From Alterinioella nitratireducens (lineage in GTDB: Bacteria; Pseudomonadota; Alphaproteobacteria; Rhodobacterales; Rhodobacteraceae): 64,000 nt of DNA. The DNA is taken from contig NZ_JABJVX010000004.1 in the NCBI RefSeq assembly GCF_013155465.1, positions 310,001 to 374,000 of the forward strand, written 5' to 3'. Of the stretch, positions 1-64,000 are shown piece after piece (within the stretch, counting starts at the first letter, position 1; every line of letters starts with the position of its first letter). The position numbers were made by a program, and so were the translations under genes. The notes below the pieces were generated by a model. The model was not told the origin of the DNA and searched no databases. It worked only from the letters and a program-made list of their open reading frames with translations.

Positions 1-1101
<1,101 letters not shown>

Positions 1102-1104
1102 GAC

Positions 1105-1226
1105 GGATTTCCCCAAGGAAATCCGGCTGGTTGCGGCAGTCGCTTGCCCTCTGGGGGGCAAGCGATGAAAGCAACACCGCCAGTTTATTCAGAAGAAGGG
1201 GCTGCCAACCGGCGGCCCCTTTTTTC
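1105..1226 (+). terminator. Three tandem hairpins ending in an intrinsic terminator after groEL
   Basis: Three inverted repeats follow the groEL stop. The first pairs 1105-1112 with 1117-1124 (ggatttcc/ggaaatcc). The second pairs 1141-1149 with 1156-1164 (cgcttgccc/gggcaagcg). The third pairs about 1198-1206 with 1211-1219 and runs straight into a T tract at 1220-1225, so it is the actual Rho-independent terminator. The first two may stabilise the abundant groEL mRNA 3' end; that part is inference. Confidence 0.8.
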
Positions 1227-1231
1227 TTTCC

Positions 1232-2188
1232 TCACCGTTCCGCGGCGACCAGCCTCGGCTCAACCAGTCGCCCGGCCTCGTCGTTCAGCGCACTGTAGGT
1301 GTCGATCACGATCTTCCTGATCCAGACCGAGGCCGGATCACTGGCCAGCCGCGAGGACCAGAAGAACCTTGTCCGGAACGGCGGCAGGTCGATCTGCGGG
1401 ACCAGCGGAACAAGGCCATATCTCTGCATGTCCCAGGCCATCTGGATGCGGGGAAACGTGCCGATCATGTCACTATTGGCCAGAAGCGGCCCGACGCTGG
1501 AGAACTCGGAAATCAGCGCCCCGATGCGCCGGTCGGGCGCGGGCGTCGCACTGCGCTTGTCGAAAGGGCTCGGCGCGTCATTGGCGATCGCCACCTGCAC
1601 ATGCGGATAGGTCGACCACGCCTCCGGCCCCCAATGGGCCAGTGCCGGATGCCCCGCCCGCACGAAGCTGGTCCAGATGAAGCTTGGAACCTCGACCTCC
1701 TCCAGACCATCGGGCAGCCGTGTCTCGCCCGCCAGGTGGGCCAGGTCCACCAGCCCCTCGGCGACGGCGGCATAGACCGCGCGCGGGGCCAACAGCCATT
1801 CGAGCTTGGCCTTGGGTGCGGCTGCGTGAAGCGTGTTCATGACCTCCGACAGCACCCGCCCCGAGATCGGGCAGGCGATGCGGAACACCCGGTCGCTGGT
1901 CGCCGGATCAAAGGGCTCGGGCGGCGCAAGAACACGCCTGATACCGCGCAGGATCGGGCGCACATCCTCGATCAGCGCGACGGCGAAGGGGCTGGCCAGC
2001 ATCTGCCCGCCGACCTTCACCAACACGGGATCGTCCAGTTGCTCGCGCAGCCGCGCCAGCGCGTGACTGACCGCCGAGGGGGTCTTTCCAAGCACCTGCG
2101 CCGCGCCGGCAACGCTGCCCTCGCTCATCAGCGCCTCGAAAACCACGAGCAAATTCAAGTCGATCCGGTGAAGCTGAATTTCCTTCAT
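1232..2188 (-). CDS. LysR-family transcriptional regulator
   Basis: A 318-residue cytoplasmic DNA-binding regulator of normal LysR length. The N-terminal winged helix (about residues 5-65) contains the family pattern DLNLLVVFEALMSEGSV, AAQVLGKTPSAVSHALARLR. The rest is a two-lobed effector-binding domain. The start at 2188 (MKEIQLHR) was chosen because the helix-turn-helix begins only a few residues later; an open frame continues upstream but looks non-coding. It is divergent from the small sulfotransferase gene at 2288 with 99 bases between them, the usual arrangement of a LysR regulator and its target. The ligand is unknown. Confidence 0.9.
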   Translation of the reverse strand: MKEIQLHRIDLNLLVVFEALMSEGSVAGAAQVLGKTPSAVSHALARLREQLDDPVLVKVGGQMLASPFAVALIEDVRPILRGIRRVLAPPEPFDPATSDRVFRIACPISGRVLSEVMNTLHAAAPKAKLEWLLAPRAVYAAVAEGLVDLAHLAGETRLPDGLEEVEVPSFIWTSFVRAGHPALAHWGPEAWSTYPHVQVAIANDAPSPFDKRSATPAPDRRIGALISEFSSVGPLLANSDMIGTFPRIQMAWDMQRYGLVPLVPQIDLPPFRTRFFWSSRLASDPASVWIRKIVIDTYSALNDEAGRLVEPRLVAAER

Positions 2189-2287
2189 GACCGCTGAAAA
2201 CCTTTCGTTTGAGCGCCGCCCCATCTTCGCGCAAGCTGCCCTCACCGCACAATCAATTTCCGAAACCTTCCTGAAAGGACCCATGCC

Positions 2288-2932
2288 ATGGGACTGCAAA
2301 TTATTGGCTCCGGCTTTGGCCGCACCGGCACGATGTCGACGAAAATCGCGCTTGAGCAACTGGGCTTCGGCCCCTGTCACCACATGACCGAAGTGATGGC
2401 CAACCCCGACCAGCCGCCGCATTGGGATGCGCTGGCAGAGGGCCGCGAGGTCGATTGGGCCGACGTCTTCGCGGGCTACAGCTCGCAGGTCGATTTCCCC
2501 GGTGCCGCCGTCTGGCACCAGCTTTCCATCGCTTTCCCCGACGCCAAGGTGATCCACACCGAGCGCCCGGAGGAGGAGTGGTGGGCGAGTTACTCCAAGA
2601 CCATCGGCAAGTTCTTCGCCCTGCGTGAAACCATGCCCCTGCCGCCCCCCATCGCGGCGATTTTCGAGACCATGGACAAGCTCTTGATCAAGGACGTGTT
2701 CGGCGGGCTCGACCGCGAAAGCTCAATCAAGGCCTACCGGCGCAACAATGCAAAAGTGCGCGAGGTCATCCCCGCCGACCGCCTGCTGGTCTTCACGCCC
2801 GCCGATGGCTGGGAACCGCTCTGCCGGTTCCTTGGCGTGGCGACGCCTGCGGGCGATTTCCCGCGCAGCAATGCCCGCGACGAGTTCTGGCAGCATTTCG
2901 GCGGCGAACCGGCGATGCCCGCCGCCGAGTGA
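2288..2932 (+). CDS. Small sulfotransferase-family protein
   Basis: A 214-residue cytosolic protein with a 5'-PAPS-binding P-loop at the extreme N terminus (GSGFGRTGTMSTKIALEQLG) and the family's later motifs (VIHTERPEEEWWASY, and ADRLLVFTPADGWEPLCRFLG near residue 165). Such proteins (Sulfotransfer_4 type) transfer sulfuryl groups to a small acceptor, here unknown. AAAGGA at about 2274-2279 lies eight bases before the ATG at 2288; another ATG at 2283 is out of frame. It is divergent from the LysR gene, which probably controls it (inference). The PAPS it needs could come from the Sat-APS kinase encoded at 12025-13728. Confidence 0.85.
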   Translation: MGLQIIGSGFGRTGTMSTKIALEQLGFGPCHHMTEVMANPDQPPHWDALAEGREVDWADVFAGYSSQVDFPGAAVWHQLSIAFPDAKVIHTERPEEEWWASYSKTIGKFFALRETMPLPPPIAAIFETMDKLLIKDVFGGLDRESSIKAYRRNNAKVREVIPADRLLVFTPADGWEPLCRFLGVATPAGDFPRSNARDEFWQHFGGEPAMPAAE

Positions 2933-2959
2933 TCCCGGCAAACCTGCCCCCCCTGAGCC

Positions 2960-2989
2960 GACGCCCCCGCACAGACCTGCGGGGGCGTC
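2960..2989 (+). terminator. Strong hairpin after the sulfotransferase gene
   Basis: A perfect 12-bp stem pairs 2960-2971 (gacgcccccgca) with 2978-2989 across a 6-base loop, 27 bases after the stop codon. The T tract behind it is weak (tttt at about 2998-3001), so it could terminate or simply protect the mRNA end. Confidence 0.65.
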
Positions 2990-3053
2990 TGGCGTGATTT
3001 TCTGCCGTCATGGGGCTTTCCTTTCGGCGCCGCTTTCGGCACTGCTTTGCCCC

Positions 3054-4199
3054 ATGACGCTGCCGCCCCTGACCTTCACCAATGCCCGCGTGCTGACGCC
3101 GGATGGCCTTGGCGCGGCCCCGCTCTGCGTCGTCAAGGGCCAGATCGCTCCCGCTCCGGGCCGCGCGGGCCGCGAGATCGACCTCTCGGGCTTTCTCATC
3201 CTGCCCGGCATCGTCGATCCGCATGGCGACGGGTTCGAACATCACATGGCCCCCCGACGCGGCGCGGCGACCGATATGGGGCAGGGCTTGCAGGCGGTCG
3301 AGGCCGAGCTGGCCGCCAACGGCATCACCACCGCGATGCTGGCCCAGTTCTGGAGTTGGGAGGGCGGGATGCGCAGCCCCGATTTCGCGCGCGCCCTCGT
3401 CGCGGCGCTGCGCGACCACGACGCGCGGGCCGACCTGCGGGTGCAGTTGCGGCTTGAGATCGGCCTGCATGAGGAGTTCGACGCGGTGCTGGATTTCGTC
3501 GCGGCCAACCGCATCGGCCATGTCGTCTTCAACGATCACCTGCCGCATCGCCAACTGGCCGCGGGCAAGCGCGTGCCGCGCCTGGAGGGGCAGGCGCTGA
3601 AATCGGGCCGCTCGCCTGCCGCGCATCAGGCGCTGTTGCAGGCTTTGCATGACGGGATGGGCACGGCCCGCGCCCGTCTGCCCGCCCTCTGCGCCGGGAT
3701 GCAATCGCAAGGCGTGATCCTGGGCAGCCATGACGATGCAACGGCAGCGGCGCGCGAGACCTGGCGCGGGCTTGGCGCGCGCATTGCCGAGTTTCCCACC
3801 ACGCGCGAGGCCGCCGACGCGGCGCGGGACGCGGGCGATCCCATCGTCATGGGGGCGCCCAATGTCGTGCGCGGCGGCAGCCACGACAAACGCCTGCCCG
3901 CGCGCGAATTGCTCGACGCCGGGGCCTGCACCGCGCTGGCCTCGGATTACCACTACCCCGCGCCTCTGGGGGCCGCGCGCAGGTTGGTGGCCGAGGGCTG
4001 GCCGCTGGAACGGGCCTGGCCGCTGGTCTCCGAAACCCCCGCGCGCCTGTTGGGGCTGACCGACCGGGGCGTGCTGTCGCCCGGCAAGCGCGCCGATCTT
4101 GTCGTGCTGGACCCCGGTTTGAGCCGCGTCCAGATGACCATGGCGGGCGGCGCCGTCACCTATCTGGCGGGGCCGATCCTGAGCCGGGTGCTGGCATGA
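3054..4199 (+). CDS. phnM: PhnM-like alpha-D-ribose 1-methylphosphonate 5-triphosphate diphosphatase
   Basis: A 381-residue member of the amidohydrolase superfamily. PhnM hydrolyses the ribose 1-phosphonate 5-triphosphate intermediate of the C-P lyase pathway. Family signs are the strand-rich start (TFTNARVLTPDG), the metal-site segment LPGIVDPHGDGFEHHMAPR, LGSHDDAT, ALASDYHYPAPLGAA, and the end PGKRADLVVLDPG. No other phn gene is present in the window, so it may be a stand-alone paralogue acting on another nucleotide-like substrate. It is translationally coupled (ATGA overlap) to the next gene, a DMT exporter. An in-frame extension upstream of 3054 overlaps the sulfotransferase gene and was rejected. 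Confidence 0.85.
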   Translation: MTLPPLTFTNARVLTPDGLGAAPLCVVKGQIAPAPGRAGREIDLSGFLILPGIVDPHGDGFEHHMAPRRGAATDMGQGLQAVEAELAANGITTAMLAQFWSWEGGMRSPDFARALVAALRDHDARADLRVQLRLEIGLHEEFDAVLDFVAANRIGHVVFNDHLPHRQLAAGKRVPRLEGQALKSGRSPAAHQALLQALHDGMGTARARLPALCAGMQSQGVILGSHDDATAAARETWRGLGARIAEFPTTREAADAARDAGDPIVMGAPNVVRGGSHDKRLPARELLDAGACTALASDYHYPAPLGAARRLVAEGWPLERAWPLVSETPARLLGLTDRGVLSPGKRADLVVLDPGLSRVQMTMAGGAVTYLAGPILSRVLA

Positions 4200-5074
4200 G
4201 CGGCCCCCGCCTGGCGCTGCTGACCGCGCTTACCATGCTGGCCTTTGCGGCCAATTCCATCCTCAACCGGCTGGCCGTGGGGGCGGAGCTGATCGACCCG
4301 ATGGGCTTCGCGCTGGTGCGGGTCGTGTCCGGCGCGCTGATACTGGTCCTGCTGGCCGTGGCGCAGCACCGCGCCCTGCCGATGCTGGCGCGCGGTCGGG
4401 GTGTGGGCGCGCTGTCGCTGAGCCTCTACCTGATCGGGTTCTCCATCGCCTATGTGCATCTCGATGCCGGGATCGGGGCGTTGATCCTGTTCGGCCTGGT
4501 TCAGATCACGATGTTCGCGGGCGCCGTGATCGGCGGAGAGCGGGTAACGCCCCTGCGCTGGACCGGGGCGGGCGTGGCCTTTGCAGGTCTGGCCTGGCTG
4601 CTCTGGCCTGCGGGCAGCCTTCAGGTGCCATGGGTGGGCGCGGGCGCGATGGCGCTGGCGGGGGTCGGATGGGGGCTTTATTCGCTGGCCGGGCGGAAGT
4701 CCGCGGACCCGCTGAGCGCGACGGCGGCGAGTTTCCTCTGGGCGGTGCCCATCTGTGCCGTGGTCCCGATGCTGCTGCCCGCGCAGATCGACGGCGTGCC
4801 GATGACGGGCGCGGGGATTGCGCTGGCGGTCCTCTCGGGCGCGGTCACATCCGGGCTTGGCTACGCGCTCTGGTATCACGTGCTGCCGCGGTTGCAGGCG
4901 GCGGTGGCGGGGCTGGTGCAGCTCTCGGTGCCGGTGATCGCGGTCCTGGGCGGCGCGGTTCTGCTGGCCGAGCCCGCCAGCCTGCGCACACTCGGCGCGG
5001 GCGCGGTGGTTCTGGGGGGCATCGCGCTTGGCCTCTGGCCGCGTCAGCGCAGGATCGGCTCCAGCGGATCGTAG
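4196..5074 (+). CDS. EamA/DMT-family inner-membrane transporter
   Basis: A 292-residue protein of about ten hydrophobic helices arranged as two EamA repeats, typical of drug/metabolite exporters (for example LALLTALTMLAFAANSILNRLAVG at the N terminus and the second repeat near residues 150-285). The substrate cannot be told from sequence. The ATG overlaps the phnM stop by four bases, so the two genes are co-translated, which suggests export of a metabolite linked to the PhnM reaction (inference). Its 3' end overlaps the convergent Nudix gene by 31 bases. Confidence 0.85.
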   Translation: MSGPRLALLTALTMLAFAANSILNRLAVGAELIDPMGFALVRVVSGALILVLLAVAQHRALPMLARGRGVGALSLSLYLIGFSIAYVHLDAGIGALILFGLVQITMFAGAVIGGERVTPLRWTGAGVAFAGLAWLLWPAGSLQVPWVGAGAMALAGVGWGLYSLAGRKSADPLSATAASFLWAVPICAVVPMLLPAQIDGVPMTGAGIALAVLSGAVTSGLGYALWYHVLPRLQAAVAGLVQLSVPVIAVLGGAVLLAEPASLRTLGAGAVVLGGIALGLWPRQRRIGSSGS

Positions 5075-5484
5075 AGGATGCCTTGCCCCCAGGCGGCTGC
5101 GGCAAGGCTGTCGGGCTTGGCTTTCAGCCCCGCCATTTCAGCCCGCGAGAACAGCCTGCGATGCGTCACCACGCCCTCCGGGTCGCGCCAGCTGTCGTCG
5201 ATCCGGCCCGCAAGCAATGTGCAGCGGAAATAGAGATCGACCTGGTGGAACGAGCTTTTCGGATCGTGAAACTCGTTGATCAGGCAGGGGTCGCCGACCG
5301 ATACGGTCAGGCCGGTTTCCTCGTGAAACTCGCGCGCCAGGTTCTCGGGCAGGGACCTGCCCCGATCCACCCCGCCGCCGGGTGCACACCAAAGGCCGCC
5401 GCGATGCCCCGGCCAGGCATTGACCAGAAGCAGGCAGTCGTCGATCAGGAGGAGGCCGCGGGCGGCAAGGCGGGGGCAGGGCAT
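5044..5484 (-). CDS. Nudix hydrolase
   Basis: About 146 residues. A clear Nudix box ([18 protein letters not shown] followed by HEETGL; pattern Gx5Ex7REUxEExGU) binds the divalent metal and pyrophosphate. The family hydrolyses nucleoside diphosphates linked to another group; specificity is unknown. The start at 5484 ([13 protein letters not shown]) is preferred because the Nudix beta strand begins right after it; an upstream ATG at 5520 would add 12 residues. Neither start has a clear ribosome-binding site. The gene converges on the DMT transporter and overlaps its last 31 bases. Confidence 0.88.
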
Positions 5485-5564
5485 GGGCGGGATGCTGCAC
5501 CCCGCACGCGCCGGATGCAAGCCGGGGCTTGGCGGGGGGGTGCAAAAGCCCTAGATGCGACGGC

Positions 5565-6302
5565 ATGACACGCCGACTGCCCCCCGTGCTGGCCCTCATC
5601 GCGGCCGTGATCCTGCCCGGCTCCGCGCGGGCCGATTGCGTCATCCTGCTGCACGGCCTGGCGCGCAGTTCCATGTCGCTCTGGGTACTGGAGGAGGTGC
5701 TGGAGCGCGAAGGCTACCAGGTGGTCAACCGCGACTACCCCTCGACCCGCGCGCCGATCGAGGAGTTGGCCCCGCAGGCGATAATCCCCGCGCTGGAGGA
5801 ATGCGGCGACCAGCCGACCCATTTCGTGACCCATTCGATGGGCGGCATCCTGCTGCGCTATTGGGTGCAGCAAGACCGGCCCGAGAACCTGGGCCGCGTC
5901 GTCATGCTGGCGCCGCCCAACCAGGGCTCGGAACTGGTCGACCGCCTCGGCACGTTCGAGCCGTTCGAGTGGATCCACGGGCCCGCCGGACTGGAGCTGA
6001 CCACCGGCACCGACAGCCTGATCAGCAGCCTGCCGCCGGTCGATTTCGAACTGGGCGTGATCGCGGGCTACGTGACGCTGAACCCGATCACCTCGGCCCT
6101 GATCGAGGGCGCGGATGACGGCAAGGTTTCGGTCGAGAGCACGCAGGTGGCGGGGATGTCGGATTTCCTGGCGCTGCCGGTCAGCCATACCTTCATGATG
6201 AACAACCCGACCGTGGTGCTGGAGGTGCTGACCTTCCTTCAGACGGGCGCCTTCAACCCCGAGCCGACCCTGCTGGACCATATCGAGGTGCTGTCGCCCT
6301 GA
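5565..6302 (+). CDS. Secreted alpha/beta-hydrolase, lipase-like
   Basis: A 245-residue protein with a signal peptide ([23 protein letters not shown], cleavage before DCVIL), so it is periplasmic or secreted. The mature part begins at once with the lipase oxyanion-hole strand [11 protein letters not shown], and the nucleophile elbow is THSMGG. Downstream [10 protein letters not shown] is typical of triacylglycerol-lipase/LipA-like esterases. The start at 5565 fits the signal peptide; an upstream ATG at 5529 does not. A GC-rich hairpin follows. The substrate is unknown, probably a lipid or polyester ester bond. Confidence 0.85.
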
Positions 6303-6315
6303 CGGGCGGGCGCGG

Positions 6316-6359
6316 GCGGCGCGGCTCGGGCCCCCTGGCGGGAGCCCTCGCCGCGCCGC
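6316..6359. other. GC-rich inverted repeat downstream of the lipase gene
   Basis: Ten-base arms gcggcgcggc (6316-6325) and gccgcgccgc (6350-6359) are exact reverse complements around a 24-base loop. No T tract follows, so it is not a classic terminator; it may pause transcription or protect the mRNA end between the convergent lipase and purK genes. Confidence 0.5.
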
Positions 6360-6428
6360 ATTGCCATGGGAAAGGCGGGAGGTCGGTTTTCCGGGTTGGG
6401 CGTGGGCGCTGGTGGTGGCAGCGGAATT

Positions 6429-6450
6429 GAGTATTTGGACCAAGAAGATG
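6429..6450 (-). repeat. Copy A of a gene-end motif (read on - strand: catcttcttggtccaaat..)
   Basis: A 22-base motif lies 13 bases beyond the purK stop and reads, in purK sense, catcttcttggt then ccaaatactc. A copy with 20 of 22 matching bases follows the dehydrogenase gene (25776-25797) and a looser one follows glyS (49183-49206), all in the same orientation relative to the gene they follow. I recognise it as a common intergenic sequence of Rhodobacterales; function unknown. Confidence 0.6.
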
Positions 6451-6463
6451 GGGAAGGTTCGTG

Positions 6464-7564
6464 TCAGGTGGCGGGGCCGGTGACGCGGTTCAGGTGGCCC
6501 ATCTTGCGGCCCGCGCGGGTCTCGGATTTGCCGTAGAGATGGACCTGGGTGCCCGGGGTGGCGGCGGCCTGTGCGGCGCGGGCGACATCTTCGCCGATCA
6601 GGTTCTCCATCACCACATTGGCATGCCGCGTGCCGTCGCCCAGGGGCCAGCCCGCGATGGCGCGGATATGCTGCTCGAACTGATCGACGGCGCATCCCGC
6701 CTGCGTCCAGTGGCCGGAATTATGCACGCGCGGCGCGATCTCGTTGACGATGAGGCCCGAGGGCGTCACGAAGAGCTCCACCCCCATCACGCCGACATAG
6801 TCCAGCGCGGTCAGGATCCGCGCGGCCAGCAGGACGGCATCGGTGCGCAGGCTGGCGGGGATCGTGGCAGGCACGGTGGTGGTGGCGAGGATGCCGTCCT
6901 TGTGGACGTTCTGGCCGGGATCGTAGCAGGCGATCGCGCCGTCGCGCCCACGCGCGGCGATCACGGAGATCTCCATCGAGAAGTCGACAAAGCCTTCCAG
7001 GATCGCGGGCGCGCCATTGAGGCTGGCCAGCGCCCGGCCCGTGTCCTCGGGCGTCATGATCCGGGCCTGCCCCTTGCCGTCATAGCCGAAGCGGCGGGTT
7101 TTCAGGATCGCGGGCGTGCCGATGCGGGCGAGGGCGGCGTCGAGATCCGCGGCACTGTCCACGGGCGCGAAGGGCGCGGTGGCAAGGCCCAGATCGGCCA
7201 GGAAGGTCTTCTCAGTCAGCCGGTCCTGGCTGGTCTCCAGCGCCGCGCGCGAGGGATAGAGCGGTTTCGCGGCCGAGAGCACATCCAGCGCGTCGGCGGG
7301 GATGTTCTCGAATTCGAAACTGATGAGGTCGACCGCATCGGCGAAGCGGCGGAGCGCGTCGAGATCGTCGTATCCCGCTTGCGTGACCTCAGCCGCGACA
7401 TCGGCCGCGGGTGCGGCCCCGGGTTCATAGATATGCGTCTTGTAGCCGAGCCGCGAGGCCGCGACCGAGAGCATCCGGCCAAGCTGCCCGCCGCCGAGGA
7501 TACCGATGGTCTTGCCGGAGGCAAGCGGTGTGTCGGTCTTGCCGGAGGGCAGGGGGTCAGTCAT
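6464..7564 (-). CDS. purK: N5-carboxyaminoimidazole ribonucleotide synthase (PurK)
   Basis: A 366-residue ATP-grasp enzyme that converts AIR, bicarbonate and ATP to N5-CAIR in de novo purine synthesis. The N terminus carries [17 protein letters not shown] and later [13 protein letters not shown]; the metal/ATP site includes [15 protein letters not shown]. The start at 7564 ([10 protein letters not shown]) overlaps the purE 3' end by eight bases, so PurK is translated by coupling to PurE, its partner enzyme. A longer frame upstream lies wholly inside purE and was rejected. Confidence 0.96.
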
Positions 7565-8054
7565 CGCGGGGCTCCTCGGGGATCGAGGCGGAGAGGGCGG
7601 CGCGCCAATCATCCAGCCGTTGCGCCAGCGCGGGATCGCCAAGCGCCAGGATGCCCGCCGCCATCAGCCCCGCATTCTTCGCGCCCGCCGCCCCGATCGC
7701 CATGGTCGCCACCGGGTAGCCGCGCGGCATCTGCAAGATGGAATAGAGGCTGTCGACACCCGAGAGCGCCTGCGTCCGCACCGGCACGCCGATCACCGGC
7801 AGCCGCGTCTTGGAGGCCATCATGCCAGGCAGATGCGCCGCCCCGCCCGCGCCCGCGATGATCACCTTCAGACCGCGCCCGACCGCGCCCTTGCCGTAGT
7901 CCCAAAGCCGGTCCGGCGTGCGATGCGCCGAGACGATGCGCGCCTCGAACGCCACGTCCAGTTCCGCCAGCACATCGGCGGCCTCGCGCATGGTGGCCCA
8001 GTCGGACTGGCTGCCCATGATGATGCCGACCTCTACCCTGTCCATGCGATGCAA
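7557..8054 (-). CDS. purE: N5-CAIR mutase (PurE)
   Basis: A 165-residue class I PurE that rearranges N5-CAIR to CAIR in purine synthesis. Conserved signatures are [14 protein letters not shown] (phosphate binding), IVSAHRTP (catalytic His region) and [12 protein letters not shown]. It is the first gene of a purE-purK operon. The start is either 8054 (MHRMDRVEV) or the second Met at 8045; both are compatible with family length. The enzyme is an octamer in characterised relatives. Confidence 0.96.
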
Positions 8055-8105
8055 CCCCTTGCTGGCCCGTCATAAAGAAGCGCGCACTATAGCCATGGCA
8101 GGCGG

Positions 8106-8324
8106 TTACGCAATGATGTCCGGGGTCAGTTCATCCTCGATGCGCGCGATCCGGTCCTTCAGCGCCAGCTTCTGCTTTTTCAGCCGCCTCAGCGTCAGCT
8201 GATCGGGCCGCCGGTTGTCCTCCAGCGCCGCGATGGCATCATCGAGGTCGCGATGTTCGCGCATCAAGACGCGCAGTTTGACGCGCAGCACGTCCTCATG
8301 GCTCATATCGGCGGGTGTGGTCAT
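8106..8324 (-). CDS. YdcH/DUF465 small coiled-coil protein
   Basis: A 72-residue, highly charged helical protein (LRVLMREHRDLDDAIAALED, LRRLKKQKLALKDRIARIED) of the YdcH/DUF465 family, common in Rhodobacterales and of unknown function. The chosen start (MTTPADMSHEDV) gives the usual family length; a later Met (MSHEDV) is possible and an upstream open extension looks non-coding. It lies 51 bases upstream of purE on the same strand and could be co-transcribed. It is divergent from hsp20. Confidence 0.8.
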   Translation of the reverse strand: MTTPADMSHEDVLRVKLRVLMREHRDLDDAIAALEDNRRPDQLTLRRLKKQKLALKDRIARIEDELTPDIIA

Positions 8325-8413
8325 CTGTCGGGCAGGCCCCCTGGGGGTTGAGTCGGGCAGGTCGCGAGCCCGGAGGATAGCGGATTTGCCCTGCATGGCA
8401 AAGCGCCCGGAGC

Positions 8414-8442
8414 CTTGCAGCGCCCCCTTTGCGCCCCCATAT
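8414..8442 (+). promoter_or_regulatory. RpoH (sigma-32)-type heat-shock promoter for hsp20
   Basis: CTTGCAG at 8414-8420 and CCCCATAT at 8435-8442 are separated by 14 bases, matching the sigma-32 pattern (CTTGAAA, 13-14 bases, CCCCATnT) in all key positions. It lies about 65 bases upstream of a small heat-shock protein gene, exactly where such a promoter is expected. Confidence 0.7.
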
Positions 8443-8506
8443 CATGACCCAGAGGCCGCCGAAACGGGGCCGCAGCACGCAGATCGCTTAGCAAAGGATG
8501 TGCCCG

Positions 8507-8935
8507 ATGACGAAACTGACCCTGGGATCGCACCCCTTCCTGTTGGGGTTTGACCAGCTGGAGCGGCTGGTAGAACGCACTGCCAAATCCGGCAATGATG
8601 GCTACCCCCCTTATAATATTGAACAAAAAGACGAGAATACCTACCGGATCACGCTGGCCGTGGCAGGCTTTGCCGAAGGCGACCTGAGTATCACGGTCGA
8701 GGATCGGCAACTGGTCGTCCGGGGTCGCAGCCGCGACGACGCGGAAGACCGGGTCTTCCTGCACCGCGGCATAGCGGCGCGGCAGTTCCAGCGCAGCTTC
8801 GTGCTGGCTGAAGGGGTCGATGTGGCCGGGGCGGCATTGGAGCATGGCCTCCTGCATATCGACCTGAAACGGTCGGTTCCCGAGAACGTGATCCAGACCA
8901 TTCAGATCAACAGCGGAGGGCCTTCCAATGGATGA
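8507..8935 (+). CDS. Hsp20-family small heat-shock protein (IbpA-like)
   Basis: A 142-residue holdase chaperone. The alpha-crystallin domain spans about residues 35-125 (YNIEQKDENTYRITLAVAGF, EGDLSITVEDRQLVVRGR, and the AALEHGLLHIDLKR strand near the end). It prevents aggregation of unfolding proteins and co-operates with DnaK/ClpB and GroEL. AAAGGA at 8493-8498 is eight bases before the ATG at 8507, so this start is preferred over the ATG at 8498 that it overlaps. Overlaps the next gene by eight bases. Confidence 0.95.
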   Translation: MTKLTLGSHPFLLGFDQLERLVERTAKSGNDGYPPYNIEQKDENTYRITLAVAGFAEGDLSITVEDRQLVVRGRSRDDAEDRVFLHRGIAARQFQRSFVLAEGVDVAGAALEHGLLHIDLKRSVPENVIQTIQINSGGPSNG

Positions 8936-9161
8936 GCTTAGACCCATCGCGAAACCGGGCCAGCGGCCCATCGTCTATATTCGCAAGGTCGAGGTCGATG
9001 ACCTGCCCGAGGATATTCGCGCGCAGGCGCAGGGCGCGGGCCTGTCCGAGCTTTACGCCATCGGCAACGAGAATGGCGAGCAACTGGCGCTGGTGCGCGA
9101 CCGCAAGCTGGCCTTCACGGTCGCGCGGCAAAACGACATGAAGCCGGTCAGCGTCCACTGA
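8928..9161 (+). CDS. DUF1150-family small protein
   Basis: A 77-residue acidic/basic mixed protein (RPIVYIRKVEVDDLPEDIRA, LYAIGNENGEQLALVRDRKL) of the DUF1150 family, which is largely restricted to alphaproteobacteria and typically sits right behind hsp20. It has no signal peptide or membrane helix. Coupled to hsp20 by an eight-base overlap, it is expected to share the heat-shock promoter. Molecular function unknown; a co-chaperone or regulator role is only inference from context. Confidence 0.88.
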   Translation: MDELRPIAKPGQRPIVYIRKVEVDDLPEDIRAQAQGAGLSELYAIGNENGEQLALVRDRKLAFTVARQNDMKPVSVH

Positions 9162-9274
9162 TCCGGCAGATGCGCGCCTGCGACAAGCCGCGGGCGCGCC
9201 CGGTCCAAGACAGCGGCGCCAGGCGCGCCTAGCCTTCGGGGCAATGTTCCCCCTGTTCCCGAAGGATTATTCAA

Positions 9275-9577
9275 ATGACATTCCGCCATGCCCTTGCCGC
9301 CGCCGTCCTGACGGCGCTGGCCCTGCCCGCCGCCGCGCAGGATTATGAGAACTGCCAGTGGCAGAGCAACGAAGGCCGGATCGCGCAAAGCTATGAGCTT
9401 GTCGGCCCCGCCGCCTGCGAGGCGTTATGCACCGAGACCGAAGGCTGCTCCTCGTGGTATTACATCCCCCACAATTTCAACCCGACCGGAGGTCCGGGCG
9501 AATGCGGGCTCTATGGCGCGGCATCGGACGCGCAGCCCCATGACCGCGAATATTGCGGCACCGTCGGATCGGAGTGA
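9275..9577 (+). CDS. Secreted Cys-rich PAN/apple-like protein 1
   Basis: A 100-residue protein with a signal peptide (MTFRHALAAAVLTALALPAAA, cleavage before QDYENC). The mature part has six cysteines in the spacing of a PAN/apple domain (QDYENCQW, AACEALCTETEGCSSWYYIP, GECGLYG, EYCGT). Such domains bind proteins or carbohydrates outside the cell. A good ribosome-binding site (gaagga) lies before the ATG. The following gene is a second copy of the same fold, overlapping by one base. Confidence 0.75.
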   Translation: MTFRHALAAAVLTALALPAAAQDYENCQWQSNEGRIAQSYELVGPAACEALCTETEGCSSWYYIPHNFNPTGGPGECGLYGAASDAQPHDREYCGTVGSE

Positions 9578-9870
9578 TGCGGGGCCTGCTCCTGGCCGCG
9601 CTGATCGCGGCACCGGGCGTGGCGCTGGCGCAGGACGACCATGAGATGTGTTTCATGTCCGCCGTCACCGTCATGCTGCCCGCGCCCGACGATGCGCTGA
9701 CCACCGAGGACTGCATCGCCGCCTGTCAGGCCAATACCGATTGCGTCGCCTGGACCTATCGCCCGCACGGTTTCGCGGCGGGCGAGATGCCGGGCACCTG
9801 CCGCCTGATGCCCGATGTCTACGAGACAACCGCGTCCGACAGCGCATTTTGCGGGCGCATCGGGCGCTGA
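9577..9870 (+). CDS. Secreted Cys-rich PAN/apple-like protein 2
   Basis: A 97-residue protein with a signal peptide (MRGLLLAALIAAPGVALA, before QDDHEMC). The cysteine pattern (CIAACQANTDCVAWTYRP, GTCRLMPD, SAFCGR) parallels the preceding protein, indicating a tandem duplication with strong divergence. Start and stop are fused as TGATG, so translation is coupled to gene 1. No enzymatic motif is visible; an extracytoplasmic binding role is inferred. Confidence 0.72.
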   Translation: MRGLLLAALIAAPGVALAQDDHEMCFMSAVTVMLPAPDDALTTEDCIAACQANTDCVAWTYRPHGFAAGEMPGTCRLMPDVYETTASDSAFCGRIGR

Positions 9871-9973
9871 CAAGATCCGGCGCGCGGGGCCGCAATCGGA
9901 GCTGGCCCCGGCACATCATACAGCCGGTGTTTTTCATGAAGAATTGACAGATGGTCCGATAATTTGGCCAAAT

Positions 9974-10000
9974 CCTCCCGCGCTGTCCCGGCGCGGGAGG
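9974..10000 (+). promoter_or_regulatory. Hairpin that includes the Shine-Dalgarno of the AraC gene
   Basis: Ten-base arms cctcccgcgc (9974-9983) and gcgcgggagg (9991-10000) pair perfectly around a 7-base loop. The right arm contains GGGAGG, seven bases before the GTG at 10008. Either the hairpin hides the ribosome-binding site of the regulator, or it is the terminator of the PAN genes (TTT follows) and the regulator starts later, at the ATG at 10035. Confidence 0.55.
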
Positions 10001-10007
10001 GTTTGTC

Positions 10008-10982
10008 GTGGAAGATGTGCCGCCTCCGACCAGCATGAGGTTTTCGGCAGCGGCCCTGCCCGAGGCCGACCGGCTGGCCATCTGGCGCGAGGAATTCGGG
10101 CGCAAGTTCGTGCATCTCGACATCGCGCCGCTGCAGGACGATCCGCTGCGCTATGACGCCAGTTTCCAGTTGCTGGACACGGCCTCGGCAGGGCTCGGCA
10201 CCATGTCGGCGGTGCGTTGTGAACGCTCGCGCCGGATGATCGCCGATTGCAACGATGACATCTTGATGCTGGTGCCGCTGACCGGGCGATTGCAGGTCGA
10301 CCAGGCGGGGCAGGAGGCGACGCTTGGCCCCGGCGATGCGCTGGTGCGGCGGTCGGACGATCCCGGCTGCACCTGGTCCGAGGCCGGTCATTTCCTGACG
10401 CTGAGCCTGCCGCAGGCGGTCCTTGGCGCGAAGCTCGCGGATGCGGACCGGTTGCGGATGACCGTGCTGCCGGGGGGCAGCGGGGCGCTGCAACTGCTGG
10501 TGGGCTATGCGCGGCTGCTGTTCGAGGCACCCGGCGGGGCCGACCCGGCGCTCGGGCGGCTGGCGCGCGATCACCTGCTGGACCTTGCCGCCATGGCCAT
10601 CGGGGCCAATCGCGATGCCTGGGTGCTGGCGCAGGAGGGCGGGGCGCGCGCGGCGCATCTGGCCGCGATCGACGCGAGCATCGCGCGCGGCCACCGCGAT
10701 CCGGGCTTCGGGATGGCGCAGGTCTCGCGCGCGCTTGGGCTTTCACCGGGGCATATCCGCAAGTTGCTGGCCGCGCGCGGGGCCAGCCTGTCGGATCTTG
10801 TGATGGCGGCGCGGCTGGCCTCGGTGCGCGCCGACCTGACCGACCCGCGCCGCGCGGGCCTCCCGGTCAGCCAACTGGCCTACGCCGCGGGCTTCAACGA
10901 CATCTCGTATTTCAACCGCGCCTTCCGCCGCCGCTACGATTGCACGCCCACGGATATGCGGGCGCGTAGCAGGGGCGCGTGA
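10008..10982 (+). CDS. AraC-family transcriptional regulator
   Basis: A 324-residue regulator. The C-terminal double helix-turn-helix is clear (MAQVSRALGLSPGHIRKLLA and AYAAGFNDISYFNRAFRRRY, then CTPTDMR). The N-terminal part (LMLVPLTGRLQVDQAGQEAT, LGPGDALVRRSDDPG) resembles the AraC-binding-like cupin of CdhR/FeaR-type proteins and probably senses a small molecule. A GTG start at 10008 has a well-spaced GGGAGG; ATG at 10035 is the alternative. Targets unknown; the stop abuts the convergent gene with no gap. Confidence 0.88.
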   Translation: MEDVPPPTSMRFSAAALPEADRLAIWREEFGRKFVHLDIAPLQDDPLRYDASFQLLDTASAGLGTMSAVRCERSRRMIADCNDDILMLVPLTGRLQVDQAGQEATLGPGDALVRRSDDPGCTWSEAGHFLTLSLPQAVLGAKLADADRLRMTVLPGGSGALQLLVGYARLLFEAPGGADPALGRLARDHLLDLAAMAIGANRDAWVLAQEGGARAAHLAAIDASIARGHRDPGFGMAQVSRALGLSPGHIRKLLAARGASLSDLVMAARLASVRADLTDPRRAGLPVSQLAYAAGFNDISYFNRAFRRRYDCTPTDMRARSRGA

Positions 10983-11678
10983 TTACAGCGGGATGGTCAG
11001 CCGCAGGAAGGCCTGGAACCCGTCATCCTCGATCTCGCCGTAATCGAACAGACGATAGGAAATGCCGGGGCTCAGCATCATGCCGCCTGCCAGCGGGATC
11101 GCCATATAGGCATCGGCCCGACCATAGATCCCGCTGCCATCGGCCTGGAAACCGCCGCCGAACCCGTCCACATCGGCCCATCCATAGCCCAAATTCAGCG
11201 CCGCGCCGAAGGTGGGCACCGCGATGGAACTGCTGGAATAGCCGCCGCCGATCGGGGTCTCGAAGCCGAAGCCCACGAAGACGCCGGTGAAGGTCGAGGA
11301 GCCACTGGTCGGAAACACCGCGCCGCTGGCCTGCCGGAACGCCTCGACGCCGTTATTCTCATGCTCGACCCCGAAGGAATAGGTCAGGACCGGGGCCGAG
11401 GAATAGGCCGAGGAGGTGCCCCCCCCGGTGCTGAGCCAGGTCAGCGCCAGAAGCAGCCCCAGGCCGTTGCCAATGATGATATCCTCGGGGTTGCCGAAGC
11501 TTTGCACGGTGCGGCTGTCATCGGGAAACGGGATCCCGAAGCCAAGCGTGACCCGGTCAGGCCCCCGCGCCAGGCTGCTCGGCCCCCCGAAGCTGAAGGG
11601 CAGGCTCTGCGCGGTCGCGCCCGTTGCAAGTGTCGCGGAAATGATCAGGCCCGCGGCTGTTCTGAGGATCCGTTTCAT
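10983..11678 (-). CDS. Secreted, probably outer-membrane beta-barrel-like protein
   Basis: A 231-residue protein with a signal peptide (MKRILRTAAGLIISATLATGATA, before QSLPF). The mature chain is rich in Gly/Ser/aromatic residues in alternating patterns (VLTYSFGVEHENNG, FTGVFVGFGFETPIGGGYSS, LNLGYGWADVDGFGGG, GISYRLFDYGEIEDDG) and ends in a beta strand with terminal hydrophobics (FLRLTIPL), all as in outer-membrane barrels. I do not recognise the family. The start at 11678 is set by the signal peptide. It faces the AraC gene tail to tail with no spacer. Confidence 0.65.
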   Translation of the reverse strand: MKRILRTAAGLIISATLATGATAQSLPFSFGGPSSLARGPDRVTLGFGIPFPDDSRTVQSFGNPEDIIIGNGLGLLLALTWLSTGGGTSSAYSSAPVLTYSFGVEHENNGVEAFRQASGAVFPTSGSSTFTGVFVGFGFETPIGGGYSSSSIAVPTFGAALNLGYGWADVDGFGGGFQADGSGIYGRADAYMAIPLAGGMMLSPGISYRLFDYGEIEDDGFQAFLRLTIPL

Positions 11679-12024
11679 GGCGTCTGTCCCTTGGATGTCT
11701 GTCCCGGGGATCAGCGTTCTCCCGATCCGCGCGGTTTTCAAGACGGCATGATTCGGAACCCGGACGCGCGGCAATCGGCTGTTTGCCCCTACACGCGTGG
11801 CGCGAAGGTCAAATCCCGGCTATCGTATGACGTGTGGGGCGGGATATTTTCCTTTGCGGCGAAGCTCATGCTTACGCAGCGTCAATCATGGGCGGTCAAT
11901 CGCTTGCCCGCCCGCCGACGCCCCCCGCGCCCCCAAGGCGATGCAATTCTGCACCACAAAAGCGCATCGACCGGACGCGAGGGTGTCGCGCGCCCGGCCA
12001 ATTCCTTCGCATATCACGCCCGGA
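11679..12024. other. Intergenic stretch without recognisable gene
   Basis: These 346 bases lie between the 5' end of the barrel-like gene and the 3' end of the sulfate-activation gene. They must hold the promoter of the barrel-like gene. I see no convincing open frame, hairpin with T tract, tRNA or repeat; a nine-base direct repeat gtctgtccc near 11683 and 11698 is the only pattern noticed. Confidence 0.5.
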
Positions 12025-13728
12025 TCAGGCGGTGATCAGCCCCATCGATTCGAGCTTCAGCAGCACCTGTTGCGCGCAGTAATCCACGTCGGTGCCTTCG
12101 GTATCGACCACCAGTTCGGCATTGGTCGGCTCTTCATAGGGGTCCGAGATGCCGGTGAATTCCTTGATCTTGCCCTCGCGCGCCAGTTTGTAGAGGCCCT
12201 TGCGGTCGCGGCGTTCGCATTCCTCCAGGGAGGTCGCGACATGCACTTCGATGAAGGCGCCAAATTCCTCGATCATCTCGCGCACGGCGCGCCGGGTTGC
12301 GGTATAGGGCGCAATCGGTGCGCAAATCGCAATGCCGCCATTCTTGGTGATCTCGGAGGCGACATAACCGATGCGGCGGATGTTGATGTCGCGGTGCTCC
12401 TTCGAGAAGCCAAGCTCGCTCGACAGATGCTTGCGCACGACGTCGCCGTCCAGCAGCGTCACGGGGCGCCCGCCCTGTTCCATCAGCTTGACCATCATCG
12501 CGTTGGCGATGGTCGACTTGCCGGACCCGGAGAGGCCGGTGAAGAACACGGTAAAGCCCTGGTTGGACCGCGGCGGGCGGGTGCGGCGTAGCTCCTTGAC
12601 CACTTCGGGGAACGAGAACCAATCGGGGATCTCCAGCCCCTCGGCCAGCCGACGGCGCAGTTCGGTGCCCGAGATATTGAGGACGGTGACGCCTTCCTCG
12701 ATCTCGTCGGCGGGCTCATACTGGGCGCGTTCCTGGACATAGACCATGTGCTTGAAATCGACCATCTCGATGCCGATCTCGGCCTCATGCTCGCGCACCA
12801 GATCCTGGGCGTCGTAAGGTCCGTAGAAATCGACGCCCTGGCTGTTCTTGCCGGGGCCGGCATGGTCGCGCCCGACGATGAAATGGGTGCAGCCGTGGTT
12901 CTTGCGAATGAGCGCGTGCCACACCGCCTCACGCGGGCCGGCCATGCGCATGGCAAGGTTCAGCAGGCTCATCGTCGTGGTCGCCGCCGGGTATTTGTCC
13001 AGCACCGCCTCGTAGCAGCGCACGCGGGTGAAGTGATCGACGTCGCCCGGCTTGGTCATGCCGACGACGGGGTGGATCAGCAGGTTGGCCTGCGCCTCCT
13101 TGGCGGCGCGGAAGGTCAGTTCCTGATGCGCGCGGTGCAGGGGATTGCGGGTCTGGAAGGCGACGATCTTGCGCCAGCCAAGCTTGCGGAAATAGGCGCG
13201 CAGCTCGTTCGGCGTGTCGCGGCGGGCGCGGAAATCATAATGCGTGGGGGGCGTGATGCCGGTGATCGCGCCGCCCAGATAGACCGGACCGGCCACGTTG
13301 TGCAGGTAGTTCACCGACGGATGCGCGATGTCATCGGCCCCGAACACCATCTCGGCCTCGCGCGCCTTGTTCGGCACCCATTTGTCCGAGATCGACAGGA
13401 TCGCCAGGATCACGCCTTCCTGATCGCGCAACGCGATGTCCTGGCCAGGCTCGACCCTTTTGGCGAACTCTTCCGACACGTCCAGCGTGATCGGCATCGG
13501 CCAGAGCGACCCATCGGCCATGCGCATGTTTTCCACGACGCCGTTGTAATCTTCCTCGGTCATGAAGCCCTTGAGCGGGTTGAAGCCGCCATTCATCAAC
13601 AGCTCGATATCGCAGGTCTGGCGCGGCGTCAGATCCCAGGAGGTCAGGTCACCGGCCTCCAGTTTCAGCTTCTGGGCCGAATCGTAGGAGACATAGAGCT
13701 CCGGGATGGGGGCGTGTTGGGTCTGCAT
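12025..13728 (-). CDS. Bifunctional sulfate adenylyltransferase / APS kinase
   Basis: 567 residues from the ATG at 13728. The N-terminal ATP sulfurylase (about residues 1-385) has the active-site motif QTRNPLHRAHQELT and IVGRDHAGPG; the C-terminal APS kinase has the P-loop FTGLSGSGKSTIANAM and DGDVVRKHLSSELGFSKEHRD. Together they make APS then PAPS from sulfate and ATP in the cytosol. AAAAGGA sits eight bases before this ATG, so an independent product is likely. However, the frame is open upstream without a stop into a MarR-type DNA-binding domain (13729-14091), so a fused 688-residue product is also possible. PAPS would serve the sulfotransferases in this window. Confidence 0.95.
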   Translation of the reverse strand: MQTQHAPIPELYVSYDSAQKLKLEAGDLTSWDLTPRQTCDIELLMNGGFNPLKGFMTEEDYNGVVENMRMADGSLWPMPITLDVSEEFAKRVEPGQDIALRDQEGVILAILSISDKWVPNKAREAEMVFGADDIAHPSVNYLHNVAGPVYLGGAITGITPPTHYDFRARRDTPNELRAYFRKLGWRKIVAFQTRNPLHRAHQELTFRAAKEAQANLLIHPVVGMTKPGDVDHFTRVRCYEAVLDKYPAATTTMSLLNLAMRMAGPREAVWHALIRKNHGCTHFIVGRDHAGPGKNSQGVDFYGPYDAQDLVREHEAEIGIEMVDFKHMVYVQERAQYEPADEIEEGVTVLNISGTELRRRLAEGLEIPDWFSFPEVVKELRRTRPPRSNQGFTVFFTGLSGSGKSTIANAMMVKLMEQGGRPVTLLDGDVVRKHLSSELGFSKEHRDINIRRIGYVASEITKNGGIAICAPIAPYTATRRAVREMIEEFGAFIEVHVATSLEECERRDRKGLYKLAREGKIKEFTGISDPYEEPTNAELVVDTEGTDVDYCAQQVLLKLESMGLITA

Positions 13729-14091
13729 GGTCGTGGTCCTTTTCGGAAGGGAATTGGGTCCGCTGGAAACGCCGGTCAGTTCGGCGTGCAGGGCGTGATA
13801 TTCGGCGCGTTTTCGGGCCAGGAATTGATCGGTGAGGCGGGATTTCACGGCCGCCCCGCGCGGGGTCAGCGCATAGGCATAGCGCTGGCGCTTGTCGGGG
13901 CCGGGCCGGGCGCCAATGCGCACCAGCCCCGCCGCCGTCACCGCCCGCAACTGCGCGTTGAGCCGCCCGAGCGAGACGCCAAGCGCCTGCGCCGTTGCGC
14001 GCTGCGACGCGTCCGGCGCGGCATCAAGCTGGCGCAGGAGCAAGAAGAGCTGATCGTCTTCCGGCAGGGCGGGGGCGGTTTCGGTCGTCAT
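13729..14091 (-). CDS. MarR/EPS-type winged-helix domain in frame with Sat, no stop codon
   Basis: 121 codons from the ATG at 14091 (MTTETAPALPEDDQLF) up to the Sat start. Residues about 12-105 form a winged helix (FLLLRQLDAAPDASQRATAQ, LGVSLGRLNAQLRAVTAAGL, YAYALTPRGAAVKSRLTDQF, RKRAEYHALHAEL) closely resembling the EPS-associated MarR-type regulator family, whose members usually end soon after this last helix. Here no stop codon occurs; a low-complexity linker (TGVSSGPNSLPKRTTT) leads straight into Sat. The ribosome-binding site for 14091 is weak. A perfect inverted repeat lies just upstream. A GTG at 14127 would extend the frame but would start inside that repeat. Confidence 0.75.
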
Positions 14092-14108
14092 CGGGCGTCT
14101 CGGCCAAG

Positions 14109-14128
14109 TGTGTTCACGGGTGAACACA
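14109..14128. promoter_or_regulatory. Perfect inverted repeat, likely operator of the MarR-Sat gene
   Basis: TGTGTTCAC at 14109-14117 and GTGAACACA at 14120-14128 are exact reverse complements around GG. It is 18 bases upstream of the ATG at 14091, the expected position for autoregulation by the encoded winged-helix domain. Binding itself is inferred. Confidence 0.6.
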
Positions 14129-14261
14129 TGTCACAGGATGCAGGTGCAGAAAAGGGGGAATATGCACCATAGCTCAATGCAAGGTGACTGTTGCGAACCC
14201 ATCACAATTCTTGCTGAAGCTGCCAAGTCATCGCGGCTGTCCAATAGCTTAAGATGCAGTC

Positions 14262-14735
14262 CTAAGACCGGTTCTTGAGCGTGATCCAAGCAGCGAAGGC
14301 GCGTCGGTCCTTTATCGGTTCTGTGCGAAAGCCTCTGATGACTTGCTCAGCCCGATCAATTTCGGCCTTCACCTCTGAGCGTACAAGCCTATGAAGCGGA
14401 TCGTAATCCGCCGCGTGTCGGGCAATCTGAAGTTCTACAAAAGCGTTGGCCAAATCCTGAACTGCCTGGGGAAATCTGTTCATCACATTGGAATTACGAC
14501 ACTGCGTCTTCGCGAAGCCGTGGTCGATTGACCGGTAGGCTTGTCTCCAAGCAGGTGTGCTGCGCTCCGCGCTTTTCCCGCCTATAAAGGAATCGGCAAC
14601 TGTCCAGCACAGTTGGTGAAAAACCGCATAATATGCCGTGCTCATGGCACGCTTCAAGTCGGATTGGCGTGGACGACGTTTGCCGGAATTGCCCAATGTC
14701 CTTCGTGCTGTAGCAATCAGGTCAGGGGGCGTCAT
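14262..14735 (-). CDS. HEPN-like helical protein of a two-gene cassette
   Basis: 157 residues, all-helical. SDLKRAMSTAYYAVFHQLCW and LQIARHAADYDPLHRL match the pattern of HEPN/UPF0332-type proteins (a Y-Y-A-x-F helix and a late R-x-A-D-Y-D segment). HEPN proteins are often RNases or partners in toxin-antitoxin and defence modules. A classical catalytic R-x4-6-H motif is not certain; AYRSIDHG is the nearest. Base composition is lower than the surroundings (31 of the 60 bases from 14401 are G or C). It overlaps the upstream partner gene by 14 bases. Function not established. Confidence 0.72.
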   Translation of the reverse strand: MTPPDLIATARRTLGNSGKRRPRQSDLKRAMSTAYYAVFHQLCWTVADSFIGGKSAERSTPAWRQAYRSIDHGFAKTQCRNSNVMNRFPQAVQDLANAFVELQIARHAADYDPLHRLVRSEVKAEIDRAEQVIRGFRTEPIKDRRAFAAWITLKNRS

Positions 14736-15012
14736 CAGCCAGATCGCGTGCTGTCAAGAAGCGAAAAACCGGAAAAGTATTGGGTAGTCGGGTATCAAGC
14801 CACGGCCGGATATGACGCGCCAAGGCTGACATGCGACTGGCACGCGGCTCACCTTCAGCCTCATCGTAGACGATCTGAAGCCGCAGAATAGGGTCGCCAT
14901 CATGGTCCAAGTCTGATTGCGCTTGAAAATCCGTGATCTTTATACCCGACATCTCTTTCTCGATCTGCTCACGCAGTTTCGCGATAAAATCATCTGAAAG
15001 GACATCTGACAT
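14722..15012 (-). CDS. Small protein, partner of the HEPN-like gene
   Basis: 96 residues starting MSDVLSDDFIAKLREQIEKE. The start is firm: AGGAGG lies six bases before the ATG at 15012. The middle (DLDHDGDPILRLQIVYDEAE) and end (RHIRPWLDTRLPNTFPVFRF) suggest a compact alpha/beta domain of an uncharacterised family. It lacks the GSx10DxD nucleotidyltransferase motif, so it is not a standard MNT antitoxin. It precedes and overlaps the HEPN gene, the order expected of an antitoxin before its toxin (inference). Lower-GC than flanking genes, consistent with transfer. Confidence 0.72.
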   Translation of the reverse strand: MSDVLSDDFIAKLREQIEKEMSGIKITDFQAQSDLDHDGDPILRLQIVYDEAEGEPRASRMSALARHIRPWLDTRLPNTFPVFRFLTARDLADDAP

Positions 15013-15043
15013 CTTACACCTCCTGAAAGTGAAGATAGGGCAC

Positions 15044-15071
15044 AGATTAGCGCACCGCAACGTCCATACAA
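15044..15071 (-). promoter_or_regulatory. Possible promoter of the HEPN cassette
   Basis: On the - strand, TTGTAT (15071-15066) and TAATCT (15049-15044) are spaced by 16 bases, close to a sigma-70 -35/-10 pair, and lie about 30 bases upstream of the cassette's first ATG. Weak consensus, judged by position. Confidence 0.35.
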
Positions 15072-15142
15072 GGCACTTCGTGGAACTCACACGGCTGCCT
15101 CGTGCCACGTGCGCGAGTTGGAGATTAGCCGCGTAAGGTGCG

Positions 15143-16162
15143 TTACTCCGCCGTTTCGCTCGGCGCTTCGGTCGGGTCATCCAACGGCGCGGCATAGGCC
15201 CCGGCCTCGGTCACCAGTTCATCCTCCTGCTCGGCCAGGAATTTCTCGGCATCCAGCGCCGCCATGCAGCCCATCCCGGCGCTGGTCACGGCCTGGCGGT
15301 AGATGTGGTCGGTCAGGTCGCCCGCGGCGAAGACACCGGGGACCGAGGTGCGGGTGGAGCCGGCTTCCACCTTCACATAGCCGCCATTGTGCATTTCCAG
15401 CGTGTCCTTCACCAATTCATTGGCGGGCGCGTGGCCGATGGCAATGAAGACGCCCTTGCAGGGGATCTCGCTGATCTCGCCGGTCTCGACATGTTTCACA
15501 CGCACGCCCTCGACGCCCTTGGGGTTGTCGCTGCCGACGACCTCCTCCAGCACGTGATGCCAGAGCGTCTCGATCTTGGGGTGTTTCAACAGCCGGTTTT
15601 GCAGGATCTTCTCGGCGCGCAACTCATCGCGGCGATGCACCAGCGTCACCTTCGAGGCGAAATTGGTCAGGAACAGCGCCTCTTCCACCGCCGTGTTGCC
15701 ACCGCCGATCACCACGATCTCCTGGCCACGATAGAAGAACCCGTCGCAGGTGGCGCAGGCCGAGACGCCGAAGCCCTTGAACGCCTCTTCGGACGGCAGC
15801 CCAAGCCACTTGGCCCGCGCGCCGGTGGCCAGGATGACCGCGTCGGCGGTATAGGTCGTGCCGCTGTCGCCCTTCGCCGTGAATGGGCGGCCCGCCACAT
15901 CCAGCGAGGTGATGATATCGCCGATGATCTCGCAACCCATCGCCTTGGCATGGGCCTCCATCCGCACCATCAGGTCGGGCCCCTGCACCTCGGTGTCGCC
16001 GGGCCAGTTCTCGACCTCTGTGGTGGTGGTCAACTGGCCACCCGGCTCGATCCCCTGCACCAGCACGGGCTCCAGCATCGCGCGGCTGGCATAGACGGCG
16101 GCGGTGTAGCCCGCGGGGCCGGAGCCGATGATCAGAACGCGGGTGTGGCGGGTGTCGGACAT
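15143..16162 (-). CDS. trxB: Thioredoxin reductase
   Basis: A 339-residue cytosolic flavoenzyme reducing thioredoxin with NADPH. FAD site [18 protein letters not shown] (residues 11-28), redox-active CATC at residues 136-139, NADPH site [13 protein letters not shown], and C-terminal FAD motif [16 protein letters not shown]. It has a short extra tail ([21 protein letters not shown] region) beyond the usual length of about 320. Divergent from an Lrp-type gene with 206 bases between them; this trxB-lrp pairing is common in Rhodobacterales, so Lrp may regulate it (inference). Confidence 0.97.
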
Positions 16163-16293
16163 GTCGGGCAGACCTCGGCAGAATGGAAAATTGCTACGTC
16201 CCGGCGATATAGAGATGTGAGGGGGGCAAGGAAAGGGGGGCCATTGTCAGGCTTGCAATCTGCCCCGTTCCATTTCATATGTTGCGCGAGTGC

Positions 16294-16302
16294 GAAATAT
16301 TC
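16294..16302. promoter_or_regulatory. Possible Lrp-type site between trxB and lrp
   Basis: GAAATATTC, an AT-rich near-palindrome, sits inside a GC-rich inverted context (gcgcga ... tcttgcgcgc) about 65 bases upstream of the Lrp-type gene. Lrp sites are loosely palindromic with an AT core, so this is a candidate only. Confidence 0.25.
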
Positions 16303-16368
16303 TTGCGCGCGGCACGTGGCGCGCGGCAGGAAAATTAATGAACCCGTAGTGAAGGAGGGCCGCCGCCC

Positions 16369-16869
16369 ATGCCCGGGACCAAGCTCGACCAGACCGACCG
16401 AATGATCCTGGCCCAGTTGCAGGGCGATGGCCGCATGACCAACGTGGAGCTTGCCAGCCGCGTCGGCATCTCCGCGCCGCCCTGCCTGCGCCGGGTCCGC
16501 ACGCTGGAGGAGCAGGGCTATATCCGCGGCTATCACGCCGATGTCGACCCGCGCCTGTTAGGCTTCGAGGTGCAGGTCTTCGCCATGGTCGGGCTGCACA
16601 GCCAGGCCGAGGCCGATCTGGTGGCCTTCGAGAATCTCTGCCGCGCCTGGCCCCTGGTGCGCGAATGCCACATGCTGAACGGCGAGATCGACTTCATCCT
16701 GAAATGCGTCGCCCCCGACCTTTCCAGTTTCCAGAGCTTCCTGACCGAACACCTGACGGCAGCGGCGAATGTCGCCTCGGTGCGCACCTCGCTGGTCATC
16801 CGGCCTGCCAAGGACGATCCCGGCGTGCCCTTCGACGTGCTGGAAGACCGGCTGGCGAAGGAGGGCTAG
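16369..16869 (+). CDS. Lrp/AsnC-family transcriptional regulator
   Basis: A 166-residue regulator of standard length. The N-terminal helix-turn-helix (MTNVELASRVGISAPPCLRR, VRTLEEQGYI) is followed by the RAM effector domain (about residues 65-150), with MLNGEIDFILKCVAPDL in the usual place. A GAAGGAGGG ribosome-binding site lies about 12 bases before the ATG. Effector is probably an amino acid; targets may include trxB (divergent). The TPR-sulfotransferase gene follows after five bases and may be co-transcribed. Confidence 0.93.
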   Translation: MPGTKLDQTDRMILAQLQGDGRMTNVELASRVGISAPPCLRRVRTLEEQGYIRGYHADVDPRLLGFEVQVFAMVGLHSQAEADLVAFENLCRAWPLVRECHMLNGEIDFILKCVAPDLSSFQSFLTEHLTAAANVASVRTSLVIRPAKDDPGVPFDVLEDRLAKEG

Positions 16870-16874
16870 GCGCG

Positions 16875-18932
16875 ATGCTGCCCAATGATCCCGCCCGGCT
16901 GAAAGCCGCCTTTCAACAGGGACTGGCGGCGCAGAAGGCGGGGCAGTTCGACGCGGCGCTGGCGCAGTTCCGGCAGGTTCTGGCCGTGCGCCCCGACCTG
17001 GCCGAGGCACAATTCCAGATCGGCCGCATCCACGCCGCGCAGGGCGACATGGCCAAGGCCGAAACCGCGTTGCGCAAGGCGCTGAAGCTGCGCCCGAAGG
17101 AACCCGCGATCTGGGCGGCCCTGGCCGGGATCCTCACGGGCGGCAAGCTGAAGAAGCTGCATGCCGAGGCCGCCCGCGCCGGTGTCCCGCTGTCGGGCGA
17201 GCCCGATATCAGCGCGCTCATCGCCCGTATCGCGCGCGGGCCCACGCAGGCGGCGGGGGCCGAGGCCGACGCGCTCGACCTCGTGCGCCGCTACCCCGAT
17301 GCCGCCCATCCCGCCCTGGCCCTGGGCGCCGCCCGCGCCGCGCAGAAGAAGTGGAGCTTTGCCCTGCCGGCGCTGGAAAAGGCCACCGAGCGCGACCCCA
17401 CCAGCCCGATGGCGCATGTCCTGCTCGGTGAGGTTCTGTTGAAACTGGGCCAGCTTTCGCGCAGCGAGGCGGCGTTGGAGAAGGCGCGCGGGCTCGGCGC
17501 GGATGTCTCTGTCCCCTGGGCGCATCTGATGCACGAGACCTGCCGCGACGCCGAGGCCGAGGAGGTGCTGGCGCGTGCCGTGAAAGCCGCGCCGCGCGAT
17601 CCGCGCCTGGCGGGCGAACATGCGCAGGCGCTGGTGGCCCTGCGCCGCCCGCAAGACGCCCTGAAGGTGGCCCGCAAGGCCATCGCCTCGGGGGCCACGC
17701 GCACCAACCTGTTGCAATTGGCCAATGCCATGCTGAACGAGGGTGATACCGGCCCCGCGCTGAAGATCACCGGCGAGGTTCTGGAAAAATCCCCCGACAG
17801 CGTTCCGGCCCTGACACTGCGTGGCCAGCTTCTGCAAACCACCGGCGAGTTGGAGGAGGGGCAGGCGATGCTGCTGCGCGCGGCGGAAATCTCGCCCGAC
17901 GGGGCCGAGGCGATCCGCTCCTATGTCGGCGGCGCCAAACTGGCCGAGGGCGACCCGATCCTGCCGATCCTTGAGGCGCGGATGGGCGACGCCGCCCTGC
18001 CCATCGCCTCGCGCCGCACGTTGGCCTTCGCGATGGCCAAGGCGCAGGAGGATCTGGGGCATTACAGCGACGTCTTCCCCCATCTGCATCGCGCCAACCG
18101 GCTGATGAAGCAGGAGTTTCCCTACCGCTTCGAGAATGAGCGCACCCATGTGCAGGCGATCCTCGCCGCCTATCGTGCGCTCAAGAACCGGACACCCGCG
18201 ACTGACGCGCCCCAGGACGCACCGATCTTCGTCACCGGCATGGCGCGCTCCGGCACGACGCTGGTGGAAACCATCCTGTCGGCGCATGACCGGGTGACGG
18301 CGGGGGGCGAGTTGCCCTATCTCTCGCGCGCGCTGGCCCCCTTCATCGAGGCGGCGAACACCGCGCCCGACCGCCTGCCCGACCTGATGATCCCCGGCGC
18401 GCAACGCTACCTTCAGGCCGCCCGCCGCCGCGTCGGCACAGACGGTATCTTCACCGACAAGGCGATCTCGACCTATGCCCGGATCGGCCTGATCGCGCAG
18501 GCCCTGCCCAATGCGCGCTTCCTGATCCTGAAACGCGACCCGCGCGATGTGGGCCTGTCGATCTACCGCAACATGTTCCCGCCGGGCAGCCACCTCTATT
18601 CGACCGACCTGGCCGATATCGGGCGCTTCATCCGCCAGCATGATGCCTTCGTCGAATTCTGGCAGGCCGAGATGCCCGACCGGGTGCATGTGGTGGATTA
18701 CGAAGCCCTGACCGCCGAGCCCGAACCGCATATCCGCGCGCTGGTCGCGGCTGCCGGTCTGGACTGGCAGGACGCCTGCCTTGCGCCGCAGAATGCCCGC
18801 CGCGATGTCGCCACGCTCAGCTTTTCGCAGGTGCGCCAGCCGATCTACCGCGCCTCGGTCGCGGCGTGGAAACGGTATCAGGAGGAACTGGCCCCGCTTA
18901 TTGACGCGCTCGAACAGCCGGTAACGCTTTGA
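16875..18932 (+). CDS. TPR-repeat sulfotransferase
   Basis: 685 residues. The first 440 or so are tetratricopeptide-type helical repeats (for example GLAAQKAGQFDAALAQFRQV, LRKALKLRPKEPAIWAALAG), a protein-interaction scaffold. From about residue 450 a sulfotransferase domain starts with the PAPS P-loop IFVTGMARSGTTLVETILSA, and FLILKRDPRDVGLSIYRNMF gives the 3'-phosphate-binding Arg/Ser region. TPR-sulfotransferases of this type modify proteins or glycans; no signal peptide is seen. The ATG at 16875 comes five bases after the lrp stop. An upstream open extension overlaps lrp and was rejected. Confidence 0.9.
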   Translation: MLPNDPARLKAAFQQGLAAQKAGQFDAALAQFRQVLAVRPDLAEAQFQIGRIHAAQGDMAKAETALRKALKLRPKEPAIWAALAGILTGGKLKKLHAEAARAGVPLSGEPDISALIARIARGPTQAAGAEADALDLVRRYPDAAHPALALGAARAAQKKWSFALPALEKATERDPTSPMAHVLLGEVLLKLGQLSRSEAALEKARGLGADVSVPWAHLMHETCRDAEAEEVLARAVKAAPRDPRLAGEHAQALVALRRPQDALKVARKAIASGATRTNLLQLANAMLNEGDTGPALKITGEVLEKSPDSVPALTLRGQLLQTTGELEEGQAMLLRAAEISPDGAEAIRSYVGGAKLAEGDPILPILEARMGDAALPIASRRTLAFAMAKAQEDLGHYSDVFPHLHRANRLMKQEFPYRFENERTHVQAILAAYRALKNRTPATDAPQDAPIFVTGMARSGTTLVETILSAHDRVTAGGELPYLSRALAPFIEAANTAPDRLPDLMIPGAQRYLQAARRRVGTDGIFTDKAISTYARIGLIAQALPNARFLILKRDPRDVGLSIYRNMFPPGSHLYSTDLADIGRFIRQHDAFVEFWQAEMPDRVHVVDYEALTAEPEPHIRALVAAAGLDWQDACLAPQNARRDVATLSFSQVRQPIYRASVAAWKRYQEELAPLIDALEQPVTL

Positions 18933-18950
18933 GATCAGGACAAGAAAAAA

Positions 18951-18974
18951 GCGGCCCCCAAAGGCCGCCTTTTC
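18951..18974. terminator. Bidirectional terminator
   Basis: Stem gcggcc (18951-18956) pairs with ggccgc (18963-18968), preceded by AAAAAA (18945-18950) and followed by TTTT. It can end the TPR-sulfotransferase transcript on the + strand and the small gene at 19000-19125 on the - strand. Confidence 0.8.
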
Positions 18975-18999
18975 ATTGGGTCTGCCGTCTGCCGCCGAC

Positions 19000-19125
19000 T
19001 TACCCGAACCGCTTGGCTTTTGCCGCCTGACGGGCGCGATTGCGCTTTGCGCGGGCCCAGGGCATTTCGATCTGGTCCTTCTTGCTCTCTTGCAGAACCT
19101 TTTCCATCCAGCGCCGTTTTGTCAT
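19000..19125 (-). CDS. 41-residue basic conserved small protein
   Basis: Starts MTKRRWMEKVLQESKKDQIE and continues MPWARAKRNRARQAAKAKRFG: 41 residues, very basic, no membrane segment. Similar short proteins with the MPWARG-like core are widespread in Rhodobacterales genomes and unnamed. AAGGA lies about 11 bases upstream of the ATG and a bidirectional terminator follows, so it is a complete transcription unit. Basicity suggests nucleic-acid binding (inference). An open frame upstream of the chosen start has no coding look. Confidence 0.7.
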   Translation of the reverse strand: MTKRRWMEKVLQESKKDQIEMPWARAKRNRARQAAKAKRFG

Positions 19126-19401
19126 TGTCCGTTGTCCTTGTCTCTGGCCCGTATCGGGCGATGCCTGTCCGGTTCTTCCGGGTTGAGGACACTCTGGCGG
19201 GCAACTCGGGCCCCGTTGCGGCATGGGCGGCAGTTTTGTGCAAAAACCTCGGGGCGGGAATGTGGCGGGGCGGGGCCAGTGAAAATTGGCGGATGGGTGC
19301 CTGCCATGGGCGAAAATCGGCGCGAATGGGGCGGGGGGCGCCCAAGCCTTGCCCCATTCGCGGGCAGGTGCGGCCCGAATCTGGCGAGGTTGCCCAATCT
19401 G

Positions 19402-20172
19402 TCAGAGACGAATCGCCGAGATCAGCCGCCCGTAATCGACCTCGCCGCGATGTGTGGCGCGGCGGTAGGAATAAAACCGCGCCTCGTCCGAATAGGTGCA
19501 ATGGCCGGTCCATTCCGCATCGCCCACCCCCGCCGCGCGCAGCCGTGACAGGCCATAGCCCGGCAGATCGAACAGATACCGGTCGCCCGCGCCATTCACG
19601 AAGAAACGCGCGTTTTCGGGCGCCTCGTCCAGGAACGGCTCGATGAAGTCCGGCCCGACCTCATAGGCGCGCTGGCTGATCGAGGGGCCGATCGCGGCGT
19701 GGATGTCCCCCCGCGTGGCCCCGAGCGCCTCCATTTCCGCAAGCGTGCGTTCCAGGATCCCGTCAAGCGCCCCGCGCCACCCGGCATGGGCGGCCCCGAT
19801 CACGCCCGCCTTCGTGTCGGCCAGCAGCACCGGCTGGCAATCGGCGGTCAGGATGGCGATGGCGGTGCCGGGCGTGGCGCTGACGATACCGTCGGCCTCG
19901 GGGCGGGGCAGGGGTTGGGTGTCACCAACCGCGACGGCCCGGTCGCCATGGGTCTGGTGGACGGTAACCAGCCGCTCGACAGGCACTTCCATTGCATGCG
20001 CAACGCGGGCGCGGTTCATGTCGACCACGGCGGATTGATCCGAGGATCCCTGGCCGCAATTGAGGCCCCGGAAGATGCCCGAGGACGCGCCCCCGGCCCG
20101 CGTGAAGAACCCGTGCCGCACCCCTTTCAGGAGGTCGGAGGTCAGACATTCAAGCTGCGGTGTCGCGGTCAT
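19402..20172 (-). CDS. pgeF: PgeF/YfiH-family (laccase-domain) protein
   Basis: A 256-residue member of the DUF152/multicopper polyphenol oxidase family; characterised members act in peptidoglycan-editing quality control and as purine nucleoside phosphorylase/adenosine deaminase. Conserved metal-site motifs VTVHQTHGD, ILTADCQPVLLAD and IGAAHAGWRGALDGIL are all present. It follows the methyltransferase gene by three bases as the last gene of lgt-midA-pgeF. Confidence 0.92.
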   Translation of the reverse strand: MTATPQLECLTSDLLKGVRHGFFTRAGGASSGIFRGLNCGQGSSDQSAVVDMNRARVAHAMEVPVERLVTVHQTHGDRAVAVGDTQPLPRPEADGIVSATPGTAIAILTADCQPVLLADTKAGVIGAAHAGWRGALDGILERTLAEMEALGATRGDIHAAIGPSISQRAYEVGPDFIEPFLDEAPENARFFVNGAGDRYLFDLPGYGLSRLRAAGVGDAEWTGHCTYSDEARFYSYRRATHRGEVDYGRLISAIRL

Positions 20173-20175
20173 CGC

Positions 20176-21240
20176 TCAGGCGGGCTCCAATCCCGGAGGT
20201 GCGGGGCAGTGCGTCGGGGTCAACGCCAGCACTTTGAAGAGCGTTCCCATTTCCGAGGGATGCGTCAACCGTCTGTGTGCCGCGATATGGCTGTCCAGCG
20301 CCGCGCCCTGCAGCTTCGCCGCCAGCGCCTCGGCCCGCGCGGTGATGCCGAGCCGTTCCAGGAACACGCCCTGCGGCGTGAGGCGTGAGGCCCGCGCGCG
20401 GCTGGCCGAGGCCAGCGGCCCGAACGCCACATGCGCGGTCAGATCGGCCGCGCCGGGGCTGGCCAGCGCATCGACAGGGGCATGGCCCCGCACCGCCTGC
20501 AACGTGTCTCCGATGCTGACCTCATCGCCATAATCGAGGATCAGCGCCGCGCCGCCAAGCGCCTCGATCCGGTTCCCGAAATCGGCGGCCAGCGCCTGCG
20601 CGGAGGCGTTCCATTCCGCGATTTGTCCCTCTTGGGTGTCGGCAACCCGATCCGCCAGGGCCTCCATCGGCGCCTCGGGGGCCAGGCCCCAGGCAAGCTG
20701 CCCGTCGACCACGCCGATCATGCGCTCATGCCAGCCGGTCTTGGCCCGCTGGAACTGGCGGATGGGCAGGGCGTCGAAAAACTCGTTGGCGATCAGGTAG
20801 GTGGGCAGGTCCGGCAGGCTTGCGGGATGGTCGTGGAACGTGACCTCATGGCCCTGCAATGCCGCTTCCTGCCGCGCGCGCAGGGCGGGCGAGGCCTCGA
20901 CCAGGTGCAGCCGTAGGCCCGCGTGAAACCCCGGCACGCGCGCGGTTGCCCGCAGCGCGTCGGCCATCAGAGTGCCGCGCCCCGGCCCAAGCTCGACCAG
21001 CGCGAATTCCTCCGGCGCGCCCTGATCCATCCAGACCTGCGCCAGCCACAGGCCGATCATCTCGCCGAACATCTGGGAGATCTCCGGCGCGGTGGTGAAA
21101 TCGCCCGCGGCCCCAAGCGGATCGCGGGTGGTGTAGTAGCCATGCGTGGGGTGCAGCAGGCATTCGGTCATGTAATCCGCCACGCTGATCGGCCCGGTCC
21201 GCGCGATCCGGGCGACAAGCGCGCCGTGCAGCGCCGTCAT
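20176..21240 (-). CDS. SAM-dependent methyltransferase, MidA/NDUFAF7 family
   Basis: A 354-residue class I methyltransferase. Diagnostic are [40 protein letters not shown] and the SAM site [18 protein letters not shown], followed by [13 protein letters not shown]. Mitochondrial NDUFAF7 of this family methylates an arginine of the NDUFS2 subunit of complex I, so a role in respiratory complex I assembly is plausible. The ATG at 21240 overlaps the lgt stop by four bases; the longer upstream frame lies inside lgt. Confidence 0.92.
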
Positions 21241-22151
21241 CGCGCGCGCCTGGGCACCAACACCATGATGAACAGCCCGGCAACGATCATCGGCAGCGAC
21301 AGGATCTGCCCCATGCTCAGCCCCATATCGCCCATCTGCACGACATAGCCCATCGGGTTTTCCGCGCTGATGAAGAGGTCGTCTGCCTGCCGGAAGAACT
21401 CCACGATGAATCGCGCGAGGCCGTATCCCGCGATGAACAGCCCCAGGATAAGCCCCGGCCGTTTCAGCGCCCCGCGGGCCCATGCCAGCCACAGCAGAAG
21501 CGCGCCCAGGATCAGCCCCTCCAGGGCCGCCTCGTAAAGCTGCGAGGGATGGCGCGCGCAGACCAGTTGACCGGCCATTTCGACGATCCCCACCGGCCCT
21601 TCGCAATCCTGCGCCGCAAGTCCCGGAAACACCACGCCCCAGGGCGCATCGGTGGGCCGCCCCCACAGCTCGGCATTGATGAAATTCGCCACCCGGCCAA
21701 AGAACAGACCGAAAGGCGTGACCATCGCCATCGCGTCATGCACCTGCAACACCGGCAGCCGGTTGAGGCGGCAGAAGATGAGCCCCGCAACCATGACCCC
21801 GAGGAACCCGCCATGAAACGACATGCCGCCCTGCCAGATCTGCACGATCTCGGCAGGGTTTTGCCAGTAATAGGCCGGCTGGTAGAAGATCACGTAGCCA
21901 AGCCGCCCGCCCAGGATCACGCCCAGGATCACCCATGTCAGCAGGTTTTCGACCTGCGCGGGCGTCATCGGCGCGGTGTCACCTGGCCACAGCTCGGGCC
22001 GCTTCACCGCCCGCACGATCACCCGCCAGCCGAGGATCAGCCCCGCGATATAGGCCAGCGCATACCAGCGCAGCTCGAACATCATGAAGCCCAGGTCGAG
22101 CGAGAAGATCACCGGATCAATGGGCGGAAAGGGGAGCGCTGCGGGGAGCAT
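21237..22151 (-). CDS. lgt: Prolipoprotein diacylglyceryl transferase
   Basis: A 304-residue inner-membrane enzyme that attaches diacylglycerol to the lipobox cysteine of prolipoproteins. Seven hydrophobic helices and the essential motifs are present: [11 protein letters not shown] (catalytic His), [14 protein letters not shown] (Lgt signature) and [13 protein letters not shown]. The start at 22151 ([10 protein letters not shown]) has AAGGAAGG upstream; the much longer upstream frame overlaps ubiK on the other strand and is rejected. First gene of the lgt-midA-pgeF operon. The DUF2927 lipoprotein at 41062-42003 is one expected substrate. Confidence 0.96.
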
Positions 22152-22271
22152 GGGAAACCTTCCTTGGGAACGATTACGGCTTGGATGGCCCATGCCCTGC
22201 GGCGAAGTCAACCTTGATGCCCCGGCCCGGAAGGGCCATATGAAAGCCCAAGCCACCAGGAGGCACGCAAG

Positions 22272-22520
22272 ATGCAGACCCGCAACAAGATCATGGAAGA
22301 TATCGGCCAGCTGATGACCAACGCGATGGGCGTGGCGCAGGGGGCCAAGGACGAGGCCGAGACCGCGATCAAGTCGGCCATGGACCGCTGGCTCGCCGAC
22401 CGCGATTTCGTCACGCGGGAGGAGTTCGACGCCGTGCGCGCCATGGCCCAGAAGGCGCGCGAGGAAAACGAGGCGCTCAAGGCCCGGATCGCGGCGCTGG
22501 AATCGGACGGTCAGGGCTGA
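22272..22520 (+). CDS. ubiK: UbiK-family ubiquinone biosynthesis accessory factor
   Basis: An 82-residue coiled-coil protein of the BMFP/UbiK family. [20 protein letters not shown] and the basic/acidic heptad region [20 protein letters not shown], then [15 protein letters not shown] are typical. UbiK assists aerobic ubiquinone synthesis with UbiJ in gammaproteobacteria. AGGAGG stands seven bases before the ATG. Divergent from lgt with 120 bases between. Confidence 0.88.
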
Positions 22521-22671
22521 GCCCGGCAAGGGTTCCCTCAACTGATTGTTTCCGGGGTCGGGAAATCGGTCCCTGAATCGTCAGATTTCGGCCCCCATTC
22601 CGCAGTTTTGATCTGTCACAACGGGGCTATGCCGCAGAGCGCAATCAATTCATTCCCCCGGATCGCCACCC

Positions 22672-22860
22672 ATGTTCGGTTTCAGCCTCCCCGTCAATCT
22701 CCTGCTTCTGGTCGCCAGCCTGGCGTGCCTGATCGGCCTGCTTCAATGGCTGGCCCGCAGGGCGAAGCGGCGGCGCGACGAGGATGACCAGGATGTCGAA
22801 CCCCTGACCACCAGCCTTGCCCGCACCCGCAGATTGCCCAGGGGCGGCGGCGGCACCTGA
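22672..22860 (+). CDS. Possible small single-span membrane protein
   Basis: 62 residues: one hydrophobic helix (LPVNLLLLVASLACLIGLLQ), a basic stop-transfer patch (RRAKRRRDED) and a short soluble tail. The topology is sensible, but there is no clear ribosome-binding site and I recognise no family. Around it (22521-22671 and 22861-23107) I see no other gene. Confidence 0.4.
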   Translation: MFGFSLPVNLLLLVASLACLIGLLQWLARRAKRRRDEDDQDVEPLTTSLARTRRLPRGGGGT

Positions 22861-23107
22861 TCCGGCGCATAAAGCCATCCACATGCCTGAAATTACTTGT
22901 GGATAGGTTGCATCGGCGGCCCGTTCCCCCCTGTCACAGGTAAAATTATCCTTTACAGGATGCCCCTGACCCTCCACCATATCTGGTATGGGGTCGGGCA
23001 CGCTCCGGCGACCCATAGTACAAGACCCAGCTTCTAGTAGGGGCGGCGGATCTGTCGGGTCCGACACTCCTGCCGAGGCTGCCAACGAGAAAAAAGAGGC
23101 CTGGGCA

Positions 23108-23611
23108 ATGTCACTCTCCGAGCAATATCTGGAGGTCGAAGACCTTCACCCCATCGACATCGTGGAAACGCTGGCGACGCATCACGACTGGGATTTCGAC
23201 CGCGTCGCCGACGATCAGATCGCCATGGCGATCGAGGGCCAGTGGCGCACCTATTCCGTCACCCTGGCCTGGTCCTCCTATGACGAGACGCTGCGGATGA
23301 TCTGCACCTTCGACATGGAGCCGCCCGAGGGCACGCTGCCCGCGCTTTACGAGACGCTGAACCTGACCAATGACAAATGTTGGGCGGGGGCCTTCAGCTA
23401 CTGGCACGCGCAGCGGCTGATGGTCTATCGCTACGGCCTGGTCCTGGCCGGTGAACAGATGGCAAGCCCCGATCAGATCGCCTGCATGGTCGAAACAGCC
23501 GTCATGGCGGCCGAGCGCTACTACCCGGCCTTCCAGCTGGCCTGTTGGGGCAACAAGACCCCGGAACAGGCGATGCAGGTGGCCATCGCCCAGACCTACG
23601 GTCGCGCCTGA
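23108..23611 (+). CDS. YbjN-domain protein
   Basis: 167 residues of the YbjN/DUF1790 family (type III secretion-chaperone-like fold). LEVEDLHPIDIVETLATHHD, WDFDRVADDQIAMAIEGQWR and MVYRYGLVLAGEQ match the alphaproteobacterial members, which usually sit next to proC as here. No signal or membrane helix. Function is not established; E. coli YbjN has pleiotropic stress effects. The start at 23108 has AAGAGG about ten bases upstream; a longer open frame begins at 22988 but lacks conservation-like content. Confidence 0.88.
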   Translation: MSLSEQYLEVEDLHPIDIVETLATHHDWDFDRVADDQIAMAIEGQWRTYSVTLAWSSYDETLRMICTFDMEPPEGTLPALYETLNLTNDKCWAGAFSYWHAQRLMVYRYGLVLAGEQMASPDQIACMVETAVMAAERYYPAFQLACWGNKTPEQAMQVAIAQTYGRA

Positions 23612-23680
23612 CCCCCCATTGCAGCCGCCCCCGCCTGCGCATAGGCTCCGCGCCGATGCGCAGATAAAACGGGGGACGCG

Positions 23681-24490
23681 ATGGGTTTCGATCAGATCAA
23701 GACGCGCGGGCTGGTGATGCTCGGCTGCGGCAAGATGGGGCAGGCGATGCTGGAGGGTTGGCTTGCCCGTGGCATCCCGGCTGACAGCGTCACCGTCATC
23801 GACCCGCGCCCCTCCGACTGGGTCAAGGCCAGGGGCATGCACGTCAACACGGAGCTGCCCGTTGACCCCGCCGTCGCGATCGTCGCCGTCAAACCGCAAT
23901 TCATGGGTGAGGCGCTGCCGCAGCTGAAACCGCTTGGTGGCGGGGATTGCCTGATCGTCTCGGTCGCCGCCGGCACGCCGATTGCCACCTTCGAGACAAC
24001 CCTCGGTGCAGGCACCCGCGTGATCCGCGCCATGCCCAACACCCCCGCCGCCGTGGGCCGCGGCATCACCGCGATCATCGGCAACGCGGCCTCCGGCCCC
24101 GCGGATGCCGACCTCGCCGAGGCGCTGCTCTGTGCCGTGGGGCAGGTGGTGCGGCTGGACAGCGAGGATCAGATCGACGCGGTCACCGGCGTCTCCGGCT
24201 CTGGTCCGGCCTATGTCTTCTACATGATCGACGCGCTTGCCGCCGCCGCGCGGGCGGAAGGATTGCCCGAGGAGATGGCGATGCGGCTTGCCAAGGCCAC
24301 CGTTGCGGGCGCGGGCGCGCTGGCCGAGGCCGCCGACGACACCCCCGAACAGTTGCGCATCAACGTGACCAGCCCCAATGGCACCACGCAGGCGGGGCTT
24401 GAGGTGTTGATGGCCGAGGATGGCCTCATGCCGCTGATGCGCGCCACCGTGGCCGCCGCCGCGAACCGCAGCCGGGAGCTCAAGGCATGA
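23681..24490 (+). CDS. proC: Pyrroline-5-carboxylate reductase
   Basis: A 269-residue cytosolic enzyme catalysing the last step of proline synthesis with NAD(P)H. Nucleotide site VMLGCGKMGQAMLEGWLARG, IRAMPNTPAAVGRGITAI, and the C-terminal signature AVTGVSGSGPAYVFYMIDAL with TSPNGTTQAGLEVL. First of three coupled genes (proC-csaA-dehydrogenase), each overlapping the next by four bases. Confidence 0.97.
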   Translation: MGFDQIKTRGLVMLGCGKMGQAMLEGWLARGIPADSVTVIDPRPSDWVKARGMHVNTELPVDPAVAIVAVKPQFMGEALPQLKPLGGGDCLIVSVAAGTPIATFETTLGAGTRVIRAMPNTPAAVGRGITAIIGNAASGPADADLAEALLCAVGQVVRLDSEDQIDAVTGVSGSGPAYVFYMIDALAAAARAEGLPEEMAMRLAKATVAGAGALAEAADDTPEQLRINVTSPNGTTQAGLEVLMAEDGLMPLMRATVAAAANRSRELKA

Positions 24491-24828
24491 GCGACGAGAT
24501 CGGATTCGACGACTTCCTCAAGGTCGACATCCGCGTCGGCACCGTGACCCGCGCCGAACCCTTCCCCGAGGCGCGCAAACCCGCGATCAAGCTCTGGGTC
24601 GATTTCGGCGGCGAGATCGGCGAGCGGAAATCCTCGGCCCAGATCACCGCGCATTACACGCCCGAGGCGCTGATCGGGAGGCAGGTCATGGCAGTGGTGA
24701 ATTTCCCAGCCCGCCAGATCGGCCCGATGCGGTCGGAAATCCTCGTGCTCGGCCTGCCCGACGCGGAGGGAGAGATCGTGCTGATCGGCCCCGACCACCC
24801 GGTGCCCACCGGGGGGCGGATGCATTGA
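24487..24828 (+). CDS. csaA: CsaA-type tRNA-binding-domain protein
   Basis: 113 residues consisting only of an OB-fold tRNA-binding domain: FDDFLKVDIRVGTVTRAEPF, ARKPAIKLWVDFGGEIG, MAVVNFPARQIGPMRSEILV. CsaA homologues are dimers described as secretion chaperone-like and tRNA-binding proteins. ATG overlaps the proC stop (ATGA). Typical length of the family. Confidence 0.93.
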   Translation: MSDEIGFDDFLKVDIRVGTVTRAEPFPEARKPAIKLWVDFGGEIGERKSSAQITAHYTPEALIGRQVMAVVNFPARQIGPMRSEILVLGLPDAEGEIVLIGPDHPVPTGGRMH

Positions 24829-25769
24829 AACTGCTGATCTCCCGCACCCTGACCGACGATGTCATGCGCCGCGCCCGCGCCGAATTCGACCTGCTGGAGC
24901 GCGACACCAGCACCTCGCTTGGACGGGCCGAGACAATCGAGGCTCTGCACAAAGCCGACATCCTCCTGCCCACGCTCGGCGATGCCCTGGGGGCGGAGGC
25001 TTTCACCGGCGACGGGCTGCGCTGCAAGCTGCTGGCCAATTTCGGCGTCGGCTATAACCATATCGACGTTGAGGCCGCCCGCGCGCACGGCATTGCCGTC
25101 ACCAACACGCCGGGCGCCGTTACCGATGCCACCGCCGACATCGCCATGACGCTTCTGCTGATGACCGCGCGCCGCGCAGGCGAGGGGGAACGGCTGGTGC
25201 GTGCGGGCAAGTGGTCCGGCTGGCACCCGGTGCAGATGTTGGGCCAGCACGTCACGGGAAAGCGTCTCGGCATCGTCGGCATGGGCCGGATCGGGCAGGC
25301 CATCGCCAGACGCGCGCATTTCGGCTTTGGCATGCAGGTTGCCTATACCAGCCGCAGCCCCAAGGATATGCCCTTCCCGGCGGAGGCGCTGCCGCTGCCC
25401 GACCTTCTTGCCAGGTGCGATTTCGTGGCCCTCGCCGTGCCCGCCAGCCCCGAAACGCATCACCTGATCGGCGCGCGGGAACTGGCCCAGATGCAGCCCC
25501 ACGCGGTGCTGGTCAATATCGCGCGCGGCGATGTGGTGGACGAATCCGCCCTGATCCATGCCCTGCAAAGCCACCGGATCGCAGGCGCGGGCCTCGATGT
25601 CTACGAGTTCGAACCGGACGTCCCCCCGGCCTTGCGCGCGCTGCAAAACGTCACCCTGCTGCCCCATCTCGGCACCGCCACCGAGGAGGTGCGCAGCGCC
25701 ATGGGCCATATGGCCCTCGACAACGCCATCGCCTTCCGCGACGGCCACCCGCTGCCCAACCCGGTCTGA
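24825..25769 (+). CDS. D-2-hydroxyacid dehydrogenase (glyoxylate/hydroxypyruvate reductase-like)
   Basis: A 314-residue NAD(P)-dependent enzyme. NAD site LGIVGMGRIGQAIARRAHFG; catalytic Arg in NIARGDVVDE, Glu in YEFEPDVPPAL, His in LLPHLGTATEEV. Likely reduces glyoxylate, hydroxypyruvate or another 2-keto acid. The start is a TTG at 24825 (TTGA overlap with the csaA stop), because MKLLISRTL is where the family begins and no ATG is available upstream. Followed by a complex repeat element. Confidence 0.93.
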   Translation: MKLLISRTLTDDVMRRARAEFDLLERDTSTSLGRAETIEALHKADILLPTLGDALGAEAFTGDGLRCKLLANFGVGYNHIDVEAARAHGIAVTNTPGAVTDATADIAMTLLLMTARRAGEGERLVRAGKWSGWHPVQMLGQHVTGKRLGIVGMGRIGQAIARRAHFGFGMQVAYTSRSPKDMPFPAEALPLPDLLARCDFVALAVPASPETHHLIGARELAQMQPHAVLVNIARGDVVDESALIHALQSHRIAGAGLDVYEFEPDVPPALRALQNVTLLPHLGTATEEVRSAMGHMALDNAIAFRDGHPLPNPV

Positions 25770-25775
25770 CTGTCC

Positions 25776-25886
25776 CATCTTCTTGGTGGAAATACTCTGG
25801 GGGTTTGGGGGCGTCGTCCATTGGGCTTGAACCAATGGCGCACAATGAACGACCCCCAACCGGTCGGATTGCGAAGCAATTCGACC
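25776..25886 (+). repeat. Composite gene-end repeat: motif plus two nested hairpins
   Basis: Six bases after the dehydrogenase stop. 25776-25797 is copy B of the catcttcttggt-type motif (see 6429-6450). It is followed by gggggtttggggg; the arm 25802-25817 pairs, with small bulges, with 25849-25861, enclosing a perfect hairpin ccattgg (25818-25824)/ccaatgg (25832-25838). A last hairpin pairs 25862-25872 with 25876-25886 around GAA (one G-T pair). It probably ends transcription for both convergent neighbours (inference). Confidence 0.65.
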
Positions 25887-25890
25887 CCAC

Positions 25891-26478
25891 TCAGCGCACC
25901 CGATCCCCGATCTCCTCGCGGAAATGCTTGCGGCAGAGCGACACATAACGGTCATTGCCGCCCACCTCGACCTGCGCCCCCTCGCGCATCGCGTGTCCGT
26001 CTGCATCCACCCGGATCACCATCGTCGCCTTGCGCCCGCAATGACAGATCGTGCGCACCTCGCGCATCTCGTCGGCCAGCGCCAGCAATGCCGCCGATCC
26101 CGGAAACAGCTCGCCCCGGAAATCGACGCGCAGCCCGTAGCACATCACCGGCACGCGCAGGTCATCGACCGCGCGGGCCAGTTGCCAGACCTGGTCGCGG
26201 GTCAGCCATTGCGCCTCGTCCAGCAGCACACAGGCGCAGGGTCCCGCCGTGAGCCGCGTCTCGATCATCTCGAAAAGGTCGGTCGAGGCGCCATAGGTAT
26301 CGGCAGGCGCCGAGATGCCGATGCGGCTGGCGATCTGGCCCTTGCCTGCCCGGTCATCGAAATTCGCGGTCAGCAGATAGGTCTGCATCCCCCGCTCGTT
26401 ATAGTTGTAGGAGGCCTGCAACAGCAGCGTCGATTTGCCCGCGTTCATGGTGGAGTAGTTGAAGAACAGTTTCGGCAT
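25891..26478 (-). CDS. tdk: Thymidine kinase
   Basis: A 195-residue type II thymidine kinase (dT salvage). P-loop NYSTMNAGKSTLLLQ, Walker B CVLLDEAQWL, and a zinc lasso with cysteines and His in ICHCGRKATMVIR and YVSLCRKHFREE. Start at 26478 (MPKLFFNYST) by family length; an upstream in-frame extension is rejected. Divergent from the P450 gene. Confidence 0.95.
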   Translation of the reverse strand: MPKLFFNYSTMNAGKSTLLLQASYNYNERGMQTYLLTANFDDRAGKGQIASRIGISAPADTYGASTDLFEMIETRLTAGPCACVLLDEAQWLTRDQVWQLARAVDDLRVPVMCYGLRVDFRGELFPGSAALLALADEMREVRTICHCGRKATMVIRVDADGHAMREGAQVEVGGNDRYVSLCRKHFREEIGDRVR

Positions 26479-26621
26479 GGTCAGGACGGGTCCGCTTGGG
26501 CGTGGATAAAGACAGCCCGGAGAGGGGCGAGAAAACCGATTCAATGTCAACCCGAAAGCCTCTAGGATGCGCGCGAAACGCCCTCATCGGGGGCCAGTGT
26601 TTGACGTCAATCGGGGGAAGA

Positions 26622-27791
26622 ATGTCCGACGCGCCGATCTATGAAATTGACCCGGAGGCTTTCTGGTCCGATCCCTATCCGGACCTGAAACGCATGCGCG
26701 AGACCGTGCCCATCGCCTATGTGCCGCAGCTTGGCGCGACGCTGATCACCCGGCGAAACGACATCTTCGAGCAGGAAAAGCGCGTCGATGTGTTCTCCTC
26801 GGTGCAGCCCGACGGGCTGATGACGCTGCTGATGGGCCAGAACATGATGCGCAAGGACGGTGATCCGCATATGGCCGAGCGGCGCGCGATCTTCCCCGCG
26901 ATCTCGCCCAAGACGGTCAAGGATGTCTGGCGCGCGCATTTCAAGGTGCGCACCATGGTGATCCTGGACGTGCTGGAGGAGCGCGGCGAATGCGACCTTG
27001 TCGCGGATTACGCGATGCCGGTCTCGGCCGAGGCGCTCAAGGTGCTGACGGGCCTGACCAACATGAGCTACCCCGAGATGGACCGCGTCAGCCAGGGGCT
27101 TATCGACGGCTGTTCGAACTACGCGGGCGACCTGGAGGTCGAGGCCTATTGCAAGGCCTGCACCACCTCCATCGACAACCATATCGACGCGCGGATGCCC
27201 GCGCTGCGGGCCAACCCCGACAGCTCGCTTCTGTCGGTGATGATGCAGGCGGGGCTCAGCTCCAGCCAGATCCGGGCCAATATCAAGCTGGCGATCTCGG
27301 GCGGGCAGAACGAACCGCGCGATGCCATCGCGGGCACCGCCTGGGCGCTGATGACCAACCCGGATCAGCGCTGGATGATCCGCGACGGCAAGGTCACCTG
27401 GCTCAAGGCGTTCGAGGAATATGCCCGCTGGATCTCGCCCATCGGCATGTCGCCGCGCCGGGTCGCGCGCGAGGAGGTGGTGAACGGCGTCACCTTCCAC
27501 CCCGAGGATCGGGTGTTCCTGATGTTCGGCTCGGCCAATCGCGATGCCGATTGCTTCGCCCGCCCCGACGATTTCGACGTGACCCAGGACAGCAGCGCCG
27601 CGATCCCCTTCGGCGCCGGCCCGCATTTCTGCGCCGGGGCCTGGGCCGCGCGCTGCCTGATCGCCGATATTGCCCTGCCGATGCTGTTCGAGCGGCTCAA
27701 GGGCCTGCGCCCCGCCGACCCGAAACAGACGAGCTTCGGTGGATGGGCCTTCCGCGGGCCGCTCAAGATGCCGGTGGTCTGGGACAGCTGA
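26622..27791 (+). CDS. Cytochrome P450
   Basis: 389 residues, soluble bacterial size. Heme-ligand loop IPFGAGPHFCAGAWAA (Cys at about residue 337), K-helix ExxR replaced as EEYARWISP region, and I-helix segment ISGGQNEPRDAIAGTAW, where N-E-P replaces the usual A-G-x-D/E-T, as in some alphaproteobacterial P450s. Substrate unknown; ferredoxin partners are not in the window. The ATG at 26622 follows GGGGGAAGA. A long inverted repeat lies downstream. Confidence 0.93.
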   Translation: MSDAPIYEIDPEAFWSDPYPDLKRMRETVPIAYVPQLGATLITRRNDIFEQEKRVDVFSSVQPDGLMTLLMGQNMMRKDGDPHMAERRAIFPAISPKTVKDVWRAHFKVRTMVILDVLEERGECDLVADYAMPVSAEALKVLTGLTNMSYPEMDRVSQGLIDGCSNYAGDLEVEAYCKACTTSIDNHIDARMPALRANPDSSLLSVMMQAGLSSSQIRANIKLAISGGQNEPRDAIAGTAWALMTNPDQRWMIRDGKVTWLKAFEEYARWISPIGMSPRRVAREEVVNGVTFHPEDRVFLMFGSANRDADCFARPDDFDVTQDSSAAIPFGAGPHFCAGAWAARCLIADIALPMLFERLKGLRPADPKQTSFGGWAFRGPLKMPVVWDS

Positions 27792-27815
27792 CCGATTGGT
27801 GCGCGCCGGGGCCGA

Positions 27816-27866
27816 AGAATTTTCCTTCAAAATTCTTCCGGTCCCAGAATTTTGAAGGAAAATTCT
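27816..27866. repeat. Perfect 21-base inverted repeat with 9-base loop
   Basis: 27816-27836 and 27846-27866 are exact reverse complements. Each arm is itself an imperfect palindrome (agaatttt at one end, aaaattct at the other). It lies 24 bases after the P450 stop and 85 bases before the aldolase ATG. Its AT-rich arms stand out in the GC-rich background. Likely an end-of-transcript structure or a member of the intergenic palindrome family (38978, 46720, 47594). Confidence 0.8.
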
Positions 27867-27951
27867 GCGCCCGCCTCCCCCGTCCGCGCATGGTCTTTCG
27901 CGCCGTTTCGGATCAGACTGGTGCAAACCCCACGAAAAGGAAGGAGCTGCC

Positions 27952-28704
27952 ATGTCCCTCGACACCGCCCGCCCCAACATGACCCATATGCAGGAACGCA
28001 TCGACCTCGCCGCCGCCTTCCGCTGGACCGCGCGGCTCAATCTGCATGAAGGCGTCGCCAACCATTTCTCGATGGCGATCAGCGACGATGGCTCCCGCTT
28101 CCTGATGAACCCCAACCAGATGCACTTCTCCCGCATCCGCGCCAGCGACCTGATCGAGATGGACGCCAACGACCCCGACGCGCTCATTGGCACCGATGCC
28201 GACATCACCGCCTGGGGCCTGCATGGCGGCATCCACCGGCATTGCCCGCATGCGCGCTGCGCGATGCATGTCCATTCGATCCACGCCACCGTGCTGGCCT
28301 GCCTCCAGGACAGCCGCCTGCCGCCGATCGACCAGAACTGCGCCACCTTCTACAACCGCATCGTCATCGACGACCATTACAACGGCTTGGCGATGGAGGA
28401 CGAGGGCAACCGCTGCGCCGCGCTCTTCTCCGATCCGAAACACAAGGTGATGGTGATGGGCAATCACGGCGTCATGGTGATCGGCGCAACGGTGGCCGAG
28501 ACCTTCAACCGCCTCTACTATTTCGAACGCGCCGCCGAGACCTATATCCGCGCGCTGCAAACCGGCCAGCCTTTGCGCGTCCTGTCGGACGAGGTGGCCG
28601 AGAAAACCGCGCGGATGCTGGAGGACTACCCCGAGCAGGACACCCGCCACCTGGCCGAGCTGAAGGCGATACTGGATGAAGAGGGCTCGACCTACGCGGA
28701 CTGA
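27952..28704 (+). CDS. Class II aldolase/adducin-family protein
   Basis: A 250-residue metal-dependent aldolase-like enzyme. Metal ligands are in CAMHVHSIHATVLACLQD (H-x-H) and the late His in VMVMGNHGVMVIG; NFH-type start LNLHEGVANHFSMAISDDG. Members cleave sugar phosphates or act as decarboxylases/epimerases; the specific reaction is unknown. AAGGAAGGAG precedes the ATG. Its 3' end overlaps the FAD monooxygenase gene by 29 bases. Confidence 0.9.
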   Translation: MSLDTARPNMTHMQERIDLAAAFRWTARLNLHEGVANHFSMAISDDGSRFLMNPNQMHFSRIRASDLIEMDANDPDALIGTDADITAWGLHGGIHRHCPHARCAMHVHSIHATVLACLQDSRLPPIDQNCATFYNRIVIDDHYNGLAMEDEGNRCAALFSDPKHKVMVMGNHGVMVIGATVAETFNRLYYFERAAETYIRALQTGQPLRVLSDEVAEKTARMLEDYPEQDTRHLAELKAILDEEGSTYAD

Positions 28705-29761
28705 TCCGCGCGTCCTGATCGTGGGGGCGGGACCGACCGGCCTGACGGCGGGCGTCGAACTGGCGCGGCTTGGCATTATCCCGCGCCTGATCGAGAAACG
28801 CGAGATGGCCAGCGGCTTTTCCCGCGCTGTCGGCCTGCTGCCCGCCTCGATGGAGATCTTCGCCCGCTCCGGCACCGATGCGCCCATCCTGACGGAAGCG
28901 ATCCGCTTTCGGGGCATCCTCTTTCACCGCGATGCGCGCCGCGTCGCCCGCATCCCGCTTCCCGATCCGCCCGCGCCCCCGCCGCTCCTCGGCCTGCCGC
29001 AGGACCGCACCGAGCATCACCTGGCCGAGACCTTCCGCCGCCTCGGAGGCGCGGTGGACCATGCCACCCCGCTGACCGGCCTGCGCCACGCCGACGACGG
29101 TGCAATCGCCGAGATCGACGGGCAGGACCACCGCTTCGACCACGTCATCGCCGCCGATGGTGTCCACTCCACGGCCCGCATGGCACTCGGGCTGGACTTC
29201 CCCGGCTTCGACCTCGATCAGGACTGGTCCATCGCCGATGTCGAGGCGCCGGACTGGCCCGATCCCGGCTGGTTCCAGGGCTTCCTGATGGACCAGGGCC
29301 GCATCGCCGTGGTCGTCCCGCTGGAAGCCGCGCGCTTTCGCATCATCGCCGACACGCCCGACGCGCTGGCGGCGCTGCCGGTGGATATGCCCGTGACGCG
29401 GATGCACAGGGCGGGGCGCTTTACCCTCTCGATCCGGCAGATGGCGCAATATACCCATGGCCGGGTCGCCTTCGCGGGCGACGCCGCGCATTGCCATTCG
29501 CCCATCGGCGGGCGCGGCATGAATATCGGTATCGCCGATGCCGCCGACCTCGCCGCCCGCATCACGCAGGGCGACATCTCCGGCTACCACGCCGCCCGCC
29601 ATCCGGTCGCCAAGCGCACCATCGACCTGACCGAGGCCGCCCGCCGCCGTCTGACGGCAACCGGCGCGCTGTCGCGCATGACGATCACCGGCGCGCTGCG
29701 CATGGTCGCCCTGATCCCGCCGCTCAGACGCCGCCTGATCCGCACCCTGACCGATATCTGA
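28676..29761 (+). CDS. FAD-dependent aromatic-type monooxygenase
   Basis: A 361-residue flavoprotein of the PHBH/UbiH type. Rossmann motif VLIVGAGPTGLTAGVELARL (residues 13-32), the DG motif HVIAADGVHSTARMAL, and the second FAD motif VAFAGDAAHCHSPIGGRGMN. It would hydroxylate an aromatic or related substrate with NAD(P)H and O2; which one is unknown. Translation probably couples to the aldolase gene. The ATG at 28676 gives a sensible short lead before the first strand. Confidence 0.9.
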   Translation: MKRARPTRTDPRVLIVGAGPTGLTAGVELARLGIIPRLIEKREMASGFSRAVGLLPASMEIFARSGTDAPILTEAIRFRGILFHRDARRVARIPLPDPPAPPPLLGLPQDRTEHHLAETFRRLGGAVDHATPLTGLRHADDGAIAEIDGQDHRFDHVIAADGVHSTARMALGLDFPGFDLDQDWSIADVEAPDWPDPGWFQGFLMDQGRIAVVVPLEAARFRIIADTPDALAALPVDMPVTRMHRAGRFTLSIRQMAQYTHGRVAFAGDAAHCHSPIGGRGMNIGIADAADLAARITQGDISGYHAARHPVAKRTIDLTEAARRRLTATGALSRMTITGALRMVALIPPLRRRLIRTLTDI

Positions 29762-29815
29762 GCCCTTGCCGCCACGCCGCCCGTGCGTAAACTGCAAGCG
29801 CGGGAGGGACGGTCC

Positions 29816-30787
29816 ATGAGCGACACGAGACAGGAATGGAATCACGTGCCCGAGGTGCCGATCCGCGTCTCGCCGCTCTGGTCCTGGCCGCCGCAGCCCG
29901 TGGCCGCCCTGCGCTGGTATCTCGACAGCTGGTTCTTCCTGACGATCAACATGGCCATCGTCGCGATCTCCTTCGCCAGCCTCTATCTCGCCAGCCCGAC
30001 GCTGGAGCAGACCGCACAACCCGCCCCCGGCTGGATCGCGCTGATCTTTCTGCGCAACGCCGTCATCGTCACCCTGGTCGCGGGCCTGCTGCACCTGTGG
30101 TTCCACAGCTATGCGCGCCAGGGAACGGCGCTCAAATACGACCCGCGCCCCTATCCGCGCCGGGGCCGCGTCTTCACCTTCGACCGCCAGCTTGCCGATA
30201 ACGCCTTCTGGACGCTCGCCTCGGGCGTCACGGTCTGGTCGGCCTTTGAGTGCCTGATGTGGTGGGCCATGGCGAACGGGTATGCCGCCACGATCACGTT
30301 TCTGACCAACCCGATCTGGTTCATCGCCATCTTCTTCCTGATCCCGGTCTGGGAGAGCTTCTATTTCTACTGGATGCACCGCTTCCTGCACTTGGGGCCG
30401 ATGTATCGCTTTCACGCGCTGCACCATCGCAACACCGATATCGGCCCGTGGTCGGGCCTCTCCATGCACCCGGTGGAACATCTGTTCTATTTCGGCTCGG
30501 TCCTCATTCATTTCGCCATCGCCAGCCATCCGGTGCATGTCATCTTTCACCTGATGTTCTACGGCCTTCTGGCCATCACCACCCATACCGGGTTCGAGGG
30601 CGTCCTCTTCCGCAACCGCAAGCGCCTGCATCTGGGCAATTTCCACCACCAGATCCACCACCGCTATTTCGAGTGCAATTACGGCAATCTCGATGTGCCC
30701 TGGGATCGGTTCTTCGGCTCCTGGCATGACGGCACGCCCGAGGCCAAGGCGCGGATGCGGGAACGTCTGGCGGCGCGGCGGCGCTGA
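29816..30787 (+). CDS. Sterol desaturase/fatty-acid hydroxylase-family membrane protein
   Basis: A 323-residue inner-membrane di-iron oxygenase. Four or so hydrophobic helices (FLTINMAIVAISFASLYLAS, WIALIFLRNAVIVTLVAGLL, FIAIFFLIPVWESFYFYW) and the histidine clusters WMHRFLH, FHALHHRN and FHHQIHHRYFE that bind the two irons. Such enzymes hydroxylate lipids or desaturate sterol-like molecules. The ATG at 29816 has GGGAGGGAC upstream. The tail is strongly basic (RMRERLAARRR). Confidence 0.92.
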   Translation: MSDTRQEWNHVPEVPIRVSPLWSWPPQPVAALRWYLDSWFFLTINMAIVAISFASLYLASPTLEQTAQPAPGWIALIFLRNAVIVTLVAGLLHLWFHSYARQGTALKYDPRPYPRRGRVFTFDRQLADNAFWTLASGVTVWSAFECLMWWAMANGYAATITFLTNPIWFIAIFFLIPVWESFYFYWMHRFLHLGPMYRFHALHHRNTDIGPWSGLSMHPVEHLFYFGSVLIHFAIASHPVHVIFHLMFYGLLAITTHTGFEGVLFRNRKRLHLGNFHHQIHHRYFECNYGNLDVPWDRFFGSWHDGTPEAKARMRERLAARRR

Positions 30788-30871
30788 AGCCCCGGGTCCG
30801 GTTTCCCCCACTTGGCGCAGCCCGGAAAACCGTCTAGACCTTTGCACCTGGGTTTGGACGGACCTTAACAT

Positions 30872-31423
30872 ATGGATAGCGATCACAAATTCCTGATGAC
30901 GCGGATCGCGGGGGGCGACAGACAAGCCCTCGCCGCGCTTTACCGTGCGCTGGAACGGCCGGTCTACAAATTCATCGTCTCCAGATTGAACGATCCGCAC
31001 GAAGCGAACGACATACTACATGAAGTCTTTATGGATGTCTGGCGTTCCGCCGATCGTTTCGAAGGGAGATCCAAAGTGCAGACCTGGATTTTTGGCATAG
31101 CCTACCGCAAGAGCATCGACGTGATGCGCAAGCGGGGCCGCGTGGATCTGACCGATGACAGTTTCGAGCAGGTCGATGACAGCCCCGATGCCGTCACCTG
31201 CCTGGCCGCGGGCCAGGAGGCGGACCATGTGCGCCACTGCATCGGGACGCTGAAGGACGACCACAGATCGGCCATCACATTGGCCTTCTACCAGGACATG
31301 ACCTATGCCGAGATCGCCGAGGTCGCGGGCGTGCCCGAAGGCACCATCAAGACCCGCATCTTTCACGCCAAGAAACTGCTGATGCGCTGCCTCTCGGGCC
31401 GGGTCGAGCGGGGGGTGGCGTGA
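30872..31423 (+). CDS. ECF-type RNA polymerase sigma factor
   Basis: 183 residues with sigma region 2 (ANDILHEVFMDVWRSADRFE, WIFGIAYRKSIDVMRKRGR) and region 4 (AITLAFYQDMTYAEIAEVAG, VPEGTIKTRIFHAKKLL); regions 1 and 3 are absent as in all ECF factors. It is followed with TGATG coupling by a membrane anti-sigma-like gene and then a secreted subtilase, forming one operon. Its own promoter could not be picked out with confidence. Confidence 0.95.
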   Translation: MDSDHKFLMTRIAGGDRQALAALYRALERPVYKFIVSRLNDPHEANDILHEVFMDVWRSADRFEGRSKVQTWIFGIAYRKSIDVMRKRGRVDLTDDSFEQVDDSPDAVTCLAAGQEADHVRHCIGTLKDDHRSAITLAFYQDMTYAEIAEVAGVPEGTIKTRIFHAKKLLMRCLSGRVERGVA

Positions 31424-32058
31424 TGAGCTATTCCCGTGACGATATCGAGGCCCTGCTGCCGTTCCACGCCAATGGCACGCTGGAGGGTGCGGACCGCGCC
31501 GCCGTCGAGGCCGCGCTTGAGACGGATGCCGAGTTGCGCGCCGATCTGGCCGCCTTGCAGGCCATCCGGCAGACCATGCAGGCCGAAGAGGTCGCCAGCC
31601 CCGGCGATTTCGGCCTTGCCCGCCTGATGCGCGATGTCGAGGCCGAGACGCCCGTGACCGCGCCTCCCGCCGCCGCCAATGACAACGTGGTCCCCGTGAC
31701 CCGCCTGCGCCTCTGGCAGACCGCCGCCGCGGTGATCCTGGCCGTGGGGCTCGGGGTGAACCTGCTGCCCGGTCCGGGCGATGCGCCGGAGACCGGGCGC
31801 AGCATCGCCACCGATGAAGCCCCCACCACTGAGGAGGGCTTCTCCCTCGCCTCGGGCGGTGCCCCCGATTTCACCATCGCCTTCGCCCCCGACGCGCGTG
31901 AGGCCGAGATCCGCGCGCTGCTGCTGCAAGCGGGTGTCGAGATCACACAGGGCCCCTCGGCCCTTGGCCTCTACGGGCTAAGCCTGCTAGACTCGGTCTC
32001 GGACGAGACCGCGCGCCCCATTCTGGCCAATTCCGGGATCGTCGACGATTTGCAATAG
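31423..32058 (+). CDS. Membrane-bound anti-sigma factor-like protein without zinc motif
   Basis: 211 residues. The N-terminal cytoplasmic helical part (DDIEALLPFHANGTLEGADR) resembles the anti-sigma domain of zf-HC2 type, but the protein has no cysteine at all, so the zinc ligands are missing. One membrane helix follows (LWQTAAAVILAVGLGVNLLP), then a periplasmic domain of about 110 residues. Start ATG at 31423 overlaps the sigma stop as TGATG; the GTG one codon earlier is less likely. By position and layout it holds the ECF factor inactive (inference). Confidence 0.8.
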   Translation: MSYSRDDIEALLPFHANGTLEGADRAAVEAALETDAELRADLAALQAIRQTMQAEEVASPGDFGLARLMRDVEAETPVTAPPAAANDNVVPVTRLRLWQTAAAVILAVGLGVNLLPGPGDAPETGRSIATDEAPTTEEGFSLASGGAPDFTIAFAPDAREAEIRALLLQAGVEITQGPSALGLYGLSLLDSVSDETARPILANSGIVDDLQ

Positions 32059-32084
32059 ACCCATAGTCGAAGGCCATCGCCCCC

Positions 32085-33353
32085 ATGCCGCATATCGCCC
32101 GTCTCCTGACCCTGCTGTTCCTTGTCGTCGCCCTGCCGCAAATGGCGCTGGCCCAGACCAACCCCGATGACGGGCCGGGGGAGACGCAGGGTGACGATCA
32201 GACCAACCCGGAAACCCCGGCGGGCGCGGAAGGGGACCATGGCGGTTCGGAACCCGCCCTGCGCCATGTCGCGGATCCCTTCAACCGCTATGCCCGCGTC
32301 CGGTTCAATGCGCCTGAATATATCGTCTCGGGCCCCATCGCCCAGTTCGACGCCTCGCGCGCGGCGCTGACGGGGGGCGGCGCGACGCTGTTGCGCTACC
32401 GCGATCTGCCCGCGCTCGGGCTGCGCATCGCGATCTACGATTTCAACGGGTCGCTCAACCAGGTCACGGCGCAGGCCGTGCTGGACGCGAACGCCCCCGA
32501 CAGCCATGTCGGCCTGCACAATCTCTACGCGTTGGCGCAGGGCCGCCCGCGTGTCTATGCCGCCTCGATGGTGGGAATATCCGATCCCGGCACCTGCACG
32601 CTTGGCCGCCGCCTGACCATCGGCCTGATCGACGGGCCGGTCGATGCGGGGCACCCGGCGCTGGCGGGCGCGACCGTGACCTCGGAAAGCGTGCTCTACC
32701 CCGATGACCGCGCGCCGACGGCCAGCCACGGCACCGCCGTCGCCGCCCTGATGGTGGGCGTAGACCCCGAAGGCGTTCTGGGCGGCCTCGCGCGCGGGGC
32801 CAACCTGCATGCAATCTCCGCGTTCAGCCGCTCGGGCAGCAATACCGATGCCGATGTCGAGCGGATCGCGGCGGCCATCGACCGCCTGCTGGCGCGCAAT
32901 GTCCGGCTGATCAACATGTCCTTCGCCGGCCCCGAGAACCCGGTGATGGAGGAGGTGCTGACCCTCGCCGCCGCGCGCGGCGCGGTGATGATCGCGGCTG
33001 CCGGCAATGACGGGCGCGAACGCGCGGCCTATCCGGCGGCGCACCCGGATGTCATCGCCGTCACCGCCGTCGATGCCGCCTTCCGCCGCTACCGCGCCGC
33101 CAATTTCGGTGACCACATCGAATTTGCCGCCCCCGGTGTCGATCTCTACGTCGCCGACGGGCAGGGCGGCAGCTATGCCTCGGGCACCTCCTATGCCGCG
33201 CCCATCGTCACCGCGCTGGCCGCGCGTCTGGGTGCGGGCGGCGGTCTGTCCGTGGCGGCGCTGCGCGAGCGGATGCGCAGCTCGGCGGTCGATCTCGGCC
33301 CCTCGGGCTTCGATGCCGAATACGGCTGGGGCCTGGTGCGCGGCGGCTGCTGA
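32085..33353 (+). CDS. Secreted S8 subtilisin-like serine protease
   Basis: A 422-residue protein with a signal peptide (MPHIARLLTLLFLVVALPQM, ALA before QTNPDD) and a pro-region. The catalytic triad is intact: Asp183 in TIGLIDGPVD, His215 in ASHGTAVAALM, Ser369 in SGTSYAAPIV; Asn in AAAGNDGRE is the oxyanion residue. Third gene of the ECF sigma/anti-sigma operon, so it may be made in response to the same envelope signal or cleave the anti-sigma factor. Confidence 0.93.
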   Translation: MPHIARLLTLLFLVVALPQMALAQTNPDDGPGETQGDDQTNPETPAGAEGDHGGSEPALRHVADPFNRYARVRFNAPEYIVSGPIAQFDASRAALTGGGATLLRYRDLPALGLRIAIYDFNGSLNQVTAQAVLDANAPDSHVGLHNLYALAQGRPRVYAASMVGISDPGTCTLGRRLTIGLIDGPVDAGHPALAGATVTSESVLYPDDRAPTASHGTAVAALMVGVDPEGVLGGLARGANLHAISAFSRSGSNTDADVERIAAAIDRLLARNVRLINMSFAGPENPVMEEVLTLAAARGAVMIAAAGNDGRERAAYPAAHPDVIAVTAVDAAFRRYRAANFGDHIEFAAPGVDLYVADGQGGSYASGTSYAAPIVTALAARLGAGGGLSVAALRERMRSSAVDLGPSGFDAEYGWGLVRGGC

Positions 33354-33453
33354 GCGCGGCGCCCGATTTCCTAACAAAGCTGTCATTTTTTGAACCCCCG
33401 GCCCGGCGCGCGCGACCCATCATCAGACACATCCGATGATAAGCGAGACCGCC

Positions 33454-33618
33454 ATGACCCGCCTTCTGCCCGTCCTCAAATCCTTCTTCACCGGCCCCGG
33501 GGAGGGCGCGGCCTTCGCCGACCTGACGCCCCACGCCGTCCACACCCGCCACGCCATCGGCACCGGCCCCGGCGCCCGCGCGGCACTCGCCAACCTGCGC
33601 GCCGCCAGCCGCCGCTGA
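33454..33618 (+). CDS. Possible small protein (54 residues)
   Basis: MTRLLPVLKSFFTGPGEGAA then FADLTPHAVHTRHAIGTGPG and a basic Arg-rich end. No family recognised. A start at 33436 would add six residues. A strong intrinsic terminator 55 bases downstream marks a short transcription unit, so the region is transcribed either as a small mRNA or as a small RNA. Confidence 0.4.
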   Translation: MTRLLPVLKSFFTGPGEGAAFADLTPHAVHTRHAIGTGPGARAALANLRAASRR

Positions 33619-33672
33619 TACCCCTCTCTCCCCGGATCGGACCCTGCCTCCCGCCCGTCCGACCCGTCGCCT

Positions 33673-33715
33673 GGCCGGTGCCCTTCCCCATACGGATCGG
33701 CACCGGCCTTTTTTT
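33673..33715 (+). terminator. Strong intrinsic terminator
   Basis: Stem ggccggtgcc (33673-33682) pairs perfectly with ggcaccggcc (33699-33708), directly followed by seven T at 33709-33715. Confidence 0.9.
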
Positions 33716-33834
33716 GACCGCACCCCGCAAAAACCCGGAAAAAAGGCGAAACTCCTTTGAACCCGCGGGTGCCGTCACACGACCTACACATGTAACGCGC
33801 ATGATGTCGCGCATGACCGAGGAAGCCCAAGACA

Positions 33835-34017
33835 ATGTCCCGCACCGTTCGCTCGATCCTGACCTTCGCCACGGTCAGCCTGAACACCGCATCCTCGGCT
33901 TTTGCCCACGATCTCGGGCAATCGTCGGTCGCCTGTTATGGCCAGGTGGTCGATGGTTATGACGAAACAATTTTCCCCCATTGCGGCCGGGTCTTTTCCG
34001 TCCGACCCGCCGCATGA
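33835..34017 (+). CDS. Possible small secreted protein (60 residues)
   Basis: MSRTVRSILTFATVSLNTAS ending SAFA looks like a signal peptide, leaving a mature peptide of about 36 residues (HDLGQSSVACYGQVVDGYDE and a second Cys further on, FPHCG). GAGGA lies about 14 bases upstream. The next strong terminator starts 40 bases after the stop. No family recognised. Confidence 0.45.
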   Translation: MSRTVRSILTFATVSLNTASSAFAHDLGQSSVACYGQVVDGYDETIFPHCGRVFSVRPAA

Positions 34018-34056
34018 ACGGCACTGACCGTCCCCCGTCCCAAACTTCAGTGCCTG

Positions 34057-34090
34057 CCCGGTCCTTCCCCCGAAGGACCGGGCCTTTTTT
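34057..34090 (+). terminator. Strong intrinsic terminator
   Basis: Eleven-base arms cccggtccttc (34057-34067) and gaaggaccggg (34072-34082) pair perfectly around CCCC, followed by CC and six T (34085-34090). Confidence 0.92.
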
Positions 34091-34129
34091 CCTGTCCGTG
34101 CCGTCTTTTCCCTCCCTCGCGAAGCGCGT

Positions 34130-35170
34130 ATGGCTGATCGCATCATGCAAGGCCCTGTTCCGACCATCCTTCTGACCCTCGCGCTCGGTGCAGGCGGCGC
34201 GGTGCTGGCGCATCTGGCGGGCGTGCCAGCGCCCTACCTGACCGGGCCCGCCGCACTGGTGACGCTGGCCAGCGTCGCGGGGCTGCGCACGCATGTGCCT
34301 GATATCCTGCGCGATTTGTGCTTTCTGACCATCGGTATCGGCATGGGCGCGGGCCTCAACCCCGAGATGCTGCGCGCCGCCGCGACATGGCCATTGAGCC
34401 TCGTGGTGCTGAGCGTGGCGATGGTCGCGATCTTCCTGCCCGGCGCGGCCCTGCTGGAGCGGGTCTTTGTCTTCGACCGCCTGACCGCGCGGCTGGCGGC
34501 GTCACCGGGGCATCTGAGCTTCGTGCTGTCCCTCACCGCCGAGAGCCGGGCGGATATCGCCATCGTCACCGTCGTGCAATCGCTGCGGGTGCTGGCGCTG
34601 ACGCTGCTGGTGCCCTTCGCGGTCGCCATGCTCAGCGGGGCCGACCTGAGCATCGGATTGCCGCCCGGTCCGATCCTGTCCATCGCATCGCTGGCCGGTC
34701 TCGCGGCGGTCTCGGCGGCGCTCGGGTGGGGGTTCAAGCGGCTGCGCCTGCCTGCGGCCTACCTGCTTGGCGGCTTCGTGGTCTCCTCGCTCGGCCATGC
34801 CAGCGACGTGACGCCGGGTCTGGTGCCGCTCTGGGTCTCGGTGCCGGGCTTCGCGATCATGGGCACGCTTATCGGCACGCGGTTCTCGGGCACCACGCCA
34901 AGCCTGATCGTGCGCGCTTTCGGGGCGGCGGCGGCGCTGGCGGTGCTGGCGCTTGCCGTGACCGTCCTGGCTGCCTTTGCCATGTATTGGGCGCTGGACA
35001 TGCCGATGACCACACTGCTGATCGCCTACGCGCCGGGGGGGCTGGAAACCATGGCCGCGATCTCGGTGATGCTGGAGGCCGACCCCGCCTTCGTCGCCTT
35101 TCACCACACCTTCCGGGTGGTGTTCCTGACCTTCCTCGTGCCCGCCTGCCTGCCGCGCGTGAGGGCCTAA
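34130..35170 (+). CDS. AbrB-family multi-pass membrane protein
   Basis: 346 residues with about ten hydrophobic helices in two repeats ([37 protein letters not shown]; later [32 protein letters not shown]). This is the 'AbrB duplication' family (once annotated ammonia monooxygenase), unrelated to the AbrB transcription factor; transport is suspected but unproven. Start at 34130 or at the second ATG 34145. Convergent with dtd: the two stop codons share CTAA at 35167-35170. Confidence 0.85.
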
Positions 35171-35610
35171 TCCTCGGTGTCGATCCAGATCGTGACCGGT
35201 CCGTCATTGACCAGCGAGACCTGCATATCGGCCCCGAACACGCCCGTCTCGGTTGCCACGCCCAAACCCCGCATCGCATCCGCGAAACGCTCGTAAAGCG
35301 CGCGGGCCAGGTCGGGCGGCGCGGCGCGGGAATAGCCCGGTCGGTTGCCGCGCGATGTATCGGCGGCCAGCGTGAACTGGCTGACCACCAAGGCCCCGCC
35401 GCCGGTATCCAGAAGCGAGCGGTTCATCTTGCCCGCCTCATCGGTGAAGACGCGCAGCTTGGCGATCTTGGCGGCCAGCGCCTGCGCCACGGCCTCATCA
35501 TCGCCCGGCATGGCACAGACCAGGATCATGAGGCCCGCGCCGCATTGCCCCACGACATCGCCCTCCACGCGGACGGCGGCCTCGCGCACCCTTTGGACGA
35601 GCGCCCTCAT
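35167..35610 (-). CDS. dtd: D-aminoacyl-tRNA deacylase
   Basis: A 147-residue dimeric enzyme that removes D-amino acids from tRNA. The N terminus [17 protein letters not shown], the active-site motif [10 protein letters not shown], and the C-terminal [13 protein letters not shown] with the family's cis-Gly-Pro are all standard. Its start overlaps the upstream kinase stop by four bases (ATGA). Confidence 0.96.
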
Positions 35611-36530
35611 TCCAGCTCGGCGGCCCAGGGCGGGTTGGCCCCGGCGCGGCTCACGGTGATGGCTGCGGCTCGGGCGCCCAAGGTCAGCGCATCGCGCAGG
35701 TCCCCGTCGGACAGATCCGCCAGCGCCGCCTTGGTCAGCACACCGCCCCCGTGCAGCGACGCGAGGAAGCCCGCGTTGAACGTATCGCCCGCGCCGACGG
35801 TATCGACCACCTGCGCCTTTTGTGCCTCGACAAAGACCGACCCGCTGCCCGTGTAGCCCGTGACGCCGCTGGCCCCTTCCGTCAGGCAGAGCAGTTTTGG
35901 CCCGCGCGCCAGCACCTTTGCGGCGAGGTCGGGCAGGTCGCCGTCCCCCTCAAGCCACACAAGATCCTCATCCGACAGCTTGACGATATCGGCCACCGCC
36001 AGCATGCCGTTCAGCCGCTCGCGGTAGCGCGCCTCATCGGCGATGAAGCCGGGGCGGATATTGGGGTCGAGCATGACGGGCCGCGTCCCCGCCTCGCGCA
36101 GGCAGAGCGCGGCATAGGCTTCGGCGCAGGGCTCCACCGCAAGCGAAATGCCCCCGAAAAACAGCGCCGAGACACCCTCCAGCCGCCCCGGCATGTCCTC
36201 GGGCGCAAGCATCCGTCCGGCGGTGTTCTCGTCATAGAAGGCATATTGCGCCTGGCCGTCCTTGAGCGTCACGAAGGCCAGCGTGGTGGGCCGGTCGCTG
36301 CGGATCGCGAGGTCATACCCGACATGGCTGGCTTGCAGGGACCGCTCCAGCCGCTGGCCAAAGAGGTCGCGCGACAGCCCTGTCAGCAGGCCGACCGGCA
36401 CGCCCAACCGGCCAAGCGCCACGCTGGTGTTGAAGACCGCGCCGCCGGGATAGGGGGCAAAGACGGCCTCGCCGCTCTCGGATTGCCGGGGCAGCATGTC
36501 GATCAGGGCCTCGCCGCAACACAGGATCAT
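35607..36530 (-). CDS. PfkB-family carbohydrate kinase (fructokinase-like)
   Basis: A 307-residue ribokinase-fold sugar kinase. [17 protein letters not shown] near the N terminus binds the sugar; [20 protein letters not shown] carries the catalytic Asp and anion hole. Closest in pattern to fructokinases, but the sugar is not certain. Co-transcribed with dtd. Upstream (36531-36602) lies an AT-richer stretch that may hold its promoter. Confidence 0.93.
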
Positions 36531-36602
36531 CTCGCCGGTCTCCAGTCAGGATATGTTTGCGCTAACAACTATCGTTTCCGCAGCGGCTTGACCAGTCCGA
36601 CC

Positions 36603-37778
36603 TTACTGGTTCATCGCAACCAGATAGCCGACGCCCGCCGCCACGATCAGGCCCGCGATCACGGCCAGCGCGATCTTGATGGCGGAATAGGGCCGTTCGC
36701 CCTGCACCCGGCCGGTCTGGCCGTTGACCACGAAGCGGTAGCTCTTGCCGCGATACTTGTAGGCCGCCATCCAGACCGGCAGCAGGATATGCTTGAAGGT
36801 CACGTCCGACACGTCCGTCGCCACCTGGCTGATCCGTTGCCGGTCGCCGCCGATGTCGAACTTGATGTCGCGCCGGATCTGCGCGTCCATGATCTCGCGG
36901 GCCTCGTCAAAGCCTTCCTCAAGCTGGACCGTATAGCCCTCGGCCCGGAACCCGGCCAGGAAATGCGGCGTATAGGGCTCCAGCATGGTCAGGTTCCAGG
37001 GCGCTAGCCCGTCGGTGTAGCTTTTCGGCAGCGAACGCGACCCAAGCACCAGGACATCGTCGAAGAAGCGCTGCACCCGGCCCCGCACATTGGTCCAGCG
37101 GATCCTCTGCTCGCGCACGGTCCGGGTCTGGCCGTTCCGCGTCACGGTGCGGTTGACGTAGTAGACCGTGCCGCGCTGACCCTCGTAGCGGCTGCGCGTT
37201 TCGGCGTCATAGGTCCAGTAGGGCACATAGATGCCGTCCAGCTTGCGGCCCTTCCTGGAATATTCCTGCAAGCCGTTCGGCGCGAACCACAGCTTGCCGA
37301 GCCATTCATTCATCGCGTCATGCGCGCTGCGTTCGTCCAGTTGGAAGGGCAGCACGCCCTTGGGCTTGATATGGCGATGGGTGCCGGTATCGGCCACCAC
37401 GGGGGTGGCGCAGAACGGGCATTCGGTGGCGTGATCGGCCTCGTTGAACTCCACCTGCGCGCCGCAATTGGGGCAGGAGGAGACGCGGATCTCCTCCATC
37501 TCTGCCTCGGGCAATTGCGCGCCGAGGGCGGCATGATAGTCCAGCTCGCGGATCGCGGGTGCGTCCTCGACCATGTCCATCGCGCGGGTATTGCCGCAAT
37601 GGTCGCAGATCAGTTTGCCCTCTGCCGGCGCGAACCGCATGTCGGATCCGCATTGATCGCAGGGAAAGCGGTGTTCCTCGTTGCCCTGCGGGGCGTCGGT
37701 TTCGACCGCGTCATCCTCATCCTCCCACGGGCCGCGAGGGGGGGTGGCACCGGGGGGCAGGGGGGGAATATCGCTCAT
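36603..37778 (-). CDS. Zinc-ribbon membrane-anchored protein
   Basis: 391 residues. Two zinc-ribbon pairs near the N terminus (CDQCG with CDHCG; CPNCG with CPFC, residues about 39-125), a large beta-rich middle (GIYVPYWTYDAETRSRYEGQ, KHILLPVWMAAYKYRGKSY) and one C-terminal membrane helix (ALAVIAGLIVAAGVGYLVA). Similar proteins are annotated as TFIIB-type zinc-ribbon or primosomal-N'-like, but no helicase domain is present. In related genomes this family sits with SPFH/TelA genes, as it nearly does here. Function unknown. Confidence 0.82.
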   Translation of the reverse strand: MSDIPPLPPGATPPRGPWEDEDDAVETDAPQGNEEHRFPCDQCGSDMRFAPAEGKLICDHCGNTRAMDMVEDAPAIRELDYHAALGAQLPEAEMEEIRVSSCPNCGAQVEFNEADHATECPFCATPVVADTGTHRHIKPKGVLPFQLDERSAHDAMNEWLGKLWFAPNGLQEYSRKGRKLDGIYVPYWTYDAETRSRYEGQRGTVYYVNRTVTRNGQTRTVREQRIRWTNVRGRVQRFFDDVLVLGSRSLPKSYTDGLAPWNLTMLEPYTPHFLAGFRAEGYTVQLEEGFDEAREIMDAQIRRDIKFDIGGDRQRISQVATDVSDVTFKHILLPVWMAAYKYRGKSYRFVVNGQTGRVQGERPYSAIKIALAVIAGLIVAAGVGYLVAMNQ

Positions 37779-37867
37779 GATCGGGTCTCAAATATCTGGT
37801 GGTGCTATGAAACCGATCATGCGTGGGGGCCCGCGTCGATGCAAGCCCGATGGCCGCCAAGGGGGGC

Positions 37868-38266
37868 TTACTGCCATGCTTCGGCGGCGACGACCGCATC
37901 GACTTCGATCTCAACCAGCCATTCGGGGTTCACGAACCGGGTGACCGCCATGATCGTGTCCACGGGGCGTGCATCGACGCAATATGCCTTTCGCGCCTCG
38001 ATCGCGTCCTTCCAGGTGTCGATATCCGTCAGGATGACCCGCGTCCGGACGATGTCATGCAGACCGGAGCCAGCCTGTTCCAGCGCCGCCTTGATGATTT
38101 CGAAACACCGCGTGGTTTGCGCGAAGACATCGCCGACGCCCACGGTCTTGCCGTCTGCGTCGACGGGCGCGGTCCCGCCTACGGAAATGCAGGGGCCAAC
38201 GCGAACCGCGCGGCTGAATCCGACAATGTCCTCCATCGGATTGCCGTTTGAAATGAGCTGGCGCAT
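37868..38266 (-). CDS. RidA-family protein (enamine/imine deaminase type)
   Basis: 132 residues of the YjgF/YER057c/UK114 fold. FSRAVRVGPCISVGGTAPVD, VRTRVILTDIDTWKDAIEAR and WLVEIEVDAVVAAEAW are the family strands; an Arg follows Ala in VDARPVDTI where RidA has its imine-hydrolysing Arg. The start at 38266 (MRQLISNGNP) fits family length. No pathway neighbour reveals its substrate. Confidence 0.9.
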   Translation of the reverse strand: MRQLISNGNPMEDIVGFSRAVRVGPCISVGGTAPVDADGKTVGVGDVFAQTTRCFEIIKAALEQAGSGLHDIVRTRVILTDIDTWKDAIEARKAYCVDARPVDTIMAVTRFVNPEWLVEIEVDAVVAAEAWQ

Positions 38267-38346
38267 GTGCTGATCCCCCCCCGTCCTGCGCCCAACATAC
38301 AGGTATCGGGCTGGCGGGACAGCATTTCGGACCGACGCGCCCGGTC

Positions 38347-38916
38347 TTACAACCAGCGATGCAACACGCGCGGGGCCATGATGCGCAGCGCATTGTCCCT
38401 GAGCCGCAGGTGCCGCCAGATGTGAAAGCCTGCATGGATCACGACGATGCACGCGAGGATATAGAACTCGACGATATGGATCCGGCCCACGATCTCATTG
38501 GCGCGGTGCAGTCCCAGAGGCGGGGCAATGGGCAGGAACCCGCCCGCGCGCATCAGGGTCGACGAGGTCAGCCCAAGCAGGAACCCGGTGATCGCGACGC
38601 CGAACAGGCCATAGATCAGCACCTTGTGCAGCACCTGGTGAAACTGCCGCGCCCAGGGCGGCAGCTTCGGCCCCGGTCGGCCGGCCAGACCGCGGCGCAG
38701 GTAGGAGGCCGTCCACCACAGGGAAAGCGTCACGAAGACCAGCGCCACGTTGGAATGGATATGGAAAAAGGTCTCGCCGCCGATCCGCAGCACCACCTCG
38801 GGCGTCATGAACAGGAACCAGATCACCAGCGGCAGCATCAGCCAATGCACCGCCTTCAGGACAGTGCGGCGCTGCGGCAGGCGGATATGGCGGGTCATGC
38901 GCATGATCACAGGCAC
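38347..38916 (-). CDS. Cytochrome b561-type membrane protein
   Basis: 189 residues with four or five membrane helices (AVHWLMLPLVIWFLFM, FHIHSNVALVFVTLSLWWTA, VLIYGLFGVAITGFLLGLTS, VEFYILACIVVIHAGFHIW). Paired His on the helices (VHW, HIHS, FHQVLHK, GRIHIVEF, VIHAGFHIWRH) are the likely ligands for two b hemes. Role: electron transfer in the inner membrane. Alternative starts at 38901 and 38898. Confidence 0.85.
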   Translation of the reverse strand: MPVIMRMTRHIRLPQRRTVLKAVHWLMLPLVIWFLFMTPEVVLRIGGETFFHIHSNVALVFVTLSLWWTASYLRRGLAGRPGPKLPPWARQFHQVLHKVLIYGLFGVAITGFLLGLTSSTLMRAGGFLPIAPPLGLHRANEIVGRIHIVEFYILACIVVIHAGFHIWRHLRLRDNALRIMAPRVLHRWL

Positions 38917-38977
38917 GGGAAAGGGGAGGGGAAAGTTTCACGGCTGAGGTCAGCGCAGCGGCGTCGGCACCGCGCTG

Positions 38978-39046
38978 CAAGGTTTTTCGAAAAACCTTGT
39001 CTCCCGCAAATTCGAATTTGCCGACAAAGCGCCTTCGAAGGCGCTT
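38978..39046. repeat. Three consecutive perfect palindromes centred on TTCGAA
   Basis: Palindrome 1 is 38978-38999 (half-site caaggtttttc), palindrome 2 is 39006-39021 (gcaaattcgaatttgc), palindrome 3 is 39027-39046 (aagcgccttcgaaggcgctt). All are perfect and all have TTCGAA at the centre, spaced by six and five bases. They lie between the SPFH gene and the cytochrome b561 gene. See related palindromes at 46720-46778 and 47594-47637. Confidence 0.85.
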
Positions 39047-39098
39047 GGCCGCCCGCGAAACGAAAAGGGCCGGAAGGTATCCCCCCGGCCCCTGTGCC

Positions 39099-40244
39099 TC
39101 ACACCCCCGGCGGCGGGGGCGGCGGCATGACGGTGAAGAGCTGTGCCAACTCATCGACCTCACCGGCCTTCTTCCAGCCATCCTGCCCGGCGGTCCAGAC
39201 ATGGGTTTCGCGGGTCAATTCACCGGCGCTGGCCATCTGCCCCATCGTGGCCTTGGAGAAGGGGCCTTTCGTCTGGCCGTTCTCGGCGACATGCCAGACA
39301 TGTTCGACCGGCGGCGGCGGCGGGGCGGCGGCGGCGGGCTGCTGCTGGCCTTGCGGGTTCGCGCCCCAGGGGCCCGCGTTCTGGCCGCCAAGGGCGTTCG
39401 CCATCTGGCCCGCCATCGCCATGCCCATGCCAAGCCCCATGCCCGCGCCCATGCCGCCATCGCCGCCGGGATTGTTGGCCGCCGCCGTCATCGCCTCGGC
39501 CGCCGAATACTGGGTGTATTTCGAGAGGTCGCCCACAACGCCCATGGATGTCCGCTTGTCCATCGCGGCCTCGACCGCGGGCGGCAGGCTGATATTCTCG
39601 ATATAGAGCTCGGGCAGCTCCAGCCCGTACTGGTCGATGGTGCCCGAGATCGCTTCGGCCATCAGGCGGCCCAGATCGCCGGTATTGCCCGCCATGTCGA
39701 GCACCGGAATCCCCGCGCTGCCGATGGTGCGCGAGAATTCCTGCACGATGATGTTGCGGATCTGGAAGGTGATCTCGTCGGTCGTGAACTCGCCATCCGT
39801 GCCGACGATCTCGGTCATGAACCGGCCGGCATCCTTCACTTTGACCGTATAGGTGCCATAGGCGCGGATGCGGGTCGGCCCGAACTCGGGGTCACGCAGC
39901 ATGATCGGGTTCTTGGTGCCCCATTTCAGGTCGGTGAAGCGGTTGGTGTTGACGAAATAGATCTCGGATTTGAAGGGCGACTGGAAGCCGTGCGACCAAT
40001 GCTGAAGCGTTGTCATGATCGGCATGTTGTTGGTTTCCAACATGTAGAGGCCGGGGCGGAACACATCCGCCAACTGCCCCTCATGGATGAACACCGCCGT
40101 CTGGCCCTCGCGCACAGTCAGCTTGGCACCGTACTTGATCTCGTGGCCGTGCCGCTCGAAGCGGTAGACCATGGTGTCGCGCGTGTCGTCGGTCCAGTGG
40201 ATGACATCAATGAACTGGCCGGAGAGGAAATCGAAAATGGACAT
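39099..40244 (-). CDS. SPFH-domain protein with C-terminal GYF_2 domain
   Basis: 381 residues. An SPFH (stomatin/band 7-like) domain fills about residues 15-250 (MVYRFERHGHEIKYGAKLTV, ENGRMF-type strands such as YGTYTVKVKDAGRFM). Then a Gly/Met/Ala/Pro-rich linker (residues about 265-320) and a GYF_2 domain (VWHVAENGQTKGPFSKATMG, VWTAGQDGWKKAGEVDELA) that usually binds proline-rich peptides. There is no membrane helix; members are often called virion-core-protein-like. AAGGA nine bases before the ATG at 40244 lies in the last codons of the preceding gene. Part of the terC-xpaC-telA cluster. Confidence 0.88.
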   Translation of the reverse strand: MSIFDFLSGQFIDVIHWTDDTRDTMVYRFERHGHEIKYGAKLTVREGQTAVFIHEGQLADVFRPGLYMLETNNMPIMTTLQHWSHGFQSPFKSEIYFVNTNRFTDLKWGTKNPIMLRDPEFGPTRIRAYGTYTVKVKDAGRFMTEIVGTDGEFTTDEITFQIRNIIVQEFSRTIGSAGIPVLDMAGNTGDLGRLMAEAISGTIDQYGLELPELYIENISLPPAVEAAMDKRTSMGVVGDLSKYTQYSAAEAMTAAANNPGGDGGMGAGMGLGMGMAMAGQMANALGGQNAGPWGANPQGQQQPAAAAPPPPPVEHVWHVAENGQTKGPFSKATMGQMASAGELTRETHVWTAGQDGWKKAGEVDELAQLFTVMPPPPPPGV

Positions 40245-40249
40245 GGGGA

Positions 40250-41059
40250 TCAATCCTTATGCTGTCTGGCTTCGTAGGCTGCCTTTTGTTCTTCGTACCT
40301 ACGTTGCTCTTCTGAGCGAAAGTGGTCAATGTCTTGTGTAATTACATGGAATTTCCGGTCCTTCCGAGCCCTCTCTGATGAGTGCTTTTCGAGTTTCTTC
40401 AAGGATGCGGCGATGAGGGCGAGTGGGGCCTTGTCAGCGGTTTGAGCAGTCAATTCCTTTAGGTCGATCAGTTGATCTGAATGATAGCTCATCCCCTCGA
40501 TGTCTTCATATTTCACGTGTATGTGTATTGGCGGAATCTGTGGGTCTTTGAGTAAGTTAGGCCCCGTACCAAAAAGGAAAGACACAGCCTGCCCTTGAGG
40601 AATGACCTTGATCGGGTAGAGGTCGTCTTCAAAATTAGTCATGATCCTATCAGGGGTGAACCTTGACAGATCGGTATTGAATTTCACATCCACATTGCAT
40701 GCGGCACCGGCACCAACATTTGTGATTTCGGCGGTGACCAGAAGGGGTTCGTCTTCTCTACTTCCCAAGTGGACAAGGATTACAGGGTCAGTCCCCGCTT
40801 GTCTCATTCGATGTTGGATTTGAAGCGCTTGGTAGGAAAGCCACACGCTCAAAAACGCGACAGAAATTGCAATGATTGACGGAAAGAGGTCGATCCATTG
40901 ATCTACTTCCAAAGCTGACCCCACCGAAGGCCAAAAAAGATAGATCAGTATTAATGCCAAGATACCAGCGATGAACCCAAACGCAAACTTTCCATCACCC
41001 AAGAATGAGCGCCTTGAGCGCGGCTTTCCGGTGTCTGGTTTGCTAGCTGTTTCAGTCAT
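40250..41059 (-). CDS. Unknown membrane protein, AT-richer insert in the operon
   Basis: 269 residues: two N-terminal hydrophobic helices (FAFGFIAGILALILIYLFWP and WIDLFPSIIAISVAFLSVWL), a beta-rich middle (VILVHLGSREDEPLLVTAEI, TNVGAGAACNVDVKFN) resembling an Ig-like or receptor-type fold, and a charged helical C terminus (FRSEEQRRYEEQKAAYEARQ). I recognise no family. The 60 bases from 40321 hold 28 G or C, against 39 of 60 at 39481 in the next gene. Gaps to neighbours are two and five bases, so it is neatly fitted into the operon. Likely acquired. Confidence 0.8.
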   Translation of the reverse strand: MTETASKPDTGKPRSRRSFLGDGKFAFGFIAGILALILIYLFWPSVGSALEVDQWIDLFPSIIAISVAFLSVWLSYQALQIQHRMRQAGTDPVILVHLGSREDEPLLVTAEITNVGAGAACNVDVKFNTDLSRFTPDRIMTNFEDDLYPIKVIPQGQAVSFLFGTGPNLLKDPQIPPIHIHVKYEDIEGMSYHSDQLIDLKELTAQTADKAPLALIAASLKKLEKHSSERARKDRKFHVITQDIDHFRSEEQRRYEEQKAAYEARQHKD

Positions 41060-41061
41060 CG

Positions 41062-42003
41062 TCAGCTCGGCCCACCCACCAGCACATCGGCGAGCTCGCG
41101 CAGGATCGGGCGGGCCGTGTCGGGGGTCATGCCGGGCCGCAGGCGGCGGTCGTAGAGCATCGAAAGCAGCATCTCGTCATGCGTCGTCAAGAGCGCGAAT
41201 TCCTCGTCATCGTTGAAGATCGAGGGGCGCGCGGTGGGGCTGTCATTGGGCAGGCCCAAACCTTGCGCGACCTCTTCATGGACGCAGGATTTGCGCAGCA
41301 GGTCGGGATGCTCGGTGCGAATGATTGCGATCGCGGCGACATAGACATTGGGGTTGCCCGCCTCGGAGACCGAGTAGACCGAGCAGAAATTGAACCGGGG
41401 CAGGCTGGTGATCTCGTTGATCGTGGCCTCGCCGATCCCCGGCATGATCCGGCGCAGAAGCGGCCCGGCCGCAACCTGTTCGTCGCGGTTGAGGTAGAGG
41501 ACGTGGAAGTTTCCGCCCGACCCCACGGCGCGGATAGGGTGCCCCGTCACCCGCGCCAGCCGGTCGGCATAGCGCGACAGGAAGGCGCGGTCGGCGTTGC
41601 GCGTCTCTTCCGAAACCGAGGCCCCGAAATGCGCCTGCAGCCGCACCGGGCGTTCCCACCTGCGCAAGGCGGCCGGTGTCTGCTGCGCGATGAAACGCCC
41701 GCCGGAGAGGGTGTATTCGTCGTAAAGCGCGATGCGCTCGAAATTGGCCACAAGGTTGCGCGCGATGATGGGGGTGTCCGGCCCGCCGCCATCGGTGCGC
41801 AGCAAGCCTTGCGTCAACAGCCGCTGCTGCACGCCCGCGTAATAGCGTGCATAGGCCAGGCTTTCCTCGGAGGGCTCCACCGAGGGCGGGGCCACGACGG
41901 GCGGCGCGGGGCGCGGGGTGGGCGCGGGCGGGTCCGGCGCCTCACAACCCGCAAGACCCGCCAGGGCGATGCCTGCAAGTGCTGCCGGGACCCGGACCCG
42001 CAT
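41062..42003 (-). CDS. DUF2927 lipoprotein, metalloprotease-like
   Basis: 313 residues. Signal with lipobox (ALAGIALAGLAGC; Cys about residue 19) makes it a lipoprotein, then a Pro-rich spacer (DPPAPTPRPAPPVVAPPSVE). The C-terminal DUF2927 domain includes CVHEEVAQGLGLPNDSPTAR, an H-E-x-x-x-x-L-G-L-x-N-D motif like a zinc-peptidase site. Family length and location beside telA and SPFH genes are typical of Rhodobacterales. Proteolysis is not proven. Start at 42003 because of the lipobox. Confidence 0.88.
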   Translation of the reverse strand: MRVRVPAALAGIALAGLAGCEAPDPPAPTPRPAPPVVAPPSVEPSEESLAYARYYAGVQQRLLTQGLLRTDGGGPDTPIIARNLVANFERIALYDEYTLSGGRFIAQQTPAALRRWERPVRLQAHFGASVSEETRNADRAFLSRYADRLARVTGHPIRAVGSGGNFHVLYLNRDEQVAAGPLLRRIMPGIGEATINEITSLPRFNFCSVYSVSEAGNPNVYVAAIAIIRTEHPDLLRKSCVHEEVAQGLGLPNDSPTARPSIFNDDEEFALLTTHDEMLLSMLYDRRLRPGMTPDTARPILRELADVLVGGPS

Positions 42004-42007
42004 CGCC

Positions 42008-43204
42008 CTACCCTCGCGCGGGCACCGAGGTGCCCATGGTGTCGCCCACCCCGTCGCGGCGACCGGAGGCCGAGGCCAGCGTGTCGCGCAGCTCGGTCTC
42101 CATCTTCTCCATCTCGACCTCGGCGGCGGCGCGGCGGCGCTTGCCTTCATCGGCGATCTCCAGGCTTTCCTGGATGGTGGCGATCAGGTCGGCATTGGCC
42201 TGTTTCACGGCCTCGATGTCGAAGACGCCGCGCTCCATTTCCTCGCGCACCATCTTGTTCGATTCGCGCAGGTTCTTCGCGTTGGCGGTAAGCAGTTCAT
42301 TGGTCAGGTCATTGGCCTCGCGCACGGCGGCTGCTGCCTCGGTCGAGCGCTGGATGGTCAGCGCCTGCGCCAGTTGGGTTTCCCAAAGCGGCACGGTGTT
42401 GACGAGGGTCGAGTTGATCTTGGTGACAAGGCTCTTGTCGTTCTCCTGCACCAGCCGGATCGAGGGCAGGCTCTGCATCGTCACCTGGCGGGTCAGCTTC
42501 AGGTCATGCACCCGGCGTTCCAGATCGTCGCGCGCCGCCCGCAGGTCGCGCAATTCCTGCGCCTTCATCACCTGGTCATCCTCGGGGGCCGCGTTGACCT
42601 CGGCCTCTTTCGCCGGGATCGCGTCTTCGTCCAACTCGCGGATCTTCTCCTCGCCCGCCGCGATATAGAGCGCCAGTTCGTCGTAGAAATTCAGCGTCTT
42701 GTCATAGAGCTGATCCAGCGACTTGATGTCCTTCATCAGTGTGTGTTCATGCGCCAGAAGGTTGTCGGTGATCTTGTCGATCTGGCCCTGCACATCCTCG
42801 TAGCGGGCCAGGAAATTGTGGATCGGCTTGGCCTTGCCAAAGAGACGCTCCCACCAAGACAGTTTTCGGTTGGGGTCCAGTTCGTCGACCGAGAAACCGC
42901 GGATGGTGCCGACGATCTCGCGCAAGGAGTTGCCCGCAGGGCCCACGTCCTTGTTGCGCACGCCGTCCAGCATGGCCTGGGAAATCTGCTGCAATTCCTC
43001 CTGCGCGGCGGAACCGAAGCGCACGATGGAATTGGTGTCGCTCATGTCCAGTTCGGCCATGCGCACACGGATTTCCTCGGCGGTCGGCGCGGGCGCCTCG
43101 GCCAGCGGCACCAGCTCGCCCGAGGGCTCGGGCAGCACCACGGCGTTGATCGCGTCCACTTCCTGCGCGACGGCCTCGGCCCGTTGGCGAATTTCTTCGG
43201 TCAT
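42008..43204 (-). CDS. telA: TelA/KlaA-type toxic-anion resistance protein
   Basis: 398 residues of the TelA family, almost entirely helical and coiled coil (WWERLFGKAKPIHNFLARYE, IDKITDNLLAHEHTLMKDIK, ALTIQRSTEAAAAVREANDL). Members are cytosolic or peripheral and are linked to tellurite and envelope stress resistance. Between xpaC (11 bases upstream) and the DUF2927 lipoprotein (four bases downstream), clearly one operon. Confidence 0.93.
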   Translation of the reverse strand: MTEEIRQRAEAVAQEVDAINAVVLPEPSGELVPLAEAPAPTAEEIRVRMAELDMSDTNSIVRFGSAAQEELQQISQAMLDGVRNKDVGPAGNSLREIVGTIRGFSVDELDPNRKLSWWERLFGKAKPIHNFLARYEDVQGQIDKITDNLLAHEHTLMKDIKSLDQLYDKTLNFYDELALYIAAGEEKIRELDEDAIPAKEAEVNAAPEDDQVMKAQELRDLRAARDDLERRVHDLKLTRQVTMQSLPSIRLVQENDKSLVTKINSTLVNTVPLWETQLAQALTIQRSTEAAAAVREANDLTNELLTANAKNLRESNKMVREEMERGVFDIEAVKQANADLIATIQESLEIADEGKRRRAAAEVEMEKMETELRDTLASASGRRDGVGDTMGTSVPARG

Positions 43205-43215
43205 GCGTTCGTTCC

Positions 43216-44118
43216 TTATCTGTCAATTACCAGGTTTTCGCGGTTCAATCGGTCCCGCAACACTTCAATTTCAACATCCAGGTCGCTTCGGTCGGTCAAC
43301 AGCATCCGCTGTGTCCGGGCCGAGAAATTATGCTCAAGATCGTCCAGCAGCCGCACGTAATCGGCGCGCACGCCCGCGTCGCGGTTGCGGGCATAGAGAT
43401 CGGCGAATTTCACCGTCGCATCGCGCGCGCCCTGCAAGTAGACGGTCAGGTACTTGCGCGCCTGCGTCAGGTCGCGGGGGTCTTCCTCGACGGTGCGGAA
43501 CATGGTGCGGACCGTGTCCTGGAACGCCTCGACGCGGCCCTCCAGCATCCGGTCGCCCGCGCGCTTGATCGCGTCCTGCATGCCATCGAGCAGCTTTTCC
43601 GCCTCCTCCACTTTCCGCGCCACGCGGTCGGACTGGAAATGGTCGACACCCTCCAGCGATTTGTCCTTGAGCGGGTCCAGCCCGAAGGAAAACAGGTGCA
43701 GCCCGCCCGCGACGGCCCCGATCAGCGGCGCGGTCAGCGCGTTCCACTGGCCGCCAAAAACCAGCAGGCCGGTGCCGATTCCGGTCAGGACCGAGGAGAA
43801 GAACTTGCGCGGAATGGCAGGCCGCCGCGCCACCTTGCGTTCCTCATAGGCATCCTCGGCCCGGATCCCGTCGCGCAAGAGCCAGGCCGCCAGCAGCAGC
43901 GTCGCCGCGCCTGCCATATCGGTGAGCATGCCCGCGACGGGCTGGAAGAAGGACGCGGCCAGCGCGATCACCGGCAGCAGGAACAGGATATTGATCCGCG
44001 CGCCATAGCGCGCCGGGGCGCGGCCCTTGAAACTGGCCTCGACCAGTGGCGGGGCCTCGGCCTCCACCTCATTCGCCGCGGGATCGGGGCTGAACTTGCC
44101 GCCATAGCGCTGCGCCAT
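43216..44118 (-). CDS. xpaC: XpaC-family (5-bromo-4-chloroindolyl phosphate hydrolysis) membrane protein
   Basis: 300 residues. Two hydrophobic pairs (INILFLLPVIALAASFFQPV, LTDMAGAATLLLAAWLL, FFSSVLTGIGTGLLVFGGQW, APLIGAVAGGLHLFSFG) are followed by a long cytoplasmic helical domain. Members always accompany telA; the historical name comes from a weak phosphatase phenotype and no catalytic motif is visible. The ATG at 44118 is one base after the stop of the 29-residue gene, so translation is coupled. Confidence 0.85.
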   Translation of the reverse strand: MAQRYGGKFSPDPAANEVEAEAPPLVEASFKGRAPARYGARINILFLLPVIALAASFFQPVAGMLTDMAGAATLLLAAWLLRDGIRAEDAYEERKVARRPAIPRKFFSSVLTGIGTGLLVFGGQWNALTAPLIGAVAGGLHLFSFGLDPLKDKSLEGVDHFQSDRVARKVEEAEKLLDGMQDAIKRAGDRMLEGRVEAFQDTVRTMFRTVEEDPRDLTQARKYLTVYLQGARDATVKFADLYARNRDAGVRADYVRLLDDLEHNFSARTQRMLLTDRSDLDVEIEVLRDRLNRENLVIDR

Positions 44119-44119
44119 C

Positions 44120-44209
44120 TCAGATCGCTCCGAATCCGCCGAAAATGGCGATCATGATGATTACCGTCAACGCCACGAAGGACACGCCCTGCAGGCCCTC
44201 TGAACTCAT
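44120..44209 (-). CDS. 29-residue single-span membrane peptide
   Basis: Reads MSSEGLQGVSFVALTVIIMI then AIFGGFGAI and stop: a soluble N terminus of about eight residues and one membrane helix. It is preceded by GGGAG about eight bases before the ATG and its stop is one base before the xpaC ATG (TGAGATG). Good Shine-Dalgarno, tight coupling to xpaC and a clean helix argue that it is translated. No family known to me. Confidence 0.72.
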   Translation of the reverse strand: MSSEGLQGVSFVALTVIIMIAIFGGFGAI

Positions 44210-44266
44210 CTCGGTCTCCCTTGCTGCAGCATTAGGATAAGCACGCTGGTTCGCAAAAACCAGACG

Positions 44267-45124
44267 TTACACACCCTTGACCGGCAAAGGTCCGCGCGCG
44301 GCGGCCTCCTGCCGGGCACGGCGTTCCGCCTCCAGCTTGCGGTTGAAGCCCGATTGCAGCGCCTCGACCACGAAAAGCACCACGACCGCGAAGTAGAAGG
44401 TCGATTTCGACATCGGAATCAGGGCATAGCCGAAAATGTGGATCGCCATCGCCTCGTCCTGGGTGGCATGTTCGGCGGCAACGCCGGCCTCGCCAAGCAG
44501 CACTACGCCCACGATCAGCAGGATGAAGAGACCCAGAACCTCGTACATCCGGTTCTTCTCGATAAACCGCGTCACGCCATCGGCCAGAAGCAGCATCGCC
44601 GCGCCGGACAGCAGGATCGCGGCGGCGAGGATCGGGAAGACATCGGTGATCGCCAGCGCCGACAGGACGGAATCGAAGCTGAAGATCAGGTTCATGGCGA
44701 CGATCAGCAACACCACCTGCGCCGCCGATTTCTTGTTCTTCTTGCCGACGCCATGGCCCAATTCGTCCAGTGACAGAAGATGCCCGATCTCCTTGACCGC
44801 CGTGTACATGATGAAGACGCCGCCGAAGACAAAGACCCCGGTGGCGAAGTTCACACCGCCCTCCAGCACGCCGGGCCAGTTGAAGACATAGAACGGCTCG
44901 GCCAGCGCGTCGATCAGGCGGACCATCGCGAACAGAAGCACCACCCGCAGCGCGACGGCCAGCACGATGCCCCAGAACCGCACCCGTTTCTGATGCTCCA
45001 CCGGGGCGCGCTGGCTTTCGATCGAGATGTAGAGCAGGTTGTCGAACCCCAGGACCGCCTGCAAAAAGCAGAGCATGACGAGGTTGCCGAGATTTTCGAG
45101 GGTCAGAAGATCAGTCATCGTCAA
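44267..45124 (-). CDS. terC: TerC-family integral membrane protein
   Basis: 285 residues, seven to nine membrane helices. The two TerC signature helices with acidic residues are present: FLQAVLGFDNLLYISIESQR and MNLIFSFDSVLSALAI. TerC proteins are linked to tellurite resistance, Mn export/metalation and envelope stress. Start at 45124 or the second Met at 45118. It is the promoter-proximal gene of the cluster terC-peptide-xpaC-telA-DUF2927-unknown-SPFH. Confidence 0.93.
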   Translation of the reverse strand: MTMTDLLTLENLGNLVMLCFLQAVLGFDNLLYISIESQRAPVEHQKRVRFWGIVLAVALRVVLLFAMVRLIDALAEPFYVFNWPGVLEGGVNFATGVFVFGGVFIMYTAVKEIGHLLSLDELGHGVGKKNKKSAAQVVLLIVAMNLIFSFDSVLSALAITDVFPILAAAILLSGAAMLLLADGVTRFIEKNRMYEVLGLFILLIVGVVLLGEAGVAAEHATQDEAMAIHIFGYALIPMSKSTFYFAVVVLFVVEALQSGFNRKLEAERRARQEAAARGPLPVKGV

Positions 45125-45302
45125 AGGCCTTGATTTTTCAAAGTTTCCATCTGCCGCAGGGCGGTCGTCCGTGTCGCTGCGCGCAGTTTTTCCGGTTTTC
45201 CGCAGCGGGGCAACCCGGTTTCGATCCGTCTTGACGCCCCTCTGCCCGCCCGCTATGCGCTTGGGGCAGTGGCGATTTGTTTACCGGATTGCGGGCCACT
45301 AT

Positions 45303-45481
45303 ACACTTTGCGTTTACATGGGAAACGAAGGATCAGAATTCGCGTTCGCAATCAGCGGCAGCTGATGAAGAGGCAGAGAATTCTGATACGTCTCTAACGC
45401 AAAGTGTTGAAAACAAGCCGCTAAAGAGGTCGCGCATGGGGGCAGGGCCCCTCAAGCCCCGACCGTTCACCGGTGCGGGGC
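45303..45481 (+). promoter_or_regulatory. Structured 5' leader of metZ, possible SAM-II-like riboswitch
   Basis: Outer stem 45303-45314 (acactttgcgtt) pairs perfectly with 45396-45407; a nested 10-bp stem pairs 45332-45341 (atcagaattc) with 45378-45387; the inner hairpin is atcagc 45351-45356/gctgat 45361-45366. An alternative hairpin cgttt (45311-45315)/aaacg (45323-45327) competes with the outer stem. GCTAAAGAGG at 45420-45429 matches the conserved 3' end of SAM-II riboswitches (GCTAAAAAGG), preceded by TGAAAAC. A hairpin at about 45455-45482 precedes the metZ ribosome-binding site. The whole gap 45125-45516 has no gene. The ligand identity is inference. Confidence 0.45.
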
Positions 45482-45516
45482 TGTTTCATGCCTCGCACCA
45501 TCAGGAGACGAGAGAC

Positions 45517-46719
45517 ATGACAAAGGGCCCCAGACCCCTGCCCGAGACCCTCCACCCGCGCACCCGCGCCGTGCATGGCGGCACGCGGCGCAGCCAGTAT
45601 GGCGAGGTCAGCGAAGCCATCTATCTGACGCAGGGTTTCGTCTATGACAGCGCCGAGGCCGCCGAGGCACGCTTCATCGAAAGCGGCCCGGACGAGTTCA
45701 TCTATGCCCGCTACGGCAACCCCACCGTGCGCATGTTCGAGGACCGGATGGCGCAGCTTGAAGGCACCGAGGACGCCTTTGCGACCGCCAGCGGAATGGC
45801 CGCCGTCAACGGCGCGCTGACCGCGATGCTGCGCGCGGGCGATCACGTGGTGTCGGCCAAGGCGCTGTTCGGATCGTGCCTCTATATCCTGGAGGAGATC
45901 CTGACCCGCTTCGGGGTCGAGGTCACATTCGTCGATGGCACCGATCTGGACCAGTGGCGCAAGGCGATCCGCCCCGAGACCCGCGCGGTGTTCTTCGAAA
46001 GCCTCTCAAACCCCACGCTGGAAGTGATCGACATCAGGGGCGTATCCGACCTGGCCCATGCCGTCGGCGCTTTTGTCGTCGTGGACAATGTCTTCGCCAC
46101 GCCGGTCCTGCAACGCTCGGCCGATCTGGGGGCGGATGTGGTGGTCTATTCCGCGACCAAGCATATCGACGGGCAGGGGCGCTGTCTTGGCGGTGTGATC
46201 TGCGCCAGCCGCGACTTCATCCGCAAGGTGGCGGAACCCTACCTCAAGCATACCGGCGGGTCGCTCTCGCCCTTCAACGCCTGGGTGATGCTGAAATCGC
46301 TGGAGACGATGGATTTGCGGGTCCGTGCGCAGGCCGAAACCGCGCAAAAGGTGGCCGAGGCGATGCAGGGCGCAGCGGGGCTGGCCCGCGTGATCTATCC
46401 GGGACTGGCCGACCACCCGCAGCACGATCTGAACGCGGCCCAGATGCAGGGCGGCGGCACGATGATGGCGCTGGAACTGGACGGCGGGAAAGAGGCCGCG
46501 TTCCGGTTCCTGAACGCGCTTCGGATCGTGTTGATCTCGAACAACCTGGGCGACGCGAAATCCATCATCACCCATCCCGCGACGACAACGCATCAGCGCC
46601 TGAGCGAGGATCAGCGCAAAGTGCTCGGCATCACGCCGGGGCTCTTGCGCCTGTCGATCGGGCTGGAGGATGCGGGCGATATCGTGGCCGATCTGAAAGG
46701 CGCGCTGGCGGCGGTTTAG
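45517..46719 (+). CDS. metZ: O-succinylhomoserine sulfhydrylase
   Basis: A 400-residue PLP enzyme of the Cys/Met metabolism family that makes homocysteine directly from O-succinylhomoserine and sulfide. PLP Lys is at about residue 215 in YSATKHIDGQGRCLGG; LTQGFVYDSAEAAEARF and YARYGNPTVRMFEDRMAQLE are typical of MetZ. AGGAG ten bases before the ATG fixes the start, though the frame is open back to an ATG at 45436 just after the riboswitch-like motif. A double palindrome follows the stop. Confidence 0.95.
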   Translation: MTKGPRPLPETLHPRTRAVHGGTRRSQYGEVSEAIYLTQGFVYDSAEAAEARFIESGPDEFIYARYGNPTVRMFEDRMAQLEGTEDAFATASGMAAVNGALTAMLRAGDHVVSAKALFGSCLYILEEILTRFGVEVTFVDGTDLDQWRKAIRPETRAVFFESLSNPTLEVIDIRGVSDLAHAVGAFVVVDNVFATPVLQRSADLGADVVVYSATKHIDGQGRCLGGVICASRDFIRKVAEPYLKHTGGSLSPFNAWVMLKSLETMDLRVRAQAETAQKVAEAMQGAAGLARVIYPGLADHPQHDLNAAQMQGGGTMMALELDGGKEAAFRFLNALRIVLISNNLGDAKSIITHPATTTHQRLSEDQRKVLGITPGLLRLSIGLEDAGDIVADLKGALAAV

Positions 46720-46778
46720 CGGCAAGAATTTTGCCCGAAAAATCTTGCCGTCCGAAAAATCTTGCCCAAGATTTTTCG
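46720..46778. repeat. Double palindrome after metZ
   Basis: Stem 1 pairs cggcaaga (46720-46727) with tcttgccg (46743-46750), with more pairing inside. Stem 2 pairs cgaaaaatctt (46753-46763) perfectly with aagatttttcg (46768-46778). The two share the word cgaaaaatcttg. Located directly after the metZ stop; resembles palindrome 1 at 38978-38999. Confidence 0.75.
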
Positions 46779-46845
46779 ATCCGCTGGCCAAACCGTGGCC
46801 CTTGCCCCTAAAGAGGATCACCCGATTGCCGCGACGGACCCGCCC

Positions 46846-47583
46846 ATGACGCCCTTTCTGATCCTGCAACTGCGCCCCGAGGATGAGGCCGCGGATGAGG
46901 AATATGCCAGCCTGCTGGCCCGCACCGGCCTGACGCCTTCGGACACGCATCGCATCCGCCTCGACAAACAGCCGCTGCCCGAGGATCTGGACCTCACCCG
47001 CTATTCCGGCGTCATCGTCGGCGGCGGCCCCGGCTGCGTCAGCGACCCGCCCGAAAAGAAGACCGCTGAGGAAGCCAGTATCGAGGCCGCGATCCTGGGG
47101 CTCATGCCCGAGGTCACCGCGCGCGACATTCCTTACCTGGGCTGCTGCTACGGGCTCGGTATCCTGGCCCATCATCTTGGCGGCGAGGTCAGTCAGGAGA
47201 GATACGGCGAGGCTATCGGCGGCGTCGATTGCACGCTCACGCCCGAGGGCGCGGCCGATCCGCTCTTTGCCGGCCTGCCGCGCCGCTTCCGTGCGCTCGT
47301 CGGCCACAAGGAGGCAGTGCAGGCCACCCCGCCGGGGGCCGTGCATCTGGCCGCCAGCGAGACCTGCCCGATGCAGGTGATCCGCTATGGCCGGAACGTC
47401 TATGCCACCCAGTTCCACCCCGAGGCGGACGGGCAGAGCTTTGCCACCCGCATCCGCATCTACCGCGCCAAGGGCTATTTCCCGCCCGACCAGGCCGAGG
47501 CCCTGACCGAGGCCTGCCTGGCCGAGGAGATCACCGTGCCGGAACGGATGCTGCGCAATTTCGTGACCCGTTACGCCCGCTGA
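46846..47583 (+). CDS. Class I glutamine amidotransferase (GMP synthase-like domain)
   Basis: 245 residues. Nucleophile elbow YLGCCYGLGIL with the catalytic Cys, and the His-Glu pair in YATQFHPEADGQ. VIVGGGPGCVSDPPE is the oxyanion strand. It is a stand-alone amidotransferase domain that normally hydrolyses glutamine for an unseen partner, or a gamma-Glu peptide. The start at 46846 (MTPFLILQLRPE) fits the first strand; the upstream frame runs through the repeat. Confidence 0.9.
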   Translation: MTPFLILQLRPEDEAADEEYASLLARTGLTPSDTHRIRLDKQPLPEDLDLTRYSGVIVGGGPGCVSDPPEKKTAEEASIEAAILGLMPEVTARDIPYLGCCYGLGILAHHLGGEVSQERYGEAIGGVDCTLTPEGAADPLFAGLPRRFRALVGHKEAVQATPPGAVHLAASETCPMQVIRYGRNVYATQFHPEADGQSFATRIRIYRAKGYFPPDQAEALTEACLAEEITVPERMLRNFVTRYAR

Positions 47584-47593
47584 AAGGGCCGCG

Positions 47594-47637
47594 AAATCTC
47601 TTCGCGAAGAGATTTGCGCGTTTCTTCGAAGAAACGC
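47594..47637. repeat. Two adjacent perfect palindromes after the amidotransferase gene
   Basis: 47594-47615 is a 22-base perfect palindrome (half aaatctcttcg) and 47618-47637 is gcgtttcttcgaagaaacgc. The second is again centred on TTCGAA and the first on TTCGCGAA. Same architecture as 38978-39046 and 46720-46778. Confidence 0.8.
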
Positions 47638-47693
47638 CGCCCCCCGCGAATGGACGTTGACAGCCCCGAGCCCACGGGCCAACGCTGCGCCCC

Positions 47694-49142
47694 ATGATTG
47701 ACCCGCGCCCCGTCGGATATGTGATTGGCCAGCTGGTGCTGGTGCTCGGGCTGACCATGCTGATCCCGATGGCGCTGGATTTCTATCTTGGCAATCCGCA
47801 TTGGCAGGCGTTCTTCCAAAGCGCGGTGATGACGGCCTTCGCGGGGCTTTTGGTGGTGCTGGCCTGCGCCAACGGGGTCGAGCGGCAGTTGACCATCCAG
47901 CAGACCTTCCTCCTGACCACGCTCGTGTGGGTCGCGCTGCCGGTCTTCGGCGCGCTGCCCTTCGTCCTGGGCGCCACCGAGGCGCGCTATGTCGATGCGT
48001 TCTTCGAGGCGATGTCGGGCCTGACGACCACCGGGGCCACCGTCTTTACCGGGCTCGACGATCTGCCCGAGGGGCTGAACCTGTGGCGCGGGCTGATGCA
48101 GTGGTTCGGCGGCATCGGGATCATCGTCGTCGCCATGGTGTTCCTGCCCGAACTCAGGGTGGGGGGGATGCAGATATTCCGCTCCGAGGCGTTCGAGACC
48201 ATGGGCAAGATCCTGCCCCGCGCCGCCGAGATCGCCAAGCAGATCTCGGTCATCTACCTGACCCTGACGGTGGTCAGCGCGTTGACCTACACGGCGCTCG
48301 GGATGCAGCCGTTCGAGGCCACGGTCCACGCCATGACCTCGATTTCGACGGGCGGGTTCTCCACCACCGACGATTCCTTCGGCGCCTTCCAGGGCCCGCT
48401 GGAATATGCCGCCGTGATCTTCATGATCCTCGCCAGCCTGCCCTTCGTGCGCTACGTGCAGATGGTCGCGGGCACGGCCAAACCCTTCTTCACCGACACC
48501 CAGACCCGCGCCTACCTGGCCACGATCGCGATCCTGACGCTGTTCTTCGTGATCTACCGCCTCGTCGTGAATGGCGACCAGCTGGAGCATGGGGTCCGCG
48601 AGGCGATCTTCAACGTCACCTCGATCATCAGCGGCACCGGCTATTCCAGCACCGACTACCAGCGATGGGGCCCCTCGGCGGTGGTGATCTTCTTCTTCAT
48701 CGGCCTCATCGGCGGCTGCGCAGGGTCGACGTCATGCTCGATCAAGGTGTTCCGCTACCAACTCCTGATGACCTCGATCTCGACGCAGCTCAAGCGCCTC
48801 TACGCGCCGCATGGCATCTTCGAGCCGCGCTACGAGGGTCGCAAGGTCAGCGAGGAGGTGCTGTCCTCGGTCATGGCCTTCTTCGTGCTCTTCTTCGTCA
48901 GCCTCGGGGTGTTCTCGATCCTTCTGGGGCTGACCGGGCTGGACTTCATCACCTCGGTCTCCGGCGCGGCGAGCGCGCTGGCCAATATCGGGCCGGGGCT
49001 TGGCCCCATCATCGGGCCTGCCGGCACGTTCGAGCCGCTGGAGGACACAGCGAAATGGATCCTGGCCGTGGCGATGCTGGTCGGGCGGCTGGAGCTGATG
49101 GCGGTCTTCGTGCTGTTCACCGCCCGGTTCTGGCGCGGCTGA
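47694..49142 (+). CDS. trkH: TrkH-type potassium uptake protein
   Basis: A 482-residue inner-membrane K+ channel subunit of the Trk system. The four pore loops are visible: SGLTTTGATVFTG, MTSISTGGFSTTDD, SIISGTGYSSTDY and ALANIGPGLGP. It needs cytosolic TrkA for gating, which is not in the window. Start at 47694 (MIDPRPVGYV). It lies between palindromes and the convergent glyS. Confidence 0.96.
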   Translation: MIDPRPVGYVIGQLVLVLGLTMLIPMALDFYLGNPHWQAFFQSAVMTAFAGLLVVLACANGVERQLTIQQTFLLTTLVWVALPVFGALPFVLGATEARYVDAFFEAMSGLTTTGATVFTGLDDLPEGLNLWRGLMQWFGGIGIIVVAMVFLPELRVGGMQIFRSEAFETMGKILPRAAEIAKQISVIYLTLTVVSALTYTALGMQPFEATVHAMTSISTGGFSTTDDSFGAFQGPLEYAAVIFMILASLPFVRYVQMVAGTAKPFFTDTQTRAYLATIAILTLFFVIYRLVVNGDQLEHGVREAIFNVTSIISGTGYSSTDYQRWGPSAVVIFFFIGLIGGCAGSTSCSIKVFRYQLLMTSISTQLKRLYAPHGIFEPRYEGRKVSEEVLSSVMAFFVLFFVSLGVFSILLGLTGLDFITSVSGAASALANIGPGLGPIIGPAGTFEPLEDTAKWILAVAMLVGRLELMAVFVLFTARFWRG

Positions 49143-49182
49143 GGGGGGGGGCGGACCGCCCTGACGGGCGGTTGCCTTCGGC

Positions 49183-49206
49183 GAGGATATTTGAAGAACA
49201 AAGAAG
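49183..49206 (-). repeat. Copy C of the gene-end motif, after glyS
   Basis: On the - strand it reads cttctttgttcttcaa then atatcctc, 45 bases beyond the glyS stop. It is looser than copies A (6429-6450) and B (25776-25797) but has the same orientation relative to the preceding gene. Confidence 0.5.
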
Positions 49207-49251
49207 GAGGGGGGCCGCGTTAAGGTTAACCGGGCGGGGATGGGGGCGGCG

Positions 49252-51588
49252 TCAGCCTTCTAGCCTGGAGAGGTCCGCGATCTTGCCGCAGGCGGCGGTG
49301 ATCTCATGCAGCAGGTTCAGCCGGTTGCGGCGCAGGATCTCGTTTTCGGCATTGACCTGAACGGTGTCGAAAAACGCGTCGATCGGCGCGCGCAGGTCTG
49401 CCAGAGCCGTCATCGCGGCGGAGAAATCGTCTTGTTCCAGCGCGGGCGTCACGGTCGCATTGGCCCGCTCCAGCGCCGCGAACAGCGCGCGTTCCTCTTC
49501 GGTCTCGGCGAATTTCGCATCCGCCCCGAAGCGGTATTCCACCCCGTCCTTCTCCTCGGCCTGCGCCAGGATGTTGGCGGCGCGCTTGTAGCCCTGCACG
49601 AGGTTCTCGCCATCGCTCGTTGCAAAGAAGGCCGAGAGCGCCTCGGCCCGTTTCACCAGCAGCGTGAGGTCGTCATTGGCAGGCATGGCAAGGCAGGCGT
49701 CGATGATGTCGTGACGGATGTTTTGGTCGCGCAGATGGACCTTGAGGCGGTCGTGAAGGAAGGCGAGGAGGTCGTCTGTCAAATCCTTAGATTTGGCGCG
49801 AATCGTATCCAGTCTTGTCTTTATCGCAAACATGTCCTCTAGAGCTTGCCTGACGTCTGAGTCGGCTTTGCTTAGGCCCTCTAGTGTCCCTCGGAGAATA
49901 TTTACAGATTGTTCCAATGCTTTAGCATCTGCAACGTCTTGTTTAGGCAATACGGAAAGTAAACTCCTGCCGAATTCCCCTTTTTCATTTAGCGCCTCGG
50001 TTTTGGCCCGGACTAACGCAGCGAGCCTTTTTAGTTCATCAACTGTCTCTAGTGCGCCCAAAGCAACTAGAGCTCTCGCTTCTACAATCGAGGTTATGCC
50101 TAGCCTAAGCCCATTCCCCAACACCAGCCGAATAACCCCAAGCGCCGCCCGCCTCAGCGCGAACGGATCCTTGCTGCCCGTGGGTTTCTCGTCAATCGCC
50201 CAGAACCCGGTCAGGGTGTCCAGCTTGTCGGCCAGCGCCACCGCCACCGAAACCGGGCTGGTCGGCACATCGTCAGTCGGCCCGAGCGGCGAATAATGCT
50301 CCTCTGCCGCCTTCGCCACTGCCTCGCCAAAGCCCGCGGCCTGCGCGTAATAGCGCCCCATCAGCCCCTGCAATTCGGGGAACTCATAGACCATTTCCGA
50401 ATTCAGATCGGCTTTGGCGATGCGCGCCGCCTGTTCGGCCTCATCGGCATCCGCGCCGACCACCGGGGCCAGCTCGCGGGCCAGTGCGGCGATGCGGTCA
50501 ATGCGCGCCGCCTGCGTGCCGAGCTTGCGATGGAAAGTCACGTTTTCAAGCGCTTGCGTCCACCGGCTCATGTTCGTTTTCGCCACGCGCAGGTCGTTTT
50601 CCCAGAAGAATTTCGCATCCGACAGCCGCGCGGTCAGCACCTTGGAATTGCCCGCCAGGATGGTCGCGCCGTGATCGGCGGTTTCGCGATTTGCAACGGT
50701 GATGAAGCGCTCGATCCGGCCCGTTTTCGGGTGCTTCACCGAAAAGAACTTCTGGTGCTCGCGCATCGAGGTTTGCAGCACCTCGGGCGGCAGTTCCATG
50801 AATTCCGCGCCGATCTCGCCCATCAGGACCACGGGCCATTCGACCAGCCCCGCGACCTCCGCCAGCAGCCCCTTGTCCTCGACCACTTCCAGCCCTGCGG
50901 CGAAGGCGGCGTTGGTGGCGTCGTTCCAGATCGTCGCGGCACGGTCCTCGGCGGACAGCACCACATGCGCGCGCTTCAATTTGCCAGCGTAATCGTCGAA
51001 GGAGGTGACGGAAAACGCCTCCGGCCCCATGAAGCGGTGGCCGCGTGTCGTGTCGCCCGAGGCGATGCCGTCGACGTCGAACGGCACCACAGAGGCCCCG
51101 TTCTCATCCGTCAGGATGCACAGGATCGAATGCAGCGGGCGCACCCATCTGAGGCTGCCCGCGCCCCACCGCATCGACTTGGGCCAGGGGAAATTGCGGA
51201 TCACGGCCGGAATCAGCTCGGCGATGATCGCCTCGGCCTTGCGCCCCGGCCTGGTGAACTGCGCAAACCAGGTCTGGCCCTTCTTGTCGTCGCGGATCTC
51301 CAGATCCTCGCGGGTCAGGCCCGTGGCGCGCAGGAACCCCTCCAGCGCCTTCTCGGGCGCATCGGCGCGCGGGCCCTTGCGCTCCTCGGTCACGGTGGGG
51401 CTTTCGCCGGTCAGCCCCTCGACGGTCAGGCACAACCGGCGCGGGGTCGCGAAAGCCCCGGCGCTGGCATAGGTCAGCCCCGCCTCGACCAGCCCGTCGG
51501 TGACCAGCTTCTTGAGGTCGGCGGCGGCGCGGGTCTGCATCCTTGCGGGGATTTCCTCGGAGAAGAGTTCGAGCAGAAGATCGGGCAT
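49252..51588 (-). CDS. glyS: Glycyl-tRNA synthetase beta subunit
   Basis: 778 residues; it pairs with GlyQ as alpha2beta2 to charge tRNA-Gly. N terminus MPDLLLELFSEEIPARMQTR and the core GHRFMGPEAFSV, ALADKLDTLTGFWAIDEKPT, GSKDPFALRRAALGVIRLVL are standard. The C-terminal anticodon-binding region continues with FLHDRLKVHLRDQNIRHDI. It is about 80-90 residues longer than many GlyS, and residues about 493-603 (50110-49780) are encoded by markedly AT-richer DNA. Start at 51588, one base after the DUF6446 stop. Confidence 0.97.
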   Translation of the reverse strand: MPDLLLELFSEEIPARMQTRAAADLKKLVTDGLVEAGLTYASAGAFATPRRLCLTVEGLTGESPTVTEERKGPRADAPEKALEGFLRATGLTREDLEIRDDKKGQTWFAQFTRPGRKAEAIIAELIPAVIRNFPWPKSMRWGAGSLRWVRPLHSILCILTDENGASVVPFDVDGIASGDTTRGHRFMGPEAFSVTSFDDYAGKLKRAHVVLSAEDRAATIWNDATNAAFAAGLEVVEDKGLLAEVAGLVEWPVVLMGEIGAEFMELPPEVLQTSMREHQKFFSVKHPKTGRIERFITVANRETADHGATILAGNSKVLTARLSDAKFFWENDLRVAKTNMSRWTQALENVTFHRKLGTQAARIDRIAALARELAPVVGADADEAEQAARIAKADLNSEMVYEFPELQGLMGRYYAQAAGFGEAVAKAAEEHYSPLGPTDDVPTSPVSVAVALADKLDTLTGFWAIDEKPTGSKDPFALRRAALGVIRLVLGNGLRLGITSIVEARALVALGALETVDELKRLAALVRAKTEALNEKGEFGRSLLSVLPKQDVADAKALEQSVNILRGTLEGLSKADSDVRQALEDMFAIKTRLDTIRAKSKDLTDDLLAFLHDRLKVHLRDQNIRHDIIDACLAMPANDDLTLLVKRAEALSAFFATSDGENLVQGYKRAANILAQAEEKDGVEYRFGADAKFAETEEERALFAALERANATVTPALEQDDFSAAMTALADLRAPIDAFFDTVQVNAENEILRRNRLNLLHEITAACGKIADLSRLEG
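49780..50110 (-). other. AT-richer segment inside glyS
   Basis: Sampled 60-base lines at 49861, 49921 and 50041 contain 29, 27 and 30 G or C, against roughly 65% in flanking glyS. Codon use also shifts to A/T-ending codons. It encodes about 110 residues (helical: LGALETVDELKRLAALVRAK, LEQSVNILRGTLEGLSKADS) between the conserved LGVIRLVLGNGLRLG and FLHDRLKVHLRDQ. The frame is intact. Looks like a lineage-specific insertion or a recombined patch. Confidence 0.7.
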
Positions 51589-51589
51589 A

Positions 51590-52114
51590 TCAGTTGCTTT
51601 CCGGCGGCGGCGGGCAGGTGTCCGGGACGGGATCGCCATCATAGACGGCCTCGCCGCAGGGGTTGATCTGGTGCCAGGCATAGCCCCGGCCATCCTGGCC
51701 GACCATCACGATGCGGTCGAAGCCGTAGATGAAATTGCCCTCGCCCAGAAAGGCCAGTGCGGTGCCATCCTCCAGCGCCTGCGTCAGCGCGCCCGCGTCA
51801 TAGCAGTCGAACCATCCGGGCGTGTTGAGCGGCGTGGCATCGGGGTAGGGCCGGTAGGTCTCGGTCATTGTGGCCAGGCTGACCGGCGTGGTGAAACAGG
51901 CCCGGAAGCGCAGGGGCGAGCTGTCGGCGTCGATGGCCTCGACATCCGTGACCGGCAGCGGTTCGGCCACCCCGTCAAAGGTGGTCGCGGTGATGGTCAC
52001 GGCGTCGGCGTTGACCGGCTCGTAAAAGGCGCGCGTCTCGGTGAACCAGAGCAGCCCCCCGGCCGTCGCGGCGGAGAGGACAAGCAGCGTTGCCACGATG
52101 CGACCGCTATTCAT
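51590..52114 (-). CDS. DUF6446-type membrane-anchored protein
   Basis: 174 residues: one N-terminal membrane anchor ([20 protein letters not shown]) and a periplasmic domain ([53 protein letters not shown]). Start overlaps the glyQ stop by four bases and its stop is one base before the glyS ATG, so it is translated within the glyQ-glyS operon. The family is known only from Rhodobacterales and relatives, to my knowledge in this same position; function unknown. Confidence 0.85.
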
Positions 52115-53052
52115 TGCGCGCCCTCCAGGTCGAACCCGCCCGCCTCGGTCTGCACGAAGGCATCGGCGCAGGCACGCGTCAGCGCGCGCACCCTTCCGAT
52201 ATAGGCCTGACGCTCGGTGACCGAAATCACCCCGCGCGCGTCCAGCAGGTTGAACAGATGCGACGCCTTGATCGCCTGGTCATAGGCGGGATGCGCCATG
52301 ATGATGCGCTTGCCCGTCTTGGGGTCTTCCGCCGGGGCGGCCAGGATGGCCTGGCATTCGGCCTCGGCATCCTCGAAATGCTTCAGCAGTGCGTCGGTAT
52401 TGGCGATATCGAAATTGTAGCGGCTGTGCTCTTCTTCCGTCTGGCGGAACACGTCGCCATAGCTCAGCGGAATGGGCGCGTCCGGGTCGTTGAACGGCAT
52501 CTCCATGACGTGATCGACGCCCAGGATATACATCGCCAAGCGCTCCAGCCCATAGGTCAGCTCGCCCGAAACGGGCGCGCAGTCATGCCCGCCGACCTGC
52601 TGGAAATAGGTGAACTGGCTGACCTCCATGCCGTCGCACCAGACCTCCCAGCCCAGGCCCCAGGCGCCCAATGTGGGGCTTTCCCAGTCATCCTCGACAA
52701 AGCGGATGTCGTGGGTTTCCATGTCGATCCCGATGGCCTCAAGCGAGCCGAGATAGAGCGCCTGCAAATCCGGCGGCGAGGGTTTGATCAGCACCTGGTA
52801 CTGGTAATAATGCTGCAACCGGTTCGGGTTCTCGCCATAGCGCCCATCGGTCGGACGGCGCGAGGGCTGGACATAGGCCGCGGCCCAGGGCGCGGTGCCG
52901 AGGCTGCGCAGCGTGGTCGCGGGATGGAACGTGCCGGCCCCCACCTCCATGTCATAGGGTTGCAGCATCGCGCAGCCCTGCCTAGCCCAGTAGGTCTGGA
53001 GCGCCAGGATGATCTCCTGAAAGCTGCGCGGCTTGCTTTGGGTCTTGGCCAT
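52111..53052 (-). CDS. glyQ: Glycyl-tRNA synthetase alpha subunit
   Basis: A 313-residue class II catalytic subunit. [59 protein letters not shown] and [17 protein letters not shown] are near-invariant GlyQ segments. First gene of glyQ-DUF6446-glyS. No anomalies. Confidence 0.98.
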
Positions 53053-53221
53053 GGCTCGGGGTTCCCGGAATTGACGCGAAAGGCAGGGGTTCCATACGTG
53101 CCACCCTTGGCAGGGTCAATTGGCGCCTGGGGCAATTTTCTGGTGCAGCGTCGGCGCGTTCTGCTACGCTGCCGCCGGAACAAGGCGGGCCAGGCCCGTG
53201 GGCATGAAGGGGTTTGCACCG

Positions 53222-54985
53222 ATGAGATTGGCCGTGCGGCATTTATTTCTTTGCGTATTCATCATTCTGGGAACCATCGTTGCGCAGACCGGCAGCGCCA
53301 CCGCGCAGGAGGGCCGTGTCTGGGTCCAGCTCGAGGCGCATCCCGACCTCGCCACCGCCGAGGCCCGCGTGCGCGCCTATAGCCGCGTGATGCAGAACGT
53401 GAACGGCTACCGGCTGCGCTCGGGCTGGTACGCCATCGCGCTCGGGCCGTTCGACCAGGGCGATGCCACCGCCGCATTGAGCGCGTTGCAGGGGCAGGGG
53501 CTGATCCCCGCCGATGCCTACCTGGCCGAGCCCGAGATCTACGCGCAGCAATTCTTTCCCATCGGCACCAACAACCTGACCGGGGGTGACACCGCGCCCG
53601 CAACCGTGACGCAAGCCCCCGAAACCCCCGCGACCCCGCCCGACCCCGTCGCCGCGCCCGAGGAAACCGTGGCCGAGGCGCGCAGCAGCGAGGCGCAGCT
53701 TGACCGTGAGGCGCGCGAGGCGCTTCAGATCGCGCTGCAATGGTTCGGCTACTACACCTCCGGCATCGACGGTGCTTTCGGCCCCGGCACCCGTGGCGCG
53801 ATGCGCCAATGGCAGGCCGCGCAGGGGGTGGAGGAGACCGGCGTGCTGACCACCCGTCAGCGGGCCGACCTGCTGGCGCAATATCAGGGCGCGCTGGCCG
53901 AATTGGGGATGCAGACCGTGCGCGACGAACGCGCGGGGGTAGAGATCGACCTGCCGCTGGCCATGGTCGAGTTCGCCCGCTACGAATTTCCCTTCGCCCA
54001 GTTCGACAGCGTTGACAATTCCGGCGTTCGCGTCCTCTTGATCAGCCAGGAGGGCACCCGCGCCACGCTTGGCGGCCTTTACGAGATCATGCAGACGCTG
54101 GAAATCGTGCCGCTGGAGGGGGAACGCAACCGCTCGGCCGACAGCTTCGAGCTGACCGGCCTCAGCGAGACCCTGCGCAGCCACACCATCGCGCGGCTCC
54201 AGGATGGGCAGATCAAGGGCTTCACCCTGATCTGGACGCCCGAGCGCGACCAACAGATGGCCCGTGTCCTGCCGATGATGGAGGCGAGCTTTGCCACTTT
54301 CGGCGGCACGCTCGACCCCGGCGCGGTCGATCCCGGCCTCGATCAGGGCGTCGACCTGATGGCGGGGCTGGAGGTGCGGCGACCCGCCCTGGCGCGCACC
54401 GGCTTCTACGTCGATGGCAGTGGCACCGTCCTGACCACCTCCGAGGCCGTGGCCTCCTGCACGCAGGTCATCGTCGATCAGCAATACGAGATGAGCGTGG
54501 CCTATGATGACCCCGCCACCGGCATCGCGGTGCTGCGCCCGACGCAGGCGCTGGCCCCCTCGACCTTCGCGGGTTTCGCCCAGATCGCGCCGCGGCTGCG
54601 CTCGGACATCGCGGTGGCGGGCTATCCCTATGACGGCGCGCTTGGTGCGGCCTCGCTGAATTTCGGCACGCTGGAGGAATTGCAGGGCCTGGATGGCGAC
54701 GAGAACCTGCAACGCCTGGCGCTGGCGATCGAACCCTCCGAGGCCGGGGCCCCGGTGCTGGACGCCAACGGGGCGGTCCTTGGCATGATCCTGCCCGAGC
54801 CATCAACGGGCCGCGCCCTGCCCGAAGGCGTCAGTTTCGCCCTGCGGGCCGACCGGTTGCAGGCGATGCTGGCCGAGGCCGGCATCCAGGTCAGCCCCGC
54901 TGCGGAACAGCCCGACCCCCTCAGCCGCAACGCGCTCGCCCGCTACGGCATGGACCTTGCGGTGCTGGTGACCTGCTGGAACTGA
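53222..54985 (+). CDS. Secreted SPOR/peptidoglycan-binding protein with degenerate trypsin-like domain
   Basis: 587 residues. Signal peptide (LAVRHLFLCVFIILGTIVAQ... ending SATA before QEGRV). Then a SPOR-like domain (about 30-110: RVRAYSRVMQNVNGYRLRSG), a PG_binding_1 domain (about 160-225: ALQIALQWFGYYTSGIDGAF, GPGTRGAMRQWQAAQ), and a trypsin-like fold at about 385-545. In the last, the His position reads TTSEAV, the Asp position TGIAVLRP, and the Ser position PSEAGAPVLD instead of GNSGGPV, so the triad is gone. Likely a non-catalytic cell-wall protein. Start at 53222 (AAGGGG upstream); 53204 possible. Confidence 0.85.
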   Translation: MRLAVRHLFLCVFIILGTIVAQTGSATAQEGRVWVQLEAHPDLATAEARVRAYSRVMQNVNGYRLRSGWYAIALGPFDQGDATAALSALQGQGLIPADAYLAEPEIYAQQFFPIGTNNLTGGDTAPATVTQAPETPATPPDPVAAPEETVAEARSSEAQLDREAREALQIALQWFGYYTSGIDGAFGPGTRGAMRQWQAAQGVEETGVLTTRQRADLLAQYQGALAELGMQTVRDERAGVEIDLPLAMVEFARYEFPFAQFDSVDNSGVRVLLISQEGTRATLGGLYEIMQTLEIVPLEGERNRSADSFELTGLSETLRSHTIARLQDGQIKGFTLIWTPERDQQMARVLPMMEASFATFGGTLDPGAVDPGLDQGVDLMAGLEVRRPALARTGFYVDGSGTVLTTSEAVASCTQVIVDQQYEMSVAYDDPATGIAVLRPTQALAPSTFAGFAQIAPRLRSDIAVAGYPYDGALGAASLNFGTLEELQGLDGDENLQRLALAIEPSEAGAPVLDANGAVLGMILPEPSTGRALPEGVSFALRADRLQAMLAEAGIQVSPAAEQPDPLSRNALARYGMDLAVLVTCWN

Positions 54986-55092
54986 GGCGCGGTCCCATGT
55001 GACGCGTGAAAGGCGGTCCGGGAAGGGGCCGCCTTTCTCATGTCTATGGGCGGCGCATGGACAGACCGGGCGCAAACATCTAAGGTAGCGCA

Positions 55093-55103
55093 AGGTATTA
55101 CCT
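55093..55103. promoter_or_regulatory. Palindrome upstream of the antitoxin gene
   Basis: AGGTA-T-TACCT, perfect, 17 bases before the antitoxin ATG, with a further aaggta half-site at 55082-55087. RHH antitoxins usually repress their own promoter through such sites. Confidence 0.45.
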
Positions 55104-55120
55104 CTTATCGGGAGTGGCCC

Positions 55121-55399
55121 ATGGCATCGGCAACATCCGTCAAGCTCGACGACGACATGAAAGCGCGCGTCCGGCACCTGGCCGAGGCGCGGAAACGCAC
55201 ATCCCACTGGATCATGCGCGAAGCCATTTCCCAATATGTCGAGCGCGAGGAACGGCGCGAGGCCCTGCGCCACGAGACGCTCGAGGCATGGGAGGAGTTT
55301 CGCGAAACCGGGCAGGGCGCGACCGCGGATGAGGTCGATCGCTGGTTGCAAAGCTGGGGCCGCGACGATGAACGCCCCGCCCCCGAATGCGGCAAGTGA
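55121..55399 (+). CDS. RHH (CopG/ParD-type) antitoxin
   Basis: 92 residues. The N-terminal ribbon-helix-helix is TSVKLDDDMKARVRHLAEAR, KRTSHWIMREAISQYVEREE; the acidic C terminus (ATADEVDRWLQSWGRDDERP) would wrap the toxin. Overlaps the toxin gene by 13 bases. The start at 55121 has GGGAG upstream; a longer frame upstream is rejected. Confidence 0.9.
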   Translation: MASATSVKLDDDMKARVRHLAEARKRTSHWIMREAISQYVEREERREALRHETLEAWEEFRETGQGATADEVDRWLQSWGRDDERPAPECGK

Positions 55400-55680
55400 C
55401 GGTCGCCCCGGCGGCGATCCGGGATTTGCAACGCATCCGCGATTTCCTTCGACCCAAGAACCCCGACGCGGCCAGACGGGCGGGCGAGGCGGTCCGGCAG
55501 GGCGTGCGGATCCTGGGCACGAAGCCGCGCCTTGGCCGGATGATCGACGACCTCCCCGAGGCGTATCGTGAATGGCTGATCGACTTCGGCGACAGCGGCT
55601 ATGTCCTGCGCTATCGCATCGACGGTGACGCGGTGACGATCCTGGTGATCCGACACCGGAGGGAGGCGGGGATGCCCTGA
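55387..55680 (+). CDS. RelE/ParE-family toxin
   Basis: 97 residues with the ParE/RelE fold: VAPAAIRDLQRIRDFLRPKN, GRMIDDLPEAYREWLIDFGD, GYVLRYRIDGDAVTILVIRH. Targets of the family are gyrase (ParE) or ribosome-bound mRNA (RelE); which applies cannot be told. Complete and in the normal antitoxin-toxin order. GTG at 55396 is an alternative start. Confidence 0.9.
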   Translation: MRQVTVAPAAIRDLQRIRDFLRPKNPDAARRAGEAVRQGVRILGTKPRLGRMIDDLPEAYREWLIDFGDSGYVLRYRIDGDAVTILVIRHRREAGMP

Positions 55681-55811
55681 CCGTTACCCGTTCGCGCACG
55701 CAGCGGCGGGCCAGCCCCCGCCATTTCGCACCTGCAGCATGAAACACTGGACCCGGCGCATCAATTCTCTATGGTCGCAGCCAACGCCCCTTTTGCAGAT
55801 GCAACACCCCC

Positions 55812-58349
<2,538 letters not shown>

Positions 58350-58507
58350 TCGCCCCGATCCCCCACCATTACCCTTCATCAAGAGACGAGTCCGGCCACT
58401 GCCCGCCCGTTCGGCGGCTGTTAACCCGGCATCGTTAAACAAGGCTGCAGCGCGGCTGATTGAGGATGAAGCAGGCCGGACCGACCGGCAGATAGGGGAT
58501 ACCCAGA

Positions 58508-59212
58508 ATGGGACCTTCACGGATGAAACGCGCGATCTGCGCGGCGGGAACGTTTTTGCTGATGGCCACGACTCCGGCGGGGGCCGATGTGACCGCCTCC
58601 AGTTCCACCGACCCGACCCTGTCGCTCAATACGACCCTGGCCTCGGTCATGGGGTCTGAACATTCCGGCCTCGCCGCCCTCAGCCCCGGCCGCGTCCGCT
58701 CGCTCGGGGCGCCGTTCTCGGGCAACGGCGCGGCGACCGGGGGTAGCTTCAGCACCACCAGCGTGGGCCGCGCCCCCTACACGGCGGCCGAGCTTGACGC
58801 GATGGGCCGCGCGCGCGGCAGCCGGCAATGGGCCTGCCTGACCGAAGCGCTCTATTTCGAGGCGCGCGGCGAAAGCGTCGAAGGCCAGTTCGCCGTGGCC
58901 GAAGTCGTCCTGAACCGCGTCGACAGCCCCAACTACCCCGACAATATCTGCGATGTCGTCAACGAGGGCACCGGGCGGCGCAACGCCTGCCAGTTCTCCT
59001 ATACCTGCGATGGCATCCCCGACGTCGTGACCGAGCCCGAGGTGCATCGCCGCCTCGGCCAGATCGCCCGCATCATGATGGATGGCGGATCCCGCAACCT
59101 GACCGCGGGGGCCACGCATTACCACGCCGATTGGGTCAACCCGGACTGGGCCAGCGCCTATCCCCAGACCGCGCAGATCGGGGTGCATCTGTTCTACCGG
59201 CAGCAATACTGA
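58508..59212 (+). CDS. SleB-type cell-wall hydrolase
   Basis: 234 residues with a signal peptide (MKRAICAAGTFLLMATTPAG, A before DVTAS). The C-terminal Hydrolase_2 (SleB) domain carries WACLTEALYFEARGESVEGQ with the catalytic Glu, VAEVVLNRVDSPNYPDNICD and GATHYHADWVNPDWA. It cleaves peptidoglycan glycan strands in related proteins. AGGGGA at 58494-58499 supports the ATG at 58508; the ATG at 58523 is the alternative. Confidence 0.92.
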   Translation: MGPSRMKRAICAAGTFLLMATTPAGADVTASSSTDPTLSLNTTLASVMGSEHSGLAALSPGRVRSLGAPFSGNGAATGGSFSTTSVGRAPYTAAELDAMGRARGSRQWACLTEALYFEARGESVEGQFAVAEVVLNRVDSPNYPDNICDVVNEGTGRRNACQFSYTCDGIPDVVTEPEVHRRLGQIARIMMDGGSRNLTAGATHYHADWVNPDWASAYPQTAQIGVHLFYRQQY

Positions 59213-59419
59213 CGCCCCCACGCGCGCCTCTGTAACAATCCTGAAACACGCGGCCACCCCAATGGCGCCGATCTTCACGCGCGCGGCCCGGTTTCGGCGG
59301 CATTTGGCCTGTTCTTGTGCAAGAGGGGTCGCGCAGCCCCCGCCCCATGCTAAGACAGCGCAAACGAAGATGATCGCGCGCGCATGCGCGGCATGACATG
59401 GGGCATCAAGAGGGGCATC

Positions 59420-60763
59420 ATGACTCGCAAGCTGTTTGGAACCGACGGGGTGCGCGGGCGCGCCAATACCGATCCGATGACCGCCGAGATGGCGCTGAAA
59501 CTGGGCGCCGCAGCGGGCCGCTATTTCCGGCGCGATCAATCCCCCGTCCACCGTGTGGTGATCGGCAAGGACACGCGCCTGTCGGGCTACATGATCGAGA
59601 ACGCGCTGACCGCGGGCTTTACCTCGACGGGCATGAATGTCCTGCTGCTCGGTCCCGTGCCGACGCCCGCCGTGGGCCTGCTGACGCCCTCGATGCGCGC
59701 CGATGTCGGCGTGATGATCTCGGCCAGCCACAACCCCGCCACCGATAACGGCATCAAGTTCTTCGGCCCGGATGGCTTCAAGCTGTCCGATGAGGCCGAA
59801 CAGGAGATCGAGCGCCTCGTCTTCTCCGAAATCACGCCCGCGCAATCCGAAAACATCGGCCGCGCCAAGCGCATCGACGATGGCCGGTTCCGCTATATCG
59901 AACGGGTCAAGGGCACCTTTCCGCAGGGCCGCACGCTGGAGGGGCTGAAGGTCGTGATCGACTGCGCCAACGGGGCCGCCTACCGCGCCGCGCCCGAGGT
60001 GCTGTGGGAACTGGGGGCCGAGGTGATCCCGCTCGGCGTCAGCCCCAATGGCTTCAACATCAATGACGGTGTCGGCTCCACCGCGCCGGGGGCGGCTGCC
60101 GCCAGGATCAGGGAAACCGGGGCCGATCTGGGCATCTGCCTCGATGGCGACGCCGACCGTGTCATCCTGATCGACGAGACCGGAGAGGTGGCCGATGGCG
60201 ACCAGATCATGGCGCTCTTCGCCGACCGTTGGGCCGAGGAGGGGCGTCTCAAGGGGCACACGCTGGCCGCGACCGTCATGTCCAATCTGGGGCTGGAACG
60301 CTACCTCAACGACCGCTCCATCGTGCTGCACCGCACGCCCGTGGGCGACCGCCATGTCGTTGCCGCGATGCGCGAACACGGCCTGAACCTTGGTGGCGAG
60401 CAATCGGGCCATATCGTGATGACGGATTACGCCACCACCGGCGACGGCCTCATCGCGGGGCTGCAATTCCTGGCCGAGATGGTGCGCACCGGAAAACGCG
60501 CCAGCGAGTTGGCGCATAATTTCGAGCCGGTGCCGCAGCTTCTGCAAAACATCCGTTTCGATGCCGGCCAGACCCCGCTGGAGGCCGCCCCCGTGCAGGC
60601 CGCCATCGCCGAGGCCGAGGCGCAGCTTGACGGCACCGGGCGGCTCCTGATCCGCAAATCGGGGACCGAACCGCTGATCCGCGTCATGGCCGAATGCGAG
60701 GATGAGGGGCTTTTGCGCGATGTCGTGGGCGGTGTCGTCGCCGCCGTGCAGGACGCGGTCTGA
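59420..60763 (+). CDS. glmM: Phosphoglucosamine mutase
   Basis: 447 residues. Converts glucosamine-6-P to glucosamine-1-P for UDP-GlcNAc synthesis. Starts [16 protein letters not shown]; phospho-Ser103 in [13 protein letters not shown]; metal loop [12 protein letters not shown]; phosphate loop [15 protein letters not shown]. All invariant motifs present. The ATG at 59420 follows AAGAGGGG. The stop abuts the convergent secretin-like gene. Confidence 0.98.
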
Positions 60764-61375
60764 TCACTCGTCCACCTCGATGAAGCGCGCGGTGATGAGG
60801 ATCATCAGCCGATTCTCGCGGCTGTCGGTCGCGCGCCTGCGGTAGAGGTTGCCGACCACCGGAAGGTTGCCCAGAAACGGCACCGGCACATCGACATCGC
60901 GGCTGTTGCGGGGCACCTGCTGCACCAACCCGCCCAGGACGATGGTGGCCCCGTCCTGCAGCGCCACATCGGTCTGAACGCTGCGCTCGATGACGAAGCC
61001 CGGATCGCCGGACAGGCGCACTGGGCCGAGGGACTCCAGCCGGGTCAAGTCGGCGCGGAATTCGCGGTCGTCGCCGAGGGTGATCAGTGGCCGGTCCAGA
61101 TCGGTCACGCGGGCGGTGATATTGAGGGTGACGCGGTCCCCGGCATCGATCTCGGGCAGCACGATGAGGGAGAGCCGCGGCCTGCGGACCCCGTCCGGCA
61201 GGACGTTCGGCAGGTCGATCCCGATCCGGTCCATCCAACTGGCGCGGGGGCGCTGCAGGAACGGGATGGCATCGTCGTCGGACTCGTCCTGCGCGGTGAT
61301 GATCGCCTGCGCCATGCGCGGAGACGCGGCCAGACCGGCGGCGGTCAACAACTGGGTGAACATACGTCTGTCCAT
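60764..61375 (-). CDS. Short secretin-domain protein
   Basis: 203 residues with an N-terminal signal-like segment (MDRRMFTQLLTAAGLAASPR, MAQA). The rest matches only the C-terminal beta-domain of type II/III secretins (RPRLSLIVLPEIDAGDRVTL, ERSVQTDVALQDGATIVLGG, VPFLGNLPVVGNLYRRR, RLMILITARFIEV). Normal secretins have 450-700 residues with N domains, which are missing here, and no pilus or secretion gene is nearby. Pore formation alone is doubtful. Confidence 0.82.
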   Translation of the reverse strand: MDRRMFTQLLTAAGLAASPRMAQAIITAQDESDDDAIPFLQRPRASWMDRIGIDLPNVLPDGVRRPRLSLIVLPEIDAGDRVTLNITARVTDLDRPLITLGDDREFRADLTRLESLGPVRLSGDPGFVIERSVQTDVALQDGATIVLGGLVQQVPRNSRDVDVPVPFLGNLPVVGNLYRRRATDSRENRLMILITARFIEVDE

Positions 61376-61437
61376 GTCGCACCTCGGAGTTATGGAAAGA
61401 CCCCCATTCTACCCCAAGTTGCGCGAATCCCCAAATC

Positions 61438-62355
61438 TCACCGCCTCCGCCCCGCGAACAGCCGCATCAGCGCCCCCCACTGGCTGACCATCACGCCCAT
61501 CAGGATCAACGCCAGCGCCCATAACAGCGAGGGCGGCAACGGCTCGGACAGGATCAACGACCCCAACACCACCGACCAGATTGGCACCTGGTAATTGACC
61601 AGGCTCATGAAGACCGGCCCGGCGCTGCGCACCACGATGACGCGCAGGATATTGGCCGCCGCCGTGGGGATCAGGCCAAGCCCCGCCACCACCAGAAGCG
61701 TCTCGCGCGGCGGCAGGGGCGGCGGCCCCTCGACGGCCCAGGCCACCGGGATCACCAGCACCGCGCCAAAGACCAGCAGCATGGTGGCCAGCCCGATCGG
61801 GTCGGCGGGCGGCAGGCGGCGCATGAAGATCGAGCTCATCGCATAGCAGGTCGCGGTGCCGAGGCAGGCCAGCCGCCCCCAGGGCTCCATCGCCGATCCG
61901 CTGCTCTCGAAGGCCTGCCCCCCGATCAGCACCACGACCCCGGAAAAGCCGATCACGAAGCCCGCCAGCTTGCGCAGGGTCATCCGCTCACCGGGCACCA
62001 GCACATGCGCCATCGGCAGCACGATCAGCGCAACGGCGGCCATCGAGACACCGGCAAAGCCCGAGGTGACATATTGCTGGCCCCAACTGAGCAGGGTGAA
62101 GGGCAGGGCAGAGCTGAGCGCCGCGACCCCCACCAGCCCCGGCCAGTCGCGCGCCTCGCTGGTGAAGACGGGCTTGCCGCGCAGATGCCAGACCACGACC
62201 ATCAGCGCCGCCGCGAACCCGATCCGGCCCGCCGCCAGCCAGAACGGCGTGATGCCGCGCAGCGCGACCTCGATGACCAGGAAGGTCGCCCCCCAGGTCA
62301 GCCCCAAAATGGCGATCATCAGCCAGCTTTTCGCGGTGATCTGCGGGGCGGTCAT
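61438..62355 (-). CDS. EamA/DMT-family transporter
   Basis: 305 residues, ten membrane helices in two EamA repeats (SWLMIAILGLTWGATFLVIE; FVIGFSGVVVLIGGQAF; IPTAAANILRVIVVRSAGPV; LILMGVMVSQWGALM). Exporter of unknown metabolite. It is a distant paralogue of the transporter at 4196-5074. No operon partner. Confidence 0.88.
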   Translation of the reverse strand: MTAPQITAKSWLMIAILGLTWGATFLVIEVALRGITPFWLAAGRIGFAAALMVVVWHLRGKPVFTSEARDWPGLVGVAALSSALPFTLLSWGQQYVTSGFAGVSMAAVALIVLPMAHVLVPGERMTLRKLAGFVIGFSGVVVLIGGQAFESSGSAMEPWGRLACLGTATCYAMSSIFMRRLPPADPIGLATMLLVFGAVLVIPVAWAVEGPPPLPPRETLLVVAGLGLIPTAAANILRVIVVRSAGPVFMSLVNYQVPIWSVVLGSLILSEPLPPSLLWALALILMGVMVSQWGALMRLFAGRRR

Positions 62356-62445
62356 GCTGTCTCCGGGGTATCTTCCGGATCGGTAGACCCCGGCACCGGG
62401 CCGGGGTCAAGCCGATAGCAGGTCGCCCAGGATCACGGCACCGGA

Positions 62446-63009
62446 TCAGCCGCGCAGGCGGTGATGCAGCAGGATCGGTACGGCCAGTTCCTCCTCATCG
62501 GTCAGGTGCCGATGCAGGAAGCGCCCGATATCCGCCGCCGTCGCCTCCAGCGGTCCGGCCTCGTCTTGCATCTGCGCAGGCTCCAGCGTGGCCAGTTGCA
62601 CCACCCGGTTGGCTTGGGACGTGAAGCGCTCCAGCAACCCGTCCAGCGCCGCGTGATCGCCCTCCAGCATTGCCAGCCCGTCGGCGAAACGCGGGTCGGC
62701 GGCCTCAAGCTCGGGAAAGAAATTGCGGTCTTCCCAATGGTGATGCCCGTGCAGGTTGCGCACCAGCAGGTTGCCGAAATGCGCCAGGCGGCTTGCATAG
62801 GTCTGATCCTCCAGCCCCTTGTCGAGATAGCGTCGCGTATCCTTGGTGACGATCGCGGCCAGTTGGCGGAACATGGAATGGGCGGCCATCCAGTTCTGGG
62901 TGGACTGGGCGAGGTTCGGGTTCTCCGGCCATGTATCGCGCGGATAGTCCCGAAGCAGGAGCTGCATCTCAGGCGGCAGGCCCTGTCTGGTGTCGATGCT
63001 GTGTGTCAT
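62446..63009 (-). CDS. Hemerythrin-like HHE-domain protein
   Basis: 187 residues, four-helix bundle with metal-ligand motifs NLHGHHHWEDRNFFPELEAA, MLEGDHAALDGLLERF and FLHRHLTDEEELAVPILLHH. Such di-iron or related centres bind O2/NO or act in iron handling. A palindromic AT-rich site lies just upstream. No partner gene is evident. Confidence 0.88.
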   Translation of the reverse strand: MTHSIDTRQGLPPEMQLLLRDYPRDTWPENPNLAQSTQNWMAAHSMFRQLAAIVTKDTRRYLDKGLEDQTYASRLAHFGNLLVRNLHGHHHWEDRNFFPELEAADPRFADGLAMLEGDHAALDGLLERFTSQANRVVQLATLEPAQMQDEAGPLEATAADIGRFLHRHLTDEEELAVPILLHHRLRG

Positions 63010-63030
63010 GCAAGGGCAGATGGTGTGGGC

Positions 63031-63043
63031 GTTATACTATAAC
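63031..63043 (-). promoter_or_regulatory. Palindrome/-10-like site upstream of the hemerythrin gene
   Basis: GTTATA-C-TATAAC, a perfect inverted repeat, 21 bases before the ATG at 63009. It includes a TATAGT/TATAAC -10-like sequence on the - strand, so it may be both promoter core and operator. Confidence 0.4.
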
Positions 63044-63178
63044 AATCCTCCATCCGCGCACCGGTGCTGTGCGGGCAAAGAGACCGGTTTCCGGGGCGCA
63101 GAGGGCAAGGTCACGCAGCGCAGTCCCTGCGGTCTTGTGTCGGCGGTCAGGGTTGCCCACAAGGTTCGGGCAATGGGA

Positions 63179-63210
63179 AACGCCCCGGCAGACCGATCTG
63201 CCGGGGCGTT
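63179..63210 (-). terminator. Terminator hairpin of ilvC
   Basis: Fourteen-base arms aacgccccggcaga (63179-63192) and tctgccggggcgtt (63197-63210) pair perfectly around CCGA, 23 bases beyond the ilvC stop; on the - strand it ends in GTTT. Confidence 0.8.
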
Positions 63211-63233
63211 GTGAACGCGTCCGGATGGCGTGC

Positions 63234-64000
<767 letters not shown>

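Follow-up and report, generated by a model that had tools for sequence, protein, structure and literature searches.

A SAM-II aptamer upstream of metZ with a dispersed palindromic repeat inserted in loop L3

Why does a long, perfectly paired hairpin stand directly upstream of metZ in Alterinioella nitratireducens, and which RNA, if any, senses SAM there? Within the window, the 64,000-nucleotide stretch of DNA that we analysed, a preliminary description had placed a highly structured leader RNA at 45303-45429, with three nested perfect stems, a competing hairpin as in switching RNAs, and a SAM-II-like 3' motif lacking the usual SAM-II loop, and it had raised a divergent or different riboswitch class as a possibility. 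The stems are indeed present and perfect throughout (12, 10 and 6 bp), and the leader RNA reaches a folding energy of -42.7 kcal/mol, where 200 shuffled versions average -24.3 and none falls as low (z = -5.96). The competing hairpin (CGTTT/AAACG) is possible on paper, yet at about -0.2 kcal/mol on its own it carries no weight beside an outer stem whose pairs have probabilities of 0.84-1.0, and a switch of this kind was rejected on energy. We find that the large hairpin is neither an aptamer nor a switching structure, but a dispersed repeat inserted in loop L3 of a SAM-II aptamer whose two halves lie on either side of it.

At permissive thresholds the SAM-II model (SAM_alpha, RF00521) matches the leader twice, in the correct order and flanking the hairpin. 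The first piece (45268-45303, model positions 10-45, 22.7 bits) covers P1 and the GAUUUG...UUGCGG loop, and the second (45390-45445, CCGCUAAAGAGG, 19.2 bits) matches AAACAAGYCGCUAAAGAGG. No Rfam family matches the window at the gathering threshold, and the two pieces stand at 22.7 and 19.2 bits against the 36 required of a single match because the insert splits the alignment; the shortfall is a property of the detection threshold and not a structural feature. The standard SAM-II loop said to be absent is there (GAUUUGUUUACCGGAUUGCGG), just upstream of the reported interval, which began 35 bases downstream of the start of the aptamer 5' half, and a divergent or different class is thereby ruled out. 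The 3' motif was correctly recognized, as the second piece holds the conserved SAM-II motif, GCTAAAGAGG (45420-45429), and the SAM riboswitch that it had suggested before metZ in an alphaproteobacterium is, given this motif, very probable. The SAM-V model and that of the SAM-II long loops motif (RF01726) have no match up to E = 10, and there is no second SAM-II candidate of comparable score in the genome.

The two halves make up one SAM-II aptamer, with both P1 and its GAUUUG...UUGCGG loop and a pseudoknot P2 with a CUAAA(G)AGG 3' strand. All six P1 pairs can form, CCGC of the 3' strand pairs with GCGG at 45291-45294 as P2a, and by likeness to the SAM-II structure GGU would pair with ACC at 45283-45285 as P2b. 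P1 and P2a covary among relatives: among 102 distinct aptamers, from relatives and the window, we observe double-sided changes in P1 at pair 1 (CG/AU), pair 3 (UA/CG/AU) and pair 6 (CG/GC), and in P2a (CG/UA and GC/AU). P1 and P2a of the window are intact, being the same as, or compensated against, those of the relatives. A leader fold computed with a program that cannot model the pseudoknot does not favour P1 (probability 0.01), a point against a working switch.

Comparison with relatives delimits the insert. L3 is 117 nt long in the window, as opposed to 9 or 10 nt in 96 compact aptamers of relatives, and thus departs from the short L3 of SAM-II. The nearest sequence on the MetZ tree (L118) is a compact SAM-II aptamer that reads GCCACG-TTAAACAAG-CCGCTAAAGAGG, and the window reads GCCACT-AT-[105-nt hairpin]-TGAAAACAAG-CCGCTAAAGAGG, such that the tail is nearly identical, the 3' strand is identical, and the hairpin has been added directly behind P1. 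The nearest relatives have the same aptamer without the insert, which spans about 105 nt, give or take a few bases at either end, and whose stem forms independently, with pair probabilities near 1. Feature coordinates are collected in the table.

Table. Positions of features in and around the metZ leader, numbered from the first letter of the window.
Feature	Position	Strand	Sequence or support
Putative promoter	45231-45259	+	-35 TTGACG 45231-45236, 17-nt spacer, -10 TATGCG 45254-45259
SAM-II 5' half	45268-45300	+	RF00521 piece; P1 and P2a covariation in relatives
P1 strands	45268-45273 / 45295-45300	+	AGUGGC / GCCACU, 6/6 pairs
L1 and P2 5' strand	45274-45294	+	GAUUUGUUUACCGGAUUGCGG
Inserted dispersed palindromic element, large P3-like hairpin in L3	45303-45407	+	arms common to other genome copies; fold z about -6; compact relatives without insert
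Outer stem, 12 bp	45303-45314 / 45396-45407	+	ACACTTTGCGTT / AACGCAAAGTGT
Conserved element core, containing inner and apical stems	45328-45391	+	CGCGUUCG...GAAGAGGCAG; model R1 82.8 bits, the score of a training member (window copy is one of the 7 seeds); covariation in 70 copies
Nested (inner) stem, 10 bp	45332-45341 / 45378-45387	+	ATCAGAATTC / GAATTCTGAT
Apical stem, 6 bp	45351-45356 / 45361-45366	+	ATCAGC / GCTGAT
A-rich tail, remnant of native L3	45408-45417	+	UGAAAACAAG; compare UUAAACAAG in nearest relative L118; tail statistics
SAM-II 3' pseudoknot strand	45418-45430	+	CCGCUAAAGAGGU; RF00521 second piece, 19.2 bits; P2a covariation
Terminator-like hairpin with weak U-tract	45456-45487	+	GCCCCG.../CGGGGC 45456-45461/45476-45481, UGUUUC; position kept in relatives
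metZ, O-succinylhomoserine sulfhydrylase, 400 aa	45517-46719	+	TIGR01325 above cut-off, 547.9 bits

The inserted element belongs to a dispersed family. A covariance model of its core (R1), built from seven seed copies including that of the window, finds at least 12 copies at unrelated loci of the window's genome. Among 295 Rhodobacteraceae genomes 27 have matches, with up to at least 17 copies each; these counts are lower bounds, as the search scored only about 17 candidates in any one genome. Among 289 genomes sampled across the class, the element turned up in the window's own genome alone. An exact-arm search recovers three further full copies in this genome, with terminal inverted repeats ACTTTGCGTT...AACGCAAAGT, and blastn over 394 family genomes detects the core in two other genomes, where it lies at unrelated loci and is 87-88% identical. 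The copies have CGCGTTCGA...GAGAGGCAG in common, and their terminal arms vary by genus while remaining largely complementary within each genus; thus the copies L205-L241 set genus-specific arms (AGAGCGAAATCGCTTTAAT, AAAGTGTTTCGGCTTTTACC, ATAGCGGTTCGCGTTTTACTTG and others) around one common core with complementarity kept. In 70 aligned copies, 96% of the pair cells are standard, in an alignment fitted to the model and hence favouring structure, with slid controls dropping to 32-56% paired; 11 of the 21 pairs have double-sided changes, which occupy 121 cells against 32.5 in shuffles. Unpaired core residues are near-invariant across genera and the stems change by compensatory substitutions. Judged by sequence, genus-specific arms around a common core make this a family-wide structured repeat.

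The element is a previously uncatalogued dispersed palindromic repeat without an Rfam match, none of the 14 copy loci searched matching any family at E up to 0.5. Most of the other copies in the window's genome are intergenic and not in leaders, and several of those at L194-L204 lie between apparently convergent long ORFs, e.g., L196, L198, L199 and L203, with the ORFs called mechanically only. REP-like repeats often sit between convergent genes. Plasmids and phages searched by blastn contain no copies of the insert at E up to 0.01, no target-site duplication is clear by eye among the copies, and no partner transposase was identified for the element; a RAYT origin was considered and rejected, as the Y1_Tnp domain (PF01797) has no match in the window's genome at E up to 1. 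We found no report of the repeat family or of SAM-II L3 hairpins in the openly readable papers searched, and a prior description may exist.

Can a SAM-II aptamer accommodate a helix at this site? An L3 hairpin is present in 15 other Rhodobacteraceae genera, with mostly unrelated sequences and the P1 and P2 core kept. These cases come from 12 re-examined genomes with weak SAM-II scores and from two strict patterns run over 394 genomes (2 and 9 genomes, respectively); none of the 12 low-scoring genomes reached the Rfam cut-off and eight carry a readable L3-hairpin SAM-II. Across the hairpin-bearing genera L3 measures 19-117 nt, mostly 19-52 nt, the hairpin begins 0-3 nt after P1, and the predicted tails behind it are mostly 4-10 nt long and A-rich (mean A 0.66), with one exception (L138), whose predicted fold leaves a tail of 1 nt. 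Taken singly, a short hairpin in a 20-nt loop is weak evidence, and the case lies in the repeated placement of such hairpins beside a kept core. The MetZ tree has 124 rows, 16 of which carry the hairpin; these count the window and L063 (the latter placed by eye) but not L136, which dropped out. About 11 gains or losses of the hairpin are required on this tree, at least nine of them forced by well-supported branches, and one clade keeps the hairpin with diverged sequences. A strong terminator lies downstream of most L3-hairpin aptamers, including L136 (positions 1500-1650, genome G096), a metZ SAM-II whose L3, unrelated in sequence, is also 117 nt long. These comparisons indicate that related switches have repeatedly gained hairpins at the L3 site without loss of the core.

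We therefore favour, with a probability of roughly 0.7, the reading that metZ is preceded by a functional SAM-II riboswitch in which the dispersed palindromic element, some 105 nt long, sits in L3 and serves as a P3. The aptamer and the insertion are observed directly, as are the identity of the element and its other copies, the compact SAM-II aptamers of relatives and the recurrent L3 hairpins elsewhere; the switch probably still works, because related switches gained hairpins at this site without core loss. The element would fold by itself, forming a long hairpin that adjoins the base of P1, presumably beside it at the site of P3 in SAM-V, and act as a large P3 pointing away from the SAM site, while the 10-nt A-rich tail UGAAAACAAG would bridge the P1 minor groove in the usual role of L3. 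P1 and the pseudoknot P2 could then form despite the insert and bind SAM, and plentiful SAM would repress metZ, probably via the downstream hairpin.

Transcription is expected to start near 45266, judging from the putative promoter at 45231-45259, whose boxes received no score in a strict consensus promoter scan; relatives have TTGAC-like boxes at an equal distance before P1. Downstream, the U-tract of relatives mostly has 6-7 T in 8 nt and that of the window at most 5 (TGTTTC). In four Roseicyclus/Roseibacterium-type relatives (L020, L026, L029 and L034) the SAM-II aptamer is perfect but lacks a U-tract within 90 nt, a hint that the expression platform there may be of another kind. Just behind metZ, at 46725-46792, lie repeated palindromic blocks (AAGAATTTTGCCCGAAAAATCTTGCC...GAAAAATCTTGCCCAAGATTTTTCG) that are possibly another small repeat or a terminator. 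Two Paracoccus metZ upstream regions near the window on the MetZ tree (L078, L086) are without SAM-II, an apparent loss of the riboswitch, and a record titled Nocardioides marinus (L095, JAHVJD010000002.1) has a Rhodobacteraceae-type metZ with SAM-II that groups inside that family, and is probably a mislabelled assembly.

The weak U-tract calls for caution and keeps alive an alternative in which the switch is broken: a recent repeat in L3 slows or blocks pseudoknot folding, metZ is free of SAM control, and the aptamer is intact merely because the insertion is young. Consistent with this, the insertion is limited to this lineage on the MetZ tree (one genome of the genus sampled), and a 117-nt L3 far exceeds most other L3 hairpins. 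However, every core residue is retained, L136, from another genus, has a strong terminator behind an L3 of the same length, and the weak U-tract is not proof of decay, because L020, L026, L029 and L034 have lost theirs with intact aptamers and no insert. The outermost stem pair of the window copy moreover shows a matched G-C to A-U change relative to other copies, a hint of upkeep since insertion. We consider a broken switch unlikely.

More ambitious readings give the repeat a function of its own. In the widest, it is a functional structured RNA found across the Rhodobacteraceae whose conserved core binds a protein or directs processing, its capture in L3 made the metZ SAM-II a two-input device, and the SAM-II riboswitches of this family repeatedly evolve a SAM-V-like P3, here by repeat capture; we regard this as quite unlikely. 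Confined to this locus, the repeat might add an activity, either because its invariant internal loop (CGCGUUCGA / GAGAGGCAG) binds a protein or an RNase or because it stabilizes the mRNA, and so give the SAM-II switch another input or affect stability. Its near-invariant unpaired core and compensatory stem changes exceed what is expected of dead repeats, and a transcribed BOX repeat of pneumococcus lies between two T-boxes ahead of trp that both seem still to work (PMC3049150), but selection on transposition could also maintain the structure, and most other genome copies are intergenic, several between apparently convergent genes, rather than in leaders; an added activity seems quite unlikely too. 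That the nested hairpin is itself a divergent or new SAM aptamer with competing folds, as its strong fold and position before metZ had first suggested, is almost certainly wrong, as the element recurs at unrelated loci of this and other genomes, the flanking halves already account for the aptamer, and the competing fold is negligible.

In the preferred reading, a SAM-II riboswitch with a repeat-derived P3, a dispersed repeat lies within the pseudoknot of a natural aptamer, at a site that can take a helix according to structural work. The case suggests a route by which helices of the P3 type, known from SAM-V, might come about. Standard Rfam scans miss SAM-II riboswitches with L3 hairpins, and the repeat adds a covarying family without an Rfam match, found in 27 of the genera sampled from a single bacterial family.

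How does this leader compare with known systems? It resembles SAM-II (SAM_alpha, RF00521), whose main targets in Rhodobacterales are metY/metZ (PMC4239095), in its P1, GAUUUG loop, P2a/P2b pseudoknot, A-rich L3 tail, CUAAAGAGG 3' strand and place before metZ, and differs in the length of L3, in the repeat-derived hairpin and in falling below the gathering score as one match. In SAM-II the L3 adenines wrap the P1 minor groove and contact P1 (PMC12434664); termination has been proposed as the mode of action for the S. meliloti metZ SAM-II (PMC9373788), and riboswitches in general tolerate variable insertions (PMC2258182). In the SAM-V crystal structure a P3 hairpin, stated to be absent from SAM-II, leaves the P1 3' end, with adenines behind it that make A-minor contacts to P1 (PMC6061858), and the Rhodobacteraceae L3 hairpins, that of the window included, sit at the same position with adenines behind; unlike SAM-V, the window core is SAM-II, with a 4-bp GC P2a and an RF00521 match but no SAM-V match, and the SAM-V P3 has 3 bp as opposed to the 105-nt element. 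The SAM-II long loops motif (RF01726) is, by its name and description, SAM-II-like with extended loops, but derives from Bacteroidetes and marine sequences (PMC2864571) and has no match in the window. The element itself is reminiscent of MITE- and REP-like repeats such as pneumococcal BOX (PMC3049150; reviewed in PMC10969869), being likewise about 90-130 bp, dispersed, mostly intergenic and foldable with terminal inverted arms; unlike RAYT-mobilised REP sequences it has no Y1 (RAYT-type) transposase domain in its genome, and unlike BOX, MITE or REP repeats it has genus-specific, covarying arms around a common core and, in the window, lies inside the aptamer fold itself.
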